Under the pieces are notes generated by a model. The model was not told the DNA's origin. It saw nothing but the letters and a program-made list of their open reading frames with translations, and did no database searches. From Nocardia goodfellowii (GTDB lineage Bacteria > Actinomycetota > Actinomycetes > Mycobacteriales > Mycobacteriaceae): a stretch of DNA of 64,000 bases. Below, in pieces: positions 1 through 64,000 of this stretch. Every line of letters starts with the position of its first letter. The first letter of the stretch is position 1. The position numbers and the translations under genes are program-made. The stretch covers positions 5,518,001-5,582,000 of the forward strand of contig NZ_JAGGMR010000001.1 of NCBI RefSeq assembly GCF_017875645.1, written 5' to 3'.

Positions 1-69
1 CACCCGCACCGCCAACTGGAACGGCGCACTCCCGGCCACCTCGTGATGAACATCATTCGAATTGCTCAT
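1..69 (-). CDS. N-terminal fragment of an unidentified protein, cut by the window edge
   Basis: A leftward reading frame starts with ATG at 67-69 and runs off the window after 23 codons (begins MSNSNDVHHE, ends PFQLAVRV). A hydrophobic beta-strand-like stretch soon after a short polar N-terminus resembles the opening of VOC/glyoxalase-fold proteins, but 23 residues cannot assign a family. No convincing ribosome binding site is visible. Confidence 0.35.
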   Translation of the reverse strand, partial: MSNSNDVHHEVAGSAPFQLAVRV

Positions 70-271
70 AGCCACACCATGGAGAAACCGTAACCGGATG
101 GGCCACACATCGTTTGACACTCGTTAGAAGTGGACGTGCACAATACGGTCGAGGTGCGCGGGTGACAACACGGCCGGGCGGCGGAGCCTGAGCGCGCAGG
201 CTCAGCGTCGTTGCCCCACTACCTAACTCGCCCGGTTCGTTGGGCTGCGGTTCGGTTTGCCGCGAACCATG

Positions 272-811
272 TCAGTGCGCGCCGTGTTTGGCGCGGAAGG
301 CCGCGCTCTTGGCGCGGTTGCCGCACAGCGTCATATCGCACCAGCGCCGGGTACCGCTGCGCGAGGTGTCCACGTATAGACGGGTGCACGGAGGCCGCCC
401 GCACTGCTTGATTCGGGATCTGTCAGGTCCGCCCAGGAGTTCGACGGCGGCACGCGCGATCGCGCTCAACGCGGTGGTGGGACTCCCCGTGCGCGCCACA
501 GTCGAATCGGATCGCAATGCAACGGTGGGGAGTTCACCGTCGGCGCAGTCGTTCACGATCCGGAGGTCGGCGGTGCCGAGAGGTTCGGCACGGGTAGCGG
601 CCGCCGCCAGCCGGTAGACGGCTTCGCGTAACCGCACCGCGCGCTCCAGAACAGCCTCGTCACAGCCGGAGGCCGCGTCGAGCAAGCCCGCGTCGACCAC
701 CCACTCGGCGAGATCGGCTGGTGTGCCGAGCAGTTCGACGGGTGTCGTAGACCTGTGCTGCACGGTGCCCGCGAAGTCCAGGGCGAGATTCCCGCTGACG
801 AAGGAGAACAT
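272..811 (-). CDS. CGNR zinc-finger transcriptional regulator (ABATE domain)
   Basis: A 179-residue protein with the ABATE/CGNR architecture: an N-terminal stress-sensor-like ABATE domain (about 1-125, opening MFSFVSGNLALDF) and a C-terminal CGNR zinc finger with Cys137, Cys142, Cys158 and Cys163; the last opens the CGNR signature (163-166). In this family the finger is thought to bind DNA. The frame is open further upstream, but the ATG at 811 is chosen because the family normally begins with this FSFVSGNLALD sequence and because an upstream start would run through the operators at 819-880. It is divergent from the EamA exporter at 894, suggesting that it controls both itself and that exporter. 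Confidence 0.85.
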   Translation of the reverse strand: MFSFVSGNLALDFAGTVQHRSTTPVELLGTPADLAEWVVDAGLLDAASGCDEAVLERAVRLREAVYRLAAAATRAEPLGTADLRIVNDCADGELPTVALRSDSTVARTGSPTTALSAIARAAVELLGGPDRSRIKQCGRPPCTRLYVDTSRSGTRRWCDMTLCGNRAKSAAFRAKHGAH

Positions 812-818
812 GTCTCCA

Positions 819-880
819 TAATAACCACCTTGACAGGTTATTACCCTGGCTGGCACGTTAGTAACCACCTTGGGCGGTTA
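819..880. promoter_or_regulatory. Two copies of a TAACC-N9-GGTTA operator between the CGNR regulator and the exporter
   Basis: Two nearly identical 19-bp inverted repeats lie at 822-840 (TAACCACCTTGACAGGTTA) and 862-880 (TAACCACCTTGGGCGGTTA), exactly 40 bp apart, close to four helical turns. The first extends to eight-base arms, TAATAACC (819-826) and GGTTATTA (836-843). They fill the 82-bp gap between the two divergent start codons, so they are probably the binding sites of the adjacent CGNR regulator. That assignment is inferred from position; the repeats are directly visible. Confidence 0.75.
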
Positions 881-893
881 GTGCGGAGGAGAG

Positions 894-1820
894 ATGAAGG
901 CACACTTCACTATTGCGATGCAGCCGTTGTTCGTCCTGATGTGGAGCAGTGCCTTCATCGCGGGGATCGTCGGCGTGGGCGCGGCCCCGCCGATGCTGGT
1001 GCTACTCGCGCGCTACGCCATCGCCGGCGCACTGTTGCTGCTGTACGCCTACGCGGTGGGCGCGCGGTGGCCGCGCGGAAACGAACTGCGGCACGTGGTG
1101 ATCGCTGGCCTGCTCATGCAGATCGTGCAGTACGGCGCGTTCTACACCGCGATGAGCCAGGATGTCTCGGCCGCCATCATCGCGCTGGTACAGGGCTTGA
1201 ATCCGGTGGTGATCGCGCTCTTCGCCGGATTCCTCGGCGAAACGGTCACCGCCCGCCAGTGGGCCGGATTCGGCATCGGCGGTCTCGGCGTCGCCCTCGC
1301 GGTCGCCGGCCAGGCAAGCTTCTCCGCGACCGGGCTCCTACTGTGCGTCATCGGCCTGCTCGGCTTGAGCATCGGCACCGTCTATCAGAAACGGTATGTG
1401 CCCCAGGTGGATTCGCGGGCGTCGACCGCCGTACACACGGTGGCCAGCGCACCGATCGCCGCGGTGCTGGTCATCTCGACCGGGCAATTCCAGATCTGGG
1501 ACCTGCCGCGTTTCGCCGCCTCGATGACCTGGATGGTGCTGGTCACCTCGATGGGCGCGTTCCTGCTGCTGAACGCGATGTTGCGACGCTGGGACGCCAC
1601 CCGCGTCGGCCGGTTGTTCTTCGCGACCCCCGCGGTAACCGCACTGCTGGCCTGGCTGGTAATCGATCAACCATTGCGGCCCTTGACCATTGCCGGGCTC
1701 GGCGTCGGGCTCATCGGCTTGGTGCTGGCCTCACACTCTCGAATCATCGCAGAGCGAGCGGAGTCTCAGAGTCGACGTGGGTTAGTTTCGCCGGGTTTCG
1801 CACGTAGTAGAGGCCGGTGA
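894..1820 (+). CDS. EamA-family (drug/metabolite superfamily) transporter
   Basis: A 308-residue integral membrane protein with about ten hydrophobic segments arranged as two EamA repeats (about 5-135 and 145-285), the usual size and layout of DMT exporters. Proteins of this type export small metabolites or toxic compounds; the substrate cannot be read from the sequence. The start ATG at 894 follows an AGGAGAG ribosome binding site and lies 14 bp after the second CGNR operator. The last 77 bases overlap the 3' end of the convergent sigma-factor gene, and the final 25 residues (RAESQSRRGL onward) are a polar tail atypical of the family, so the C-terminus may have been extended by drift. Confidence 0.85.
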   Translation: MKAHFTIAMQPLFVLMWSSAFIAGIVGVGAAPPMLVLLARYAIAGALLLLYAYAVGARWPRGNELRHVVIAGLLMQIVQYGAFYTAMSQDVSAAIIALVQGLNPVVIALFAGFLGETVTARQWAGFGIGGLGVALAVAGQASFSATGLLLCVIGLLGLSIGTVYQKRYVPQVDSRASTAVHTVASAPIAAVLVISTGQFQIWDLPRFAASMTWMVLVTSMGAFLLLNAMLRRWDATRVGRLFFATPAVTALLAWLVIDQPLRPLTIAGLGVGLIGLVLASHSRIIAERAESQSRRGLVSPGFARSRGR

Positions 1821-2682
1821 TACCGGCATCCTCGAGGCGAAAGACCATGACGCCGTTCATCTCTCCGTTCATACGGACAACGAGAGCGAGGCCGCCGTTG
1901 ACGACGATGGGGCGCGTGGCGACGACCACACCGGCCTTCCTGGCACCGTGGATGAGGTAGCGGGCCACCCGCTCGGCGCCGACGATCGGCTGCAGGGCGG
2001 CTCGCTTTACTCCTCCGCCGTCGGCCATCAGGACGACCTGCGGTGCCAGTACAGCGAGCAGAACCTGCGGGTCCCCGGTTTCGAGCGCACGCTGGAACGA
2101 CTCCAGCACCGCCCCGGCCTGGCTTCGGGAGACCACCATGCGCGGACGACGGGCTTCTACATGGCGGCGGGCCCGGTGGGCGATCAGGCGGGTGGCCGCG
2201 GGCGTTTTGTCGACGGCGGTCGCGATCTCGTCGTAGCCGATATCGAAGACCTCGCGCAGCACGAACACGGCGCGCTCGGTCGGCGAGAGCGTCTCGAGGA
2301 CGAGCATCAGTGCCATCGACACACTCTCGGCGAGTTCGACATCCTCGGCCACATCCGGCGCGGTGCGGATCGGCTCGGGCAGCCAGGGGCCGACGTAGGA
2401 CTCCTTGTGGCGCTGCATAGTACGCAGCCGGTTCAGCGCTTGCCGGGTCGTGATCCGAACCAGGTAGGCGCGTTGGTCGAGCACCTGCCCCACATCGACG
2501 CCGACCCATCGCAGCCAGGATTCCTGGAGAACATCTTCGGCGTCGGCCGCGGATCCGAGCATTTCGTAGGCGACCGTGAAGAGCAGGTTGCGGTGCGCGA
2601 GAAACGTTTCCGTCGCCGCGACCGTGGCGTGGTCGCCGCCGTTCCGATCCGCTGTCCGCCGCCCACCGGGCGTGGCGTTCAT
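1744..2682 (-). CDS. ECF41-group RNA polymerase sigma factor (SigJ-like) with fused SnoaL-like domain
   Basis: A 312-residue sigma factor: region 2 at about 31-85 ([20 protein letters not shown]), region 4 at about 132-178 with a helix-turn-helix, and a C-terminal NTF2/SnoaL-like domain at about 190-300. It carries the ECF41 signatures: WLPEP (100-104) in the linker, DGGG (221-224) and NPAKL (296-300). In ECF41 the C-terminal domain regulates the sigma factor in place of a separate anti-sigma. The ATG at 2682 is chosen over one at 2715 because GGAG sits 8 bases upstream. It lies downstream of a FAD oxidoreductase, one of the COE partner classes known for ECF41, and probably forms an operon with it. 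The 3' end overlaps the convergent EamA gene. Confidence 0.9.
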   Translation of the reverse strand: MNATPGGRRTADRNGGDHATVAATETFLAHRNLLFTVAYEMLGSAADAEDVLQESWLRWVGVDVGQVLDQRAYLVRITTRQALNRLRTMQRHKESYVGPWLPEPIRTAPDVAEDVELAESVSMALMLVLETLSPTERAVFVLREVFDIGYDEIATAVDKTPAATRLIAHRARRHVEARRPRMVVSRSQAGAVLESFQRALETGDPQVLLAVLAPQVVLMADGGGVKRAALQPIVGAERVARYLIHGARKAGVVVATRPIVVNGGLALVVRMNGEMNGVMVFRLEDAGITGLYYVRNPAKLTHVDSETPLALR

Positions 2683-2725
2683 GGTGTCCTCTCCAGTCGT
2701 CGCCAGGTATTCCATGCAAGTTTTT

Positions 2726-2757
2726 GCGCGGCGGCGTCCGCGGGGGCGCCGCCGCGC
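2726..2757 (-). other. Strong GC hairpin between the oxidoreductase and sigma-factor genes
   Basis: GCGCGGCGGCG (2726-2736) and CGCCGCCGCGC (2747-2757) form a perfect 11-bp stem with a 10-base loop in the gap between the two operon genes. On the transcribed strand the stem is followed by A5, not a U-run, so it does not look like a classic intrinsic terminator. It could stop part of the transcripts, stabilise the upstream mRNA or mark a processing point. I cannot choose between these. Confidence 0.5.
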
Positions 2758-2808
2758 AGGGCTGGTCGAATCATCGTCGCCCTGCGCGACGTTGGCATTA
2801 TCGGTGTC

Positions 2809-3999
2809 CTACGCAACCGATGCGGCCGCGTTGTCGCGCCGGGCCCGCAGTAGGGCAGGCCGGTGCTTGCCGTCCTTGAACCAATGGTGTGAGCCGGGTT
2901 TACGCGCCTCGGTCGCCAAGTGCTTGATGCCCGCTTCGCAGGCGAATTCCTTGAGCTTCTTGCCCGCGAATCCGCTGAAGTACAGGCGCATGGCGGTCTC
3001 ATCCTTGTGGCCGAGCTGGTAGATCCCGGCATCCCGGCCCAAGCTGAGGCACATGGCGGGGAACGACAGGTCGACCGGCGCGGGCTGCTCACCCGCGATC
3101 CGGTGCAGCAGGGTGTCGGCAGCGTGCGCTCCCAAGCAGTAGGCGACGTAGGCGCTCATCCGGAACGGCAAGTCCGACGGTGCCGACGAGTCGCCCGCCG
3201 CGACGATCCGCTCGTCGTCGACGCTGGTCAGTGTCTCGTCGGTGAGTAGCCGCCCGGCGGCATCGGTGCTCAGCCCGCTCCGGCTGGCCAGGTCGGGCAC
3301 ACCGAAGCCCGCCGTCCAGACTGTGACCGCACTCGCCATAGTCCTGCCGTCACCGAGCTCCACAGCCTCGGCTGTCACCGCGGTAACAGCCGAGTCGGAG
3401 CCTTCTATGACGGTCACTCCGAGTTCGGCGAGGTATTTGCGCGCTGTGCGCCGCGCCTTGGGGTGCAGGTACGGAACCAGTGCACCGCCGCACACCAAGG
3501 TGACCGGCCGTCCCTGATCGGCCAGCTCGGCCGCGGTCTCGATCCCGGTCGGTCCACCCCCGATCACCGTCACCGCCGCGGTCTTGGGCGTATCGAGGAG
3601 CACTGACCGGAGCCGTTGCGCCGCCTCCAAAGTCGCGACGGGGTAAGCGAATTCGGCCGCGCCAGGTACCCGCGGCGCGGAACTGCCGCTGCCGACCGCG
3701 TAAATCAGGTAGTCGTAGCCGACCGTGCCGCCCTCGGCCAGTATCACTCTGCGCTCGGCCGCATCAATCCGTGTGACACTGTCGACCACCAGCCGGACAC
3801 TCTCGGCCAGGATGTTCTGATAATCGACGACCGCATCATGGGTTTCGCTGACGAGCTGATGTAAGCGCAGGCGCGGGACGAAGGCCGGGCGGGGATTGAT
3901 CAAAGTCACCGTCACGTCCGCACGCTGCGTCAGGCGGTTGGCCGCCATAACGCCGGCGTATCCGCCACCGATAACAACGATCTCGTACTTGTTGCTCAT
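2809..3999 (-). CDS. NAD(P)/FAD-dependent oxidoreductase (NDH-2-like), ECF41 partner
   Basis: A 396-residue pyridine-nucleotide-disulfide-type flavoprotein. The FAD Rossmann motif IGGGYAG is at 10-16, the NAD(P)H motif GGGPTG at 147-152, and the second FAD contact (AAGDSS) is near 290. Overall layout and length resemble type II NADH dehydrogenases and FSP1/AIF-like oxidoreductases; the electron acceptor is unknown. The ATG at 3999 follows an AAGGAATCC Shine-Dalgarno. It is the first gene of a two-gene unit with the ECF41 sigma factor. Oxidoreductases are among the enzymes conserved beside ECF41 sigma factors, and a TGTCACA box lies upstream, so it is probably transcribed by that sigma factor. 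Confidence 0.85.
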   Translation of the reverse strand: MSNKYEIVVIGGGYAGVMAANRLTQRADVTVTLINPRPAFVPRLRLHQLVSETHDAVVDYQNILAESVRLVVDSVTRIDAAERRVILAEGGTVGYDYLIYAVGSGSSAPRVPGAAEFAYPVATLEAAQRLRSVLLDTPKTAAVTVIGGGPTGIETAAELADQGRPVTLVCGGALVPYLHPKARRTARKYLAELGVTVIEGSDSAVTAVTAEAVELGDGRTMASAVTVWTAGFGVPDLASRSGLSTDAAGRLLTDETLTSVDDERIVAAGDSSAPSDLPFRMSAYVAYCLGAHAADTLLHRIAGEQPAPVDLSFPAMCLSLGRDAGIYQLGHKDETAMRLYFSGFAGKKLKEFACEAGIKHLATEARKPGSHHWFKDGKHRPALLRARRDNAAASVA

Positions 4000-4045
4000 G
4001 CTGGATTCCTTGTTCGAGGAACGGTTCAGGCACAAGACACCGCAT

Positions 4046-4073
4046 GAGCCGAAAGTGTTTCATTCATGTGACA
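4046..4073 (-). promoter_or_regulatory. Candidate ECF41-type promoter of the oxidoreductase-sigma unit
   Basis: Read leftward, an exact TGTCACA lies at 4073-4067, the -35 sequence reported for ECF41 promoters (TGTCACA with a CGTC -10). The expected -10 position 16-18 bases on reads GGCTCATG rather than CGTC, so only half of the promoter is convincing. It sits about 70 bp before the oxidoreductase start. Confidence 0.45.
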
Positions 4074-4378
4074 CAGCTCACTTAGCTGGAGTTGAGTCGG
4101 TATGCCCGGCACTCACCGACCACCATCTGCTGGCACCGCCACCCCACACCGGCCCGCCCGCGTGCTCATGCAAGCGACCGACGCAGCGACCTCATGCACG
4201 AGTAGGGACACACGGGCCGTTCATGTCGGCCGGGCCTACGCCAGGGCTGGATGTTCGAAAATGCTGGATGCCTTTGTTCTTCAGGGTCCGGCAGGTTGGT
4301 CGGCTCAGCGCCTCATGACGAGAGGTCGGCGTGGCCGCTTTCGTTGCCTCGCCGACGTCCCGGTTCGTATGCGACGAC

Positions 4379-5029
4379 CTACTGGGGCAGCGAATTCGCC
4401 GGTATCTGATCGTTGACCAGATTGAACACAGTGCGTGTCGGACGGCCGCCGAACAACTGGGCGATGATGATCGCGGCGGTGGCTTCCAGGTACTGCGCAT
4501 GCCGCAGATCGCCGGTCGGCAGTGGAACGCCACCGACGTCCGCGATGAGCCTGGTAGCGACCCCCAGCGCTGTCGGATTGTCGCCACAGAAGGGCACGCT
4601 GAGCGGGCGGCCGTCGAAAGTCATTGTCGGCATGCGCCATACATCGGCGTGGCAGAGGTTGAAAGCCTTGACCACGTGCCCGCCGGTCCTTTTCGCGATG
4701 TGCTGCGCCATCGACGTGCCCGGTGGGGTCGTGAGAGTGAAGTCCTTGATTTCGACCGGGTTGTTGCAGTCGAGGATGGGCTTATCGTCCAGGCCGTCGC
4801 CGATCCGGTCGAGGGTGTAGTCCATACCTTGATACAGCACCGCGATCAGAGCAGCCTCGGCGTGGTGCGCCGCCTCGGCGAAGCTGCCTACTTGTGCGTT
4901 CAGACGTTCCGCCAAGGCAGCGGCCTTCTCGGGAGAGCGACCGGTAATCATCAGGTCGTGCCCGTGTGCGGCCCATTTCGTGCCCAGAGCCTCGGCCATA
5001 TTGCCGGCTCCGAAGATCGAGATTCTCAT
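4379..5029 (-). CDS. NADPH-dependent F420 reductase-like Rossmann protein
   Basis: A 216-residue single Rossmann-fold protein. The dinucleotide motif FGAGNMAEALG is near the N-terminus (6-16), followed by TGRSPEKA at the end of beta-2, suggesting NADP(H). The later VVKAFN segment and the size match the F420_oxidored/NADPH:F420 oxidoreductase-like family, whose actinobacterial members hand hydride between NADPH and F420 or related substrates. It starts 56 bp after the HxlR gene stop, on the same strand, so the two are probably co-transcribed and the regulator may respond to the enzyme's substrate. Confidence 0.75.
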   Translation of the reverse strand: MRISIFGAGNMAEALGTKWAAHGHDLMITGRSPEKAAALAERLNAQVGSFAEAAHHAEAALIAVLYQGMDYTLDRIGDGLDDKPILDCNNPVEIKDFTLTTPPGTSMAQHIAKRTGGHVVKAFNLCHADVWRMPTMTFDGRPLSVPFCGDNPTALGVATRLIADVGGVPLPTGDLRHAQYLEATAAIIIAQLFGGRPTRTVFNLVNDQIPANSLPQ

Positions 5030-5085
5030 GCCGTCGAAGGTAGGAAGCCGTGGGGCACCAGCCGGTGCCCCACGGCAGATCAGGC

Positions 5086-5424
5086 TTACGGCTCGGATGC
5101 CAGTTCCTCGGCATGTTCCTCCGCCCAGCGCGCGAGTAACGACACCGGTTCGAGCAGGCTCTTGCCGAGCGGGGTGAGGCTGTATTCCGTCCCGGGTGGG
5201 GCGGTGGCCAAAGTGCGACGCTCGACCAGCCGGGACGCCTCCAGCCTGCGCAGGGTCTGCGTCAGCATCTTGTTGCTGATACCCCCGATGCGATCACGCA
5301 ACTCGCTGTAGCGCTGCGGTCCCGAACCGAGTCCGAAAATCACCACGACAGACCACGTGTCGGCCACAAGAGCCAGCGTGGTCCGCGCCGGACAATCGGC
5401 GAGGAAGACGTCGTATTCGCTCAC
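5086..5424 (-). CDS. HxlR-family winged-helix transcriptional regulator
   Basis: A 112-residue HxlR regulator with the family hallmarks: an early cysteine (DCPART), a core LVADTWSVVVIFGLG helix, YSELRDRIGGISNKML as the recognition region and the LTPLG wing-end sequence. HxlR proteins bind DNA as dimers and often sense reactive electrophiles or redox change. It is the first gene of a leftward pair with the reductase-like gene below it. A second HxlR regulator at 28113-28511 has the same association with a Rossmann reductase. Confidence 0.85.
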   Translation of the reverse strand: MSEYDVFLADCPARTTLALVADTWSVVVIFGLGSGPQRYSELRDRIGGISNKMLTQTLRRLEASRLVERRTLATAPPGTEYSLTPLGKSLLEPVSLLARWAEEHAEELASEP

Positions 5425-5817
5425 GACACAGTCCGTTCACTCCGTTGACCGCCCCGGCGGCCGCCCGACAGCACGCTCATGAATCCATTCGGCCCCGCTG
5501 ACACCCAGCAGCTCGCCGCGACGAACATTGTTGCAATCACGATACCGGCGTGCGGCGACGCCTCCTGTCGCGTCAGCTGGTCGTGGCCGATTCGGTTGTC
5601 GGTGCGTCCGCCCGGCCTCTGATCAGCTCGGCCGATTGAGCGGATCAGGTGACGCTCATCGGCATTTCTGGTGCCTTGCCGATACTAAGATGATCTGTGC
5701 CCGTTTACTTTTCGCAGTCACACACTGAGGCACCCAGATTGCACGGGTCGTGCCAACACAGGATGTGCGCCGTGCGCCCCGTCGACGCCATGGGCGATCA
5801 AGTAGACAGTGGTCGAG
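5425..5817. other. Gene-free stretch
   Basis: I see no convincing gene in this 393-bp gap between the HxlR start and the 3' end of the kinase-like gene. Short open frames lack ribosome binding sites and protein-like composition. The right half is less GC-rich than the surroundings. The HxlR promoter must be in the left part, but no clear operator was recognised. Confidence 0.4.
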
Positions 5818-6477
5818 TCAGTGTGCGGAGTGGGCATGTTGCGGGTCGATGATGCGCGGCTGGTCGAATCGAGTGTTGTCGATGACGATGTCAGCTCGGG
5901 TCCATGGCTGCGACCGCGCGAAGTACAGACGCTGACCGTCGACGTAGCGCCGCATCGTCTGATGCTTGGGGTCCGGGTGAGTGCCATCGCGTCCGGCCAT
6001 CCGCCGCGCGGTCACCTCGAACGGCACGTCCAGAAAAATAGACATATCCCAGAGGTCGGCGAGTTCGTCTCGATGTAGGAACATACCCTCGACAATGACC
6101 ACAGCGTTGCGCGGTGCGAGACCAGCAATCGGACAGACGATGGTGTCGGTGGCAGGGTCGTAGGAAGCGGTGCGATACCAGCCATCACCGCCGGGCCGTA
6201 GCGGATCGAGGGCGTCACGGCGCAAAGCGCGGTAGTTATAGGAATCGAGCCAGAAGCCTTGTGGTGACTGCCTGCCCCGCGCGTGCCGGATCGCGGACGG
6301 GTTCAGGAAATCGTCGGCGTGCAGCACGATGACGGCCCGAGTGTGAAGCCGCTTCACCAATTCGTTGGTGAACGTGGTCTTTCCGCTGCCGTCGATGCCA
6401 TCAACAGCGACAAGCACGCGGTCGACCGCAGCGTTCTTCAATATCCGTGCGGTGATCGTTTGAAAAACATCGACCAT
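5818..6477 (-). CDS. Uridine kinase-like P-loop NTPase
   Basis: A 219-residue P-loop kinase. The Walker A motif GIDGSGKTTF is near residue 27, HADDFLN follows the second strand as in uridine/phosphoribulokinase-like enzymes, and VVIVEGMFLHRDEL is the family's third conserved block. It ends with an RRYVDGQRLYF helix and a DNTRFDQP tail. It most resembles uncharacterised uridine-kinase-like proteins of actinobacteria. Substrate not determined; nucleoside phosphorylation is the family default. The ATG at 6477 (MVDVFQ) is preferred to one at 6504. It stands alone. Confidence 0.75.
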   Translation of the reverse strand: MVDVFQTITARILKNAAVDRVLVAVDGIDGSGKTTFTNELVKRLHTRAVIVLHADDFLNPSAIRHARGRQSPQGFWLDSYNYRALRRDALDPLRPGGDGWYRTASYDPATDTIVCPIAGLAPRNAVVIVEGMFLHRDELADLWDMSIFLDVPFEVTARRMAGRDGTHPDPKHQTMRRYVDGQRLYFARSQPWTRADIVIDNTRFDQPRIIDPQHAHSAH

Positions 6478-6970
6478 CCAATAAGTATCGGCGTGTGGGC
6501 GCACTCTGTCGGGGACGCGATCGATGAGCGCGATCGGAACGGGGTCTACCGCGCTGCCTTCCGTGTAGCGAAGTACCAGTTGGCCTGCCCCACCAGCTGT
6601 CTAGTGTTCGTCCAGGAAGATTGATGCGGTCATTCAGGGGTGGGGTTGATCAAGCGTTCACTGCCCGAGTAGGCGGAGTATCTCTGCTGTGCCTGCCGTC
6701 GGACGCATCTCACAAGCTCTTGTGGGTCTTCCCGCCGAAGGGCTCGGCTCCGGCCTCCAAGAGTGCCTGGACACATCGCGGGCGATGCCCTCGTGTCTGT
6801 CCTGGGCGGTCGTGCGTCGACCGCTCTGACGTGCCGCGCCCACGTGAGCACTGCGACCGGCCGCGCGCCGCAGTGCTCACTTCCCGCCAACGGGCATCAG
6901 GTACTCCGGCACTGGCCATAGTTTTCACCCCGGAGGGGTCTGGAGTGCGCGCCTGCCGCCGAAAGAGATG
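6478..6970. other. Stretch with no intact gene, containing ankyrin remnants
   Basis: No intact gene is recognisable in this 493-bp interval. Its centre holds two out-of-frame ankyrin-like fragments, listed separately. The remaining open frames are arginine-rich and look like antisense or chance translations. Confidence 0.4.
6658..6790 (-). pseudogene. Ankyrin-repeat remnant, broken by a frameshift
   Basis: Reading leftward, one frame gives VQALLEAGAEPFGGKTHKSL and then stops. Shifting frame at that point gives ACEMRPTAGTAEILRLLGQ followed by a stop at 6658-6660. Joined, they reproduce the helix-loop-helix of a terminal ankyrin repeat (LLEAGA-P, then the TAEILRLL helix). No start codon or further repeat is visible, so this is probably the decayed 3' end of an ankyrin protein gene. 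Confidence 0.4.
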
Positions 6971-7474
6971 TCAGTAGGCGGCGTTGACTCCGTACTCCGC
7001 CTGGGCGCGTGTGAAGCCGTCGTACACCAACTGATCGATCAGTCCGGACCGAGAGAACGAGGTGTACTCCAGGTACTGCTCGGCGCTCTTTGCCGCCTGC
7101 TCGTTCCAGTCCACATTCAAGCTGTCCACCGCGAACGTAGCGTCTGCGGTGGAGAAGTCTTCGTACTCGAGCTGGTGGATCAGACCGCTGCGGGAGAAAG
7201 CAGAGTAGTCGAGGTACTGCTGGGCAGACCGGATGGCGTTGCGCTGACCGGAGGTGATGTCTCCCTCGGCCGGGACGAATTCAACCGCGAGTGTCGAGAC
7301 AGGCGCCGCGATATCCGGCCGAGCGACGTCGGCCGCTGCCTGAGCGCTGTTCCATGCGGGTGTCGCCACGGCGAGGGCCAGCACCGGGGCGCCGACCAGC
7401 CACACCCATTTCTTCTGCTTCTTCGGCGCGGCCAACAGGTAGCTGGGCTGAGGGGCGAGGAACGGCTCGGTCAT
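6971..7474 (-). CDS. Membrane-anchored protein with two tandem Ltp (host cell surface-exposed lipoprotein) domains
   Basis: A 167-residue protein: a short cytoplasmic N-terminus with a lysine cluster (18-22), one transmembrane or uncleaved signal segment (about 23-41), a linker, then two tandem Ltp domains (about 75-120 and 123-167). Each repeats SA-QYL-Y--FSRSGLI-QL-Y--F. The domain was first described in a Streptococcus thermophilus prophage lipoprotein that blocks superinfection, and it is common in actinobacterial surface proteins of unknown role. No lipobox cysteine is present, so anchoring is by the hydrophobic segment. The ATG at 7474 follows AAGGAGCACCAG, which fixes the start; an upstream extension of the frame is not protein-like. 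Confidence 0.8.
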   Translation of the reverse strand: MTEPFLAPQPSYLLAAPKKQKKWVWLVGAPVLALAVATPAWNSAQAAADVARPDIAAPVSTLAVEFVPAEGDITSGQRNAIRSAQQYLDYSAFSRSGLIHQLEYEDFSTADATFAVDSLNVDWNEQAAKSAEQYLEYTSFSRSGLIDQLVYDGFTRAQAEYGVNAAY

Positions 7475-8043
7475 CTGGTGCTCCTTGAAGAAGGTGTGTC
7501 GTCGCCGACGCGTCCCGCAGATGCGAGAACAGGTCAGGATGTCACAGCCCACCGACACTGATGGAATGTGGCTCCCGGCAAGCAGATTGGATTGTTTCGC
7601 AAGGGGCGAATCTTTCGGTCCCGCGCGTAAGGTTCGCTGGTTGCCGCAGCCGATGGCGGGCCTGGCCCGCCAGGTGCTGCCGGGCAGGTCCGAGGTGCTG
7701 CCCGGCCTTTCATTGTGGCGGTGCGCCCGAAGGCGGTGCACTCTGCCCGTCCCGGAATCACCTGATCGGCGAGCCCGGCCAGCCGCTGTCATGTTTTGTT
7801 TCGGCGTCTCGCCCGTGCGCACCGGCATTTGTAGTTGATACGCAGTGAATTCGACCGCTGACCGAGCACTCAGCGGTGTGAGCGAGCAGCGCTGGCGCTC
7901 GGCAGACGCTCGTGCTCACCCTGGTGCGGCTTCAGTTTCGCTGCATGAGAACAGGGTCGGGGGACACAATGATCGACGGGCTCGTGCCGAGCGCCTGTTC
8001 TCCGAGATAGTCGGCTGCATCCAATGCACAAGGAGCTCTCGAG
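7475..8043. other. Gene-free stretch with a direct repeat and a GC hairpin
   Basis: No convincing gene in 569 bp. AGGTGCTGCC occurs twice (7672-7681 and 7693-7702), and CCGGGCAG (7680-7687) pairs with CTGCCCGG (7698-7705) across a 10-base loop, followed by CCTTTCATT. The hairpin could be a weak rightward terminator, but no rightward gene lies before it. Confidence 0.35.
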
Positions 8044-8277
8044 ATGACCATCTCGTGTTCGACCTGTAGCTACACGGTGACCAAGATCGCCGAAAAAGAC
8101 CAAGGCGACCAGCAGGCGATCGAGACGGCGGCCGGGCCGGCGATACTCGATGATCTTCCAAAGTCCATGCGTGCCGAGGCCGCTGAATTCTTGGACCAAT
8201 ACGGCGATCGGGTCGCTGAGTTGTTGATCATCGGACACTCAGCCCACGAGGTCTGCCAAGGGTTGCATCTGTGCTGA
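8044..8277 (+). CDS. Small saposin B-like protein
   Basis: A 77-residue protein that reads like a single saposin domain. The N-terminal CSTC (Cys5, Cys8) and C-terminal VCQGLHLC (Cys71, Cys77) correspond to the outer cysteines of saposins, which pair first-to-last and second-to-second-last. The middle DDLPKSMRAEAAEFLDQYGD matches the saposin helix-turn region, but the usual central cysteine pair is absent (Ile34/Leu35 and Ala46 lie there). Saposin-fold proteins bind or perturb membranes and lipids. The ATG follows AAGGAG (8030-8035) at good spacing, so the gene looks real. No signal peptide is visible, so how it would be oxidised or exported is unclear. It stands alone between the Ltp protein and the Nudix pair. 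Confidence 0.7.
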   Translation: MTISCSTCSYTVTKIAEKDQGDQQAIETAAGPAILDDLPKSMRAEAAEFLDQYGDRVAELLIIGHSAHEVCQGLHLC

Positions 8278-8624
8278 GGCCGGCGACTACTCAGCCAACA
8301 ACGGGCGCGCTCCTCGCGAGGTCATCTAGGCACTCGATCCCGAGTGAGTCCCGTAGCCGTTCCCGGATCGCGCGATAGGCGGCAAGACAGTGCGTTGGTC
8401 GCAGGGCCGAGAACGCTGTTGCGGAACAGCCGTGGTGGTGTAGTCAGCCGATGATGACCTCCCGAATTCCAGCCAGAGAGAAGGGCTCGTCCCGATGTGG
8501 CGCTACGGCGGGGCAGTCATCAGAAATCACTCTCGAGTCCAGCAGGGACCAGTCCGGACCTCAGTGTTGGAGGGCGCGCGCAACTTATCTGCGTAGCACA
8601 GCAGCGCGCGGATAAAATGGCGTG
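8278..8624. other. Gene-free stretch
   Basis: I found no gene, clear terminator or repeat in this 347-bp gap between the saposin-like gene and the convergent Nudix gene. Confidence 0.35.
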
Positions 8625-9086
8625 TCACCTCGAGTCGACACGCCGTCCTTGCTCGACTCGAGTCTCGGCACGGAGATACTTGTCGAGATTGCTTTGGCTG
8701 ATCTGGGAGAGCGGCGTGGGCAGTGCGGCCAGCTCGTACCATCCGATCTCACTGCACTTTTCTGGTTCCCGGATACGAGGTGTACCACCGCGGTGATGAG
8801 CAAGATACGTGGCGGCTATCCAATGTTGGTTCTCGGCCAGCAGAATGTGGTCGAAGAGCCCGATCAGACTGCGGAGTTCGATCTCCATCCCGTACTCCTC
8901 GCGGAACTCCCGGCGGATGGCGTCCTCGATGCGCTCGCCGAAGGTGACCTTACCGCCGGGGAACTCCCAGTTACCAACCTCATTGCTGGCCGCCGGGCCA
9001 CGTCGGGCCAAGAAGACCTTGCCGCTGGCGTCGAACACCATGGCACCCACACCCACTCCGATACAGTCCCGTCCTGGGATCATCAA
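8625..9086 (-). CDS. Nudix hydrolase
   Basis: A 153-residue Nudix hydrolase, about the size of MutT-like enzymes. The Nudix box begins at GGKVTFGE and ends REFREEYG, fitting G-x5-E-x7-REUxEExGU with all metal-binding glutamates present. WNFPGG-type lead-in is seen as WEFPGG. Such enzymes cleave nucleoside diphosphates linked to another group; the substrate is not evident. The gene starts 6 bp after the stop of the membrane-protein gene, so the two are almost certainly translated from one message. The pairing suggests that the Nudix domain makes, removes or senses a nucleotide linked to the membrane partner. Confidence 0.85.
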   Translation of the reverse strand: MMIPGRDCIGVGVGAMVFDASGKVFLARRGPAASNEVGNWEFPGGKVTFGERIEDAIRREFREEYGMEIELRSLIGLFDHILLAENQHWIAATYLAHHRGGTPRIREPEKCSEIGWYELAALPTPLSQISQSNLDKYLRAETRVEQGRRVDSR

Positions 9087-9092
9087 CCCACC

Positions 9093-9638
9093 TCATTTCA
9101 TTTTGGGCAGGATCAGTATGTGCGCATAGATCCACATAAAGGCCGTAGACGCGGCGATGAAGAGGATGATGTATGTCTCGTACCACCGGATCATGTTGCC
9201 GAATTTCGGCGGCTTCCGGAAGCCTTCATGCACCACTTCATTGGTCAGTTCGCATTCCTCGTTCCGGTAGTCGATCCAGGAGACTACTCCGATAACGATC
9301 AGCACGATCGTGAAGGCGGCGACCACGGTTTCCAGCCACATCAGCCCCGTGATGGCGGCTCGGGCGGTCTCGGGCGCAAGTTCCAGCTTCTTATAACTCA
9401 CGAAGAGGACAAGTCCCGAACTTACGATGGCTGTCGCTAGCGTCTGGTAGATAGCAAGAAACTTGTAGACGTTCTCGTTGAGTGCGTGGATCTGTTGCAG
9501 GATGTACTTATATCGTTCCAGCGCAAACGCTTCGAGCACGGCAGACGATGCCGGGGGATTTGGCGTGGGCACCGGATTGGGCTCGTCGGCAACTGGACCG
9601 TCATTCCCATGTCCGATTGGTCCTGGCGGTGTACTCAC
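9093..9638 (-). CDS. Three-TM membrane protein of unknown function, paired with a Nudix hydrolase
   Basis: A 181-residue protein starting at GTG (9638): a proline-rich soluble N-terminus (1-32), an amphipathic segment (ERYKYILQQIHALNENVYKF), then hydrophobic segments at about 60-80, 95-122 and 153-176, the last near the C-terminus. A charged loop lies between the second and third segments. I do not recognise a named family. The soluble helix leading into a small helical membrane domain resembles SLATT-type effector proteins of nucleotide-signalling conflict systems, but this is only a resemblance in layout. It is the first gene of the two-gene unit with the Nudix hydrolase. Confidence 0.75.
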   Translation of the reverse strand: MSTPPGPIGHGNDGPVADEPNPVPTPNPPASSAVLEAFALERYKYILQQIHALNENVYKFLAIYQTLATAIVSSGLVLFVSYKKLELAPETARAAITGLMWLETVVAAFTIVLIVIGVVSWIDYRNEECELTNEVVHEGFRKPPKFGNMIRWYETYIILFIAASTAFMWIYAHILILPKMK

Positions 9639-10048
9639 GAGGAGATGGACTCCTAACTATGTCGCAAATCACCTCCAAGATATCGTCGAACGCACTCAAA
9701 GGTGGTGAACCGGCCAGTTTTTGACTCAACTCGCAAGGATGCGTCGCCTGCGGGCGGCGGCAGACGCCACCGGGTCGGCATCGGTTGCCACGCGGCGGCG
9801 ATGGTGACGGTCCGCGCGCCGATCCCGCTGAGATATGCGACGAGCCGCCGGTTCGATATCGGGCCGAAACGCGCTGGAGCAAACGATTTCGACAGCTCAT
9901 CCCCATCGGCGGCGGCACCGGCCGGTTCGCAGAGCCCAGTCTGCGGTCGGGCCGTAGGGCGCTGGCCGGTTCAATCTGCGCGCAGTAGCGACATGAGCTG
10001 AGTATTGCGGCTGCGGGGTCTCGCGGACCCCGCTGGAGGTTGCGGTCA
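9639..10048. other. Gene-free stretch holding the promoter of the membrane protein/Nudix unit
   Basis: No convincing gene in 410 bp between the pentapeptide-protein stop and the membrane-protein start. The promoter of the leftward pair should lie near 9640-9720, which is less GC-rich than its surroundings; I could not define its elements. Confidence 0.35.
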
Positions 10049-11281
10049 TCAGGGTGGGGTGAATCCATCAGGCCACCGGGTCTGGGAGTCGTGTACCACC
10101 CCAGTGAGATTGGTGCCATCAAGATTCGCGCCAGTGAGATCGGCGCCGGACAGGTCCGCACCGGTCAGGTCCGCACCGGCGAGGATCGCATTATCGAGCC
10201 GCGCGTCGTTGAGGTTCGCACCGTGGAGCTGCGCGCCGATGAGGTCCGCGCGGGTCAGATTCGCACTGAGAAGTTCAGCGCCGATCAGGTTCGCGCTGCG
10301 CAGATATGCGCCGGTAAGGTTCGCATTCCACAGGGTCGCGCCTTCGAGATTCGCATTCGAAAGGGTGGCGTCGGTCAGGTTTGCCTCGGAGAGGCGGGCG
10401 TCTCGGAGGTTCGCATCGTCGAGATCAGCGCCGGTGAGGTTCGCGGTGGCCATATTCGCACCGGCCATGTTCGCGCTGGACAGGTTCGCGTCCGAAAAGA
10501 TAGTGGCAACCGTATGCGAGGACTGGAGCAGGGCGCCCTCGAGGTTCGCGCTGTGGAACTTCGAGACGTTGAGCACAGCGCCGGTGAGGTTCACTCCGGC
10601 GAAGTCCACACCGGTGAGATCGGTGTTGTACAGGTCGGCCTGGGCCAGACAGGCCCGCTGCAGGTTCACCCGCGGTGTCGGGTGCGGCAGAGTGATGTAC
10701 TTCGCGATGACGTCCAAGGCGGCTTGGGTGTCCACCGGCGCTTCTGGTCTGGAGGTTTCGCAGGGCCTGTTCGCAGTTTCGGTACGGATGAATGCTTCGA
10801 GCAACCGCCGGACGGTGGGTTGATCGGCTTTTGAGTCCTGAGCAAGGCGTTCGAGCAGGTAGACCCCGCTGAGGCGGACACTGTCCTTGTCTGAATCCAA
10901 CTGCTCGGCAGCTGACTTGAGCAGCTCGGTTTGTGCGGTCTGGCGCGTCAAACCGAGTTGGTCATTGGATGCGCTCAACGTGCTGTTGGAGAAATAGAGC
11001 GCGCCAATCGCGGCGAACGCCGCCATCACCGTCCCCGTAGCACTCGCTACCGTGGCGGCCTTCATCCACTTGGCGCCGGATGGCGCGGCCGTCTGCTGGG
11101 GACGGGCCGTGTGCGGCGCCGATTCCGGTGACCGGTTCCCCTCCGGCACAGGCGAAGCCGCGGCTTCCTCGGTCGACTGCCCTTGGGAAGCCGTTGATGT
11201 CGCCCCTGATTCGTGTTCATCCGGGTCTGGCCGCGGTGAAACGTCGGCACCCTCGCTCGCGCGTTGCGCATCCCCTGCCGT
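10049..11281 (-). CDS. Membrane-anchored pentapeptide-repeat protein
   Basis: A 410-residue protein: a polar, low-complexity N-terminus rich in Ser, Pro and Glu (1-68), one transmembrane segment (about 72-95), a helical region (about 110-160, LSGVYLLERLAQDSK) and about 30 pentapeptide repeats of the A(D/N)Lxx type filling the C-terminal half. Pentapeptide repeats fold as a right-handed quadrilateral beta-helix. The helical region plus repeats, anchored by one TM, is a common actinobacterial and cyanobacterial architecture of unknown function; gyrase-protecting members lack the anchor. The GTG at 11281 is preferred because an AT-rich -10-like AGAATT precedes it and the upstream extension to 11356 is not protein-like. 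No Shine-Dalgarno is visible, so the start is uncertain. Confidence 0.75.
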   Translation of the reverse strand, partial: TAGDAQRASEGADVSPRPDPDEHESGATSTASQGQSTEEAAASPVPEGNRSPESAPHTARPQQTAAPSGAKWMKAATVASATGTVMAAFAAIGALYFSNSTLSASNDQLGLTRQTAQTELLKSAAEQLDSDKDSVRLSGVYLLERLAQDSKADQPTVRRLLEAFIRTETANRPCETSRPEAPVDTQAALDVIAKYITLPHPTPRVNLQRACLAQADLYNTDLTGVDFAGVNLTGAVLNVSKFHSANLEGALLQSSHTVATIFSDANLSSANMAGANMATANLTGADLDDANLRDARLSEANLTDATLSNANLEGATLWNANLTGAYLRSANLIGAELLSANLTRADLIGAQLHGANLNDARLDNAILAGADLTGADLSGADLTGANLDGTNLTGVVHDSQTRWPDGFTPP

Positions 11282-11673
11282 CACACCACTAATTCTGCCA
11301 ACCCCGCACGGCCACAACACATCACGTTCTGGATACCGCGAAGTGCCTGCGGACATCGCGGCAGCAGCAAAGAGACGTCGACGCCTACCCGAGGAACTCG
11401 CGCTGCCGCCGACGGTCGAAAATCGCGGTGCACGGCACCAAAATTGTGGTCCCCGCGATCACGGCGGCGAGGGCCAGCAGGACGGTCCGAATGTAGGAGC
11501 CGAACAGCACTTCTTGGCGGACGCCGACGCGGGGGCGAACAGGTACGGCAGCGATGGGCTGCGGAGGTGGTCAGCCGGCGCGGACGGCGGGTGTGAGGCA
11601 CGCGACACTGGACCTCGAGTGGACTCGAGGTCGCACGATGGCTTCGACACCACATTCGAGGAGGAAACCAACT
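11282..11673. other. Intergenic stretch with a possible leftward gene relic
   Basis: Read leftward, an open stretch from about 11575 to a stop at 11385-11387 encodes a plausible membrane segment (SYIRTVLLALAAVIAGTT) followed by a basic tail (FDRRRQREFLG). There is no good start codon, and a stop lies just upstream in frame. It may be the 3' remnant of a permease gene, but no family is identifiable. The rest shows no gene. Confidence 0.3.
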
Positions 11674-12102
11674 GTGCCGAAACTTGACCGGATCATCGAG
11701 TCTGCGTTGTATGTCGACAATCTCGATCGGGCCCGTGAGTTCTATACCGATGTGTTGCAACTGAATCCGATTCTGGACGCGGATCCTTTGTGCGCGTTCG
11801 ATATCGGGGGCGACAACGTGCTGCTGCTGTTTCGCCGTGGCGGATCGCTCGCACCCAAGGTGTTGTCCGGACCGGGACTGCCGAACGGTGAGATCCCGCC
11901 GCACGATGGCAGCGGTCGGCTCCACGTATGCTTCGCTGTCTCCGAGGACCAACTGACCGAGTGGGAAACTCACCTGCGAGCGCACGACATCCCGATCGAG
12001 GGCCGGACCAACTGGGTACGTGGCGGACGTAGCATCTACTTCCGCGATCCGGATGGACACCTCCTCGAACTCATGACACCAGGTAACTGGCCGACGTACT
12101 GA
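11674..12102 (+). CDS. VOC-superfamily (glyoxalase-fold) protein
   Basis: A 142-residue VOC protein with two beta-alpha-beta-beta-beta modules: the first opens with ESALYVDNLDRAREFYTDVL, the second carries HVCFAV and ends FRDPDGHLLELMTP, which supplies the usual metal-binding Glu. The group includes glyoxalases, dioxygenases and antibiotic-binding proteins; this one most resembles small glyoxalase/bleomycin-resistance-like proteins. The GTG at 11674 is chosen because GAGGAGG (11659-11665) lies at ideal spacing; an ATG at 11638 in the same frame lacks one. It stands alone. Confidence 0.8.
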   Translation: MPKLDRIIESALYVDNLDRAREFYTDVLQLNPILDADPLCAFDIGGDNVLLLFRRGGSLAPKVLSGPGLPNGEIPPHDGSGRLHVCFAVSEDQLTEWETHLRAHDIPIEGRTNWVRGGRSIYFRDPDGHLLELMTPGNWPTY

Positions 12103-12201
12103 TCCTCCTGACCCGTGCGTGCACGCCGAGTGATTCCCGTACCGGCGAATGCCGACGTCGTGATGGTGACGGCAAGGTGGCGGCGTCAGCGAAGCAAGGG
12201 A

Positions 12202-12669
12202 TCAGTCACTGACAGTGTCAGCCGCAGGCCCTCCGGCACTGCCCGCCACGTTCGTATTGTGCACCGAGCAGACCCACCAGCTGTCGTCTCGCTCCACGAA
12301 AACCCATGTTCCGCGGTTGGTCAGCGAGAAATCCGGCGTCCGCAGCGTCTGTTCGACATTGACGATCGCATGTCCACCTGCCAGCAGCCGGGCTGCCAGA
12401 ATCTGGTAGTGCGCCTCGGCGTCCGGGCCGTTTCGCATCGCGGCCAGGTGGTAGGAGTGCAGTTCGTCCCAGTTCAGAAAGATCGAGCCCGCCGGGTTGA
12501 TGAAAACCACGTCATCGGTGAAGACACTGTCGAACGCGACAGCATCCTTTGCCGCGAGAGCGGATTCGAGACGTTCGAACACTTTCGTGATCGCGGCCAG
12601 AGCAGCGTCCTGATCGGTTGTGACGACGGCGGCCGTCGGGCGCGCGCCGCGGGTATCGACAGTCATCAT
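12202..12669 (-). CDS. SgcJ/EcaC-family NTF2-like protein
   Basis: A 155-residue NTF2-fold protein. Sequence blocks FERLESALAAKDAVAFDSVF, DVVFINPAGSIFLNWDEL and the C-terminal WWVCSVHNTNVA are typical of the SgcJ/EcaC family named from enediyne and echinomycin-type gene clusters, whose biochemical role is mostly unproven. It lies 26 bp downstream of the second ECF41 sigma gene on the same strand, so it is probably the last gene of that operon. A truncated relative lies at 29674-30018. Confidence 0.75.
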   Translation of the reverse strand: MMTVDTRGARPTAAVVTTDQDAALAAITKVFERLESALAAKDAVAFDSVFTDDVVFINPAGSIFLNWDELHSYHLAAMRNGPDAEAHYQILAARLLAGGHAIVNVEQTLRTPDFSLTNRGTWVFVERDDSWWVCSVHNTNVAGSAGGPAADTVSD

Positions 12670-12695
12670 CCCAACATACTGTTACCCCGACGATC

Positions 12696-13619
12696 TCATT
12701 CGGCGGTGGAATCTCCTCGAGCCGCGACGACCTGCGTGATCCGGGTCAGCTTGGCGGGGTTGAACACCCAGAAGATGCGGTCGATACGCTCGTCGCCGGC
12801 CACGCCGACGGTGAGCCAGGCGATCGGTGCTCCGTCGCGGCGAATCAGCACCGAGGGGCGACCATTGGCGTCGACCCAGTCGAGGGTGACGCCGGTCCAG
12901 AAGTGCGAGGCGAAGGCGGTCACGTACTTGGCCACCCGGAGACGTCCGAATACCGGGATGCGCGAGGCGTTTCGCACCTTGCCGCCGCCGTCGGAGTAGC
13001 TGGCGACATCGTCGGCGAACAGCGTCTCGAGGGCATCGAAATCACCGGCGCGGGCGGCCACGAGAAATGCGGAGAGCAAACGACGCTGATCGGTCGTGTC
13101 CACCGGGGTGTGCCGGTCGGATTCGATGCTCTGCCGGGCGCGGCTCACCAGCTTTCGGGCGGCGGGCTGCTTCATGTGCAGAATTTCGGCGATCTCGTCG
13201 TACGGGTAGTCGAACGCCTCGCGCAGGACGAATGCCGCCCGTTCGGTCGGCGTCAGCTTCTCCAGGACGACGAGCACCGCGGTCTCCAATACCGCGGCCC
13301 GCTCCGCGCCCAGCGAAGGATCGGCGCTGGTGTCTACCGGTTCGGGCAGCCAAGGACCCACATAGGTTTCCCGGCGCACCCGGGCGGTCTGGGTGGCATT
13401 GATCGACAGCCGAGTGGTCATGGTGACCAGGAATGCCGTCGAATCCCGCACCGCATCCCGCTCGTCATAGGACTGCCACTTCACCCATACGTCCTGCAGG
13501 ATGTCCTCGGCGTCGGCAACGCTGCCGAGCATTCGGTAGGCGATGCCGAACAACCGGCCGCGGAGCTGGGAGAACTCGGCGATGGCCCGGCCCAGCTCCG
13601 CGTCCGACGGTGTATTCAT
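12696..13619 (-). CDS. Second ECF41-group sigma factor (SigJ-like) with SnoaL-like domain
   Basis: A 307-residue sigma factor with region 2 (about 20-70, FGIAYRMLGSVADAEDIL), the WLPEP linker motif (90-94), region 4 (about 122-170) and a C-terminal SnoaL-like domain containing DGGGK and a late NPAKL. All three ECF41 signatures are intact. The ATG at 13619 (MNTPSDAEL) is chosen over one at 13661, which would overlap the upstream flavoprotein gene. Only 7 bp separate it from the flavoprotein stop, so it belongs to a leftward operon of NmrA-type oxidoreductase, flavoprotein, sigma factor and SgcJ-like protein. This is a second, separate ECF41 unit 10 kb from the first. Confidence 0.9.
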   Translation of the reverse strand: MNTPSDAELGRAIAEFSQLRGRLFGIAYRMLGSVADAEDILQDVWVKWQSYDERDAVRDSTAFLVTMTTRLSINATQTARVRRETYVGPWLPEPVDTSADPSLGAERAAVLETAVLVVLEKLTPTERAAFVLREAFDYPYDEIAEILHMKQPAARKLVSRARQSIESDRHTPVDTTDQRRLLSAFLVAARAGDFDALETLFADDVASYSDGGGKVRNASRIPVFGRLRVAKYVTAFASHFWTGVTLDWVDANGRPSVLIRRDGAPIAWLTVGVAGDERIDRIFWVFNPAKLTRITQVVAARGDSTAE

Positions 13620-13626
13620 GACGCGA

Positions 13627-15360
13627 TCATTCGACCAGCTTTCCAGCCGTCGGCACATCACGCATGAGCGGGGCTATATCGGCGGGCACGTCGGGGATCT
13701 CCTCTCGTTCGAGCTGTCCGGGACCGGACCAGACGAGATTCACCCGCAGCGCGGGATCGAGGTCGGGGTAATCCGACCGGTTGTGACAGCCACGCGATTC
13801 GCGTCGCTCGAGGGCGGCGTCCAAGGTGGCGCGTGCGGCGAGCACCGAGGATTTCAGGTCGAAGACATGTGCCAGATCCTGGAAGCCCGCGGCATCGGGG
13901 TGCACGCCGATATCGGAAATCCGATCCTCCACCGCGCCGAGTTCGGTCAGTCCCTGTCGAATCCCCGCTTCGTCCCGCACCACGCCTGCGTATTCGGTCA
14001 TGGTGTTGCGCACGGCACGCTGCAGCGCTCGCACGTTCTCGCGCCCATCAGCCGCCAGTAGTCCATCGATCTCGGCTCGCGCCTCGGCGAGCGCACCTGC
14101 GGAACGCTGCTGCGCGGACAACTCGACCGAATACCGCGCCGCTGCCTCGCCCACGATCCGGCCGTAGACGAGCAGTTCGATCAGCGAATTACCACCGAGC
14201 CGGTTGGCGCCGTGCAGGCCACTGGACGCCTCGCCGATCGCGTAGAGGCCCTCGACACCGGTGCCGTGGTCCTCGGAACGGACCCACACGCCGCCCATGG
14301 AATAGTGGGCGGTGGGTGCGATTTCGATCGGATCACGGGTGATGTCGAGCATTTGCAGCTCCAGCATCGTTTGGTAGACCCGTGGGAGTCGCCGCATGAT
14401 CGTCTCGCGCGGTAGGTGCGAAACATCGAGCCACACAGCCCCGTTCGGAGTTCCCCGGCCTTCCTTGATCTCGGTATAAGCGGCGAGCGCGACCCGATCG
14501 CGCGTCGAGAGTTCCATTCGCTCGACGTCGTACCGCGACATGAATCGCTCGCCCACGGCGTTGCGCAGGATGCCGCCCTCCCCGCGTGCGGCTTCCGAAA
14601 CCAATGTGCCGGCGGCGTTCTCGGGTGCGACAAGACCGGACGGATGGAACTGGACCAGCTCGGGATCTCGAATCCGGGCGCCCGCGAGCACGGCGAGCCG
14701 GAACGAGTCTCCGGTGTTCTCATCCCGCCGCGAGGAGGTGCGACGCCAGATCCGGGTATGCCCGCCCGCCGCGAGGATTACCGCGTCGGATCGGAACACA
14801 TAACGTTCGCCGCTGTCGAGATCGAAACCGTAGGCACCGAATACTACGTTGTCGCGCACCAGGATCCGAGTCACATAGCAAGTGTCGATAATCTGGATAC
14901 CGAGTTGCGCCGCCCGATCAACCAGGGTGCGCTGGATCTCGAGGCCGGTGTAATCGCCGGCGAACGCGGTGCGCCGGTAGGTGTGCGCGCCGAAGAATCG
15001 CAGCGATATCCGCCCATCCGATTCGCGCGCGAACGGCATACCCCAACGCTCGAGGTCTTCGATTCCGCGCGCGGCGTTCTCGGCGACGATCCGGACCGTA
15101 TTGGGCCGCGCCAGCAGGTAACTTTCGGTGATCGTGTCTGCCGCGTGTTGCTGCCAGCTGTCCTCGACATCCATCGTCGACAGCGCGGCATTGATGCCAC
15201 CGGCGGCGAGCGTGGTGTGCGCATCCGCCTTGGGCCGCTTGCCGAGCACCAGTACGTCGATCCCGCGTTCGGCCAACTCGATCGCCGCGCGCAGGCCGGA
15301 GCCGCCGGTGCCGATGACGAGAACCGAAGTCGCGATCTGACGTTCGGACGGATTGAGCAT
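13627..15360 (-). CDS. FAD-binding succinate dehydrogenase/fumarate reductase-type flavoprotein (NadB/SdhA-like)
   Basis: A 577-residue flavoprotein of the SdhA/FrdA/NadB superfamily: FAD dinucleotide motif VIGTGGSGLRAAIELA (about 14-29), AAGGINAA, the substrate-domain VQFHPSG, GEGGILRN and TAHYSMGGV blocks, GEASSGLHGANRLGGNSL near the FAD-contacting end, and a C-terminal helical domain. Length and conservation are those of a functional enzyme. No sdhB or sdhC is nearby, so it is unlikely to be the respiratory complex subunit; a soluble L-aspartate-oxidase-like or fumarate-reductase-like activity is more plausible. The ATG at 15360 follows GAAGGGAA. It is the second gene of the ECF41 operon. 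Confidence 0.8.
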   Translation of the reverse strand: MLNPSERQIATSVLVIGTGGSGLRAAIELAERGIDVLVLGKRPKADAHTTLAAGGINAALSTMDVEDSWQQHAADTITESYLLARPNTVRIVAENAARGIEDLERWGMPFARESDGRISLRFFGAHTYRRTAFAGDYTGLEIQRTLVDRAAQLGIQIIDTCYVTRILVRDNVVFGAYGFDLDSGERYVFRSDAVILAAGGHTRIWRRTSSRRDENTGDSFRLAVLAGARIRDPELVQFHPSGLVAPENAAGTLVSEAARGEGGILRNAVGERFMSRYDVERMELSTRDRVALAAYTEIKEGRGTPNGAVWLDVSHLPRETIMRRLPRVYQTMLELQMLDITRDPIEIAPTAHYSMGGVWVRSEDHGTGVEGLYAIGEASSGLHGANRLGGNSLIELLVYGRIVGEAAARYSVELSAQQRSAGALAEARAEIDGLLAADGRENVRALQRAVRNTMTEYAGVVRDEAGIRQGLTELGAVEDRISDIGVHPDAAGFQDLAHVFDLKSSVLAARATLDAALERRESRGCHNRSDYPDLDPALRVNLVWSGPGQLEREEIPDVPADIAPLMRDVPTAGKLVE

Positions 15361-15427
15361 CGATTTCGTTCCCTTCGAAATGGAGACAGCATGCGCGGGC
15401 GGCCCGAGGGCCGCCCGCGCGATCAAA

Positions 15428-16168
15428 TCAATTGCGGGACAGCCATTCCGACAGTCGTGTCTGCGCCAGTTGCGCATCCCGTCCAGGCAGCAGCTCGGAC
15501 TTCGGGAGCGACCCGAAATAGCGGGCCTGGGAATCGGTGACCACGGTGCGCGGATCCGAACGCGCGGTCAGCACGGTGCTGATCCACTGATCGAGGGCGA
15601 AAACCTCCGGGCCCGCCACCTCGATGGTTCCGTTGATCGGCGCGCCCGCGGCCGTGCGCCCCACAGCCGCCGCCACCTCCGCCGCGGCGATCGGCTGCAC
15701 ACTCGCGCTCGAAAGCCGCACTGTGCCTTCGACGGTCGCGGAATCGGCTATGCCACCTGCGAATTCGAAGAACTGGGTAGCGTGCACGATCGAGTACGGC
15801 AGTCCCGACCCCTTGATCAATTCCTCTTGCGCGACCTTGGCCCGCAAGTACCCGGACTCGGGCAACCGGTCGGCTCCCACCACCGATAAGGCGACGTAAT
15901 GTCCGACGCCGGCCGCCCCGGCCGCCTCCATAAGGTTCGTCGTGGAGGTCCGGAAGAACTCCAGGACATCTTTGTCGGCGAAGGACGGCGAATTGGAGAC
16001 ATCGACCACGACGTTCGCGTCCTGCAGGACCTCTTCGACGCCCTCGCCCGTGATGGTGTTCACGCCGGTGTTAGGTGCGGCCGGCACCGCCTGGTGGCCG
16101 TGCTCACCCAGACGCGTGACGAGCTTCGAGCCGATCAGCCCGGTACCGCCTATAACGACGATCTTCAT
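15428..16168 (-). CDS. NmrA-like SDR/NAD(P)-binding oxidoreductase, ECF41 partner
   Basis: A 246-residue atypical SDR with the dinucleotide motif GGTGLIG (7-13) at the very N-terminus and no YxxxK catalytic pair, as in NmrA/HSCARG and NAD(P)-binding epimerase-like proteins. GHYVALSVVGADRLPESGYLRAK is split over the expected third and fourth strands. Epimerase- or oxidoreductase-type proteins of this kind are among the partners conserved with ECF41 sigma factors. The ATG at 16168 follows AAGGATTTCAGC. It is first in the four-gene operon and has an ECF41-like promoter 62 bp upstream. Confidence 0.85.
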   Translation of the reverse strand: MKIVVIGGTGLIGSKLVTRLGEHGHQAVPAAPNTGVNTITGEGVEEVLQDANVVVDVSNSPSFADKDVLEFFRTSTTNLMEAAGAAGVGHYVALSVVGADRLPESGYLRAKVAQEELIKGSGLPYSIVHATQFFEFAGGIADSATVEGTVRLSSASVQPIAAAEVAAAVGRTAAGAPINGTIEVAGPEVFALDQWISTVLTARSDPRTVVTDSQARYFGSLPKSELLPGRDAQLAQTRLSEWLSRN

Positions 16169-16229
16169 GCTGAAATCCTTCCGTTCGAGCGGATGCCACG
16201 GGGCGCCGGTGCGACCCCGCCACATCAAG

Positions 16230-16256
16230 GACAGGGCGGGCGATCGATCTGTGACG
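16230..16256 (-). promoter_or_regulatory. ECF41-like promoter of the second ECF41 operon
   Basis: Read leftward: CGTCACA (16256-16250), a 16-base spacer, then TGTC (16233-16230). The published ECF41 consensus is TGTCACA-N16-CGTC, so each box differs by one base and the spacing is exact. It lies 62 bp before the first gene, supporting autoregulation of the operon by its own sigma factor. Confidence 0.55.
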
Positions 16257-16275
16257 GCGCGAGCCACGTGTCCGC

Positions 16276-17322
16276 TTATGCTCGGTCTTCGGGTGCCACG
16301 TATTCGAAGGTCGGGCCCGCGGTGGTGTGGCCGTCACCACTGGGCATCGCCATGAGCGCCTGCGCTTGGGACTTCAAGGCGTACATCGCCCCCAGCGCGT
16401 CCCGCATCTGTGCGGGATTGCCGTTGAAGGTGTCTTCCAGCAGATAGAGCAGCAAGCAGTAGGTGTTGTTGAATTGCTCCTGTGCCCGGCGGACCGCACT
16501 GTCCACCGGATAGTCGGCCATGCGGGGGTTGAGGCGCATCGGCAGAACCTTGTCGGGGTCGAAGGTGATCGGCTCGCCCGTCGGCCCGGATCGCGGAGTG
16601 TCACCGGCTTGAAAACGTCGACCTTCCCGCAGTTCCAGGAAACGGTAGTAGTGGGCGACTTGGTCGCGCTCGGGGTGGAAAACGTCCTTCTCGCCGTCCC
16701 ATACCTGGGTCCGCGCCGCACCTTCGCCCTGTTCCACGATCTCCGCCAGCGCGGCCAGCGCCGACTTCAGATCGTGCACCGGAATGACTCGTCCCCCACC
16801 ACTGTTGAAGTGCATTTCATCGAGCTGCCGGTTCGGATCGCCACAGAAGACGACCTGCTCGCCGAGCGTGTCGACAAGGGTGCGCAGGCCGAGTTCGAGG
16901 GCGGCGTAGAACTGCCCGATCGTGTGATATCCCTCGGATTCGGGTAACGCCCGCAGAGCGGCGGGCTGCTCGATGCTCAGAAACAGCTCCAGCGCTTCGG
17001 GACCGAAGGGCGCGAGCTGCACGTGGACGGTTTGATCACCGTGCGGCAGCGGATGCGGATACGCGGGCAGCAACTCGGGCGAGTCGAGCCGGGGCTCCCC
17101 GCCGACCGCGTTCAGCAGATTGGCCGCCAGCGCCAAATGCAGCATCTCCTCCACGAAAACGCTGCTGATGACCTGCGCCACTTCGACATTGCCGCCCGGC
17201 TCCAGTGAGAACAGCGCACACATATAGGGCGGGATAGTCGCATGCTCCAGCTCGATTGCCCACTGCAGATGCCGACGCAGATCCTCCAGTGTGTCGATGG
17301 CCTTGGCGTCACTGATGCCCAT
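16276..17322 (-). CDS. Ferritin-like (VioB/RebD iminophenyl-pyruvate dimer synthase-type) protein
   Basis: A 348-residue protein whose N-terminal third is a ferritin-like four-helix domain: LQWAIELEHATIPPY (about 19-33) and VFVEEMLHLALAANLLNAVGG (split across 56-76) hold the glutamates and histidine expected of a di-iron or haem-type site. This domain was named from violacein and rebeccamycin biosynthesis enzymes that couple indole-pyruvate imines; many actinobacterial relatives are unassigned. The remainder is the family's conserved C-terminal region, ending in a helix near 320. The ATG at 17322 follows GAAGAGGATC. It is a single gene next to the ECF41 operon promoter. Confidence 0.75.
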   Translation of the reverse strand: MGISDAKAIDTLEDLRRHLQWAIELEHATIPPYMCALFSLEPGGNVEVAQVISSVFVEEMLHLALAANLLNAVGGEPRLDSPELLPAYPHPLPHGDQTVHVQLAPFGPEALELFLSIEQPAALRALPESEGYHTIGQFYAALELGLRTLVDTLGEQVVFCGDPNRQLDEMHFNSGGGRVIPVHDLKSALAALAEIVEQGEGAARTQVWDGEKDVFHPERDQVAHYYRFLELREGRRFQAGDTPRSGPTGEPITFDPDKVLPMRLNPRMADYPVDSAVRRAQEQFNNTYCLLLYLLEDTFNGNPAQMRDALGAMYALKSQAQALMAMPSGDGHTTAGPTFEYVAPEDRA

Positions 17323-17506
17323 AATCGATCCTCTTCTCGACAAAGTAGCCAGATGGGTGTCAGCAACTTGGACCGGATATCCACCGCGGTTGTGACAAGG
17401 CCTTCCGCCCGCTGTCATCGAGGTCGTAGAAAAGGCGAGGTCACTGCGGCTGTGCGCGGAATCGGCCGCGGCGCACAGCAGCTGGGCACGCGCTAGGTTC
17501 GAGAGT

Positions 17507-17848
17507 GTGAACAAGTGGATTACGCGCTGGCGAGACAGCGCTCTGGGGCATTTCACGATTTTGGCGGCGTCATTCGTGGGTGTCTTATCGGCGGTAGGGG
17601 CGTTCCAGGCGTGGGAGCGCGAGCAATGGTCGTCCATGGCGCTGCTCAGCGTGGTGGTCGCCATCTGTGTGCCGTTCATGATTCTGTTCGTCGTGCAGGC
17701 GGTGGGTGAAGCCGCGGTACTCGCGGGGATCGTTGTCGTCTACGGCTTGTCGCTGCCATTGCTGCTGTTCCCCGCAGGGCGGCGCTGGAGGGTGCGCTTG
17801 CTTCGCGTTGATCGTTCAGCTGGTCGATGTTCGGCCACCGTTCGGTAG
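17507..17848 (+). CDS. Small three-TM membrane protein of unknown function
   Basis: A 113-residue protein starting GTG or ATG near 17507 (MNKWITRWRD) with hydrophobic segments at about 15-34, 42-62 and 66-90 and a basic C-terminus. The last residues (after about 95) look like non-coding translation running into the PadR relic that follows, so the real C-terminus may have been lost. No family recognised. Confidence 0.5.
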   Translation: MNKWITRWRDSALGHFTILAASFVGVLSAVGAFQAWEREQWSSMALLSVVVAICVPFMILFVVQAVGEAAVLAGIVVVYGLSLPLLLFPAGRRWRVRLLRVDRSAGRCSATVR

Positions 17849-17859
17849 CCAACTGTTGC

Positions 17860-18129
17860 GGGCCGATGCACGGCCACCCGCTTCGCCGTGATGCTCGTCT
17901 GGATCGGGCCGATCTCTGGTCACGGGTCAAACCCGGCTCGCTGTACGGGGCGCTGTTCGCCCGCACTGTCTACGAGATCACCGGTGAAGGACACCGGGAA
18001 CTGCGTGCCCTGCGCGATGAAGCCTTCACCGAGGTCGACATCCGGCCCGATCCCGTCGATCTCGCGCTGGCAGTCAGCGCTGACCTCGATCGCGAACTGG
18101 TACGCGGCTATCTCGATACGTCCCGCTGA
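17860..18129 (+). pseudogene. PadR-family regulator relic with an internal deletion
   Basis: The translation contains GPMHGHPLRR and WSRVKPGSLYGAL, the helix-turn-helix core of PadR regulators, but jumps directly to VYEITGEGHRELRAL, the strand after the wing. About 20-25 residues including the second half of the recognition region and the wing are missing, and the first helix upstream of GPMHG is not readable in this frame. The C-terminal part (RPDPVDLALAVSADLD) is well preserved. A functional DNA-binding domain is unlikely, so this appears to be a decayed gene. Confidence 0.6.
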
Positions 18130-18191
18130 CGCGTCGCGACTGATGGCCGCCGCGATCGCGAAGCACCCGGCGGCATGGGCCGGATCGATAC

Positions 18192-18221
18192 TTGCAATGC
18201 TAACTTAGTTTGTTAAGTTAG
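18192..18221 (+). promoter_or_regulatory. MarR operator overlapping a leaderless promoter
   Basis: CTAACTTA (18200-18207) and TAAGTTAG (18214-18221) form a perfect 8-bp inverted repeat around a 6-base spacer. It ends 4 bp before the MarR GTG start. A TTGCAA at 18192-18197 and an AT-rich element inside the right arm are spaced like a promoter whose first base would be at or next to that GTG, and no Shine-Dalgarno is present. The site probably serves for autoregulation. Confidence 0.65.
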
Positions 18222-18225
18222 TGGC

Positions 18226-18645
18226 GTGGAGCGGAACCTGAGTATCGATCTGCACGTTTTGACGGCCCGGCTGGATCGGGCAGCCGATCGGCTGCTGCGG
18301 GCCGGACATGGGATCTCCTATCGTCGGTTCCTGGCGCTGAGCTTGGTGGGAGAGTTCGGGATGACGACGCAGCGGGCGCTGGCCGAGGCGCTCGGCGTGA
18401 CCGAGCCATCGGTGAGCCGGATGGCGACAACGCTTGCCGCAGAGGGCTTTCTGGAGGTCGGGCCCGATCCGGCCGGCGGGAATCGGCGTCAACTCGGTCT
18501 TACCGATACCGGCCGGCGGCTGGTGGCATCGGCGCAGACCGAACTCGAGGACCGGTTGGCCATGCTCGTCTCCGACAGCGAGGTCCCCTACGCCGAATAC
18601 AGCGAGTACACCGCGCGCTTGCTGGCAGCACTGGACAACCCGTAA
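18226..18645 (+). CDS. MarR-family transcriptional regulator
   Basis: A 139-residue MarR regulator: dimerisation helices at both ends, a winged helix at about 40-100 with QRALAEALGVTEPSVSRMA as the helix-turn-helix and DPAGGNRRQLGLTDTG as the wing. The wing lacks the usual D-R-R arginine pair in canonical form (GGNRRQ instead). It starts at GTG without a ribosome binding site, directly after its operator. The alpha/beta hydrolase gene begins 12 bp after its stop, so the pair is one transcription unit and the hydrolase is the likely regulated enzyme. Confidence 0.85.
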   Translation: MERNLSIDLHVLTARLDRAADRLLRAGHGISYRRFLALSLVGEFGMTTQRALAEALGVTEPSVSRMATTLAAEGFLEVGPDPAGGNRRQLGLTDTGRRLVASAQTELEDRLAMLVSDSEVPYAEYSEYTARLLAALDNP

Positions 18646-18657
18646 CCGGAGAAGATC

Positions 18658-19500
18658 ATGAACAGCACGACACAGCCGTCCGAGCACTCCGTGGCCTCGG
18701 TCGACGGCACCCGAATCTGCTACCGCACCAAGGGATCCGGGCCTGGCCTCATCGTGGTCGGCGGAGCTCTGCGCACGGCCGACGACTATCTGCCGCTTGC
18801 CACCGCGCTGGCGGACCACCTCACCGTCCACCTGGTCGATCGGCGCGGTCGCGGAGCCAGCGGCCCACAGGGGCCGGGCTACGGGCTGCATACCGAGGTA
18901 GCGGACCTGCGCGCGGTGCAGGCCGCGACCGGGGCGTCGCTTGTGTTCGGACACAGCTACGGCGGCCTCGTTGCCCTCGAAACCGCCCGTACGCCAGGGG
19001 TTTTCAGCCATGTCATGGTTTACGAGCCCGGCGTCGCGGTCCGCCCGTTCCCCACCGAGTGGATGGAGCCGTATCGCCGCCGCTTGGCCGCCGACGATCC
19101 GTACGGCGCATTCGCGCACTTCGTACGCGGCGCGGGCGGGGCACCGGCCATAGTGGCGAAGCTGCCCCACTGGTATCTGCGGGGCGCGCTGCGAGTCGGC
19201 TTCCGGGGAGCCGAGTGGCAGCGGATGCGACCTCTCCTGGCGGCCAATTTGGCCGAACACGAACAAGTCGCCGCCCAATACGGTCGTCTCGCCGAGTTCG
19301 CCGACGTTACGGCACCGGCACAGATACTCATCGGCAGCCGCACCAAGACTGGTCGCACCGATTTCGCGCTCCTCGGTTCCACTCTGCCGCACGCAACCCT
19401 CGAAACCCTGCCCGGCCTCGACCATTTCGGCCCCGAGGGCAAGACCGCACCGCGTGTCGCCGGCCAGATGCTGGAGTTTCTGAACACAACGCGCGGCTGA
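18658..19500 (+). CDS. Alpha/beta-fold hydrolase
   Basis: A 280-residue alpha/beta hydrolase. The nucleophile elbow GHSYGG is near residue 99, the DRRGRGAS oxyanion region near 62, an acid candidate lies in the QILIGSRTKTGRTD region and the catalytic histidine in GLDHFGPEGK near 261. It lacks a signal peptide, so it should be cytoplasmic. It shares an operon with the MarR regulator at 18226, which probably senses its substrate. Family members are esterases, lactonases or peroxidase-like enzymes; specificity is not evident. Confidence 0.8.
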   Translation: MNSTTQPSEHSVASVDGTRICYRTKGSGPGLIVVGGALRTADDYLPLATALADHLTVHLVDRRGRGASGPQGPGYGLHTEVADLRAVQAATGASLVFGHSYGGLVALETARTPGVFSHVMVYEPGVAVRPFPTEWMEPYRRRLAADDPYGAFAHFVRGAGGAPAIVAKLPHWYLRGALRVGFRGAEWQRMRPLLAANLAEHEQVAAQYGRLAEFADVTAPAQILIGSRTKTGRTDFALLGSTLPHATLETLPGLDHFGPEGKTAPRVAGQMLEFLNTTRG

Positions 19501-19630
19501 CGCCGGAGCTGATGGATGAGCAGGACGCCGTCGCAAGGAGCAGCGACGGGACGGTCGTCTTCGGAAACGGTTCGGAATCTCTCGTCGACTTAGGACCGTG
19601 ACTGTCCTATTTCCCCGACATACTCGAACC

Positions 19631-20143
19631 ATGAGCGAAACCGAATCGACCGCGGGCCAGCCGGATCTGGCCGACATCACCGACTACAACGATCCGAACG
19701 CGCCGTGGAACCAGGCGTGGGACCAAGAGGGCGGCATCGCCAGCTGGAACGACGATGTGATCAAGGAGTTCCGGGAGAACTCGGGCAAGCTGAGCGGCGC
19801 CTACGCCGGCGCGGATCTCATCCTGCTCACCACCACGGGAGCCAAGAGCGGCAAGCGGCACACCACTCCCCTCGGGCCGCTGTACCGGGACAACGCCATG
19901 TACGTGAGCTCGTTCATCGAGGACAAATACCCCGCCTGGTGGTACAACATCAAGGCGAACCCACAGGTCACCATCGAATACCGGGGCAAGACCTATCAGG
20001 CGACCGGTAAAGCGCTCGAAGGCGCGGAATACGACGAGTTCGCGGCTTGGGTACTGGCCAACAACCCGCTGCTGGCGGACTTCCAATCCAAGATCGACCG
20101 GCCGATTCCGTTGGCTGTGCTGACTCTCGAGGGCGAAGGCTGA
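19631..20143 (+). CDS. Ddn-like F420H2-dependent nitroreductase/quinone reductase family protein
   Basis: A 170-residue protein of the deazaflavin-dependent nitroreductase family: the split-barrel core includes LILLTTTGAKSGKRHTTPLG, YPAWWYNIKANP and a C-terminal IPLAVLTL strand. These reductases use reduced F420, a cofactor common in Nocardia and Mycobacterium, to reduce quinones and nitro compounds. The ATG at 19631 (MSETES) is preferred over a GTG at 19598, because the extension is unlike the family; neither has a clear ribosome binding site. It is a single gene. Confidence 0.8.
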   Translation: MSETESTAGQPDLADITDYNDPNAPWNQAWDQEGGIASWNDDVIKEFRENSGKLSGAYAGADLILLTTTGAKSGKRHTTPLGPLYRDNAMYVSSFIEDKYPAWWYNIKANPQVTIEYRGKTYQATGKALEGAEYDEFAAWVLANNPLLADFQSKIDRPIPLAVLTLEGEG

Positions 20144-20401
20144 GCGCTCTCAGCAGCTTGCCCGCGCCACGATGGCGCACACCGGGCAGCGTGGAAACAC
20201 CACGGAGGCGGGCGCACTAACACGAAATCTGCAGATGCGGGGGGCTACGGGTGACCGGCGCGTCCAACGTCGGGTAACCGGCACGCGGGTTGCGTAGCGT
20301 TGGATGCGCCGAAGCACGCGGCAAGCCCGTCGCGCGCCCCCACCAACACCGTGGTCGAATCGCCCTATACGCGCTTCAGTGGGAGACAGAGACCCGTCTC
20401 A

Positions 20402-21094
20402 TCAACCAAGTGGCGGTTTGAAGCGCGGGTCTTCCTCGATGGCTGCTCGAAAGCGCGGATGGGCCTGCGCGAAAATGAAACGGACATCGTAGATAGGACG
20501 GAATACAACCGATTCGGATCTTTTCTTGGCAATCCACACCGCCGCTAACAGCCCGATCGGGAGCGAACCCGGAAACAGCGCAGCCGAAATCGGAATGATC
20601 AGAGGCTCGAACTTCACCGCCGCAACAATCACGAACGCCACGAGATTGGCAGCCATAACTGCGTACAAGAATTGCGCGATACGGTGACCCAGCCGGACGG
20701 CACGTACGCAGCGGTCACATACCGGCCATTCCCCTACGACAACGGTCGAGACTATTTTCTGGAGGAACTCTGGCTGGCGTAGCATGGTTTCGGCCGAGAG
20801 TTCAGGCATAGCCGAGGCAGATCGGCGACGGGTATGCGAGTCAAAGAAGGGAACCCGTATCGGACGACGCGAAATCTCCGGCCGTCCATGCCTGCTACAC
20901 AGCGGCGGTAGCGGCTGGTCGATCTCGAGTTCGAGCGCGGGCGCCATGGCTCGCACTCGATTCAACCACCCAGGCGCAGTATGCGCGGGGATTCCGGATG
21001 ACCGTCGCAACTTGATTACCACATCGGTCGCGTTCGTCTCTGGCCGCTGATAGGTCATGGGCGGGCCGAGGCTTCGGTCATCTTCTTCTGTCAC
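20402..21094 (-). CDS. Two-TM membrane protein, last gene of a type VII secretion substrate operon
   Basis: A 230-residue protein: a soluble N-terminal half with LCSRHGRPE and, later, PVCDRCVRAV, which together offer three or four cysteine/histidine ligands for a small zinc site; two hydrophobic segments (about 146-168 and 172-192, IIPISAALFPGSLPIGLL); and a basic C-terminus. No family recognised. The start overlaps the previous gene's stop by four bases (ATGA), so it is translationally coupled to the ESX-type genes before it and may serve as their membrane docking, chaperone or immunity partner. Base composition is lower in GC than the flanks. Confidence 0.7.
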   Translation of the reverse strand: MTEEDDRSLGPPMTYQRPETNATDVVIKLRRSSGIPAHTAPGWLNRVRAMAPALELEIDQPLPPLCSRHGRPEISRRPIRVPFFDSHTRRRSASAMPELSAETMLRQPEFLQKIVSTVVVGEWPVCDRCVRAVRLGHRIAQFLYAVMAANLVAFVIVAAVKFEPLIIPISAALFPGSLPIGLLAAVWIAKKRSESVVFRPIYDVRFIFAQAHPRFRAAIEEDPRFKPPLG

Positions 21095-21633
21095 AGTAGC
21101 CAGCCCTTCCGGTTGCGCTCCTGGAAGTAAACGTCGTCTTCGTCCGGGTCGTCATCCGGACCGACTATTCTGTCGCGGTTCGGCTTCCGCGTTCCCGGCA
21201 AAGTTTGAGAATCTCGCGCAAGATCTGGTGGACCGAATCCGACCGGGTTAGGCGACTCGTCCCGGCGAAGACTTCCACTTTGCGGTATATTATTCGCGTC
21301 TTGTTCCGACTGTTGGGGCCCGTCCGCAGTCTGATTCCGATACCGCTCCAGGACCGCATTGCCTTGATCTACAAGGCGCTGCATCTCTTCTGGCGTCAGC
21401 GATTTCAGTTCTGCTATGGCGGGCGCAACCACTGTCTCGGCGAGACGGACGAACCCCTCGTTGTGCACTAGGTCTCGAATACTGCCTTGGCCACTGGAAA
21501 TTTCCCGCAGCTGATCCCGAAGATTACTGTCGAGAGTGCGGTCAGCAATGACATCGAGAGCATTCGCAATATGGCGTGACATGCCGATATCGCCGTCAAC
21601 AGTGTCAAGCATCGGCTCGTTATCTGGGACCAT
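21091..21633 (-). CDS. Hydrophilic protein of a type VII secretion substrate operon
   Basis: A 180-residue soluble protein. The first 105 residues are predicted helical (ALDVIADRTLDSNLRDQL, SLTPEEMQRLVDQGNAVLER); the remainder is Pro-, Asp- and Gln-rich and ends in an acidic DDDPDEDD patch and a KGWLL terminus. No family recognised. It lies 2 bp after the WXG protein gene and overlaps the next gene by 4 bp, so the four genes form one tight unit. Its low complexity tail and position suit an effector, adaptor or specific chaperone, but nothing proves this. Confidence 0.7.
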   Translation of the reverse strand: MVPDNEPMLDTVDGDIGMSRHIANALDVIADRTLDSNLRDQLREISSGQGSIRDLVHNEGFVRLAETVVAPAIAELKSLTPEEMQRLVDQGNAVLERYRNQTADGPQQSEQDANNIPQSGSLRRDESPNPVGFGPPDLARDSQTLPGTRKPNRDRIVGPDDDPDEDDVYFQERNRKGWLL

Positions 21634-21635
21634 GA

Positions 21636-22328
21636 TTACACCACACTGTGGTTGTAGGACTTCCCGAGGGTAGGAAGCTCCGTGTACTTGTCCTCACCCT
21701 GAGATGCGGCGAGTCCGGTAATGATCAGTCCCATTACCCCTTCGGCGATGACAAGACTTTCACCGATTATTTTCAGCGCCGCCGCGACCTTGGCGATCAT
21801 TGACGCCGTAATAGCAGCACTGACCGCCGATGCCGCCGCTCCAACTCCAGTACCATACGCAGCGATTGTCGCGATCAAAATTATCGCGAGATCAACGATC
21901 ATTTGAACTATGTTATTCATGGCCTGAATCATCAGGTACGATGCTTCAGCAAAAGTGTTTATCTCCTCGGCAACTTTACCCAGGGCAGCAGCCTGATTTT
22001 CCAGGGCCGTACACAAGCTGTCGAAATACTCGATGGCACTAGTAGCAGCTTTACCTTGCCAGGAAGAGTTGAAATGGGCAGCAGAGGCCTTTACTGCCGC
22101 ACTATAGGCAATGTTGTACTCGGCCAAGTTCCGGACCGCATCAACAGACTTGCGAAGCCCCTCCCAATCTCCACCGAAATTGCTGGTTATCGATTCAACT
22201 GCGTTCCAGCCCGTAACAAGATCGATTATCTGATTGACCACCCCGGTGATGCTCAGCAAGTCACCACCCAGGATAAACTGGGCAACATTCGAGCCGGGGA
22301 ACCAATCCACATTATCCGGCACAGTCAC
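21636..22328 (-). CDS. WXG100-like type VII secretion protein with hydrophobic C-terminal region
   Basis: A 230-residue helical protein starting at GTG. Two W-x-G turns, DWEG (W55) and SWQG (W90), the latter followed by the KAATSAIEYFDSL helix, place it in the WXG100/PPE-like helical hairpin class exported by ESX systems. Residues about 135-205 are strongly hydrophobic (IVDLAIILIATIAAYGTG and an alanine-rich stretch), as seen in the linker regions of long WXG proteins and toxins. The C-terminal 20 residues are polar. It begins 19 bp after the EspC-like gene, its likely secretion partner. No ESX core genes lie in the window, so export would rely on a system elsewhere. Confidence 0.75.
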   Translation of the reverse strand: MTVPDNVDWFPGSNVAQFILGGDLLSITGVVNQIIDLVTGWNAVESITSNFGGDWEGLRKSVDAVRNLAEYNIAYSAAVKASAAHFNSSWQGKAATSAIEYFDSLCTALENQAAALGKVAEEINTFAEASYLMIQAMNNIVQMIVDLAIILIATIAAYGTGVGAAASAVSAAITASMIAKVAAALKIIGESLVIAEGVMGLIITGLAASQGEDKYTELPTLGKSYNHSVV

Positions 22329-22347
22329 TTTTCAATCGGAGCTCCGG

Positions 22348-22668
22348 TCACTCGCCTTCCCCCTTGACATATAGCGCGTCCTGATTGGCCGCATTCTTCG
22401 CGTCGGTTGTCCGATACATCTGCGCCGCTTTCCGCAATTCCTGCTCCGACAAAGTGGTGATCACGCCCAAACGCTCGTAGTTATACGCAAGCCTGGAACA
22501 ATTTTCGTTCAGTGTTTGGATAATATCCTTCAGGATTGCGCCAGCATTGTCTTCCAGATTCATCCATTCCTTGGCATAGGTAACAGCTTTGGGGTTTTCC
22601 TCGGCAATTTTTCGTAATGCCGTAGCCGCTTTCTCCAGATCATCTGGAGCAACTTTGAATTCAGTCAT
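22348..22668 (-). CDS. EspC-like type VII secretion target protein
   Basis: A 106-residue all-helical protein: MTEFKVAPDDLEKAATALRK forms the first helix, and the second helix ends in the type VII export signal YxxxD (Tyr85 to Asp89, YRTTD). The opening and size match the ESX-1 secretion-associated EspC/DUF2580 family of actinobacterial substrates. The ATG at 22668 follows AAGGAAGAGT, fixing the start. It is the first gene of the four-gene operon, a typical position for the small partner that forms a secreted heterodimer with the WXG protein. Confidence 0.8.
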   Translation of the reverse strand: MTEFKVAPDDLEKAATALRKIAEENPKAVTYAKEWMNLEDNAGAILKDIIQTLNENCSRLAYNYERLGVITTLSEQELRKAAQMYRTTDAKNAANQDALYVKGEGE

Positions 22669-22940
22669 ACTCTTCCTTTTTGTAAACTGCCACGATGCGA
22701 GCGGATGCATAGACCGGCACAGTCCATCCCCCTGACTCATGACATTCCGATAGGCCGCTAGGCGCTCGCATCATGCGAAATCCCCTCCCCACCGCATCAT
22801 CATGCCATGTCTTCGAGTCGAGAGTGGTGTGCCAGATCGGTTATGCGCGACCATCTCTGGCGTGCTCGGCCGGTCTGCCGACGCCGTGATCGACGGGACC
22901 GTGCGGGTTGCGGCGCAAGCCCGCTCGTTGGGGAATGCGT

Positions 22941-22971
22941 CAACGCGGCACCGGTGACCGGTGCCGCGTTG
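22941..22971 (-). terminator. Perfect 14-bp hairpin after the frameshifted membrane gene
   Basis: CAACGCGGCACCGG and CCGGTGCCGCGTTG flank a three-base loop, 17 bp beyond the leftward stop at 22989. There is no U-run, but strong hairpins without one are common terminators in actinobacteria. It would insulate the T7SS operon, whose first start codon is at 22668, from read-through. Confidence 0.6.
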
Positions 22972-22988
22972 GGGGTGGGTGTTCGAGG

Positions 22989-23386
22989 TCAGGAGGCCTT
23001 GCGTATTCCGAAGTATTGCAGGGCGGCGAACCCTCCGACCGTGACTGCTTGCAGGACGGTCCAGATGGAGCCGACGAGGTTGAGGTCGAGTGCTCCGGTG
23101 CACAGGACGATCAGGCTGACCGCGACCCAGGTGGTGTTGAGGGTGGCGACGCCGCGGGCGGCGGGGATGTTGGGGGTGGCAGGGTGTGCGATGACGACGA
23201 CGGTGATGCCGTAGAGGGTTAGGAAGATGCCGATCGGGATGCCGATGGCGCGATCCAGACCGAGCAGGGACTCGAGGGCCCCGACAGGGCGAGGTAGGCG
23301 AGGCCGTTGACGCCGGTGACGACTGCGTCCAGGCGAAGTGAGAGCCGCAGAAGCTTGGGGCCGGGGGTCATCAGAGTGGTGAGCAT
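22989..23386 (-). pseudogene. Four-TM integral membrane protein gene with a one-base frameshift
   Basis: Read leftward from ATG at 23386, the frame gives KLLRLSLRLDAVVTGVNGLA and then derails near 23275-23285 at a run of GGGGCCC. Restoring one base continues as ALESLLGLDRAIGIPIGIFL, then two more membrane segments and a stop at 22989. The span is 398 bases, one short of a multiple of three. Four membrane segments, about 132 residues, no named family. It follows the NTF2-like gene on the same strand by 77 bp, so the two form a unit. Either a real inactivating deletion or a sequence error explains the frameshift. Confidence 0.65.
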
Positions 23387-23463
23387 GGTGGGGCGGCGGC
23401 GGTGCTGGTCATGGTGGGGCTCTTTCTTGAAAAGGCAATGAAGGGAATGTTTTTCGCGGGGTG

Positions 23464-23817
23464 TCAGGCGGCGGGGACCTTGTCGAGGAAGCCGTAGACC
23501 TTGGCGATCTTTCCGTCGGTGACGACGGCGACGTCGAAGCCGACGACGATCGCGGGTCCGTCGGCGGGGCCGAGGTCCCAGGTGAAGCGGACCTGGTCGT
23601 GGTGGGCGTCGACCGGTCCGGCCAGGCGGAAGGTCCAGCCCGGGAACTGGGCTTGCACACCGGCGATGACGCTTTCGAGTCCGTCGTGGCCGGTGACGTC
23701 GACCATGGGATCGGTGTAGGTGGCGTCGGCGGTGAATACCCGGGCGATGGCGGCTTCGCGGGCGGCGGCGTCGGTGGTGTTCCAGGCTTCCAGGTACTGG
23801 GCGACGAGCTCGTTCAT
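23464..23817 (-). CDS. NTF2-like/SnoaL-type protein
   Basis: A 117-residue NTF2-fold protein: helical N-terminus (LVAQYLEAWNTTDAAAREAA), FTADATYTDPMVDVTGHDGL and a curved sheet ending GKIAKVYGFLDKVPAA. This fold forms an enzyme or ligand-binding cone; family members with unknown ligands are common in actinobacteria. The ATG at 23817 follows GGAGGACACC at ideal spacing. It is the first gene in a unit with the frameshifted membrane gene. An inverted repeat 26 bp upstream is probably its operator. Confidence 0.8.
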   Translation of the reverse strand: MNELVAQYLEAWNTTDAAAREAAIARVFTADATYTDPMVDVTGHDGLESVIAGVQAQFPGWTFRLAGPVDAHHDQVRFTWDLGPADGPAIVVGFDVAVVTDGKIAKVYGFLDKVPAA

Positions 23818-23842
23818 GGTGTCCTCCAAGGGCTTTGAGCTG

Positions 23843-23876
23843 GTAGTTCTCGGTTGGTGTTGCTGATGAGAACTAC
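23843..23876. promoter_or_regulatory. Inverted repeat upstream of the NTF2-like gene
   Basis: GTAGTTCTC (23843-23851) and GAGAACTAC (23868-23876) are perfect 9-base arms separated by 16 bases. Its position just upstream of the leftward start at 23817 suggests an operator for a dimeric regulator not identified here. Confidence 0.5.
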
Positions 23877-24078
23877 GTTATGGCTCGGGGAGGGTGCACC
23901 GAATCAGTCGCCTATAAGTACTTTTCCGACGTCGCTACCTATGCACCACCAGGCAAGTGATGGTTCCGGGGTGTGGTGCGCTGTAGTACATCCAAGGCAT
24001 CGTCAGGATAGGGGTAATGCCGGTGTGGGATGGGGACTATCTACTCGATGGGTAGGTAGGCGGTAGTGAGGGAGAACT

Positions 24079-25089
24079 TCACCGCTTCCGCCCGTTTCGG
24101 TCAGGATCTGGAGATGTGCTCGGGTCCGTGTCCGAACGCGAGAACTCGTGCAGAAATCGGACGCCGGTGAGTTCTTCGGCCGCCCGCCAGAGCCGGGTCG
24201 CGGTGGCGGGGTCTTGCGCGCGACGCGAAATCGCTACCGGGACAGGCTTTCCGATCAATTCCCAGCGTCCGCCGGGGCCGAAGAAGTCCGCTCCTCGGGC
24301 GTTCGGATCCAGTGCGGCGCGCAGGATCGGTTGCGCTCCGTCGGCGGGGCTCTGGGTGAACCAGCCGGTCAACCCGGTCATGCGGGGGTGGTAGACCAGT
24401 TGGATCAGCCAGTTCTGTTGTTGCAGGATGTTGGTCCGGACACCGCCCGGGTGCGCCGCGAGCGAGAGGGCCCGTGCGCCGGAGGCGGTCAGCCGTCGTT
24501 GTAGTTCCACCATGAAGGTCATCGAAGCCATCTTCGATCGGGCGTAGGCCACAGCCTGGTCGAACTCGCGCTCGCAGGCCAGGTCGTCGAAGTCCAGACC
24601 GGCGTTGCGACGACGATGCGTAATGCTGCTAACCGTAACGACCCGACCCGCCGGCGCCGCGGTGACCGCATCGATCAGCCGGCCCGTCAACGCGAAGTGG
24701 CCGAGGAAGTTGGTGCCGAAGTCGGTTTCGAATCCGTCGACGGTGTAGGCATGCTCGCGGGCCATCACACCGGCGTTGTTGATCAGGAGATCGATCACCG
24801 GCCACCGTTCGCGCACCACCTGGGCGCAGGCGGCGACAGACTCGAGACTGCTCGTATCCAGCTGGACGACAAACACTTTCGCATCTGGTGCGGAGGCGAG
24901 AATATCGTCTCGCGCCGCGGCCGCGCGGGTCTGGTTCCGGCAAGCCAGGACCACTGTGGCATGGCGTGCCGCGAGCGCGCGGGCGATCTCGAGCCCGATG
25001 CCGGTGTTGGAACCGGTCACTACGGCCACACGACCGGACTGGTCCGCGGCCTGGGCCATCGTCCATGGCATGTTCTCTGGGACTTTCAT
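24079..25089 (-). CDS. Short-chain dehydrogenase/reductase (retinol dehydrogenase-like)
   Basis: A 336-residue classical SDR: NAD(P) motif TGSNTGIG (25-32), LLINNAGVM near 100-108, the serine in VVTVSSITHRR and the catalytic pair in YARSK, followed by a longer C-terminal region typical of retinol dehydrogenase/WWOX-like bacterial SDRs. The substrate is unknown. It lies 129 bp downstream of a TetR gene on the same strand and is likely its target. The C-terminal 20 residues are polar and probably disordered. Confidence 0.8.
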   Translation of the reverse strand: MKVPENMPWTMAQAADQSGRVAVVTGSNTGIGLEIARALAARHATVVLACRNQTRAAAARDDILASAPDAKVFVVQLDTSSLESVAACAQVVRERWPVIDLLINNAGVMAREHAYTVDGFETDFGTNFLGHFALTGRLIDAVTAAPAGRVVTVSSITHRRRNAGLDFDDLACEREFDQAVAYARSKMASMTFMVELQRRLTASGARALSLAAHPGGVRTNILQQQNWLIQLVYHPRMTGLTGWFTQSPADGAQPILRAALDPNARGADFFGPGGRWELIGKPVPVAISRRAQDPATATRLWRAAEELTGVRFLHEFSRSDTDPSTSPDPDRNGRKR

Positions 25090-25218
25090 CGTCTACCTCA
25101 CTGCTCGACGGCCGGAACCGGCCACAACGGACTGTCACGGGGAGTCATCTCGGCATGCACTCCGGTAATGGCTTCACCTGGGCGGCGCCCGCGTCGTGAA
25201 GACAACTCCCCGGTGCGC

Positions 25219-25791
25219 TCAGCTCTCGGAAGGGTTGGCCGCCAGCAGCAGTTCGGCGATCCGGGTCAGCCGCGCTGCCATCTCCTGGTAGGTGCAATAG
25301 CCCATCCCCGCCTGCACCATCGCGCCGCTGACGGCGATGTCGAGCGCGTCGAGGACCGCCTCCGAGCAGTCGGGACCGGCGGCAAGCCGGACCCGTTCAC
25401 TCATAGCCGTGCCGATTCGCGTGCGGACGGGAGCGACATCGGGGTCCCGGCTCAGCACGGCAGCCGAGGCAGCGACGCTCAATTCCGGTTCGGCCGCGGC
25501 CAATTCACCCAACTCGGTGAACACTGTCGACAGGCGCTGTGCCGGTGTGCTCGCGGTCAGCGGGGACTCACACCACTGCTGTATCCGTCGCCAATACATC
25601 TCGGCGACCAGATGCTGTTTGGCGGAGAAGTACCCGTACGCGGTCGCGTGCGTCAGACCCGCCCGCCGACACACCTCCCGCATCGACAGTTGTTCGTACC
25701 CCTGCTCGCGCAGCACCTCGAGTCCTGCGTCCAAAAGCCGGTCCACCGTCTCGGCGGATCGGCCCGCCAGTGTCCGCCGTCCGGGATTCAT
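25219..25791 (-). CDS. TetR/AcrR-family transcriptional regulator
   Basis: A 190-residue TetR protein: DNA-binding domain at about 12-60 with REVCRRAGLTHATAYGYFSAK as the helix-turn-helix region and a helical ligand domain after it. It is clearly similar to the TetR at 50765-51358 (shared KxHLVAE and WRR segments, and GAMVQAGMGY versus GALVRAGMGY). The ATG at 25791 is chosen because GAAGG lies 6 bases upstream; an ATG at 25806 sits only 4 bases from the operator. It precedes the SDR gene and is divergent from kynA. Confidence 0.85.
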   Translation of the reverse strand: MNPGRRTLAGRSAETVDRLLDAGLEVLREQGYEQLSMREVCRRAGLTHATAYGYFSAKQHLVAEMYWRRIQQWCESPLTASTPAQRLSTVFTELGELAAAEPELSVAASAAVLSRDPDVAPVRTRIGTAMSERVRLAAGPDCSEAVLDALDIAVSGAMVQAGMGYCTYQEMAARLTRIAELLLAANPSES

Positions 25792-25809
25792 CGCTGCCTT
25801 CGCCATAGC

Positions 25810-25839
25810 GGTTTACAGTAGGCTAGCCACCTGTAAACC
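25810..25839. promoter_or_regulatory. Probable TetR operator
   Basis: GGTTTACAG (25810-25818) and CTGTAAACC (25831-25839) form perfect 9-base arms around a 12-base spacer that is itself palindromic at its centre (GGCTAGCC). It abuts the TetR start, as expected for autoregulation. kynA begins 183 bp away on the other side, so control of kynA is possible but unsupported. Confidence 0.7.
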
Positions 25840-26022
25840 ACAATGGCGGCGGCCGATCGAATCCAGCGAAACGCGCCCGCTGGCACCGTTTCTCGCGCGC
25901 CTGGCGCCTGCGGATGCTGGATCGGCCGGTCCGCTGAGCAGGATCGTGCGTCCGTCCCGGACCTGGGCCTGCTGAGCCCGATGCGGTGATCCGACCTCGC
26001 CACCGCCTGCACAATCGAAGAT

Positions 26023-26838
26023 ATGGCTGATCATTCTCCGAATCGCGGTGCTACCCACTCACCCTCCCAAACCTACGGCTCGTATCTGGCGCTCGATGAT
26101 GTGCTCGGCGCGCAGCATCCGCGCTCGGACGAGCACGACGAGATGCTGTTCATCGTCATCCACCAGGTATACGAACTATGGTTCAAACAGCTGTTGCATG
26201 AATTGGCGCAGTTGCAGCGGAAATTGGCGGCCGGCAACACGGCTCATGCGCTACATACGTTGCGCCGGATCTTGAATATCCTCAAAGTTGTGGTCGCGCA
26301 GATCGACGTACTGGAGACGATGACCCCGCGTCAGTTCACCAGTTTTCGCGCGCGGCTGGAGGCGTCGAGTGGCTTCCAGTCCGCGCAGTTCCGCGAGTTG
26401 GAAGCGGTGCTGGGCCGCCGGGACGCGGGAGCGTTCGCGCATTACCCCGAAGGCGGTGCGGCGCGGGAGAAGATCCTTGCCGCGATGTCGCGGCCTTCAC
26501 TGTACGACTCGTTTCTCCGCTACCTGGCCGAACAGGGTTATCCGATACCTGCCGAGCAGTTGGCACGTGATGTCCGTGTCGCCGCCGAGTCGTCGCCGCA
26601 GATTCATCGGATACTGCTGGCCGTCTACAGCGATGACGGCGGCCCGGCACAGGTGGCCGAGCGGTTGGTGGATTTGGACGAGGGCCTGCAGGAATGGCGG
26701 TACCGGCACGTGATGATGGTGCGCCGCACCATCGGCGACAAGCCGGGGACCGGCGGTTCCTCGGGCGCGGATTATCTGCGCGGCACGCTCTTCCAGCCGG
26801 TGTTCGGCGACCTGTGGGCCGTCCGGAGCGCACTGTGA
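26023..26838 (+). CDS. kynA: Tryptophan 2,3-dioxygenase
   Basis: A 271-residue haem dioxygenase that opens tryptophan to N-formylkynurenine, the first step of the kynurenine pathway. The conserved MLFIVIHQVYELWFKQLLHE stretch (41-60) and RYRHVMMVRRTIG with the likely haem-ligand His229 are intact, and the length is normal for bacterial TDO. Its stop overlaps the start of kynU (GTGA), so the two are translationally coupled. No kynurenine formamidase gene (kynB) is in the window; that step must be encoded elsewhere. Confidence 0.95.
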   Translation: MADHSPNRGATHSPSQTYGSYLALDDVLGAQHPRSDEHDEMLFIVIHQVYELWFKQLLHELAQLQRKLAAGNTAHALHTLRRILNILKVVVAQIDVLETMTPRQFTSFRARLEASSGFQSAQFRELEAVLGRRDAGAFAHYPEGGAAREKILAAMSRPSLYDSFLRYLAEQGYPIPAEQLARDVRVAAESSPQIHRILLAVYSDDGGPAQVAERLVDLDEGLQEWRYRHVMMVRRTIGDKPGTGGSSGADYLRGTLFQPVFGDLWAVRSAL

Positions 26839-27953
26839 CCACCCTCGACGATCTGCGCGGCAGTCCGAATAGGTTGTCGGCGCACTATTCTCGATTCCGC
26901 GTCGATCAGCGGTTGCTCCTGACCGGGCATTCGCACCAGGCCTGGCCAGATGTCGCGCTGCGCGGCCACCTGGAGGCCTTCGACGACGCGGCCGAGGCGG
27001 TGGACGGCAAATGGGAGCGCGCCTTCGGGAAGGCCGAACAGGTGCGCGCCGGCTTCCGTCGGTTGCTGGACGATCCGGCCGCCGACCTCGCTCTCGGCGC
27101 CAATACCCATGAACTGCTCGTCCGGTTCCTGTCCAGCGTAGATCTGCGCAGTCGCCCACGGCTGGTCACCACCACGGGCGAATTCCACAGCGTACGCAGG
27201 CAACTCGCGCGGCTCGCGGAGGAGGGCATCGACGTGGTCCGGCTGCCGCCGGATCCGGTGGACACCCTCGCCGCACGACTGGCCGACGCGGTCGACGAGC
27301 GTACCGGCGCGGTACTGGTGTCGTCGGTCCTGTTCGAGACCGGGCGGATCGTGCCCGGACTCGGCGAACTCGCGAACGTATGCGCTCGGCACGGGGTGGA
27401 ATTGCTGGTGGACGCCTACCACGCGCTCGGCGTGACACCGTTCTCGGTACCGGCGATGGGCCTGGATTCCGCCTGGGTCGTCGGTGGCGGTTACAAATAC
27501 CTGCAGTTGGGTGAGGGCAACTGTTTTCTGCGGTTGCCGCCGCACGCTCGGTCGGCGCGCCCGGTTGTCACCGGCTGGTACGCCGAATTCGCCGATCTGG
27601 CCGGTACCCACGAAGACCAACGGGTCGGCTACGCGCCGGGTGCGGCCCGCTTCGCGGGTGCCACCTACGACCCGACCAGTCACTATCGGGCTAGCCACGT
27701 CTTCCACTTCTTCGTCGAGCAAGGCCTCACACCGGAGTTCCTGCATCGAATATCCCTGCACCAGAACGAATTACTCGCCCGACTGTTCGATGAACTGGAC
27801 CCGCGACCCGACCTCATCACTCGCGACCGCACGGCTGCACGATCGCACTTCGGTGGTTTCCTCGCATTGCGCACTCCCCGAGCAGCCGAGCTGCATCGCG
27901 GGCTTGCCGACCGCGGCGTATCCACCGACTTTCGCGGCGAATACCTACGTTAG
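26835..27953 (+). CDS. kynU: Kynureninase
   Basis: A 372-residue PLP enzyme of aminotransferase class V that cleaves kynurenine to anthranilate and alanine. The PLP lysine is Lys221 in GGGYKYLQLGEGN; LVDAYHALG carries the PLP-nitrogen aspartate and GVTPFSV follows. The TTTGEFHSVRRQL segment is the substrate/phosphate region. It starts with GTG at 26835 inside the end of kynA. An upstream open extension in this frame overlaps kynA and is not used. Together the two genes, plus a formamidase elsewhere, turn tryptophan into anthranilate. Confidence 0.9.
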   Translation: MTTLDDLRGSPNRLSAHYSRFRVDQRLLLTGHSHQAWPDVALRGHLEAFDDAAEAVDGKWERAFGKAEQVRAGFRRLLDDPAADLALGANTHELLVRFLSSVDLRSRPRLVTTTGEFHSVRRQLARLAEEGIDVVRLPPDPVDTLAARLADAVDERTGAVLVSSVLFETGRIVPGLGELANVCARHGVELLVDAYHALGVTPFSVPAMGLDSAWVVGGGYKYLQLGEGNCFLRLPPHARSARPVVTGWYAEFADLAGTHEDQRVGYAPGAARFAGATYDPTSHYRASHVFHFFVEQGLTPEFLHRISLHQNELLARLFDELDPRPDLITRDRTAARSHFGGFLALRTPRAAELHRGLADRGVSTDFRGEYLR

Positions 27954-28112
27954 GCCCCGCGCCATACCTGTCGGACCGCCAACTCGAGTCCGCGATGGCC
28001 GCGCTCGGCGCAGTTCTAAGCGAACTACCCTAGGCAGCGCAGCGGCGAAACCGCCTCACGCCCAAGCGAACTGACGGGCAAAGAGTTCAGGTACTCACCA
28101 CTCGGTGGGTAC

Positions 28113-28511
28113 TCAATCGGCCTCGCGATCGTAGTTTTGCTGAGCGATCACGACATCGACCGTGTGCCGCTGGATCCAGCCCAGGAACGGTCGCAGCGAT
28201 TCGGTGAGCCCGTGGCCGAGTTCGGTGAGCTCATAGCGCACTTTCGGCGGTGTCGTGGGCTCGACGGTCCGTGCGACCAGTCCGTCCCGGACCAGCATCC
28301 GCAGCGTTTGCGACAGCATCTTCTCGCTGATGCCGCCGATCATGGCGTGCAGCTCGGAGAACCGCAGCGACCCGGCACCCAGTGCGGTCAGGATAAGGAT
28401 GCCCCAGCGTCCGGTGATGTGCTCGAGCACTTCGCGGGCCGGGCACGCACCGTTGAATGCGTCACTCACCCCGTGCCAAACCTGCTGCGGGACTTGGGAA
28501 CCTACCGTCAT
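28113..28511 (-). CDS. HxlR-family winged-helix regulator
   Basis: A 132-residue HxlR protein: NGACPAREVLEHITGRWG holds the family cysteine and core helix, FSELHAMIGGISEKMLSQTL the recognition region, ELTELGHGL the wing end. It starts at 28511, 63 bp from the divergent start of the NmrA-like oxidoreductase at 28575, and the gap holds two short palindromes. HxlR regulators paired divergently with NAD(P)-binding reductases are a common arrangement in which substrate or redox stress derepresses the enzyme. Confidence 0.85.
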   Translation of the reverse strand: MTVGSQVPQQVWHGVSDAFNGACPAREVLEHITGRWGILILTALGAGSLRFSELHAMIGGISEKMLSQTLRMLVRDGLVARTVEPTTPPKVRYELTELGHGLTESLRPFLGWIQRHTVDVVIAQQNYDREAD

Positions 28512-28521
28512 GCCAGGAGCT

Positions 28522-28551
28522 TACCTACGGGTATGTCCTTACCTTCGGTTA
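28522..28551. promoter_or_regulatory. Operator repeats between the HxlR and NmrA-like genes
   Basis: TACC-TACG-GGTA (28522-28533) and TTACC-TTC-GGTTA (28539-28551) are related palindromic elements 17 bp apart within the 63-bp divergent gap. They also form a direct repeat CTTACCT(A/T)CGG. They are good candidates for tandem HxlR binding sites. Confidence 0.55.
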
Positions 28552-28574
28552 GTCGATCGGCCTACGCTGCGGCC

Positions 28575-29414
28575 ATGACGACAGTTGTCTTCGGAGCCAG
28601 CGGAAATGTCGGCCACCATGTCGCGGTGAGCCTGAGAAACTCAGGGGCACAGGTGCGTTGGGTGAGTCGAGAACCCAGCACAGCCGGATTCCCGGCCGAC
28701 GCCGACGTGGTCGCGGCCGATCTGGAACGTCCCGAAACGCTGCCCGCCGCGCTCGACGGAGCGCAGCGGGTATTCCTCTACGCCAAACCCGACGGTATCG
28801 ACGGATTCGTGGCAGCTGCCGAATCGGCCGGCGTGCGGCACGTGGTGCTCCTGTCGTCCGGAGCCGTAACGCACAGCGAACCCGAGCGCAATCCGATCGC
28901 CGTCATGCATGCCGTAGTCGAATCCGCCCTCGAAAAGTCGGAGCTGGCATGGACATTCATTCGGCCGGGCATGTTCGCCACGAACGCGCTGTGGTGGTGG
29001 CAGCGGTCCATTCGCGAGGAGGGCGTAGTGCGCCTGCCGTATCCGCACGCGCGCACCGCCCCCGTGCACGAGAAGGATCTGGCCGCGCTTGCGGTGACCG
29101 CGCTCACCGTGCCGGGGCACGAGGGTCAGGCCTATGCCGTTCCCGGCCCGCAGGCACTAACCCTGCGGGAGCAGGTCCGCCAGATCGGCGCGGCGATCGG
29201 CCGCGAGATCGGCATTCGAGAGATCTCCGTCGAACAGGCGCGCAGTGAACTGCGGAACACCATGCCGCCGTTCGCGATCGACGCCGTCCTGGGCGCTTGG
29301 GAAGCCGGAGCGGCCGACGAGCCGGAGGTGTCGACCATAGTCGAGCAGGTCACCGGTCGCCCGTCGCATACGTTCGCGCAGTGGGCGGCCGATCACGCGG
29401 CCGACTTCCGCTGA
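28575..29414 (+). CDS. NmrA/NAD(P)H-binding oxidoreductase (azoreductase-like QOR2/NmrA family)
   Basis: A 279-residue atypical SDR with the N-terminal motif FGASGNVGHHVA (6-17), no YxxxK pair, HVVLLSSGAV on strand 4 and WTFIRPGMFATN as the substrate-facing loop. These features fit NmrA-like or QOR2-like NAD(P)H-binding proteins, which act as redox sensors or quinone/azo reductases. The ATG at 28575 follows a short leader. It is divergent from its presumed regulator, the HxlR protein. Confidence 0.8.
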   Translation: MTTVVFGASGNVGHHVAVSLRNSGAQVRWVSREPSTAGFPADADVVAADLERPETLPAALDGAQRVFLYAKPDGIDGFVAAAESAGVRHVVLLSSGAVTHSEPERNPIAVMHAVVESALEKSELAWTFIRPGMFATNALWWWQRSIREEGVVRLPYPHARTAPVHEKDLAALAVTALTVPGHEGQAYAVPGPQALTLREQVRQIGAAIGREIGIREISVEQARSELRNTMPPFAIDAVLGAWEAGAADEPEVSTIVEQVTGRPSHTFAQWAADHAADFR

Positions 29415-29673
29415 GGTCACCGTCGGAGTGATCGGGGGCACTTTGTTCATTGCCATACGAACAAAGAGCAGAGTCACTGAACCCGAATTCCGGCGTAGCG
29501 AAATGCTCGAGACTTGCCATTGCCCGCTCGATCGGTCCGGCGGGCAATGGGAGACGGAGATTCCAGCATGGGGAAGCGGCGGCAAACCACAAATGGGTAA
29601 CTCGAAACTCACGGCGGCAAGTAGGCCGGTACCGGCGAGCGGACGCGGAGGACTGATCGATCAGCTCAGCACG

Positions 29674-30018
29674 TCACGAGGTGACCGGTGTGAAGTCATC
29701 GAGTCCGTTGAGTCGCGTGTTGTGCACCGCCCGGATCAACCAGCGGCCGGACCGTTTCACGAGCACCGCAGTGATGAGACCACGCCGGTCCTCCCCCGCC
29801 GAAGCGCCCGGCAAGACGTGATCGGGCCATGCCCATTCGGTATGCACCAGCATCACTCCGGGCGCGAGCGGATGGATGCCGATGATTGTCTGGCTGTAGT
29901 TCTTCTTCTGTGCCAGAACGGATTCGGGTACGTCCTCGTGTCCGCGGACGTTCTCCTCCCGCGATCGCCACCACACACCACGGTGTGTGATGAAGTCACA
30001 GTCCGCTGTGAACAGCTC
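29674..30018 (-). pseudogene. Truncated SgcJ/EcaC-family gene
   Basis: An open stretch encodes LFTADCDFITHRGVWWRSRE, then VHTEW and SGRWLIRAVHNTRLNG, the last two-thirds of an SgcJ/EcaC-type NTF2-like protein. The N-terminal 35-45 residues are missing because an in-frame stop lies at 30019-30021, and the only internal starts would remove more of the fold. It is probably a decayed copy; the family's intact member in this window is at 12202-12669. Confidence 0.55.
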
Positions 30019-30295
30019 TCAACCATGGTGCAGGTCAAGCCGACGGCGTTCGGCCCCGCCATGCCGCGGACGCCCGGGTCGGCGTGGCGAATTCCCAAGT
30101 TCTATTGAATTGCTTTCCGACATAGATATTTATCCGGGAATAAGTACAAACCGAGCAGCCCCTTCAATCCGAAGTTTTCGATCAGATATTTCCGAACTGA
30201 ACCACAAACGCATGAGAACAGGTTACATTTCAGATCTCACGGTTTCCGCTCGAGATCCGAGTCGGTACCATTGCTTCACCATTTTGGAGATAGTC

Positions 30296-30916
30296 ATGCG
30301 TTATTCCGCATCCACGCTGATTCGTGCCGGCGTCGTAGCTCCCGTGGCGATTGCCACGCTCTTCTGTCTCACTACCCCGGCCAATGCCGCCTCGGTCAGC
30401 GTCAATATGAGCTGCCGGGGAACGATCTTCGGCATAGGACAGACCTCGAGCATGACCACCTCGGTCGACGGCACCGCGCCGAGCTCGGTGGCAGCCGGGT
30501 CCGCGGTGGCCATCACTCTCACCCCGGGTCCCTCCACGGTGCCCAGTTCCGCCTCGGGCTTCACGGTGACCAACATCAGCAATCTGAAGACGACCTTCCC
30601 GGCCCCGACGAATTCGACGCTCGTCTCGGCGACCGCTTCCGGCGGCACCGTGGCCGGCACCGTCGCCATCACGGGCGGGAATGTCGTTCTGACCGTGCCG
30701 GGTCCGATCCCCGGCGGCACCACCTTCACCCCACCCGCGGTGACCATCAACGTCACCGCGGGTGCCGCCGGTACCCCGATCACGACCAAGTACGCGGGCA
30801 CCAGCCACGCCAATCCCGGCATGACCATGACGACCAAGGTCGCGATCGTCGGCAATGTCGCGACCGCCTGCTTCCCGGATCCGTCCCCGACCCTGACCAC
30901 CACGGCCGTCGTCTGA
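30296..30916 (+). CDS. Secreted beta-rich surface protein of unknown function
   Basis: A 206-residue exported protein: a signal peptide with basic start (MRYSAS), hydrophobic core and ANA cleavage site near residue 31, then a mature domain rich in Thr, Val, Pro and Gly with two cysteines (CRG near the start and CFPDPSP near the end) that could form one disulfide. The mature part looks like a pure beta-sandwich. Similar secreted proteins are typical of Nocardia and Rhodococcus, but I know no assigned function. The ATG at 30296 follows GGAG (30285-30288). A low-GC leader of about 150 bp precedes it. Confidence 0.75.
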   Translation: MRYSASTLIRAGVVAPVAIATLFCLTTPANAASVSVNMSCRGTIFGIGQTSSMTTSVDGTAPSSVAAGSAVAITLTPGPSTVPSSASGFTVTNISNLKTTFPAPTNSTLVSATASGGTVAGTVAITGGNVVLTVPGPIPGGTTFTPPAVTINVTAGAAGTPITTKYAGTSHANPGMTMTTKVAIVGNVATACFPDPSPTLTTTAVV

Positions 30917-31102
30917 ACCCCGGGGCGACCACCATGGCGTGACCGTGCGCGGTGACGACATAGGGCAAGTGGCTGGACTGAGCCGTTACCCACAGCTCAG
31001 TCCAGTCCCCGGCCACTGTGTCGTACAGTGCATGTCCGTCCCGCCATAGCGGTGACTCTTGTTGTGACGTTTCATTTTTCGAGCGTTCGAGGGTGGAGGA
31101 CC

Positions 31103-31600
31103 GTGCGACCGACATCAACCGACGCGGCTCCGATCGCGGTACAGCTCAGAAAGGCCATGGAGCTGCATCACGCGACCGTCGAGGATCTGGCCCGTGAAGC
31201 GATCCGATTACTGGGCGTCAACGACACCGATCGACGCGCGCTGGAAATCGTCCTGCTCGGCAACGCGAAGTCCACGACACCCGGAATGCTGGCCGAACAA
31301 TTGGGTCTCACCCCCGGCGGCACCACGATCATGCTCAACCGCCTCGAAAAGCAAGGCTACATCGCCCGCTCATTACACCCCACCGATCGTCGCCGCATTA
31401 TCGTCGTGGCCACCGATCTCGCCGCCCGGCGTATACGAGACCTCATCGCGCCCTTGCTCGAAGAGGCCTACGACATGATGGTGAGCTGGTACGAACCCGC
31501 CGAACTCGAAATGATCGCGAGTTTCCTCAGCCGGGTGAGCGAACTGCAACGCAGCCATCGGCAGCGGCTCCGCCGAATGGACCCGTACCCGCCGCCCTGA
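31103..31600 (+). CDS. MarR-family transcriptional regulator
   Basis: A 165-residue MarR protein with the winged helix intact: MLAEQLGLTPGGTTIMLNRL as the helix-turn-helix and PTDRRRIIVVAT as the wing with the usual D-R-R. The GTG at 31103 is chosen because it follows GGAGGA, though only three bases away; an open extension upstream is not protein-like. Its target is not obvious: the secreted-protein gene lies upstream on the same strand, and the XRE regulator is convergent. Confidence 0.8.
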   Translation: MRPTSTDAAPIAVQLRKAMELHHATVEDLAREAIRLLGVNDTDRRALEIVLLGNAKSTTPGMLAEQLGLTPGGTTIMLNRLEKQGYIARSLHPTDRRRIIVVATDLAARRIRDLIAPLLEEAYDMMVSWYEPAELEMIASFLSRVSELQRSHRQRLRRMDPYPPP

Positions 31601-31640
31601 CGGCCTGAGCGCCGGGCCGGATCGAAGTGTTTGTCCGGCC

Positions 31641-32561
31641 CTATCCCGCGAGCAGTTCGGGGTGGTCGGTGCGACGGTGGTCGAGCCACGGTTTCGCCCG
31701 CTCCTGCTCCGACATCGCCAGCAGCGTATGAAGTTTCGTCCAGGCGTCATCGTCGGTCGGAGTGTAGATCTGCACCCAGGCGCCCGGGACCGCGGGCAGT
31801 GACATCGAGGTGACGAACATGTCCAGGTCGCCGACGGCCAGGTTGCGCACGGATTTGACCCGGCCGATCGGGACCGCGACGTCATTGCGTGCCCACAGCT
31901 TCGCGAAATCCGGGCTCCCGGTGCAGAGTTCGCTGATGAACTCCTGCCAGCTCGGGTCGGCGAGGTTCTTGGCGTAGGCGCCGCGCAGATAGGCGACCAT
32001 GCGGCGCAGATCGTCCCAGCTGTGGTGGTAGGCGTTGCAGCACTTGGGCGTCAGAAAGACTCGCTTGGCGATGTTGACGTCGGCCATCACGTCACCGACC
32101 GCGTGGATGGGGCACAGTGATTCGTAGGAATCGTTGTAGGCCAGCAGGTCGTAGCGGGCGCTGAGCAGGACCGCCGGTAGTGGTTCCAGGTGGTTCAGGA
32201 TGACCTGAAGTTCTTCGGGCAGACCGGTTTCGGTGTGCGGGCTCGGGACCGTCGGCACGCCCGCGAGGCGGTAGACGTGGGAGCGCTCGGCGGCGTCCAA
32301 GCCCAGCGTGCGGGCGACCGCGTCCAAGACCTGGACGCTGACATTGATGCTCCGGCCCTGCTCCAGCCACGTATACCAAGTGACGCCGACCGCCGAAAGC
32401 TGAGCGACCTCTTCGCGCCGAAGCCCTGGGGTACGCCGGCGCGGACCCACCGGCAGGCCGACGTCTTCCGGGGCGATGCGGGCACGGCGGGATTTCAGGA
32501 ACGCACCCAATTCCTTGCGCTGCGCCTTGCCCAGAGCCCGCGCGTCTCCCACTGTTGTCAC
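31641..32561 (-). CDS. XRE-family regulator with MmyB-like ligand-binding domain
   Basis: A 306-residue regulator: N-terminal helix-turn-helix of the XRE type (LGAFLKSRRARIAPEDVGLP, then RREEVAQLSAVGVTWYTWLEQGR) and a C-terminal PAS-like MmyB domain (about 110-290), thought to bind fatty-acid-like or other hydrophobic ligands. In actinobacteria such proteins usually regulate an adjacent, divergent enzyme or transporter. Here the divergent neighbour is an MFS exporter starting 103 bp away, so exporter control is the likely job. Confidence 0.85.
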   Translation of the reverse strand: MTTVGDARALGKAQRKELGAFLKSRRARIAPEDVGLPVGPRRRTPGLRREEVAQLSAVGVTWYTWLEQGRSINVSVQVLDAVARTLGLDAAERSHVYRLAGVPTVPSPHTETGLPEELQVILNHLEPLPAVLLSARYDLLAYNDSYESLCPIHAVGDVMADVNIAKRVFLTPKCCNAYHHSWDDLRRMVAYLRGAYAKNLADPSWQEFISELCTGSPDFAKLWARNDVAVPIGRVKSVRNLAVGDLDMFVTSMSLPAVPGAWVQIYTPTDDDAWTKLHTLLAMSEQERAKPWLDHRRTDHPELLAG

Positions 32562-32663
32562 CTTCCGATCGTCGCCGAAACCCGTCCGGTTATCCAGGTG
32601 GTGTCAGTACTAGTTTTGCTGGGCTCCTGTTACCGGTGTCCGAGCTCGCACATGCTTCGAGAC

Positions 32664-34091
32664 ATGACACAGACTTTGCCGGTGGCGCCGGACCTGCCGG
32701 TGGCGGCGCCCGCGCTGGATTCCCGCCGCACCTTCGCTATTCTCGCCGTCATCCTGACCGGGCAGTTCATGGCGGTGCTCGACTCGTCCATCGTGAACGT
32801 AGCGATTCCGTCTATTCGCAACGATTTACACACCAGCGGTTCGGCACTGCAGTTGATCGTCGCCGGGTATGTCATCGCCTATGCGGTGCTGTTGGTGACC
32901 GGCGCGCGGCTCGGGGATCGGGTGTCGCAGCGGCGGGCCTTCATCGCGGGGCTGGGCCTGTTCACGCTCGCGTCGCTGGTGTGCGGCCTGGCGTGGAACG
33001 AGACCTCGCTCATCGTGTTCCGGTTCGTGCAGGGTGTGGGTGCCGCGGCGATGGTGCCGCAGGTGATGACGCTGATCCAGCGCACCTTCACCGGTACTGC
33101 CCGCGCGAAGGCGCTGAGCATGTATTCGGCGATCATTTCCGGTGGCGTGGTGGTCGGACAGGTGCTGGGCGGGTTGATCGTGCACGTGGACCTGTTCGGT
33201 ACGAGCTGGCGCGGGGTGTTCCTGGTCAACGTCCCTATCGGTGTGGTGCTGCTGGTGCTCGCACCGCGTGTGCTGCCCACCGCCGGGCCGCGTTTCCAGC
33301 GCAAGGTGGACGTGCCCGGACTGGTGACGCTGACGCTGTCGGTGCTGCTGCTGGTGTTGCCGCTGGTGCTGGGCCATGAGCAGGACTGGCCGCTGTGGAG
33401 CTGGATTCTGCTGGGAGCCAGCGTCTTCGGATTCGCCGGGTTCGTGGCGATCGAACGGTGGGTCGCCGCGCGGGGCGGGGCTCCGCTGTTCGCACAGCGG
33501 GCGCTGCGGGCCCCGGGCTTGTTGCTCACGGCGGCGACATTGTTCGTCATCATGGCGACGTTCGGCGGCTGGATGTTCGTCATGGCGATCCATCTGCAGA
33601 GCACGCTCGGCTACAGCGCGCTGCACGCCGGACTGCTGTTCATTCCGATGGGGTTGACGTTCGCGGTGGCGAGTCTGCGCTGGGATCGGATCCCCGTCCG
33701 GTTCCACGCCGGGATGATTCCGGCCGGACTGGTACTGGCCGCCGCCTCGATGGTGACACTGGGGTTGCTGCTGCGGGACGGCTCGGATTTCGGCCCGGTG
33801 GGGTGGCTGTTGTTCGGGCTCATGGGGATTGGTAACGGGCTCGCGTTCAGCCCGCTGATGACCCGGACCTTGGCCAAGGTGCCGATGGAACTGGCGGCCG
33901 ACGCGAGCGGGATCCTGGTGACGAATGTGCAACTCGGAGTGGTGGTGGGGATCGCGGTCTTCGGGACGGTGTTCCTCAGCCTGGCCGGCGCGACCACGGC
34001 GTCGGCGGCGCACGCGCTCGGCGGAACCGCCGTGGCGGAGGGCATCACCGTGCTCGTCGCGGCGGCCGTGGGAGCCCGCGCTGCCCGCTGA
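32664..34091 (+). CDS. MFS drug exporter (DHA2/EmrB-QacA type)
   Basis: A 475-residue membrane protein with about 14 hydrophobic segments, as in the DHA2 family of proton-driven multidrug exporters. The family motif LDSSIVNVAIPSI is at about 40-52 and the motif A region GARLGDRVSQRRAF at about 86-100. It ends in an alanine-rich tail that may be cytoplasmic. The ATG at 32664 (MTQTLP) is chosen; an ATG 12 bases upstream is equally possible and neither has a clear ribosome binding site. The divergent XRE/MmyB regulator is its likely controller. Confidence 0.85.
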   Translation: MTQTLPVAPDLPVAAPALDSRRTFAILAVILTGQFMAVLDSSIVNVAIPSIRNDLHTSGSALQLIVAGYVIAYAVLLVTGARLGDRVSQRRAFIAGLGLFTLASLVCGLAWNETSLIVFRFVQGVGAAAMVPQVMTLIQRTFTGTARAKALSMYSAIISGGVVVGQVLGGLIVHVDLFGTSWRGVFLVNVPIGVVLLVLAPRVLPTAGPRFQRKVDVPGLVTLTLSVLLLVLPLVLGHEQDWPLWSWILLGASVFGFAGFVAIERWVAARGGAPLFAQRALRAPGLLLTAATLFVIMATFGGWMFVMAIHLQSTLGYSALHAGLLFIPMGLTFAVASLRWDRIPVRFHAGMIPAGLVLAAASMVTLGLLLRDGSDFGPVGWLLFGLMGIGNGLAFSPLMTRTLAKVPMELAADASGILVTNVQLGVVVGIAVFGTVFLSLAGATTASAAHALGGTAVAEGITVLVAAAVGARAAR

Positions 34092-34110
34092 CACCGGCAG
34101 CGCGGCGCGA

Positions 34111-35340
34111 TTATCCGCGGACGCCCGGCAGACCCGAGAACAGCAGTTGAAAAACCTTGGGTGCGTTGGGCACCAGCGCGGTGGAAGGCGTGAACGGCTT
34201 GCCCTGGTTGGTGTCGGTGACCACATAGTCGGAGTGCATTCCCTCGACGTGCTCGAGCACGCCGTGGCAGTTCGGCCCGCCGGTGGCGTTCACCTTCGGC
34301 AGGTCGTTCGGGTACTGGTACGGCGGGGATCCGAATTGGAAGCTGGCGCGGAAGATCGCGCCGGGCATGATCCCGCCCACGAATCCCTCCGCCAACGGCA
34401 TGGTCTCGGCGAGGCTGGTGACCACGCAGCCCAATACCGGTGCGTAGGTGCTCAGTAGCGAGGTGGTGGGACGCAACAGGTCCAGGGCGGTGATCAGCGG
34501 TTGCTCGTTCTCGTGCAGGACGGCGAGGGAGGAGGCAGCGAGCCCGATCAGGTTCACCAGGACCGCGTCCAGGTCCGCCTCTTGGTCGACGAGGGTGCCG
34601 CTGGTGGTGATCATATTGCCGGTGGTGCGCAGCAGGTCCGTGACCGTGTCGCCGTACAGGTTCGTCACCGCCGCGGCGGCAGCGAGGTCGCGCTGCAGCG
34701 CGGGCAGGCTCGGATTGAGTTCGGCCAGATAGGACTCCGAGCGCGTGAGCAGCTCACCGAGCTTGTCGCCGCGGCCCTGCAGCGCGGTCGCCAAGGCGGT
34801 GAAGGTGGCATTCAGGTGGACCGGATCGACCTTGGCCAGCAATTGCGTCAAATGCTCGAACACCGTATTGAATTCGACGGTCACCGCCTCCGCTCGCAGC
34901 ACGGTTCCCGGCCGCATCGGCTCGCGCGAAGGCTGTTCCGGCGCGGTGATATTCACGTATTTGGCCCCGAAGATCGTGGTGGACCGGATGTCGGCGCGCG
35001 CGTTGGCGGGCACCAGGCGCAGCTCGCCGGGGTCGATGTCCAGGCGCAACCGCACCCGCCCGTCGACTCGTTCCACGGCCGCCACCCGCCCGATCGGCAC
35101 ACCCCGGAACGCCACCTTCGCGTCGGGATTCAGGACCAGCCCGCTGCGCGGCGCTTCGACGGTGATGCTCACGCTCGAGACGAACCGTCCCGAGAACATC
35201 GCCAGCACAACCACGACTAGGGCCACGAGAAAGAGCACGAGGGCCGCGCCCGCGAGTTTGAGCCGGAACACCTGCCAGGTGACGCGGGCGAATTCCCGCC
35301 ACACGCTCGGATCTGTCCCGGTCTTCGCTGTCGAACCCAT
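34111..35340 (-). CDS. Orphan Mce-family lipid-transport protein
   Basis: A 409-residue Mce protein: one N-terminal transmembrane segment (about 30-50), an MCE/MlaD domain (about 53-130, with SVSITVEAPRSGLVLNPDAK) and a long helical, then coil-rich C-terminal region. Mce proteins form hexamers that carry lipids through the actinobacterial envelope, usually from operons with two yrbE permeases and six mce genes. None of these partners is present, so this is an orphan copy. The ATG at 35340 follows CAGGAG. It is divergent from cyp51, shares its operator region and may belong to the same regulon. Confidence 0.85.
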   Translation of the reverse strand: MGSTAKTGTDPSVWREFARVTWQVFRLKLAGAALVLFLVALVVVVLAMFSGRFVSSVSITVEAPRSGLVLNPDAKVAFRGVPIGRVAAVERVDGRVRLRLDIDPGELRLVPANARADIRSTTIFGAKYVNITAPEQPSREPMRPGTVLRAEAVTVEFNTVFEHLTQLLAKVDPVHLNATFTALATALQGRGDKLGELLTRSESYLAELNPSLPALQRDLAAAAAVTNLYGDTVTDLLRTTGNMITTSGTLVDQEADLDAVLVNLIGLAASSLAVLHENEQPLITALDLLRPTTSLLSTYAPVLGCVVTSLAETMPLAEGFVGGIMPGAIFRASFQFGSPPYQYPNDLPKVNATGGPNCHGVLEHVEGMHSDYVVTDTNQGKPFTPSTALVPNAPKVFQLLFSGLPGVRG

Positions 35341-35386
35341 CGGCTCTCCTGGTGAATCACCTTGCCCGCCAATCGGACCCATAGTA

Positions 35387-35422
35387 CTGTCCAGACAGGT
35401 GTCCATCTGTCGTTTCGGACAG
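35387..35422. promoter_or_regulatory. TetR-type operator region between mce and cyp51
   Basis: GACAGGTGTC (35394-35403) sits inside CTGTCCAGACAG (35387-35398), and CTGTC-N6-GACAG follows at 35407-35422. The site shares the pattern CAGACA-NN-TGTCC with the sites at 45432-45449, 45627-45646 and 50757-50772. It is 20-55 bp before the cyp51 start and lies upstream of the divergent mce start, so one regulator probably controls both. Confidence 0.65.
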
Positions 35423-35442
35423 TCTTATCGGGAGGATTTCCC

Positions 35443-36807
35443 ATGACCCTGGTCAAACCCCGCCGGGTTTCATTGCGTGACGCGTCCGGGCCGGAGCCGG
35501 AGCACGGCCACCTCGACGAATTTCGCGAGGATCCCATCGGTCTCATGCGCCGAGTACGCGAGGAATGCGGCAATGTCGGCGCCTTCGACCTCGCGGGCAA
35601 ACGCGTGATCCTGCTGTCCGGAGCCGAGGCCAACGAGTTCTTCTTCCGTTCCGGCGACGAGGATCTGGATCAGGGCGCGGCCTATCCGTTCATGAAGCCG
35701 ATCTTCGGTGACGGGGTGGTCTTCGACGCGCCCCCGGAACGCCGTAAGGAAATGCTGCACAATTCGGCCCTGCGCGCCGAGCAGATGCGCGGACATGCCG
35801 CCACCATCGCCCGCGAAGTCGAGCACATGCTCGAAAGCTGGGGTGAGTCCGGCGAAATCGACCTGCTCGACTTCTTCGCCGAATTGACCATCTACACCTC
35901 CTCGGCCTGCCTGATCGGCAAGAAGTTCCGCAACGAACTCGACGGCCGCTTCGCCCGGCTCTACCACGACCTGGAGCGCGGTACCGACGCGCTCGCCTAC
36001 GTCGACCCCTACGCGCCGATCGAGAGCTTCCGCCGCCGTGACGCCGCGCGCGTCGAACTCGTCGCGCTCGTGCAGGAGATCATGGACGGCCGCAAGGCCG
36101 ATCCGCCCGCCACCAAAGACGATCGCGACATGCTCGACGTGCTGGTCTCGGTGCCCGGCGAGGACGGCAAGCCCCGCTTCAGCGCCAGCGAGATCACCGG
36201 CATCTTCATCTCCATGATGTTCGCCGGCCACCACACCACCTCCGGCACCGCCGCCTGGACGGTGATCGAGTTGCTGCGCCATCCGGAGCTGATGCGCACC
36301 GTGGTGACCGAACTCGACGAGCTCTACGCCGACGGCTCCGACATCAGTTTCGGTGCGCTACGCCAGATTCCGAACCTCGAGGCGACGCTGAAGGAGACGC
36401 TGCGGCTGCATCCGCCGCTGATCATCCTGATGCGGGTGGCGCGCGGGGACTTCGAGGTGTGCGGGCACCGCATCGAAGCCGGGGACCTGGTCGCGGCGAC
36501 GCCGGCGGTGTCGAACCGGCTTGCGGAGGACTTCCCGGAGCCCGACGCCTTCGACCCGGGCCGGTATATCGATCCCAATCAGGCCGACCTGGTCAATCGG
36601 TGGACGTGGATTCCGTTCGGCGCCGGGCGGCATCGCTGTGTGGGTGCGGCGTTCGCGCTCATGCAGCTGAAAGCCATCTTCTCGATCCTGCTGCGGGACT
36701 GGGAGTTCGAAATGGCGCAACCGTCGGAGAGCTACCGCAACGATCACTCGAAGATGGTGGTGCAGTTGCAGCAACCTTGCACCGTGCGCTATCACCGACG
36801 GAAATAG
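35443..36807 (+). CDS. cyp51: Sterol 14alpha-demethylase (CYP51)
   Basis: A 454-residue soluble P450 that closely follows M. tuberculosis CYP51 from end to end: EEFREDPIGLM-like start, AYPFMKPIFGDGVVFDA-type segment, ELTIYTSSACLIGKKFR, the I-helix AGHHTTSGTAAW, ETLRLHPPLIILMRVA (ExxR helix), PFGAGRHRCVG haem loop with the ligand cysteine, and FEMAQPSESYRNDHSKM. CYP51 removes the 14alpha-methyl of sterols; its bacterial role is uncertain because most actinobacteria do not make sterols. In M. tuberculosis it lies inside the cyp123 operon; here it is on the opposite strand at the outer edge of the cluster. The ATG follows GGGAGGATTT. Confidence 0.95.
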   Translation: MTLVKPRRVSLRDASGPEPEHGHLDEFREDPIGLMRRVREECGNVGAFDLAGKRVILLSGAEANEFFFRSGDEDLDQGAAYPFMKPIFGDGVVFDAPPERRKEMLHNSALRAEQMRGHAATIAREVEHMLESWGESGEIDLLDFFAELTIYTSSACLIGKKFRNELDGRFARLYHDLERGTDALAYVDPYAPIESFRRRDAARVELVALVQEIMDGRKADPPATKDDRDMLDVLVSVPGEDGKPRFSASEITGIFISMMFAGHHTTSGTAAWTVIELLRHPELMRTVVTELDELYADGSDISFGALRQIPNLEATLKETLRLHPPLIILMRVARGDFEVCGHRIEAGDLVAATPAVSNRLAEDFPEPDAFDPGRYIDPNQADLVNRWTWIPFGAGRHRCVGAAFALMQLKAIFSILLRDWEFEMAQPSESYRNDHSKMVVQLQQPCTVRYHRRK

Positions 36808-36824
36808 CACCGGATCCGCGCTCG

Positions 36825-36856
36825 GCTCAGGATGACAAACGCTTGTCATCCTGAGC
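36825..36856. terminator. Bidirectional terminator between cyp51 and the CYP125-like gene
   Basis: GCTCAGGATGACAA (36825-36838) and TTGTCATCCTGAGC (36843-36856) form a perfect 14-bp stem with a 4-base loop. It lies between two convergent stop codons, 17 bp after cyp51 and 10 bp after the leftward operon's last gene, so it can end both messages. Confidence 0.8.
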
Positions 36857-36866
36857 GTCGCGGCGC

Positions 36867-38093
36867 CTACTCGTAACGGACCTGCCAGCTCTTGATGCCG
36901 TTGATCCAGCCGGACCGCAGCCGCACCGGCTCCGCGACTTCGGTGATGTCGGGCATCGCATCGGCGATCGCGTTGAACATCAGATCGATTTCCATCCGGG
37001 CGAGATTCGCGCCGACGCAGTAGTGCGCCCCGGTTCCACCGAAGGCGACGTGCGGGTTCGGATCGCGCAGGATGTCGAAGGTGAAGGGATCGGCGAAGGC
37101 GTCCTCGTCGAAATTGGCCGAACTGTAGAACAATCCCAGCCGCTCCCCCGCCTTGATTTGCGCTCCGCCGAGTTCCACGTCCGCGGTCGCGGTGCGCTGG
37201 AAGGCGTTCACCGGCGTGGCCCACCGCACGATCTCATCGGCGGCGGTGCGGGGCCGCTGTTCCCGGAACAGCTCCCACTGCTCGGGGTGATCGATGAACG
37301 CTTTCATACCGTGCGTAATGGCATTGCGTGTCGTTTCATTGCCCGCGATCGCCAGCAGCACCACGAAGAATCCGAATTCGTCGGACCCGAGCGCCTCACC
37401 GTCGAGCCCGGCATGCACCAGCGTGCTGACGATATCGCCTACCGGACAGGCCCGCCGCTGCTCGGCCATGTTCCAGGCGTAACCGATGATCTCCGCGAAT
37501 GCCGTGGTCGGGTCGCCGTATTCGGGATCGTCGTAGTTCAGCGTCGAATTCGACCAGTCGAACAACTTGTGCCGGTCCACCTCCGGCACGCCCAGCAGTT
37601 CCGCGATTGCCTGGAGCGGCAGCTCACAGGCCACCTGCTGGACGAAATCGCCGCCGCCGGAACGCTTGGCCTCGTGCACGATACGGGCGGCGCGTTCGGC
37701 CAGCGCCGCCCGCAGGCCCTCGACCGCACGCGGTGTGAAACCCTTCGAGACGATGCGCCGGGTCTGGGAATGTTTCGGCGGATCCATATTCACCAGCAGC
37801 GCGCCGGTGAGCTCCATCTGTTCCTGGGTGGTGTCATTGGGCAACCGGATGATCGCACCTTTGCGCTGGGCGGAATACAGCTCCGAGTTCCGGGAAATCT
37901 CTTTCACGTCCTCGTGCCGGCTGACCACCCAGTAGCCGCCGTCCCGGAATCCACCCGAGGTCTCATCGGGTTGCGCGTTCCACCACACCGGTGCGGTGCG
38001 ACGCAGCAACGCGAATTCCGCTACCGGACTTCTTTGCTCCCATAGTTCGGGATCGGTGAAATCGAATCCGGTCGGAAAAGACGGAGCCGCCAT
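36867..38093 (-). CDS. CYP125-like cytochrome P450 (steroid side-chain C26/27 monooxygenase family)
   Basis: A 408-residue P450 resembling mycobacterial CYP125: FPTGFDFTDPELW start, PVAEFALLRRTAPVWWN, NMDPPKHSQTRRIVSKGFTP, the I-helix LLAIAGNETTRNAIT, DEIVRWATPVNAFQRTA, and the haem loop FGGTGAHYCVGANLARMEI. Mycobacterial CYP125 oxidises the terminal carbon of the cholesterol side chain. Whether this one takes cholesterol, another sterol or a terpenoid cannot be told from sequence. It is the last gene of the eight-gene leftward operon, 33 bp after the aldehyde dehydrogenase, which could oxidise its aldehyde product. The ATG follows AAGGAGGCAGCC. Confidence 0.85.
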   Translation of the reverse strand: MAAPSFPTGFDFTDPELWEQRSPVAEFALLRRTAPVWWNAQPDETSGGFRDGGYWVVSRHEDVKEISRNSELYSAQRKGAIIRLPNDTTQEQMELTGALLVNMDPPKHSQTRRIVSKGFTPRAVEGLRAALAERAARIVHEAKRSGGGDFVQQVACELPLQAIAELLGVPEVDRHKLFDWSNSTLNYDDPEYGDPTTAFAEIIGYAWNMAEQRRACPVGDIVSTLVHAGLDGEALGSDEFGFFVVLLAIAGNETTRNAITHGMKAFIDHPEQWELFREQRPRTAADEIVRWATPVNAFQRTATADVELGGAQIKAGERLGLFYSSANFDEDAFADPFTFDILRDPNPHVAFGGTGAHYCVGANLARMEIDLMFNAIADAMPDITEVAEPVRLRSGWINGIKSWQVRYE

Positions 38094-38126
38094 GGCTGCC
38101 TCCTTATTGGGCCGGCGCGGTACGAC

Positions 38127-39707
38127 TCAGCGCAAACGAGTTCGACGCATGAGCCGCAGCGACGCCAGGGTGATCTGCAACTGTTTCTGGTAAGGCATGC
38201 CGTCGCGGGCCGCCATGATCTGACGTTTCTGCACGCCGACATTGATGGTGTCGGTGTATTTGAGCAGGCCGTGGTCACCGTGCCGGGCGCCGACGCCGGA
38301 GTTCTTGACGCCGCCCGACGGCGTGGCCTTGGCCGCGTAGGTGGTGACGAAGCCGTCGTTGATATTGATGTTGCCGGCCTCGAGCTGAGCGGCGATCCGC
38401 CGGGCGTGGGCCAGATCCGAACTCCACACGCTGGCGTTGAGACCGTAATCGGTGTCGTTGGCCAGGCGGATCGCCTCCTGGTCGTCAGCGAACTTGTACA
38501 CGGCGGCGACCGGGCCGAAGGTCTCCACCGTGGCGTGCGTCATCTCCGGGGTGACCTCGGTGAGCACCGTGGCCTCGTAGAACGCGGGCCCGATATCCGG
38601 GCGTGGTTTGCCTCCGGTCAGCACGGTCGCGCCGTGGGCGCGGGCGTCCTCGATGTGGGCGGCGACGCGTTCCATGTGCGGCACCGACACCAGCGACCCG
38701 AATTCGGGCGTGTAGTCATAGGTGGCGCCGATCTTGGCGTTCAGTTCCTCCGCCGCGGCGACGAATCGGCGCACGAATTCGTCGTAACGGCTCTCGTGCA
38801 CGTAGATCCGCTCGATGTGCATGCAGGCCTGACCCGAGTTGGCGAACACCGCGAAGGCCGCCCCCGGAATCACCGCGTCCAGATCGGCGTCCGCACAGAC
38901 GATCAACGGGTTCTTGCCGCCGAGCTCGAGACTGCAACCGATGAGGTTGCGGCCCGCGGCTTCGCCGACGATGCGGCCGGTGGCGGTGGAACCGGTGAAC
39001 ATGACGAAGTCGGCGTTGTCGATCAGCGCCGGACCGACCTCGGGGCCTTCACCGCACACGACCTGGAGCAGACCTTCCGGCAACCCCGCCCGGTACAGCA
39101 GTTCCACGCCGAACAGCGCGCACAGCGCGGTCTTGTTGTCCGGCTTGAGCACTACGCCGTTCCCGGCGATCAGCGCCGGAACCGAATCAGACAGCGCGAT
39201 GGCGAACGGAAAGTTCCACGGGGCGAACACCGCCACCACGCCCTTGGGCCGGTGCTCCTCGGTGGAACTGGTGACGACCGGCATCGGACCGCCGCGACGC
39301 TTGGGGCGCAACACTTTGCGCGCGGTCTTGAGGTAATGGCTGATCACCATGGGCACGTCGCACGATTCCTCCACGGCCATGCGACGCGCTTTGCCGCAGC
39401 CGATCTGGATCAGGTCGGCGGTGGTCTCGCATTCCGCGAGCAGGAGCGCGTGCGCGCGTTCGAAGACCTCGAGCCGGCGCTTCAGCGGCCAGGCGGCCCA
39501 TTCCCGTTGCGCCGCGCGAGCCTTGGCGTAGGCGGTGGTGATGTCCGCGGGCCGGGACTGCGGCAGCGTGCCGACGACCGCGCCGGTGTAGACCTCGATC
39601 ATCTGATAGGGATCGGCGTCACTCGCGGCGACCATCGCGGTCAGCCGATCGATCAGCTCGGGTGTGATGCGGGCCGGTAGCGTGGCCTGGGTTTCAGTGG
39701 TGTTCAT
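38127..39707 (-). CDS. Aldehyde dehydrogenase (succinate-semialdehyde dehydrogenase, GabD2-like)
   Basis: A 526-residue NAD(P)-dependent aldehyde dehydrogenase: FAPWNFPFAIALSDSVPALI and KPDNKTALCA for cofactor binding, FTGSTATGR, SLELGGKNPLIV with the general-base glutamate, and FANSGQACMHIERIYV with the catalytic cysteine. Overall it resembles the GabD2 group of M. tuberculosis. In this cluster it probably oxidises an aldehyde made by a neighbouring P450 or dehydrogenase rather than succinate semialdehyde; this is inference. The ATG at 39707 follows GGAGG. Confidence 0.85.
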   Translation of the reverse strand: MNTTETQATLPARITPELIDRLTAMVAASDADPYQMIEVYTGAVVGTLPQSRPADITTAYAKARAAQREWAAWPLKRRLEVFERAHALLLAECETTADLIQIGCGKARRMAVEESCDVPMVISHYLKTARKVLRPKRRGGPMPVVTSSTEEHRPKGVVAVFAPWNFPFAIALSDSVPALIAGNGVVLKPDNKTALCALFGVELLYRAGLPEGLLQVVCGEGPEVGPALIDNADFVMFTGSTATGRIVGEAAGRNLIGCSLELGGKNPLIVCADADLDAVIPGAAFAVFANSGQACMHIERIYVHESRYDEFVRRFVAAAEELNAKIGATYDYTPEFGSLVSVPHMERVAAHIEDARAHGATVLTGGKPRPDIGPAFYEATVLTEVTPEMTHATVETFGPVAAVYKFADDQEAIRLANDTDYGLNASVWSSDLAHARRIAAQLEAGNININDGFVTTYAAKATPSGGVKNSGVGARHGDHGLLKYTDTINVGVQKRQIMAARDGMPYQKQLQITLASLRLMRRTRLR

Positions 39708-39774
39708 CGGATCAGCCTCCATCAGATGCGCGGCGCTCGGGTGCGGACGGTCGGCTCGGCGATCGTGACATCGC

Positions 39775-41358
39775 TCAATCCACTTGATACGTCGGCTCGC
39801 TGGCCGCCGCGAAGTCCTTGGCCCAGCGATAGTCGGGTTTGCCGCTCGGGGAACGCAGTACCTGATCGGCCAGCCAGACCCGGCGCGGAATCTTGTATCC
39901 CGCGAGATGTTTGCGCACATGGGCTTCGAGATCGCCGAACTCCAGCTTCCCGTCGGCGGACACCACCGCCGCGACCTGCTGGCCCCACCGCTCGTGCGGC
40001 ACGCCGATCACCACCGCGTCGTAGATCGACTCGTGCGCCTTCACCACGGCCTCGACCTCTTCGACGAACACCTTCTCCCCACCGGTGTTGACCACCATGT
40101 TCCCGCGGCCGAGCAGGGTGATGGAGCCGTCGGCTTCCTGGCGGGCGCGGTCGTCGGTGATCACCATGCGAGCGCCGTCGACGGTCTTGAACAGTTTCTC
40201 GGTCTTGACCGGGTCCTTGTAGTAGCCCAGCGGTACCGCGCCGGTCTTGGCCACCCAGCCTTCTTCGTCCGGCCCGACCGGGCGGCCCGCGTCGTCCACG
40301 ACGACTGCCCCGCGCCCGGTCTGCACCCGCGGACCGCGGCTGGGGTTGTCGTCCTTCTGCGCGAAACCGATACCGCCGAAACCGGTTTCGGAGGAACCGA
40401 TGGAATCGGTGACCACCGTCGAGGGAAACATCTCCAGCAAGGTGTTCTTCACCGACTGCGACAGCAGGGCCGCGCCGGAACCGATCGCCAGCACCGAGGA
40501 CTCCACCGGGCGTACCCGGTAGGCATCGATCAGCGGCCGGGCCATGGCATCTCCGGTAATGACCAGGACCTGCGGTTTACGCCGCGCCACCACCTCCCAG
40601 ACCCGTTGCGCATCGAACTTCGGCTCGAAGATCACCGCGTTGCCGGACCAGAGCGCGGTGAAGGTGGGCATCATGGCGGCGGCGTGGATCAGCGGCGGCA
40701 GCACGAACCAGGTGGCCTGCGGATTACCGGAACCGACCCGGGACTGCTGGTACTCGTCGGCGACCGGCTCGTTGGTGTAGAAGTCGATGCCGCCGCCCAG
40801 GACCCGCCACATGTCCTCCTGGCGCCACATGACGCCCTTGGGCAGGCCCGTGGTGCCGCCGGTGTACATCATGAACAGGTCGTCGGCGCTGCGCGGGCCG
40901 AAATCGCGCTCCGGCGAACCGGCGGCCAGGGCATCGGCGTACGACGTTGCCGCACCGCTGTTTTCGCCGACGACGAGCAGTTCACGCAGCGAGTCGACCA
41001 AGGGCGCGGCCTCGCGCACCCCGGCCTCGTAGGTGTCGTGGTAGACGAGCACCTCGAGGTCGGCATTGTCGTAGACGTAGCGCAATTCGTCGGCCCGGTA
41101 GCGGTAGTTGATATTGATCGGGACGGCGCGGATCTTGAAGCAGGCGATCAGCGTCTCCATGGTGGCGATGCCGTTGTGCATCTGGAAGCCGACGTGCGTA
41201 CCCGCCCGCACACCCACCGACGCCAGGTAGTGCGCCAGGCGGTTGGACGCGGCGTCGAGTTCGGCGAAGGTGACCGTACGGTCGCCTTCGACCACGGCCA
41301 CCCGGTCCGGCATCGCGTCGGCGGAGTGCTCGTACAGGTCGGCGAAATTGTTGGCCAT
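39775..41358 (-). CDS. Acyl-CoA ligase (FadD17/FadD19-like)
   Basis: A 527-residue adenylate-forming enzyme. The AMP-binding P-loop is LFMMYTGGTTGLPKGVMW, then DSIGSSETGFGG and ITDDRARQEADG with the ribose-binding aspartate, and the C-terminal RSPSGKPDYRWAK holds the catalytic lysine. Its pattern, including MPDRVAVVEGDRTVTFAELD and PININYRYRADELRY, is that of mycobacterial FadD19/FadD17-like steroid- or branched-acyl-CoA ligases. It would activate the acid produced by the P450 and aldehyde dehydrogenase for beta-oxidation. It begins 19 bp after the preceding gene, with GGAAG upstream of ATG. Confidence 0.85.
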   Translation of the reverse strand: MANNFADLYEHSADAMPDRVAVVEGDRTVTFAELDAASNRLAHYLASVGVRAGTHVGFQMHNGIATMETLIACFKIRAVPININYRYRADELRYVYDNADLEVLVYHDTYEAGVREAAPLVDSLRELLVVGENSGAATSYADALAAGSPERDFGPRSADDLFMMYTGGTTGLPKGVMWRQEDMWRVLGGGIDFYTNEPVADEYQQSRVGSGNPQATWFVLPPLIHAAAMMPTFTALWSGNAVIFEPKFDAQRVWEVVARRKPQVLVITGDAMARPLIDAYRVRPVESSVLAIGSGAALLSQSVKNTLLEMFPSTVVTDSIGSSETGFGGIGFAQKDDNPSRGPRVQTGRGAVVVDDAGRPVGPDEEGWVAKTGAVPLGYYKDPVKTEKLFKTVDGARMVITDDRARQEADGSITLLGRGNMVVNTGGEKVFVEEVEAVVKAHESIYDAVVIGVPHERWGQQVAAVVSADGKLEFGDLEAHVRKHLAGYKIPRRVWLADQVLRSPSGKPDYRWAKDFAAASEPTYQVD

Positions 41359-41377
41359 GGTTCTTCCTTGTCTTGCG

Positions 41378-42610
41378 TTACACCACGGTGAGCGGCAACG
41401 GGATACCGCGGTCGGTGAAGGTGAAGGCGGCACCCTTGCTGAAACGGGTGATCGCCACCTCCGTAGCTTCCCGGAAAGGCTCTGCCGCGAAGGCGATTTC
41501 GGCACTCCAGCCGAACTCGTCGGCGTCCACGGCACGGATGTAGGAGTGCGGATTCACCCCGCGCGCCATCGCCTCCAGCGGCGCGAGGTGGCCGGCGTCG
41601 AGCAGGGCGGGCCAGACACCGTCGGATTGCGCGCCGCTTCTGCGCGGCAGGCGGATACGCACCGAATCCGCGGTCTCGGTGATGCTGATGCCGGTGTAGG
41701 ACAGCGGATTCCAGGCCGGGTGCAATCGCAGCACCGTCGTCAGGGCCGCGGTGTCGTCGCCGAGTTCGAGGGCCGCGCGCAATCGTTCGGAGGTGATTCC
41801 GGCGATACCGGTGAACTGCTTGCGGCCGATCTCGGTGGCTCGATCGGTGCGGGCACGGACCGCGACGAGGAAACCGAGCGTCAGCAGGTGATGTTGCAGA
41901 CAGACCTCGTCGGCGAGGCGGATCAGCGCCGACCTGGAGAAGTCCTCGAAGCGCAGGTCGCTCAGCAGCGGACCCGCGTAGTCGGACATGCCCGCGTCTC
42001 CCGGGTCGATATCAGGCAACTCCAATTGCGCCGCAACACTATTCGCCAGCAGGTCCGAGTTCGGCGGAATCGGCGGCGGCTCATGGGCCGGATCGATGGT
42101 GACCTTCCAGGCACACATCGGATGCCGATCGGCGGGCGTCCGCGGCGGGCGATGGATGGGCCGGACCTGCGCGTGCGGATTGGTGGCCAGGGCGGTCGCG
42201 TCGAAGGTAGGGTCCTCCATGTCGTGACACATCGCGACCACGAACTCCGGCCCCATCGGCTCCACATCCAGCAGCGCGCCGCAGTGATCGAGCCAGAACT
42301 CACCGTGATCGTGATCATCGACCCGATATCGGAAATCCATGAACTGCGGTGGCGCGCCGATATCGAGTTGCAGGCCCTTGAAGATCGTGTCGACGCCGTC
42401 GCCTTCGATGCCGAGGGCGCGGCGCATCCGGCGGGTGTAGACGGGGCTGGCCACCTGCCATTCCTCGATGGCGACCGCGGTCATGCCGGGCCGGCCGAAC
42501 GCGGCGATGCAGTGCGCCATGCCCGAGCGGTCGATGAGGTGCCCGCACAGCAGCAGTTCGGGCACCAGCCGGGCGAGCGTGGCCCGGTCGAGCTGGTCGA
42601 AAGTACTCAC
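41378..42610 (-). CDS. Conserved protein of unknown function in the sterol-type cluster
   Basis: A 410-residue soluble protein starting at GTG, overlapping the previous stop by four bases. No domain recognised. Notable conserved-looking segments are LDHCGALLDVEPMGPEFVVAMCHDMEDPTFDATA near 140-175 (clustered His, Cys, Asp and Glu that could bind metal) and a second part beginning near 225 (LRFEDFSRSALIRLADEVCLQHHLLTL). It is long and well ordered, without membrane segments. Its position between an NTF2-like protein and the acyl-CoA ligase implies a role in the same pathway. An unlabelled enzyme or substrate-binding protein is possible. Confidence 0.7.
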   Translation of the reverse strand: MSTFDQLDRATLARLVPELLLCGHLIDRSGMAHCIAAFGRPGMTAVAIEEWQVASPVYTRRMRRALGIEGDGVDTIFKGLQLDIGAPPQFMDFRYRVDDHDHGEFWLDHCGALLDVEPMGPEFVVAMCHDMEDPTFDATALATNPHAQVRPIHRPPRTPADRHPMCAWKVTIDPAHEPPPIPPNSDLLANSVAAQLELPDIDPGDAGMSDYAGPLLSDLRFEDFSRSALIRLADEVCLQHHLLTLGFLVAVRARTDRATEIGRKQFTGIAGITSERLRAALELGDDTAALTTVLRLHPAWNPLSYTGISITETADSVRIRLPRRSGAQSDGVWPALLDAGHLAPLEAMARGVNPHSYIRAVDADEFGWSAEIAFAAEPFREATEVAITRFSKGAAFTFTDRGIPLPLTVV

Positions 42611-43154
42611 CACAGCGACGCCGGTGCTTCGCCGACCCGGTACCAGCCCGGCAGCGGGCCGGACATCGAGCGCTGGATGCGTTTCTGCATCCCGTCGGAC
42701 AGGGCGTTGTTCTGGATCATCTCCATGAACATGGCCGAGACGTTGCCGAAGTCGAAGAAGTCACGCTGCCAGGACCATTGGAAGTCTCCGGCGTAGCGGA
42801 ACCAACTGCCGCCGATGCCCTGCGGGGAGTAGTGCGAACCATCCGCGCGGGTGCGCTCGCTGATCTGCTTCCAGAGGCCGATCACGCTGCCGCTGCGTTC
42901 GTCGACGACGAACTCCTGATACGGATAGGTCCAGCCCTCCAGCCCCTGCATTTCCTGGCCCAGCGCCAGCTCGCGGATCTCTTCCCGGCCGACCGCCATG
43001 AATTCCTGGGTCGGTCCGTAGTTCCAGCCGTAGGTCGCGTCGATGGTGTACATCTCGGCGAGCGGTTTCCAGTCGCCCTTCTCTTCGCAGTGCTGGTTCT
43101 CCACCACCCAGCGGCGCACCATCTCGTCGAGTTCGGTGCGGGTGTATCCGGTCA

Positions 43155-43155
<1 letters not shown>
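42607..43155 (-). CDS. NTF2/SnoaL-like protein of the P450 operon
   Basis: A 182-residue NTF2-fold protein (MTGYTRTELDEMVRRWVVEN, then EMYTIDATYGWNYGPTQEFM and FVVDERSGSVIGLWKQIS). It is longer than most SnoaL proteins because of a C-terminal helical extension ending PGWYRVGEAPASLW. NTF2-like and ketosteroid-isomerase-like proteins occur at the corresponding position in the M. tuberculosis cyp51 locus (Rv0760c, Rv0762c). The ATG overlaps the ferredoxin stop by one base. It could be an isomerase, dehydratase or substrate carrier in the pathway. Confidence 0.8.
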
Positions 43156-43370
<215 letters not shown>

Positions 43371-44153
43371 CTAATCCTGTTTGCGCAGCGGCGCTTCCGG
43401 CTGCACCTCGACGAGCACCAGGTGCGCACCGCGCGGCGCGCTCACCACGGCCAGCACCGCGGCGGCCAGATCCTCGGCGCGCAGCATGTAGGGGTGGCGG
43501 GCGAAACCCCAGTCCTTCCAGGCCTGCAGCATCGGGCCGACTACCTCGGGGGTCGAGTTCATGCCCATGCCGGTCAGCGTGGGGCCGGGGCGCACCAGGG
43601 AGGCGCGAACGCCGGTGCCCTCCAGTTCCATCCGCAGTTGCAGTGCCATCGCCTCGAGCCCGGCCTTCGCGGCGCTGTAGGCGCCGGTCTGCGGCCGCGG
43701 CTCGGGCGCGCAGTCGGAGCTGATGAGCACGAAATCGCCGCGCTGCCTTGCGATCATGCCCGGCAGGACCTGGTTCGCGAGGCGGTGCGCGCCGCCCAGG
43801 TGCACGCCGATCTGGTGCATGAACCGTTCCGGGTCCATCTCGTGGACGGGCCCGAACTCGATATCACCGGCACCGGACACCAGAATCTCGGTCGGCCCGA
43901 GTTCGCGCTCGGCGGCGCTGACGAACTCCGCCACCGACGCGGCGTCGGTGACGTCGAGCCGGTGCGCGAAAGCTGTTCCGCCGTCGGCCGTGATCTTCGC
44001 CGCGAGTTCCTCGCATTTGTCTGCCCGGCGGGCGCCCAGCGCGACCGGATGGCCGAGACCGGCCAGCGCGATCGCGGTGGCGGCCCCGATACCGGAGGAG
44101 GCTCCGGCGACCAGGGCGGGCCTGCGGTCGGGATTGGGTTCGAAACGGGGCAT
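43371..44153 (-). CDS. Short-chain dehydrogenase/reductase of the cyp123 operon
   Basis: A 260-residue classical SDR: AGASSGIGAATAIALA with the NAD(P)-binding glycines, LVSGAGD, a serine in FVLISSDCA, and the YSAAK catalytic pair. It starts directly after the cyp123 stop, with no gap, and corresponds to Rv0765c in M. tuberculosis. It probably oxidises or reduces an alcohol/ketone of the P450 product, with NADP(H) suggested by the ARRAD turn after strand 2. Confidence 0.9.
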   Translation of the reverse strand: MPRFEPNPDRRPALVAGASSGIGAATAIALAGLGHPVALGARRADKCEELAAKITADGGTAFAHRLDVTDAASVAEFVSAAERELGPTEILVSGAGDIEFGPVHEMDPERFMHQIGVHLGGAHRLANQVLPGMIARQRGDFVLISSDCAPEPRPQTGAYSAAKAGLEAMALQLRMELEGTGVRASLVRPGPTLTGMGMNSTPEVVGPMLQAWKDWGFARHPYMLRAEDLAAAVLAVVSAPRGAHLVLVEVQPEAPLRKQD

Positions 44154-45359
44154 TTACCGGACCTCCACGGTGATGGGGAGTTTCGCGAAACCGCGGACAT
44201 TGCTGGAGTGCACGCGTTCGATCCCGGCGTCCTCGACGTCGTAGCCGCGGACCCGGGCGGCGAATTCGCGCAGTGCGACATTGGTTTCCAGCCGGGCCAG
44301 GTGCGCGCCGAGGCAGAAGTGCACGCCCGCACCGAAACTGGCGAGCGCGGCTTTGTCGGGGCGTTCGATCCGGAAGTCGTCGCCGTCGGCGAAAACCTCG
44401 GGATCACGGTTGGCCGAGCCGATCAACAACAGCACCTTGGCGCCGGCGGGGATGGTGCCGTACGGATAGTCGATGTCGGTGGTGGCGGTCCTGGCCAGGA
44501 TCTGGCTCGAGGTGTCGTAGCGCAACGTTTCCTCGACCCAGTCCGAGACCAGGTGATCGTCGGCGGCGACCTTGGCGTACTCCCCGGGGTTCTTCGCGCC
44601 CCAATACAGGGCGTTGCCGAGCAGTTTGGTGGTGGTCTCGTTACCCGCGACGACCATCAAGAACATGAAGCCGATGATTTCCTCCTCGGTGAGCCGGTCG
44701 CCGTCGGTTTCGACGTTGAGCAGGGCGGAGGTGAGGTCGTCGGCGGGAGTGCGGCGGCGTTCGGCGACCATGTCGGCGTAGTAGCCGATGAGGGTCATGG
44801 AGGCCTGCGCGGCGGCCATCGGGATGTCGAGGACGCCGTCTTCGCGATGCACGACCAGGTCGGCGAGCCTGCGGATCTCGGCGCGATCGGCGGCCGGGAC
44901 ACCCATCAGCTCCGAGATCACGTCCATGGGGAGTTTGCCCGCGACCTCGTCGATCCAGTCGAAACCGCCGCGCGCCAGAGCCGGCTCCAAGTAGGACAGC
45001 GTGAGCTCGCGGATGCGGTCCTCCATCTCGGCGACCCGCTTGGGGGTGAAGCCTTTGAAGACCAGGCGGCGCAGACGCAGGTGCCGGGGGTCGTCCATCG
45101 CCAGGAACGACATCACCCGGTGCGCGTGCGGGCCGTAGGCGGCGGGATCCAGGGAGACGCCGTTGGCACTCGACAGCCGGGCGGCGTCGCGGAAACCGTT
45201 GGTGACATCCACATGCCGCGACAGCGCCCAGAATCCGAGTTCCGCGTTGTGATACAGCGGGGCTTCGGCACGCAGGCGCTGATATGTCGGGTACGGATCC
45301 TCGTGGAAGCGATAGTCGTACGGGTCGAAGATCAGCGGCTCCACTGACGCGGCAGTCAT
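44154..45359 (-). CDS. cyp123: Cytochrome P450 CYP123
   Basis: A 401-residue P450 that parallels M. tuberculosis CYP123: FDPYDYRFHEDPYPTYQRL, LDPAAYGPHAHRVMSFLAMD, LVFKGFTPKRVAEME, LPMDVISELMGVP, the I-helix VVAGNETTTKLL, WVEETLRYDTSSQI (ExxR) and haem loop FGAGVHFCLGAHLARLE. The physiological substrate of CYP123 is unknown. It heads the eight-gene leftward operon and is divergent from the aldehyde-dehydrogenase operon. The ATG at 45359 follows GGAGGGGTGTGCGTG. Confidence 0.9.
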   Translation of the reverse strand: MTAASVEPLIFDPYDYRFHEDPYPTYQRLRAEAPLYHNAELGFWALSRHVDVTNGFRDAARLSSANGVSLDPAAYGPHAHRVMSFLAMDDPRHLRLRRLVFKGFTPKRVAEMEDRIRELTLSYLEPALARGGFDWIDEVAGKLPMDVISELMGVPAADRAEIRRLADLVVHREDGVLDIPMAAAQASMTLIGYYADMVAERRRTPADDLTSALLNVETDGDRLTEEEIIGFMFLMVVAGNETTTKLLGNALYWGAKNPGEYAKVAADDHLVSDWVEETLRYDTSSQILARTATTDIDYPYGTIPAGAKVLLLIGSANRDPEVFADGDDFRIERPDKAALASFGAGVHFCLGAHLARLETNVALREFAARVRGYDVEDAGIERVHSSNVRGFAKLPITVEVR

Positions 45360-45431
45360 CACGCACACCCCTCCTGCGAGAACACGTTCTCGCTCATCGA
45401 CAGGCCCTGAACGCCAGTGGGAGACACATAG

Positions 45432-45449
45432 CTGGACATGTGTCTGGAC
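45432..45449 (-). promoter_or_regulatory. TetR-type operator upstream of cyp123
   Basis: CTGGACATGTGTCTGGAC, read leftward GTCCAGACACATGTCCAG, has the GACA-NN-TGTC core at 45435-45444. It is the best-matching site to the one over the tetR start (50757-50772), which shares CAGACACATGTCC exactly. It lies 73 bp before the cyp123 start. Confidence 0.7.
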
Positions 45450-45595
45450 GGTACCAGCGACCCCGGGCTTCGACAACGATTCCCTGGGAATAGCCGAAGA
45501 TTCGGCGCAGACCGGAACGCTCGAACGGAATCGGCCAACCCCGTTGGCGCACACCACCACCCGCCCCGGCCGCGCGAACTGCCTGTAACTCGTTC

Positions 45596-45646
45596 TTGCA
45601 TCGTTTCCGCAGTCCGGACTATATTCCGTACACGTGTCCAGACAGG
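45596..45646 (+). promoter_or_regulatory. Promoter and TetR-type operator of the rightward operon
   Basis: TTGCAT (45596-45601), an 18-base spacer and TATATT (45620-45625) form a good sigma-70-type promoter. The operator CGTACACGTGTCCAGACAGG (45627-45646) follows at once, covering the expected transcription start, so a bound repressor would block it. A perfect 10-base palindrome AGTCCGGACT (45611-45620) lies in the spacer. Confidence 0.7.
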
Positions 45647-45658
45647 ATCGGAGTTTGC

Positions 45659-47131
45659 ATGAGCAGCCTTCTGCCCGCCGATAGTGCGCCAATGCTGGTC
45701 GGCGGCAAGCTGATCGACGGGGGTAACGGCGTCTTCGCCACGATCAACCCCGCCACCGAGGAGGTGCTCGGCCAGGCCGCCGACGCGAACACCGCCGACC
45801 TCGATACCGCGATCACCGCCGCGCGCACCGCGTTCGACGACACCGACTGGTCTCGCGATCACGCCTTCCGCGCGCACTGCCTACGCCAGCTGCGCACCGC
45901 ACTGGAGGCGAATATCGAGGAGCTGCGGGCGATTACGGTCGCGGAGGCGGGCGCACCGCTGATGTTCACCCGCGGTCCACAGCTGGAGGGGCCGATCGCG
46001 GATTTGGAGTATGCGGCCGGACTCGCCGAAACCTACCCATGGGAAACCGATCTCGGCACTGCCGCACCGATGGGCATCACGAGCCACCGGGTCGTGCGCC
46101 GGGAGGCTGTCGGCGTGGTCGGCGCGATCACGCCGTGGAACTTCCCGCACCAGATCAACTTCGCCAAGCTCGGTCCCGCGCTCGCCGCCGGGAACACGCT
46201 GGTGCTCAAGCCCGCTCCGGATACGCCCTGGTGCGCGGCCGCGGTCGGCGTCGTCATCGCCGAGCACACCGATATCCCGGCCGGGGTGGTGAACATCGTG
46301 ACCTCGGCCAACCATGCGCTGGGGTCGATCCTCACCGAGGATCCGCGGGTCGACATGATCAGCTTCACCGGTTCGACCCAGACCGGCCGAGCGGTGATGC
46401 GGGGCGCGGCGGCGAACCTGAAGAAGGCGTTCCTCGAACTCGGCGGCAAGTCGGCGGCCATCGTCCTGGATGACGCGAATCTCGCTGCCGCCGTGGGTGT
46501 TACCGCGTTCTCGGTCAGCGTGCACGCCGGCCAGGGGTGCGCGCTGAGCACCCGCCTGCTGGTACCACGCGCCGCCTACGACGAGGCAATCGAAGTCGCG
46601 GCCACGACGTTGCGCGGCATCAAGCCCGGCGACCCGAACTCCCCCGGCACCGTGTGCGGGCCGCTCATTTCCGAGCGTCAGCGCACCCGGGTGGAACGGT
46701 ACCTGGAGATCGCACGGACCGAAGGCGGCCGGATCGTGGTGGGCGGCGGCCGGCCCGCCGGACAGGACCGGGGCTACTTCATCGAGCCGACCCTCATCGC
46801 CGACGTCCCGAACAGCGCGACCGTCGCGCGGGAGGAGATCTTCGGGCCGGTGCTGGTGATCATCCCGCACGACGGCGACGACGACGCCATCCGCATCGCC
46901 AACGATTCCCCGTACGGGCTCTCCGGCTCGGTGTGGGGCACCGATCCCGCTCGCCTCCGGCATGTCACCGACCGGGTCCGTACCGGAACGCTCAGCGTCA
47001 ACGGCGGTATCTGGTACTCCGCCGACGCACCCTTCGGCGGCTACAAACAGTCCGGCATCGGCCGGGAAATGGGTGTCGCCGGGTTCGAGGAGTACCTGGA
47101 AACCAAGCTGATCTCGACCGCCGCGGGGTGA
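45659..47131 (+). CDS. Aldehyde dehydrogenase (AldA/Rv0768-like)
   Basis: A 490-residue aldehyde dehydrogenase: PWNFPHQINFAKLGPALAAG and KPAPDTP for NAD binding, FTGSTQTGR, FLELGGKSAAIV with the base glutamate, HAGQGCALSTRLLV with the catalytic cysteine, EEIFGPVL and FGGYKQSGIGREMG near the end. Position and neighbours correspond to Rv0768 (aldA) in M. tuberculosis, divergent from cyp123. The ATG at 45659 follows a GGAG. It is first in the six-gene rightward operon. Confidence 0.9.
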   Translation: MSSLLPADSAPMLVGGKLIDGGNGVFATINPATEEVLGQAADANTADLDTAITAARTAFDDTDWSRDHAFRAHCLRQLRTALEANIEELRAITVAEAGAPLMFTRGPQLEGPIADLEYAAGLAETYPWETDLGTAAPMGITSHRVVRREAVGVVGAITPWNFPHQINFAKLGPALAAGNTLVLKPAPDTPWCAAAVGVVIAEHTDIPAGVVNIVTSANHALGSILTEDPRVDMISFTGSTQTGRAVMRGAAANLKKAFLELGGKSAAIVLDDANLAAAVGVTAFSVSVHAGQGCALSTRLLVPRAAYDEAIEVAATTLRGIKPGDPNSPGTVCGPLISERQRTRVERYLEIARTEGGRIVVGGGRPAGQDRGYFIEPTLIADVPNSATVAREEIFGPVLVIIPHDGDDDAIRIANDSPYGLSGSVWGTDPARLRHVTDRVRTGTLSVNGGIWYSADAPFGGYKQSGIGREMGVAGFEEYLETKLISTAAG

Positions 47132-47183
47132 GCTCAGCGCCCAGCGAACACCGCCGACAGACCTAGATAGAGGAGCACACCCC

Positions 47184-47933
47184 ATGGCCCGATTCACCGG
47201 AAAGTCCGCCATCGTCACCGGCGCCGCGCAGGGTATCGGCGCGGCCTACGCCGCCGCACTCGCCGCCGAGGGCGCGAAAGTCGTTGTCGCCGACTTGAAT
47301 ACCGAGCGCGGGCAGGCGACGGCGGAGAAGATCACCGCGGACGGTGGAACCGCGGTGTTCGCGCGCTGCGACGTCGCCGATCCGGATTCCGCCAAGGAGC
47401 TGGCCGAATTCACCGTCGCGGAATTCGGCGGCATCGACCATCTGGTCAACAACGCCGCCATCTACGGCGACATGAAACTCAACCTGCTGTTGACCGTGCC
47501 GTGGGACTACTACAAGAAGTTCATGTCGGTGAACATGGACGGCGCGCTCAACGTGACCCGCGCCGTATGGCCGCACATGCGCAGGAAGGGCGGGTCGATC
47601 GTCAACCAGTCCTCCACGGCCGCCTGGACTTATTCGAGTTTCTACGGGCTGGCCAAGGTCGGCGTGAATGGGTTGACCCAGCAGCTGGCCTTCGAACTCG
47701 GCGGCAACAACATCCGGATCAACGCCATCGCGCCCGGGCCGATCGACACCGAAGCGACCAAGGCCGTCACGCCGGAGCAGATCGTGACCGACATGGTGAA
47801 CCGGCTGCCGCTCAAGCGGATGGGCACGCCGCAGGATCTCGTCGGCGCCTGCCTGTACCTGCTCTCCGACGACGCGAGCTGGGTGACCGGTCAAATCTTC
47901 AATATCGACGGCGGACAGGTGTTCCGGGCATGA
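47184..47933 (+). CDS. Short-chain dehydrogenase/reductase (Rv0769-like)
   Basis: A 249-residue classical SDR: VTGAAQGIGAAYAAAL, aspartate in VVVADLN at the end of strand 2 (NAD preference), LVNNAAIYGD, the serine in IVNQSSTAA, and YGLAKVG with the YxxxK pair; the C-terminal FNIDGGQVFRA is typical. It follows the aldehyde dehydrogenase by 52 bp with its own GGAG site and overlaps the next start by four bases (ATGA). Confidence 0.9.
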   Translation: MARFTGKSAIVTGAAQGIGAAYAAALAAEGAKVVVADLNTERGQATAEKITADGGTAVFARCDVADPDSAKELAEFTVAEFGGIDHLVNNAAIYGDMKLNLLLTVPWDYYKKFMSVNMDGALNVTRAVWPHMRRKGGSIVNQSSTAAWTYSSFYGLAKVGVNGLTQQLAFELGGNNIRINAIAPGPIDTEATKAVTPEQIVTDMVNRLPLKRMGTPQDLVGACLYLLSDDASWVTGQIFNIDGGQVFRA

Positions 47934-48808
47934 CGGATCGGGTCGGGTTCATCGGGCTGGGCAATATGGGCGCCCCCATGGCCGAACGCCTGCTGGCGTG
48001 GCAGGGCGGGCTGACAGTCAGCGACATGCGGGCCGACGCGATGCGGCCGTACGCCGATTCCGGTGCGGCTACGGCGTTGTCCGCCGCGCAGCTCGCCGAG
48101 CAGTGCCAGGTCATCTCGATCGCCGTAGTGAACGACGAGCAGGTGCGATCGGTACTGAGCGGCCCCGACGGTGTCCTGGAGACCGCGAAACCCGGCACCG
48201 TCGTCGCCGTGCACTCCACCATCAGCGACCGCACCGCCGAAGAACTCGCCACCGAATGCGCCGCCCACAGCGTCGAATTCGTGGACGCGCCGATCAGCGG
48301 CGGCGCGGCGGGGGCGGCGAGCGGCCGGCTCGCGGTCATGGTCGGCGGTAGCGAGGCCGCCTTCCAGCGCGTCCGCGCGCCGTTCGGCACCTTCGCGGAC
48401 CTGATCGTGCACGCCGGGCCGGTGGGTGCGGGCACCCGGATGAAGCTGGCGCGCAATCTGCTGCATTTCATCGCGTTCACCGCGACCACCGAGGCGCAGC
48501 GCCTCGCCGAGGCCTCGGGTCTGAACATCACCGAGCTCGGCAAGGTGGTGCGCCACTCCGACGCCGTCACCGGCGGACCTGGGGCGATCATGTTGCGCGA
48601 CAGCACCGCATCCATCGAGCCGGGCGACTTCTGGCTGCCGATTCTGCGGCACGTCCGCGACCTCGGCGAGAAGGATCTCGCGCTCGCCCTGGACTTGGCC
48701 GGCCGCCTCGACGTGCCCCTCCCGCTGGCCGAGCTCGCGCTCGAACACCTCGGTCCCGGCCTGGGCGTCGGGCAAGGCCCCGCCGTCGCGGAACGGCGCA
48801 CACCGTGA
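47930..48808 (+). CDS. 3-hydroxyisobutyrate dehydrogenase-like NAD(P)-binding protein (Rv0770-like)
   Basis: A 292-residue beta-hydroxyacid dehydrogenase: N-terminal Rossmann motif GFIGLGNMGAPMAERLL (6-22), the FVDAPISGGAAGAASG substrate loop, and GTRMKLARNLL, in which the lysine occupies the family's catalytic position. The C-terminal domain is all helical. It would oxidise a beta-hydroxy acid or reduce an aldehyde/imine; the reaction is unknown. It is translationally coupled to the SDR before it. Confidence 0.85.
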   Translation: MTDRVGFIGLGNMGAPMAERLLAWQGGLTVSDMRADAMRPYADSGAATALSAAQLAEQCQVISIAVVNDEQVRSVLSGPDGVLETAKPGTVVAVHSTISDRTAEELATECAAHSVEFVDAPISGGAAGAASGRLAVMVGGSEAAFQRVRAPFGTFADLIVHAGPVGAGTRMKLARNLLHFIAFTATTEAQRLAEASGLNITELGKVVRHSDAVTGGPGAIMLRDSTASIEPGDFWLPILRHVRDLGEKDLALALDLAGRLDVPLPLAELALEHLGPGLGVGQGPAVAERRTP

Positions 48809-48835
48809 ACCCACAGCTTCGAAAGGCGAATTGCC

Positions 48836-49249
48836 ATGAGTGAGAACACCAACGGCTCCGCGGACGAACGCCGCCGCCGCGGGCTGGAGAAGATGGCCGA
48901 GGTCTACGGCACCGAATTCCAGAACTATCCCGGCGACCACTTCGCGATGACCGCCGACCATCTCTTCGCCGATGTCTGGTCGCGCGAAGGCCTCAGCATC
49001 CGCGACCGGCGTCTGCTGCTGCTCGGCGCGTTGACCGCGCAGAACCTCATGGACACCGCGGGCATCCAGATCGGCGCGGCCCTGCGCAACAAGGAACTGA
49101 CCGAAGCCGAACTGCACGAGATCGCTTTGTTCCTCTGTCACTATGTGGGCTGGCCCAGCGGCACCAAACTCGACATTCTGGTGGGAACCATTGTGGCCCA
49201 GCAGAAGAAGGCCGCACGCAAAGAGCAGTCCGAGAGCACCGAGAAGTAA
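48836..49249 (+). CDS. Carboxymuconolactone decarboxylase-like (AhpD-fold) protein (Rv0771-like)
   Basis: A 137-residue CMD-family protein. The core helix region is GLSIRDRRLLLLGALTAQNL, with LHEIALFLCHYVGWPSGTKL following; the CxxC of AhpD-type peroxidases is absent, as only one cysteine precedes the His-Tyr pair, so a decarboxylase- or lactonase-like function is more likely than peroxidase. It lies 27 bp after the previous gene with GAAAGG upstream. Family position matches Rv0771 in M. tuberculosis. Confidence 0.8.
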   Translation: MSENTNGSADERRRRGLEKMAEVYGTEFQNYPGDHFAMTADHLFADVWSREGLSIRDRRLLLLGALTAQNLMDTAGIQIGAALRNKELTEAELHEIALFLCHYVGWPSGTKLDILVGTIVAQQKKAARKEQSESTEK

Positions 49250-49262
49250 GGATCCACCGACC

Positions 49263-50753
49263 ATGGCCGACGCCACCATTCGTCCCCTGCCCGCCGCGGA
49301 CATCACCGACTGGGACCTGCGCGCCGACGTGGTGATCGCCGGCTACGGCATCGCCGGGGTCTGCGCCGCCATCGAAGCGGCCCGCGCCGGCGCCGAGGTG
49401 CTGATCCTGGAGCGCACCGGCGGCTGGGGCGGCGCGGCCGCGATGGCGGGCGGATTCATCTACCTGGGCGGCGGCACTCCGCTGCAGCAGGCGCTCGGTT
49501 TCGAGGACACTCCCGAGAACATGGAGAAGTTCCTGCTCGCGGCGATCGGCGCGGGCGCGGACCGAGCCAAGATCGCGGACTACTGCCGGGGCAGCGTCGA
49601 GCACTACAACTGGCTGGTGGCCGCGGGAGTGCCGTTCCGCGAAGCGTTCTGGGGTCAGCCGGGCTGGGAGCCGCCGCACGACGAGGGCCTGATGTACTCC
49701 GGCGGCGAGAACGCGGCACCGTTCAACACGATCGCGAAACCCGCTCCCCGCGGACATGTTCCGCAGTACGGCGAGAAGAAGATCGGACAGCGCAGCGGCG
49801 GATACATGCTGATGAAGCCGCTCGCCGAGACCGCCGAATCGCTCGGCGTCCGAGCCGAATACGACACCCGGATCCGGCGGCTCATCGTCGACCAGACCGG
49901 ACGCGTGGCCGGCGTGCTGGCCACCCAGTTCGGCAAAGAGGTCACCATCCGCGCCGAACGCGGCGTGGTGCTGGCCACCGGCAGCTTCGCCTACCAGCAG
50001 CAGATGATCGAGGATTACGCGCCGCGGCTGATCGGACGGCCCGCCGCCGCCATCGAAGAGCACGACGGAATCGGCATCCGGCTGGCTCAAGCGCTCGGCG
50101 CGGATCTGGCGCACATGGACGCCACCGAGGTCGCCTTCTTCGGCGACCCGCAACTACTGGCGCGCGGCATCCTCGTCAACGGGCGCGGGCAGCGGTACGT
50201 GCCCGAGGACACCTACGGTGGGCGCATCGGTCAGCTCACGCTGATGCAGCAGGACAACCAGGCCTATCTCGTCATCGACGAAACCGCCTACGAAGAGGCG
50301 CTGGCCACCGAAACCGCGACTCCGTTCTTCCGGCAGCCACCGAAATGGGCGGCCGAGACCGTCGCGGAACTCGAGGCCGATATGGGGTTGCCGGAGTTGT
50401 CGTTGCAGTCCACCGTCGACTGCTACAACCTGCACGCCGCCAAGGGATCCGATCCACTGCTCGGCAAGAAGCCGGAATGGGTTCGTCCGCTGACCGGTTC
50501 GCTCGCCGCGTTCGACATGCGCGGATTCACCGCCGGTTTCACCCTCGGCGGACTGCGCACCGACCTCGAGTCGCGGGTCCTGCACGTCTCCGGCGACCCG
50601 ATACCGGGCCTGTTCGCCGCGGGCCGGTGCACCTCCGGCATCGCCACCGGCGGCTACGTCAGCGGCGCCTCGCTCGGCGACGGCAGTTTCTACGGACGGC
50701 GAGCGGGCGTCGCCGCCGCCGGCAGTGTCCTTACCCAGCACGCGACCGAGTAG
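49263..50753 (+). CDS. FAD-dependent dehydrogenase of the fumarate reductase/3-ketosteroid dehydrogenase superfamily
   Basis: A 496-residue FAD_binding_2 protein: ADVVIAGYGIAGVCAAIEAA (about 19-38) binds FAD, LERTGGWGGAAAMAGGFIYLGGGT follows in the usual place, VVLATGSFAY precedes the substrate domain, and the C-terminal GLFAAGRCTSGIATGGYVSGASLGDGSF completes the FAD site. The superfamily includes 3-ketosteroid delta1-dehydrogenase and fumarate reductase. Given its surroundings, dehydrogenation of a steroid- or terpenoid-like ring is plausible but unproven. It starts 13 bp after the CMD-like gene. Confidence 0.8.
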   Translation: MADATIRPLPAADITDWDLRADVVIAGYGIAGVCAAIEAARAGAEVLILERTGGWGGAAAMAGGFIYLGGGTPLQQALGFEDTPENMEKFLLAAIGAGADRAKIADYCRGSVEHYNWLVAAGVPFREAFWGQPGWEPPHDEGLMYSGGENAAPFNTIAKPAPRGHVPQYGEKKIGQRSGGYMLMKPLAETAESLGVRAEYDTRIRRLIVDQTGRVAGVLATQFGKEVTIRAERGVVLATGSFAYQQQMIEDYAPRLIGRPAAAIEEHDGIGIRLAQALGADLAHMDATEVAFFGDPQLLARGILVNGRGQRYVPEDTYGGRIGQLTLMQQDNQAYLVIDETAYEEALATETATPFFRQPPKWAAETVAELEADMGLPELSLQSTVDCYNLHAAKGSDPLLGKKPEWVRPLTGSLAAFDMRGFTAGFTLGGLRTDLESRVLHVSGDPIPGLFAAGRCTSGIATGGYVSGASLGDGSFYGRRAGVAAAGSVLTQHATE

Positions 50754-50756
50754 GAT

Positions 50757-50772
50757 TCAGACACATGTCCGA
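50757..50772 (+). promoter_or_regulatory. TetR-type operator overlapping the tetR start codon
   Basis: TTCAGACACATGTCCG contains the GACA-NN-TGTC core (50760-50769) and shares CAGACACATGTCC with the site upstream of cyp123. It starts 4 bp after the preceding stop and covers the tetR ATG (50765-50767), so bound repressor could block its own synthesis or a read-through transcript. Confidence 0.6.
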
Positions 50773-51358
50773 AGCGCAGTCCATCGACGGCACCCCCATC
50801 ATCATGGAGGCGACCCGCCGCCGCCTCACCGGCAAGCAGGCCGACACCGTCGACAAGCTGACTCGCTCGGCCGTGGAAGTGCTTGCCCGCGAAGGCTTCG
50901 CGGGCATGACCATTCGTCTGGTAGCGGCCGCCGCCGGCGTCGGCACGGCGACGGCCTACACCTACTTCTCCTCCAAGGAACACCTGGTCGCCGAAATCTT
51001 CTGGCGCCGCCTCGTTTCCAACCCGTCCCCCGCCAGCGAGGATCCGGACCCCGCCGTCCGGGTCATCGCGGAACTGCGCACCATCGCCATGCTCGTCGCC
51101 GATGAACAGGAACTCTCCGGCGCCGTCACCAGCGCCCTGCTCGGCCGCGACCCCGATGTCGAGCACCTGCGCATCCGGATCGGCGCGGAAATCCGCAAGC
51201 GCCTGATCCGCGCGCTCGGCCCCGAGCCCGACCTCGAGATCATCGAATCCCTGGAACTCCTCTACGCCGGCGCCCTGGTCCGCGCCGGTATGGGCTACGC
51301 CTCCTACTCCGAGATCGCGGACCTCATCGAGAAGTCCGCACTGCGCGTCCTGAAGTAG
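50765..51358 (+). CDS. TetR-family regulator, probable repressor of the P450 cluster
   Basis: A 197-residue TetR protein: DNA-binding domain at about 20-70 (LVAAAAGVGTATAYTYFSSKEH) and a helical ligand domain. It is similar to the TetR at 25219. It is the last gene of the rightward operon, 11 bp after the FAD dehydrogenase, and a copy of the cluster's shared palindrome overlaps its start. That makes it the most likely regulator of cyp51/mce, the cyp123 operon and its own operon. Its ligand is expected to be a pathway substrate or CoA derivative. Confidence 0.85.
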   Translation: MSEAQSIDGTPIIMEATRRRLTGKQADTVDKLTRSAVEVLAREGFAGMTIRLVAAAAGVGTATAYTYFSSKEHLVAEIFWRRLVSNPSPASEDPDPAVRVIAELRTIAMLVADEQELSGAVTSALLGRDPDVEHLRIRIGAEIRKRLIRALGPEPDLEIIESLELLYAGALVRAGMGYASYSEIADLIEKSALRVLK

Positions 51359-51364
51359 ATGGCG

Positions 51365-52114
51365 CTAACGCCCGCCCGCGACATCGATGAACGTGCCCGT
51401 CACATACGAGGCCTGCTCCGAGAGCAACCACACGATGGCCTCGGCCACCTCCTCGGGCCGCCCGCCCCGGCCCATCGGTAGCGTCGGCCCGATCCGATCG
51501 ACGCGCCCCGGCTCCCCGCCATCGGCGTGCATCTCGGTGTAGATGAATCCCGGGCGCACCGAATTGACCCGAATCCCTTCCCCCGCGACCTCCAACGCCA
51601 GCCCTCGCGTGAAGGTGTCCAGCGCGCCTTTGCTGGCCGCATAGTCCACATACTCCCCCGGCGACCCGAGCCGCGCCGCGGCCGAGGACACGTTCACGAT
51701 CGCCCCGCCGCCCCCGCCGTGCCTCGTCGACATCCGCCGCACCGCGTTACGCGCGCACAGCATCGGCCCGATCACATTCACCGTCATCACCCGCCGCAAC
51801 CGCTCGACGTCGAGTTCCTCCGTCCGGCACTGCTTTTCGAGTATCGCGGCATTGTTGACCAGCCCCGTCAATCCACCGAACTCCGCGTCCACGGCCCCGA
51901 ACAACTCCTCGATATCCGCCGCCTCAGCCAGATCGGCCCGCACCGCCAGCCCCACACCCCCCGTTCTCCCGATCTCCTCGCACACCCGTTCCGCCGCCTG
52001 CGCATCCTTCCGATACGTGACGCAAACCCGCTCGCCCCGCCGACCCAATGCCAACGCCACCGCCGCCCCGATCCCGCGGCTACCACCGGTGACCAGCACA
52101 CACCCCGAACCCAT
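51365..52114 (-). CDS. Short-chain dehydrogenase/reductase (FabG-like)
   Basis: A 249-residue classical SDR: LVTGGSRGIGAAVALALG, VTYRKDAQ after strand 2 (NADP preference), LVNNAAIL, the serine in IVNVSSAAAR, and YAASKGALD with the YxxxK pair; it ends TGTFIDVAGGR. Substrate unknown; the layout fits a FabG-like ketoacyl or alcohol dehydrogenase. The ATG at 52114 follows GTGGAGG. It is convergent with tetR, the stops being only 6 bp apart, and lies outside the P450 operons, so membership of the pathway is uncertain. Confidence 0.85.
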   Translation of the reverse strand: MGSGCVLVTGGSRGIGAAVALALGRRGERVCVTYRKDAQAAERVCEEIGRTGGVGLAVRADLAEAADIEELFGAVDAEFGGLTGLVNNAAILEKQCRTEELDVERLRRVMTVNVIGPMLCARNAVRRMSTRHGGGGGAIVNVSSAAARLGSPGEYVDYAASKGALDTFTRGLALEVAGEGIRVNSVRPGFIYTEMHADGGEPGRVDRIGPTLPMGRGGRPEEVAEAIVWLLSEQASYVTGTFIDVAGGR

Positions 52115-52557
52115 CGGCCACCTCCACTCGAGCCGCCAAGTCGCTGGCCACGCTACCGCTCCCGGGCCGGATGCCGAGGCAGTTTTCCGGGCACACCAGG
52201 CCGGATGTGCACCCGCACACTCCGAGCCAGTGACCCGCTCTGCCCGAGCCGCGCAGAGTCCACTGTCGGCTCTCGGCGCGGTTTTTCGGCGTGGTGTCAA
52301 ACTTGCCGCTGGGCACTCGAATTAGCCCGTGTCTGCATGGCAATAAACTGCTTATACATAGTTAGATGCGCATATCTACACTATGGGATGTTCAACATAG
52401 GTTCGGAGGCGGTCAGGTTTCAAAGCGTCAAACCTGGCCGATACCTCGCGCTGTTCCGTAAGTCGAGCCCTGGCACTCGCGCCCATCGAACAAACCTGCG
52501 GACCAGTCGATTCCCCTGTCCCACAGGGCTATCGACTGGTCCCCTCCCCCGCCGGAG
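52115..52557. other. Intergenic region with an AT-rich patch
   Basis: No gene is evident in these 443 bp between the SDR start and the 3' end of the GMC oxidoreductase gene. At about 52320-52410 the composition falls sharply in GC (GCAATAAACTGCTTATACAT and a TAGAT-N6-ATCTA inverted repeat at about 52361-52376). This patch may hold a promoter, a protein-binding site or a small insertion. Confidence 0.4.
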
Positions 52558-54144
52558 TTAATCGGCGAGGATGAATCCCGCGGCTTGCTCGCCGATGAAA
52601 ACGGCGGGAGCGTAGGTGTGGCCACGAATGAGCAGTGGCATGACCGAGGCGTCGGCGACTCGCAGTGCCTCTACTCCACGGACTTTCAGATGTGGATCCA
52701 CGACGCTGGCGGGGTCCGTACCCATACGACAGGTACCGACGGGATGGTAGAGGGTATGGGAGTAGCCGTTGAGGGCGAGCTCGAGGGTGGCTTCGAGATC
52801 GGGCGGGGACTTCGGCGGATAGATGAGCGGTCCGAGGATCGATTTCATGGCCGGCTTAGCGGCGAGATCCGCGCACACCCGCAGGCCCGCCATGATCGCC
52901 GCGCGGTCGGCATCCGCGCTGTCGGTGAGGTAGCCGGGATCGATCACCGGTTTGGTGGTGGGATCGGCTGCCGCCAAACCGATCCGGCCGCGACTGCGTG
53001 GACGGAGCAGCACAGTCGCCAGGATGACGCCGTGTTCGCTCGGATCCCGCAAGCCTTCGTAGAAGAACGGCGCGGGTGCGTAGATCAGCTCGAGGTCGGG
53101 CAGTTCGAGGTCGGGCCGGGAACGCACGAATCCGTACGCCTCGCCGACGTTGGAGGTGAGCATGCCACGGTGCCGAACCAGGTAGTCGATGAGTTCCCTG
53201 GGCTTCTCGGCGTCGAAGAGGGAATCGGCCGCAACGCCGTAGCCGATGCCGGCGACGAGATGATCCTGTAGGTTCGCGCCCACCTCCGAGCTGTGCTGCA
53301 CGGTCGCGATGCCGTGCCGGCCCAGTTCCACCATGTCTCCCACGCCCGAGAGCATCAGTAGTTGCGGACTGTTGATCGCGCCGCCGCACAGCACCACCTC
53401 GCGGCGCGCGGTAACCGTGTATGTCTCCGCGCCGCGGCGGTATTCGACACCCACGGCTCGTTTGCCATCGAAGAGCACCCGGGTTGCCGGCGCTTCCGGG
53501 AGCACCGTGAGGTTGGGCCGCCGCATGGCCGGTCTCAGGTACGCGTCGGCAGTACTCCAGCGACGCCCGCGGCGCTGGGTCACCATGGTCTGGCTGAATC
53601 CGTCGGGTCGCGGGCGATTCGGCGGCTCGACCGTGTACCCGGCTTCCCGCACCGCTGCCAGAAAGGCCGCCGTGGACGCCCGTGGACTGCGCTGTTTCGA
53701 CACGTACAGCGGCCCGGTCGCCCCCTCGTCCGGATATTGGGCGTCCTGGACGTTCTCGATCCGCCGGAACTGCGCGATCGCCGCCGCGAAGCCCCATTCC
53801 TCGCCGGCGAGCAGGCCCCACTCGTCGTAGTCGGCCCGGAACCCGCGCACCCACATCATCGCGTTCATCGAGGACGAGCCACCGAACATCTTCCCGCGCG
53901 GCCAATAGATCTGCCGGTGGTCCAGCTCCGGTTGCGGCTCGGTCAGGTAGTCCCAATCCACTTCGGAGCGAAAGAGTTTCGAGAACGCGGCCGGGATATG
54001 CGTGAACTTGTTCTTGTCCGGCGGCCCGGCCTCCAGCACTACGACCCGGGTGCCGCGATCCGCGCTGAGCCGGTTCGCGAGTACCGAACCCGCCGATCCG
54101 GCCCCCACGATCACATAATCCGCAGTTAGCTCATCCGTGGCCAT
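52558..54144 (-). CDS. GMC-family oxidoreductase (choline/alcohol dehydrogenase-like)
   Basis: A 528-residue GMC flavoprotein: FAD motif [17 protein letters not shown] (10-26), [21 protein letters not shown] (the family's first signature), [16 protein letters not shown] (second signature), and the C-terminal [13 protein letters not shown] with the catalytic histidine plus [16 protein letters not shown], in which His replaces the usual Asn or His pair partner. The substrate alcohol is not evident. The ATG at 54144 follows GGAGTCAG. No regulator is adjacent. Confidence 0.85.
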
Positions 54145-54239
54145 AGCCTGACTCCCATCCGCACCGCGCCCTCCCAACATACGAGCCGCTTCTTCGCGCA
54201 GTCCGGGTTTCCCGGAAACAACGGGAGACCGTCGATCAT

Positions 54240-54422
54240 TCAGGCCGCGCCGAACAGCGCGGCGGAGGCGGCGGCGGCGAGTAGGTAGGGCATCGGGTAG
54301 CCCAGGTGCGAGTAATACCGGGCGCGCAGGATGGTGGCTACCGCCAGCAGGAAATAGAGGGTGAGCCCGATCGCGGCGGCCAGAGCGGCCAGCACAGTGA
54401 CGACGAGATAGGTGGTATGCAT
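54240..54422 (-). CDS. Very short DoxX-like membrane protein
   Basis: A 60-residue protein with two hydrophobic segments (about 5-30 and 45-60) and a preceding strong ribosome binding site (AGGAGG before the ATG at 54422). It resembles the first half of DoxX-like proteins (about 120 residues) and stops after the second segment, so it is either a naturally short form or a truncated gene. It is divergent from an ECF sigma factor at 54536; DoxX-type proteins occur near SnoaL-tailed sigma factors. Confidence 0.5.
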
Positions 54423-54535
54423 GGGACCCTCCTGGGTTCGATTTGCCCGGCGTCTGCGATGGTGGACGCGGTCGGCTCCGGGGCAGTTCTCCGGCCGCTA
54501 CCGAGATGACGGATACCGACGGCGATAGGTGACGA

Positions 54536-55417
54536 GTGAGCGGGCAGGAATTGTTGGCGCGGTCCTTCGAAGGCCGGCGCGATCACTTGCGGAGCGTCGC
54601 CTATCGCCTGCTGGGGTCCGCCGCCGACGCCGAGGACGCGGTCCAGGAGGCGTGGTTGCGTCTCGCCGCGGCCGACGCCGGAACGATCGAGAACCTGGCC
54701 GGGTGGCTCACCACCGTGGTGTCCCGGATCTGCCTGGACATGCTGCGCGCACGCGCGGCGCGGCGCGAAGATCCGCTCGACTCGGCCGGTGACGCCGCCT
54801 ATGACAACGAGCCCGAACACGAAGCGGTGCTGATCGATTCGGTGGGGCGTGCCCTACTCGTGGTCCTGACTACGCTCGGCCCCGATGAACGGGTCGCCTT
54901 CGTCCTGCACGATATGTTCGCGGTCCCCTTCGACGAGATAGCGCCGATCGTCGGGCGCAGCACCGCGACCACCAAGAAGCTGGCCAGCCGGGCAAGGCTC
55001 CGGGCACGCGGCGAGTCCACCGCTCCGAGCGCGGAGCTCGCCCGGCAGCGGCAGGTCGTCGAGGCGTTCCTGGCGGCTGCCCGCGAGGGCGATCTCGCCG
55101 CCCTGCTGGCGGTGCTGGCGCCCGATGTGGTCCGCACCGCCGATCCCGCCGCGCTGCCCGCCGGGATGGCGGTCGTGGTCCGGGGCGCGGCGGCGGTCGC
55201 GAAGGAAACACTTGTCCTGCAACGCCGTTCGCGGGTCGCCGGGATCGCGGTGGTCGACGGCGCGGTCGGGATCATCGTCGCCCCGCGCGGCAAACTCGTG
55301 CTGGCCCTGCGAATCACAGTGGCCGACGATCGCGTTACCGCTTACGAGGTGATCGCCGACCCGGTCCGCCTGCGCGACCTCGACATCATGCCACTCCCCG
55401 GCTCCATGATCGGCTGA
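54536..55417 (+). CDS. ECF-type RNA polymerase sigma factor with SnoaL-like C-terminal domain
   Basis: A 293-residue sigma factor starting at GTG: region 2 at about 10-75 ([20 protein letters not shown]), region 4 at about 108-158 ([26 protein letters not shown]) and a C-terminal SnoaL-like domain (about 172-285). Unlike the two ECF41 factors at 1744 and 12696, it lacks WLPEP, DGGG and NPAKL, so it belongs to another SnoaL-tailed ECF group. It is alone on its strand, divergent from the short DoxX-like gene. Confidence 0.85.
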
Positions 55418-55525
55418 CCGCGGCGCACCTGGCGAGCTCCGCGACTCACCGGGCGCCACCCCCGTTGACCGTTCCCAGGTAGAGCGCGAAGGTCGCGCGG
55501 GGGAAACAGGTCGGCACGGTTCCGG

Positions 55526-56002
55526 CTACAGCGCCGGGACGCGATCGAATCCGATCGGCGGCGTCGGTGTCGGCCGCGAATGCAGCACGGGGCGAAAGTC
55601 CGGCATTGCCGTGAGGACGTCCACGTTGCGGGCCGCGTAGCAGCGCACGCGCGGCAAAGCCCGGGTGACTTCGGCGCGCTCGATGGGTTCGGCGTCGACG
55701 AAGGCGATCGCGTCCAACGGGAGACCCAGGGTTTGCGCGATCCGGACGATCGCGGAGGACTTTCGGCCCCAGCCGATTTCGATGGCGGAGAACATCTCAT
55801 AGAGGCCGTGCCGGTAGAGGGCGTCGAGGGTGCGTGCGCGGTCGCTGCGACTGGCGACGGCATGCCAGATGCCCCGGTCGCTCAGCGTGCGCAGGGTGCG
55901 CAGCGCATCCGCTTTCGGCATGGTGCCGGTGGCGTCGCAGACGACGCCGTCCCACAGGGTGTTGTCCAGTTCCCAGACCAGACATCGCAGAGCCGGTCGC
56001 AT
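55526..56002 (-). CDS. HAD-superfamily FkbH-like protein lacking the nucleophile aspartate
   Basis: A 158-residue HAD-type protein: CLVWELDNTLWDGVV (7-21) is motif I, with Glu11 where the catalytic first Asp (DxD) should be; the second Asp is present (Asp13). VASRSDR matches motif II and GWGRKSSAIVRIAQ motif III; AIAFVDAEPIERAEV matches the last acidic motif. It resembles the FkbH/HAD-IIIC group, which helps make glyceryl- or methoxymalonyl-ACP in polyketide pathways. Asp to Glu usually abolishes phosphoryl transfer. The ATG at 56002 is preferred. A polyketide-synthase remnant lies 3 kb away. Confidence 0.75.
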   Translation of the reverse strand: MRPALRCLVWELDNTLWDGVVCDATGTMPKADALRTLRTLSDRGIWHAVASRSDRARTLDALYRHGLYEMFSAIEIGWGRKSSAIVRIAQTLGLPLDAIAFVDAEPIERAEVTRALPRVRCYAARNVDVLTAMPDFRPVLHSRPTPTPPIGFDRVPAL

Positions 56003-56311
56003 ACGCCTGCTCCTATCCGCTCGTCGCACCACTCCGGTTCCCACCATGCGCGCCCGGCACATGCCGGGCAAGCCCCCGGTTTTCGGGGTGCCGGCCCGCC
56101 GTGGGCGATACTACCGGTACCGGCCGCGGAACGGACGACTCGGAATTCACCCGTGCCCCGCCTGATTCGACGCAATCTGTGCATGATCACAAATTCGCCT
56201 GCTGAACAGCTATTCGATCGCACATTGCACACCGAATCGATCCGTGCCGGGCATACTGCGGTTAGTGTGAATGCTCCACACAGCAATTTCGGGGGTGGAA
56301 GGAAGTCTTCA

Positions 56312-57532
56312 ATGACCGTCGACAGTTCGGCTCGTCCGAGCCTGACTTTGTCCGGCAAACCGATGTCGTCCTCGCTCAAGGACGTACGCTCGCTCTCCCG
56401 CCAGATGGTCGGTCATTTCGTGGAAAACGTGGTGCCGTGTGGCACGCTGCCCGGCGACGCGATCACCGGCGACGTCACCACGATCACCCGGGTCTGCCTG
56501 GAATTCGCGGTGAGCATGCTGGACGGGGTCGACATTCCCGCCAAGCTCGCCCGGCTGCAGGACGCGGCGGCGGGCTGGGCCCGCGAAGGCGTGCCGATCG
56601 ACACCATCCAGCACTCCATTCACGAGGGCTTCAAGATCGGCCTGGATCTGGTGGTGTCCAACGCCCACATCAAGGACTACGACAACCTCGTCGACGGCGC
56701 GAAAATGGTGCTGGAGATGCTGGACCAGATCACCTCCGCCATCTCCGTCGCCTACGTGCGAGAGCTGCGGGCCGTGGTCAGCGAACATCACACCGCCGTG
56801 CACACCTTGACCTCGGCGCTGCTCGGCGGGCACAGCACCTCGACCATGGCTCGTGAATGCGGCATCTCCGTCGCCCCGTCGTATGACGTTGTGGCGGTAG
56901 CCATTCCGCCGCACCGCGAGGAAGCCAACCCCGCGGTCGACACCCAGGTCGTGGCACGGCGCAAACTGCGGCGCGTGCAGGCCGAACTCGCCACGCGCTG
57001 TGGCAACAACGCCTTGTCGCTGCTCAGCGTGGACGGCGGTACGGTGCTGATTCCCGCGGGCATGTTCGAGAGCGCCGAATTGGACGCGCTGGTGGTGCAG
57101 CTCTCCCAGGCCGCGCAGGTCGGGATCACCGCGACCCTGGTGCAGGCGACGCCGGATCTGATCCCCGACGCCGCCGACCAGGCCCACGAACTGCTGGATA
57201 TGGTGCAGCGCCTGCAAGCGGTGCCAGGACTCTATCGATTCGACGAACTGGCCCTGGAATATCAGCTGACCCGCCCCGGACCCGGCCGCGAATACCTCGG
57301 CTCGCTGCTGGACCCGCTCGACGAGCATCCCGAACTACTGGAAACCTTGCAGCGCCACATCGCCAACAATCTCAACCGCCAGCGCACGGCCCGCGTTCTG
57401 CACGTGCACACCAACACCGTCGACTATCGGCTCAAGCGCATCGCCCAGCTCACCGGCTTCGATCCGGCCCAGCCCTCCGGATTGTGGTATCTGCGTTCGG
57501 CCCTGGTGGCCCGCTCGTACCGCGCGAGCTGA
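56312..57532 (+). CDS. PucR/CdaR-type transcriptional regulator
   Basis: A 406-residue regulator ending in the PucR helix-turn-helix: ETLQRHIANNLNRQRTARVL followed by HVHTNTVDYRLKRIAQLTGF. The N-terminal region (about 25-165) is an all-helical sensor-like domain, and the middle carries a GGDEF-like relic region typical of PucR/CdaR regulators. An open stretch continues far upstream of the ATG at 56312, but the start is fixed by GGAAGGAAG before it and by family length. Target genes are unknown; the mycolyltransferase downstream is convergent. Confidence 0.8.
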   Translation: MTVDSSARPSLTLSGKPMSSSLKDVRSLSRQMVGHFVENVVPCGTLPGDAITGDVTTITRVCLEFAVSMLDGVDIPAKLARLQDAAAGWAREGVPIDTIQHSIHEGFKIGLDLVVSNAHIKDYDNLVDGAKMVLEMLDQITSAISVAYVRELRAVVSEHHTAVHTLTSALLGGHSTSTMARECGISVAPSYDVVAVAIPPHREEANPAVDTQVVARRKLRRVQAELATRCGNNALSLLSVDGGTVLIPAGMFESAELDALVVQLSQAAQVGITATLVQATPDLIPDAADQAHELLDMVQRLQAVPGLYRFDELALEYQLTRPGPGREYLGSLLDPLDEHPELLETLQRHIANNLNRQRTARVLHVHTNTVDYRLKRIAQLTGFDPAQPSGLWYLRSALVARSYRAS

Positions 57533-58531
57533 TCAGCGCTCCGGCAGACCGAGTCCGCGGGCGAGCACCGGCCACGAGTTCTTCAGCGCCTCTTGCCAAT
57601 AGCCCCAGGAGTGCGAGCCGGTGGGCTGGAAGTCGAAGGTGGCGGGAATGCCGAGCCGATCGAGCTTGTCCCGCAGGTTGTGCGTGCACCAGTTGACGGC
57701 CGCCTCGATCACTCCGCCGAGCACCAGTTGATTGACGAAGCCGCGCGGTCCCGGCTGCATGTGCGTGCCGTTGTAGACGTCGTACATGCCCGGCACGCCG
57801 GTCCCGGTGGAGACGTACAACTCCAGCCCACGCAGTTGCCCGGCGTGTACATAGGGGTCGTTGGCCGCCCACATCGGATCATCCGGTGGACCGTACATGT
57901 TCACGGTATTGCCGCCGCCCCAACTCTCCACGGCCAGCTCGATGAACTTCCGCCCGATCGGATCACTGGTCTGCGCGCATCCGCTGTAGGCGGCGACCGC
58001 GCGGTACAGCCCGGGTGCGGCGATCGGCAGTTGCAACACCGAGGTTCCCGAAGTCGACAGTCCGGCAATGGCATTCGCGCCGGTAGTCTCGAATTCGGCG
58101 TCGATCAGCGGCGGGAGCTCCTCGGTCAGGAAGGTCTTCCATTTGTAGAGCCCGAGTTTCGGGTCCGGCGCCCGCCAGTCGGTGTAGTAGCTCCACTTGC
58201 CGCCGATCGGCTGCACCACGTTCACCTGCTTACCCGACAGGAACCCGAGCACGTCGGTGTTCTTCTGCCAGGTGGCCGAATCCTGGCCGCCGCCACCGCC
58301 GTTCAGCAGATACAGCGTCGGGCTGGGTACCGAGCGATCGGCGGGCCGCAGCACGTCGACCATGATGTCCTGACGCATGGCCGCCGAGTAGACGCGCAGT
58401 TGCACGGTGCGCTCGCCCTTGGGCCAGGACCCGGTGATCGCGGCGCGGTCCGGCTCGGCCACGGCGGGTGGGGCCGCCAATACCGACGCGGCAACCACGG
58501 CGAATACTTGCACGCAGGTGCGCATTTTCAT
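57533..58531 (-). CDS. Secreted mycolyltransferase-like esterase (antigen 85 family)
   Basis: A 332-residue exported alpha/beta hydrolase: signal peptide 1-25 with AVA cleavage, GLSTSGTS with the nucleophile Ser159, LYVSTGTGVPG, and the C-terminal SHSWGYW holding the catalytic histidine. These are the hallmarks of antigen 85/mycolyltransferases, which attach mycolic acids to arabinogalactan or trehalose outside the cell. Two cysteines near residues 185 and 286 could form a disulfide. The ATG at 58531 follows AGGAG. A second, incomplete member is at 63688. It marks the organism as a mycolic-acid-producing actinobacterium. Confidence 0.9.
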   Translation of the reverse strand: MKMRTCVQVFAVVAASVLAAPPAVAEPDRAAITGSWPKGERTVQLRVYSAAMRQDIMVDVLRPADRSVPSPTLYLLNGGGGGQDSATWQKNTDVLGFLSGKQVNVVQPIGGKWSYYTDWRAPDPKLGLYKWKTFLTEELPPLIDAEFETTGANAIAGLSTSGTSVLQLPIAAPGLYRAVAAYSGCAQTSDPIGRKFIELAVESWGGGNTVNMYGPPDDPMWAANDPYVHAGQLRGLELYVSTGTGVPGMYDVYNGTHMQPGPRGFVNQLVLGGVIEAAVNWCTHNLRDKLDRLGIPATFDFQPTGSHSWGYWQEALKNSWPVLARGLGLPER

Positions 58532-58998
58532 CGAATACTCCTAACGAGGGGCCACGCACAGCTCCATCCCGGACTCCGGGACACGAATCCGGCGCGCGAA
58601 CGGCTACTTCTCCTCGATAATGCGGCCGTTCGCTTTGCACGAATTCCGGCAACGGCCGGCGCGCCAGACAGTACCGATTGCGCCGCGCATTTGCCGGTGG
58701 CTTACTCGAACCTTCGCCCGCTACACAAGCGGTGCCGCAGCCACCTTGTGAATCGCCACCATCCGCAGCGTACGACGCTGCGGAAACGCGAACATCCGGC
58801 AATTTGTCGTGATTCACAGTCATGTCCGGAGATCGCTGTGCAGTGACAATATCTTGCCGCACAGGCATTCTCGGGCCGCCCGCCGGTGCGTACCGTAGAC
58901 CGAATCCGACCGCCCCGGGCACTGCGGTCGGCCACTGACCATTGCCGGCCTCAGCGCGGAGTTGCTGAATTCCCATGCCCGTGTTCGGAAGGAATGTC
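58532..58998. other. Divergent intergenic region
   Basis: These 467 bp separate the leftward mycolyltransferase from the rightward PKS remnant. I see no gene; short frames are not protein-like. The stretch at about 58800-58850 (AATTTGTCGTGATTCACAGT) is less GC-rich and may contain promoter elements. Confidence 0.4.
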
Positions 58999-60501
58999 GT
59001 GTCGGACATCGCTATTGCTGGAATCGGCCGCCGTTTCGCCGGTGGAATCGACGCACCGGAAAGTTTCTGGCAGTTCGTCGCCGGCGAGCAGCACGCGGTT
59101 CCCGAAATTCCGGCGGATCGCTGGGGCTATCGGCGCTACGCGCACGCCCGCCGCCGGGAACCGGTCGCGCGGCCGCCGCGGCACTATGGCGTTCTCCCCC
59201 TGTCCGCCCGCAGCGCTCCCGCCGTCCGCGCCCTGGCGGGCCGATTCGCCGACTTGCTCAGCGCGGGCGCCGATCCCGGCCGGCTCGCCGAAGCGGCATG
59301 GACCCGGCTGGCCCACCATCCGTTCCGCACCGGAATACTCCTGGACGACAGCGGCGCGATGATCCGGCAGCTGAGACATTTCGCCTCGGGTGCGGGGCGG
59401 GACGCGACACGGACCGTAACCCGCGGCGGCGCTGAGCCGGTCTTCGTCTTCTCCGGCACGGGCCCGCAGTGGTGGGGTATGGCGCGCGACCTGCTCAGCG
59501 CCGACGGCGCCTTCGCCGACACCGCGCATGTGATCGACACCGAATTCCGCGCGCTGGCCGGCTGGTCGATCATCGAGGAACTCCTGATGCGCGGCGAGCT
59601 GGATGCCGGGGTGAGTTCCACCGAGTTCGCCCAGGCCGCCAATTTCCTGGTCCAAGTGGCGCTGGTCGAGGAGTTGGCCGAATTCGGTATTCGCCCGGCC
59701 GCTGTTGTCGGGCACGGCGCCGGCGAGGTCTCGGCTGCCTGCGTCAGCGGCATGCTGTCACTGAAAGACGCTGTGCGCGTGACCCATCACCGGGCCCGCG
59801 CGCAGGCCACGACCGCCGGTTCCGGCGGCATGCTGGCGACCGGTCTCACCCTCGACCAAGCCCTCGAACTCGTCGCGGACGACGTTGCCGCCGACATCGC
59901 CGCGATCGACAGTGGCACCGCGCTGACCTTGTCCGGTACTGCCGACCGGCTGGACGCGATCGCCGAACGGCTTACCGGGCAAGGTGTTCCCGCCCGTCGA
60001 CTGCCCGTCGACGTGCCCTATCACAGTGCGCTGATGAACCCCATCCTCGACGACCTGCGTACCGCCCTCGCGGACCTTTCCCCGCAGCGTCCGCGAATCC
60101 CGCTCTACTCGACGGTGACCGGCGCGACCGTCGCCGAGGCAGACTGGGACGCCGAGTATTGGTGCGCGAACGTGCGCCGCCCGGTCCGCTTCGCGGATGC
60201 CGTCACCAGCCTGATCGGCGCGGGCAGCCGGGTGTTCCTCGAAGTCGGTGCGCACCCCGTGCTGTCGGGCGATATCCACCAGACCCTCTGTGACACCGGG
60301 GAAACCGGCGCTACTGTGCCGACCTTGGACCGCGAGCAGCCCGACTCCGCGAGCATCCGCACAACGCTGGCGGGCCTGTTCAGCGCAGGCGCTCTGGATC
60401 CCGCGGGGTTCTTCCCGTCGGATCGGCGAGACACCACGACCGAACGCGAGCCGAGCGCATACGCGCGGAATTCGCCGCGACCGAGCGGGACCCGGCGGTG
60501 A
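58999..60501 (+). pseudogene. Degenerate type I polyketide synthase: ketosynthase stub joined to an acyltransferase lacking its serine
   Basis: An open frame of 500 residues starting at GTG after GGAAGGA. The first 45 residues (IAIAGIGRRFAGGIDAPESF and EIPADRW) are the beginning of a ketosynthase domain, but the remaining 380 or so residues with the catalytic Cys-His-His are missing. The sequence jumps to the KS-AT linker and an acyltransferase domain (about 140-440). In the AT, the GHSxGE active-site motif reads GHGAGE (238-243), with Gly240 replacing the nucleophile serine (AGC to GGC would suffice). YHSALMNP and later AT motifs remain. Past about residue 480 a coherent ACP-linker-like sequence continues in a different frame. 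It cannot be a working PKS; a binding role is possible. Confidence 0.7.
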
Positions 60502-60506
60502 GGCGG

Positions 60507-60620
60507 ATGCTTGCTGAACGACTGGCCGTCGTGCCGGATGCGACCTCGGAATCCCTCGTCCCGATCGTCGCCCTCGGATGCGCCGCTGCCACGGCTCGAA
60601 CCGGTCGGAGTCCGAGATGA
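60507..60620 (+). pseudogene. ACP-linker-like tail of the PKS in a different frame
   Basis: MLAERLAVVPDATSESLVPI and the residues before it in the same frame (AERIRAEFAATERDPAVRR) resemble the helical linker and first helix of a PKS acyl-carrier domain, which then ends at a stop overlapping the MFS start. This frame differs from the AT frame, so the gene seems to have a frameshift near 60440 and a truncated ACP. As a 37-codon reading frame it could also couple translation into the MFS gene. Confidence 0.4.
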
Positions 60621-62026
60621 CCGAGACTCGGACGCCGCGGCGGTTGTGGTGGCCCGCCGACGGGGAGCTGGCCGCGTGGCTCGCCTTCACCGGTTGCCTG
60701 GTGGCGGTGTTCATGCAGATGATCGACGTGACGATCGTGAACACCGCGCTACCGAGTATCACCGCGGACTTGGGCGCGTCCCCGTCGGCGCAGTTGCTGG
60801 TGGTGTCCGGATACTCCCTGGCGTTCGCCTGCACGCTGCTCACCGCGGCGCGTCTGGGTGAGCGGGTGGGCCGGCGCACCATGTTCCTCAGCTCGGTCGT
60901 CGCGTTCACGGCGGCGTCGGTGTGGTGCGGAATATCCACCGGCACGGTCGAATTGATTACCGCCCGGGTGGTTCAGGGCATCACCGGCGCGGGGATGGCG
61001 GCGCAGACCATCGCCATCCTGACCGCCAGCTTTCCGCGGGAACGCCACCCGCTGGTGTTCGCGCTGTACGGCGGCGTGGCCGGTTTCGCGGGAATGCTCG
61101 GGCCGATCGTGGGCGGCGCGCTCATCACCGCCGACATCGCCGGCTCCGGCTGGCATTCGGTGTTCCTGATCAACGTGCCACTAGGTCTGCTCGCGTTCGC
61201 CCTGGCTTTCCGATTTCTCCGGCTGGGCAAACCCACGGAGCGGCAACCGTTCGATCCGCGTGGGTTCGTACTGTCCACGATCAGCCTGTTCGCACTGCTC
61301 TACGCCCTGGCCGACATCCACCAGAACGGCTGGCGGGCCGGGCCGGTGGCGGTCGTCGCGGGTGCTCTCGCGCTCGCGCTGGTATTCCTGCGCTACGAAC
61401 GCCGCGCCGCCGCCCCGCTGGTACGGCTCGATCTGTTCGCCGACCGCGGCTTCGCTGTGGGCTCGGTGCTGGTGACCGCGTTCTTCGGCCTGTTCACCGC
61501 CTTTGTCTTCGCTGTCTCGATCACGCTTCAGGACGAACTGCACTTCTCCCCGCTGCGCACCGGTCTGGCGATGACACCGTTCGCGCTCGGCGCGGGCGCG
61601 GGCGCGCTCGCCTCCCCGTGGCTCGTCCAACGCTGGGGAGTAAGGACTCTCGCCGTAGGCATCACCGCCTACGGCGTGTGCGTCGCCATCGGCGCGGCTT
61701 ACCTCCACATCACCGGCGGTGTGGTGGACCTGCGGCTCGCGGCCGGGCCGATCTTCCTGTCCGGGCTCGGCGTCGGACTGTTCGGTGTGCAGCTGCAACC
61801 GCTCATGCTCGCGGGACTGAATCAACGTCAGATGGACGGCGCCTCGGGTCTGCTGCCGACGATCGAGCAGATCGGCAACGGCGTCGGACTGGCGCTGTTG
61901 AGTGCCGTGTTCTTCCGATCGCACACGTTGCCGGGCAGCATCACCATGTTCTCGGCGATCGCGGTGGTCGCGATCGCCATGGGCGGGCTCACCCTCGCGC
62001 TGCCCGGGAAGACAGAACCGCGATGA
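60617..62026 (+). CDS. MFS exporter (DHA2/EmrB-QacA type)
   Basis: A 469-residue membrane protein with about 14 hydrophobic segments. The DHA2 motif MIDVTIVNTALPSI is near 40-53 and motif A AARLGERVGRRTMF near 85-98. The last loop carries few charges and the C-terminus is short. It begins 4 bases inside the end of the PKS-tail reading frame and its stop overlaps the start of the GT39 gene (ATGA), so all three are in one transcription unit. It may export a product or precursor of the envelope pathway; the substrate is unknown. Confidence 0.85.
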   Translation: MTETRTPRRLWWPADGELAAWLAFTGCLVAVFMQMIDVTIVNTALPSITADLGASPSAQLLVVSGYSLAFACTLLTAARLGERVGRRTMFLSSVVAFTAASVWCGISTGTVELITARVVQGITGAGMAAQTIAILTASFPRERHPLVFALYGGVAGFAGMLGPIVGGALITADIAGSGWHSVFLINVPLGLLAFALAFRFLRLGKPTERQPFDPRGFVLSTISLFALLYALADIHQNGWRAGPVAVVAGALALALVFLRYERRAAAPLVRLDLFADRGFAVGSVLVTAFFGLFTAFVFAVSITLQDELHFSPLRTGLAMTPFALGAGAGALASPWLVQRWGVRTLAVGITAYGVCVAIGAAYLHITGGVVDLRLAAGPIFLSGLGVGLFGVQLQPLMLAGLNQRQMDGASGLLPTIEQIGNGVGLALLSAVFFRSHTLPGSITMFSAIAVVAIAMGGLTLALPGKTEPR

Positions 62027-63600
62027 GGAAGCGGGCGGAACCCTGGCATGGGCGGTTGTTCAGCGCCGGTCGCCACAGCGCCGCCGATCCCCTGCCCGCG
62101 TTCGCCTGGTGGGAGGTCTCGGCGATCGTTCTGATCGCCGGGTCGCTGTTGTTCGTGCGCCTCGATCGCTACGACTTCATCGCGGACGAGCTGTATTTCA
62201 TCGCCGCGGGCCGGCGCCCGGCCGTGAGCTACGCCGATCAAGGCCCGGTGGTACCGCTGCTGGCGGCGTTCGCGGACCATTTCGCGCCGGGATCCACGGT
62301 GGCGGTGCGCCTGCCCGCGCTCCTGATGACGCTGGCCGCGACCGTGGTCAGCGCCCTGATCGCCCGTGAATTCCGCGGCGCCCGGGGTCCGCAGACACTG
62401 GCCGCGCTGGCCTACGCCGTGACACCGGCGGCCGTCACGCAGTCGGCGATGCTGAGCACCTACGCGCTCGAGGCGACCCTCACCGCACTGATCAGCTGGC
62501 TGTTCATCCGCTGGGTCCGCACCCACAGCGACTATCTGCTGGTGCTGGCCGGTGCCGTCGCCGCCCTGGACTTCCAGGTGAAGTGGCTGGTCCCGATGGT
62601 GTGGGCGGCCTTCGCTCTCGGCTGGGCGATCCTGGGCCCCCGGGAGGTGTTCCGCAGGCCCGCATGGTGGTTGGGCTCAGGCCTGCTCGCCGTCTCCGTC
62701 ATTCCCGCCACGCTCTGGCAGCACGCCAACAGCTGGCCGCAGGTGGCGATGGGTGCGGTGGTGCGCGAGGAGCAGGCGGCCCTCGCCGGCCTGGCCGCCC
62801 TGCCGTGGGAGATCGTCCTACTCACCGGACCGATCGGCGTGCTGCTCCTGGCAGGCCTGTGGGCCGGCATCCGGTCACCGCGAATCGAGCCCTATCGCTT
62901 CCTGATACCGGTGGTGATCGCCGGGCTGGCGGGGATCATCGGCGGCGGACTGCGGCCCTACTACATCGTTTCGGCGTTTCCCGGCCTGTTCGCCGCGGGC
63001 GCGGTCTATCTCGCCGATGTCGGTGTACCGCGGGCGGTCCGGACGGCCGGTGTCGTGCTGACCGCCACCGCCACCGCCATCTGCGTGACCGCCGTCGTCG
63101 CGCTGCCCCTGCCCCGGTCCGACATGCGCGAGCCGACCGACAAGTTCTCCCAAATCGACTGGCGGGTCCGGCTTTACGGCCCGAGCGGTTGGAACGAACT
63201 CGTCCGAGGCGTCGACGACGCCTACCGGCAGGTGCCGACCGAGCAGTTACCGGGACTGGTGCTGGTCACCCAGAACTATTGGCAGGCAGCCGCTCTCGAC
63301 CACTACGGTCCGCGTCTGGGACTGCCGGCGGTCTACAGCACCAATCGCGGCTACGGCTATTTCGCCGCGCCGCCGGACACCACGACCACGATCCTCTACG
63401 TCGGGACCCACCACCCCGAGACCGCGCTCGGCCTCGATTTCACCGAAACCGTCGAGCTCGTCCGGCTCGACGATCGGCTCGGCTATCCGGGCGTCAATCG
63501 CTATGTCTCGGTGTGGAAGTGCCGCTACCCCGACCAACTCTGGTCAGCGGCGTGGCCAGGTATGCGCCGGCTGATGGTGGTCGACGGGACCACGCACTGA
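62023..63600 (+). CDS. GT39/ArnT-like membrane glycosyltransferase
   Basis: A 525-residue protein with about ten to twelve membrane segments and a C-terminal periplasmic-facing soluble domain (about 385-525). The early RLDRYDFIADELYF loop holds the acidic residue expected to bind the divalent metal and sugar-phosphate lipid in dolichyl-phosphate-mannose mannosyltransferases (GT39). These enzymes transfer a sugar from a polyprenyl phosphate carrier to extracellular acceptors. Given the two mycolyltransferases nearby, an arabinogalactan- or lipoprotein-modifying role is plausible. The start overlaps the MFS stop, so the two are translationally coupled. Confidence 0.8.
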   Translation: MRKRAEPWHGRLFSAGRHSAADPLPAFAWWEVSAIVLIAGSLLFVRLDRYDFIADELYFIAAGRRPAVSYADQGPVVPLLAAFADHFAPGSTVAVRLPALLMTLAATVVSALIAREFRGARGPQTLAALAYAVTPAAVTQSAMLSTYALEATLTALISWLFIRWVRTHSDYLLVLAGAVAALDFQVKWLVPMVWAAFALGWAILGPREVFRRPAWWLGSGLLAVSVIPATLWQHANSWPQVAMGAVVREEQAALAGLAALPWEIVLLTGPIGVLLLAGLWAGIRSPRIEPYRFLIPVVIAGLAGIIGGGLRPYYIVSAFPGLFAAGAVYLADVGVPRAVRTAGVVLTATATAICVTAVVALPLPRSDMREPTDKFSQIDWRVRLYGPSGWNELVRGVDDAYRQVPTEQLPGLVLVTQNYWQAAALDHYGPRLGLPAVYSTNRGYGYFAAPPDTTTTILYVGTHHPETALGLDFTETVELVRLDDRLGYPGVNRYVSVWKCRYPDQLWSAAWPGMRRLMVVDGTTH

Positions 63601-63687
63601 CACCAGTCCGCTGGGCGTGGTCGCCGAGGCGCCCGTCCGCCTGGACCGGGTCGCCATGACGCGCGCGACCACCGCGTCCCGGATAGC

Positions 63688-64000
63688 TCAGCGGCCGAGC
63701 GCGGCGGCGAACAGCGACCAGGAGTTGTGCAGGTCCTGCTGCCAGTAGCCCCAGGAATGGGTGCCACTCGGCCGGATGTCGAAGGTAGCCGGAATCGCCA
63801 ACTCCGCGAACCGATCCCGCAGCTGCTCGGTACACCGCAGGGTCACCGCGTCCAGCGCGCCACCGATCAGCAGCTGATCGACCAGCTTGATCGGATTGAA
63901 GCCGACACCGGGGGCGTCCAGGGTGTCGAGCGGGCCCGGCAGCCCGGTGCCGGTGGACACATACATTGTGATGCCGCGCAGTTGCTCGGCGTGCAAGTAG
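63688..64000 (-). CDS. C-terminal part of a second mycolyltransferase-like esterase (partial)
   Basis: The last 103 residues of an antigen-85-family protein; the start lies beyond the window. TMYVSTGTGLPGPLDTLD, VDQLLIGGALDAVTLRCTEQ and the terminal SGTHSWGYWQQDLHNSW match the mycolyltransferase at 57533-58531 segment for segment, including the catalytic histidine motif HSWGYW. It faces the GT39 gene and forms the right-hand side of the envelope block. Confidence 0.85.
   Translation of the reverse strand, partial: YLHAEQLRGITMYVSTGTGLPGPLDTLDAPGVGFNPIKLVDQLLIGGALDAVTLRCTEQLRDRFAELAIPATFDIRPSGTHSWGYWQQDLHNSWSLFAAALGR

Follow-up and report, generated by a model that had tools for sequence, protein, structure and literature searches.

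Saposins are usually regarded as eukaryotic secretory-pathway proteins held by three disulphides, which raises the question of whether a small free-standing protein encoded by an actinomycete can be a saposin and, if so, how it might work. The window, a stretch of 64,000 nucleotides (positions 5518001-5582000 of contig 1) of the Nocardia goodfellowii genome (7.98 Mb, 2 contigs), contains such a candidate, P0001. An initial annotation, made from the letters alone, had described a 77-residue ORF with Cys5, Cys8, Cys71 and Cys77, a strong ribosome binding site and no signal peptide, all of which were found again on inspection of the region:

8044..8277, + strand: gene for the saposin-like mini-protein P0001 (77 aa; SapB_2 match over cut-off, human saposin C match, relative P0003)
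8030..8035, + strand: ribosome binding site AAGGAG of P0001 (from the sequence; 8 nt spacer to the ATG)
8008..8010, + strand: in-frame TAG closing the frame upstream of P0001 (read from the sequence)

The TAG lies 36 nt upstream of the ATG, with 11 sense codons between them and a whole open frame of 88 aa. P0001 thus has no longer N-terminus or hidden signal peptide, and its own N-terminus, MTISCSTCSYTVTK, was judged by eye not to be one. The public gene call, P0002 (66 aa), begins at an internal GTG 11 codons late, removing both N-terminal cysteines (CxxC). We favour the ATG at 8044 over this GTG since it is preceded by the ribosome binding site and the identical start is used in P0003. The GC content of P0001 by codon position (0.58/0.43/0.74) is close to that of three neighbouring genes. 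Within 7600-8700 we found four terminator-like sites and no sigma-70-type promoter.

The saposin relationship proposed in the annotation was recovered by both profile and sequence searches. P0001 matched Pfam SapB_2 at 24.6 bits (cut-off 21, E 2.9e-5) and P0003 matched it at 28.7 bits. A phmmer search of P0001 against all PDB chains gave human saposin C at E 6.2e-6 over residues 3-77, followed by a decarboxylase (E 0.057) and granulysin (E 0.16), and a three-row profile also matched saposin C in the PDB, at E 3.5e-5. Amoebapore A, which has three disulphides, was missing from the eight matches of the phmmer search. SapB_1 gave no row for P0001 at E≤10, in a search whose filters drop most rows above 0.1, and an NCBIfam search of P0001 gave no match. 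As a control, nine shuffles of P0001 were searched with the cysteines held fixed; 0/9 gave a SapB match, and the rows that did appear were two weak ones (E 0.12) unrelated to saposins. In the alignment of P0001 with saposin C, 23/73 aligned pairs are identical, and by sequence saposin C is the nearest to P0001 among solved structures. On these alignments P0001 is almost certainly a true, though divergent, homologue of eukaryotic saposins. A three-row alignment gave an AlphaFold2 model of P0001 with low confidence, its mean pLDDT being 47.7.

Saposins have six cysteines, paired C1-C6, C2-C5 and C3-C4. The matches place the cysteines and the central loop of P0001 as follows:

8185..8274, + strand: SapB_2 profile match, residues 48-77 (Pfam)
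8056..8067, + strand: Cys5-Ser-Thr-Cys8, equivalents of saposin C1 and C2 (phmmer alignment to saposin C; kept in P0003)
8155..8166, + strand: LPKS, the same as in the saposin C loop (phmmer alignment)
8254..8274, + strand: Cys71-QGLHL-Cys77, equivalents of saposin C5 and C6 (Pfam, phmmer alignment, P0003)

LPKS (residues 38-41) and YGD (residues 53-55) occupy the middle of the protein, where the annotation had put them, and it was right that the central cysteine pair is missing: LPKS is flanked by Leu35 and Ala46, which stand at the C3 and C4 positions in both P0001 and P0003. These two proteins also share His68 and His75. With C1, C2, C5 and C6 alone and no secretory-pathway signal, P0001 differs from saposin-like proteins as characterized by six cysteines in three pairs and by such a signal; one study gives the number of their disulphides as "mostly three" (PMC11542183). 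Because C3 and C4 are replaced, we class P0001 as a divergent homologue and not as a canonical saposin-like protein.

We then asked how widely P0001 occurs. P0003 (77 aa) is 74% identical to it, ungapped, with the same start and all four cysteines. The expectation that the frame would be conserved in relatives therefore holds for P0003, which is intact, and fails for Nocardia suismassiliense, in which the copy is broken:

L003:1495-1695, - strand: broken copy of P0001 in N. suismassiliense (genome G127), residues 26-76, 78% identity

For roughly the first 29 codons of P0001, blastn found nothing corresponding in this copy, and the last cysteine is lost. With P0001 as query, 3/150 Nocardia genomes gave matches at E≤0.01, namely its own, that of the broken copy and G142, whose match (22 bits, E 0.002) falls within a frame of 14,688 residues and was taken as chance. 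SapB_2 is present in 2/148 Nocardia genomes (over the cut-off in G127), in 1/301 sampled genomes of the family and, at E≤0.01, in 2/396 genomes of a phylum sample, one of them over the cut-off; the other (G767) is below it and has a stop inside. The family and phylum tallies are samples, from which G127 is absent, presumably not drawn. None of 14 control genomes had SapB_2. With a profile of both saposin-like families of N. goodfellowii (see below), 5/348 genomes of the order gave rows at E≤0.1, its own genome alone being convincing; the other four rows (E 0.02-0.06) come from frames between 195 and 1642 residues long and were taken as chance. The rarity of saposin proteins suggested in the annotation is thus upheld within the sampled Actinomycetota.

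Among ~5.8 billion proteins, the relatives found were P0002, P0003, P0005 and P0006, in a search that relies on shared short words and may miss more distant ones. P0003 and P0006 are encoded on metagenome contigs of 3386 bp and 12137 bp. The P0002 cluster covers two contigs, the longer one matching the chromosome of N. goodfellowii in length, so another near-identical copy of P0001 may exist. A scan of genome contigs with P0001 gave no match. No match to P0001 was found in plasmids, phages or viral contigs, and phage or plasmid cargo was set aside as its origin. The A5 profile likewise had no match in viral contigs, P0006 gave one weak plasmid row (E 0.7) under a phage tail gene, taken as chance, and neither PHROGs (best E 0.2) nor PADLOC (best E 0.018) yielded a match of note.

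The same genome carries a second gene of this kind, outside the window:

L005:1492-1731 (G000:C1:5461400-5461639, stop included), - strand: P0004, 79 aa, second divergent saposin-like gene

Members of the P0004 family have two cysteines and no more, corresponding to C2 and C5 of saposins. P0004 scored 24.3 bits against SapB_1 (cut-off 25.2), and its model is a confidently predicted saposin fold, a leaf of four or five helices. As query it matched 2/148 Nocardia genomes (its own and G127), and in the scan of genome contigs N. suismassiliense alone; it had no match in plasmids and one weak row in phages (E 0.2), taken as chance. The N. suismassiliense protein P0005, annotated at its source as "saposin domain-containing protein", belongs to this family and is 92% identical to P0004. 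Between the two genes we counted seven synonymous and six non-synonymous differences (dN/dS 0.22, Fisher p 0.009), which argues that the P0004 family is under purifying selection. N. goodfellowii is thus a carrier of two saposin-like families, each without whole disulphide pairs.

This second family bears on a different reading of P0001, as a metal-binding mini-protein with a CxxC plus Cx5C zinc site and a merely convergent likeness to saposins. The four cysteines are laid out as CxxC...Cx5C and H68 and H75 are possible further ligands, but the similarity to saposin C spans the whole length of the protein, the SapB match is lost in shuffles that keep every cysteine in place, and a partner family that retains C2 and C5 alone could not form a four-cysteine site. 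We consider this reading highly improbable and set it aside on the last of these grounds.

Comparison of the surroundings gave little that is shared between the two genomes:

8131..8382, no strand: block common to P0001 and the broken N. suismassiliense copy (blastn, 253 columns, 85%)

This block comprises the last 48 codons of P0001, the stop and ~105 bp downstream. Across the compared 20-kb stretches, homology was found over these 253 columns at P0001 and over 436 columns at P0004, and nowhere else. Just 3´ of P0001, and partly within the block, is a remnant similar to the C-terminal portion of a BTAD regulator (8315-8401, - strand; E 0.011, 16.6 vs 22.1 bits). Upstream of P0001 is an Ltp-type host cell surface lipoprotein gene (6971-7828, - strand) with two PF07553 stretches; it was matched in 16/147 other Nocardia genomes (73-91% DNA identity over parts), and in the same comparison the saposin part matched G127 alone. 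Farther downstream are a pentapeptide-repeat protein gene (10049-11356, - strand) with an N-terminal membrane-like segment by eye, in a region that matches a place in G129 at 82% identity over 1.4 kb, and a glyoxalase-type gene (11554-12102, + strand). The N. suismassiliense copy of the latter, at L012:11240-11761, corresponds to 11592-12112 of the window, is ~1 kb from P0005 and has different surroundings from that in the window. Pfam searches of six ORFs in 5818-12102 gave kinase-like, Ltp lipoprotein, NUDIX, no match, pentapeptide repeats and glyoxalase, with no evident operon partner for P0001 among these neighbours. The surroundings of P0001 are a mosaic in which single genes seem to come and go.

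Could P0001 be a relic, acquired from a eukaryote and drifting without function? Its rarity in the sampled genomes, the lack of conserved neighbours, the broken N. suismassiliense copy and the dN/dS of 0.59 in the sole DNA comparison available (P0001 against that copy, 48 codons) would fit. P0003, however, has kept the four cysteines, L35/A46 and His68/His75 at 74% ungapped identity, the frame and ribosome binding site of P0001 are intact in the window, and the partner family is constrained, so that drift seems improbable to us.

The computed charge of P0001 (pI 4.56) is -7.3 at pH 7 and +0.4 at pH 4.5. That of P0003 similarly moves from -4.4 to +1.4, and that of P0004 only from -8.5 to -2.9. 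This charge profile resembles that of acidic saposins more than that of cationic bacteriocins. A saposin-like fold is found in many of the leaderless and circular bacteriocins (PMC6072434), and the P0001 gene is small, leaderless, patchy in distribution and without conserved neighbours, as might be expected of a membrane-lytic peptide aimed at competing bacteria. Those bacteriocins are, however, described as cysteine-free, and the ones compared here have charges of +1 to +6 (PMC6072434), while P0001 is neither cysteine-free nor cationic, and no transporter or immunity domain was found among the six Pfam-scanned window ORFs (one of them without any match). A bacteriocin role is, in our estimate, distinctly unlikely.

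The reading we prefer, tentatively and with a little less than even confidence, is that P0001 works as saposins do, by acid-switched binding to lipids or membranes. We base this proposal on the charge, His68/His75, the acid activity of amoebapores and the closed and open forms of saposin C, both of which are known (PMC3226326). The membrane activity of amoebapores and amoebapore-like peptides is described as acid-dependent: with Dictyostelium peptides, pore formation is much stronger at pH 4.4 than at 5.2 and anionic lipids are preferred (PMC11542183), and the acid switch of amoebapore A is a C-terminal histidine (PMC5198042), to which His68/His75 of P0001 and P0003 offer a parallel that is suggestive only. 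At neutral pH, P0001 would be a compact helical leaf with a strongly negative charge. Acid would protonate its carboxylates and C-terminal histidines and the leaf would open, exposing a hydrophobic face that may bind, extract or perturb membrane lipids. The disulphides would be C1-C6 (Cys5-Cys77) and C2-C5 (Cys8-Cys71), of which P0004 would keep C2-C5. Since P0001 lacks a signal peptide, it would act on lipids inside the cell, or outside after leaderless export or lysis, where its cysteines can oxidise. What the analysis shows is the homology, the layout of the cysteines, a frame conserved in one relative, the lack of a signal peptide, the calculated charge and, as a prediction, the fold of P0004; the disulphides, the acid switch, the lipid target and the place of action are inferred from these. 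When Dictyostelium peptides were reduced and alkylated, pore formation was abolished in two of them and fell by more than half in two others (PMC11542183).

Were P0001 instead to stay reduced in the cytosol, it could be a lipid carrier or enzyme helper, handing lipids to one of the lipid enzymes of Nocardia in the way that saposins present sphingolipids to hydrolases. By eye, a signal peptide is absent from P0001, P0003, P0004, P0005 and P0006 alike, and one study reports that a plant saposin-like insert without disulphides stays folded in simulation and that saposin B without disulphides retained its enzyme-activation motifs (PMC7447066). Against this, P0001 and P0003 have both retained C5, C8, C71 and C77, seemingly beyond the need of a reduced protein, no lipid enzyme occurs among the six scanned neighbours, and the presence of SapB_2 in just 2/148 Nocardia genomes places P0001 outside core lipid metabolism. 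We regard a cytosolic carrier as unlikely.

Extending the acid-switched reading, Nocardia may have taken up eukaryote-type saposins as leaderless, fewer-disulphide mini-proteins that would be released in acid compartments and open membranes there, for example after amoebal uptake. We offer this as a long shot; if true, an amoeba's kind of weapon would be borne by its prey, and the two families could represent two uptakes. Two divergent, signal-less bacterial saposins without whole disulphide pairs would constitute a natural experiment on the disulphide needs of the fold, and bear on the choice between borrowing of saposins by bacteria and an ancient common origin. P0001 is also small and easy to test, with fold, redox state and lipid binding each addressable with purified protein.

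Our literature search found no published study of free, signal-less bacterial saposin homologues, bacteriocins apart. Leaderless bacteriocins, as presented in PMC6072434, are like P0001 in being bacterial, leaderless and small with a helical leaf (proposed for P0001), and unlike it in being cysteine-free and mostly cationic, P0001 being anionic with four cysteines. Vampirococcus lugosii provides another bacterial saposin domain; it is mentioned as part of large surface proteins (PMC8080830), whereas P0001 is a free mini-protein. P0005 of N. suismassiliense is like P0004, to whose family it belongs, and at 13% identity to P0001 is not its orthologue. Amoebapores (PDB 1of9; PMC11542183, PMC5198042) share with P0001 a 77-residue domain (1of9) and a histidine near the C-terminus; the Dictyostelium amoebapore-like peptides differ in being made as precursors with a signal peptide (PMC11542183). 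In contrast to human saposin C (PDB 2gtg, 1m12), P0001 consists of one domain that stands alone, with no signal, proregion or C3-C4 pair, yet the two match over the whole length, with LPKS and LHLC identical and C1, C2, C5 and C6 in register.
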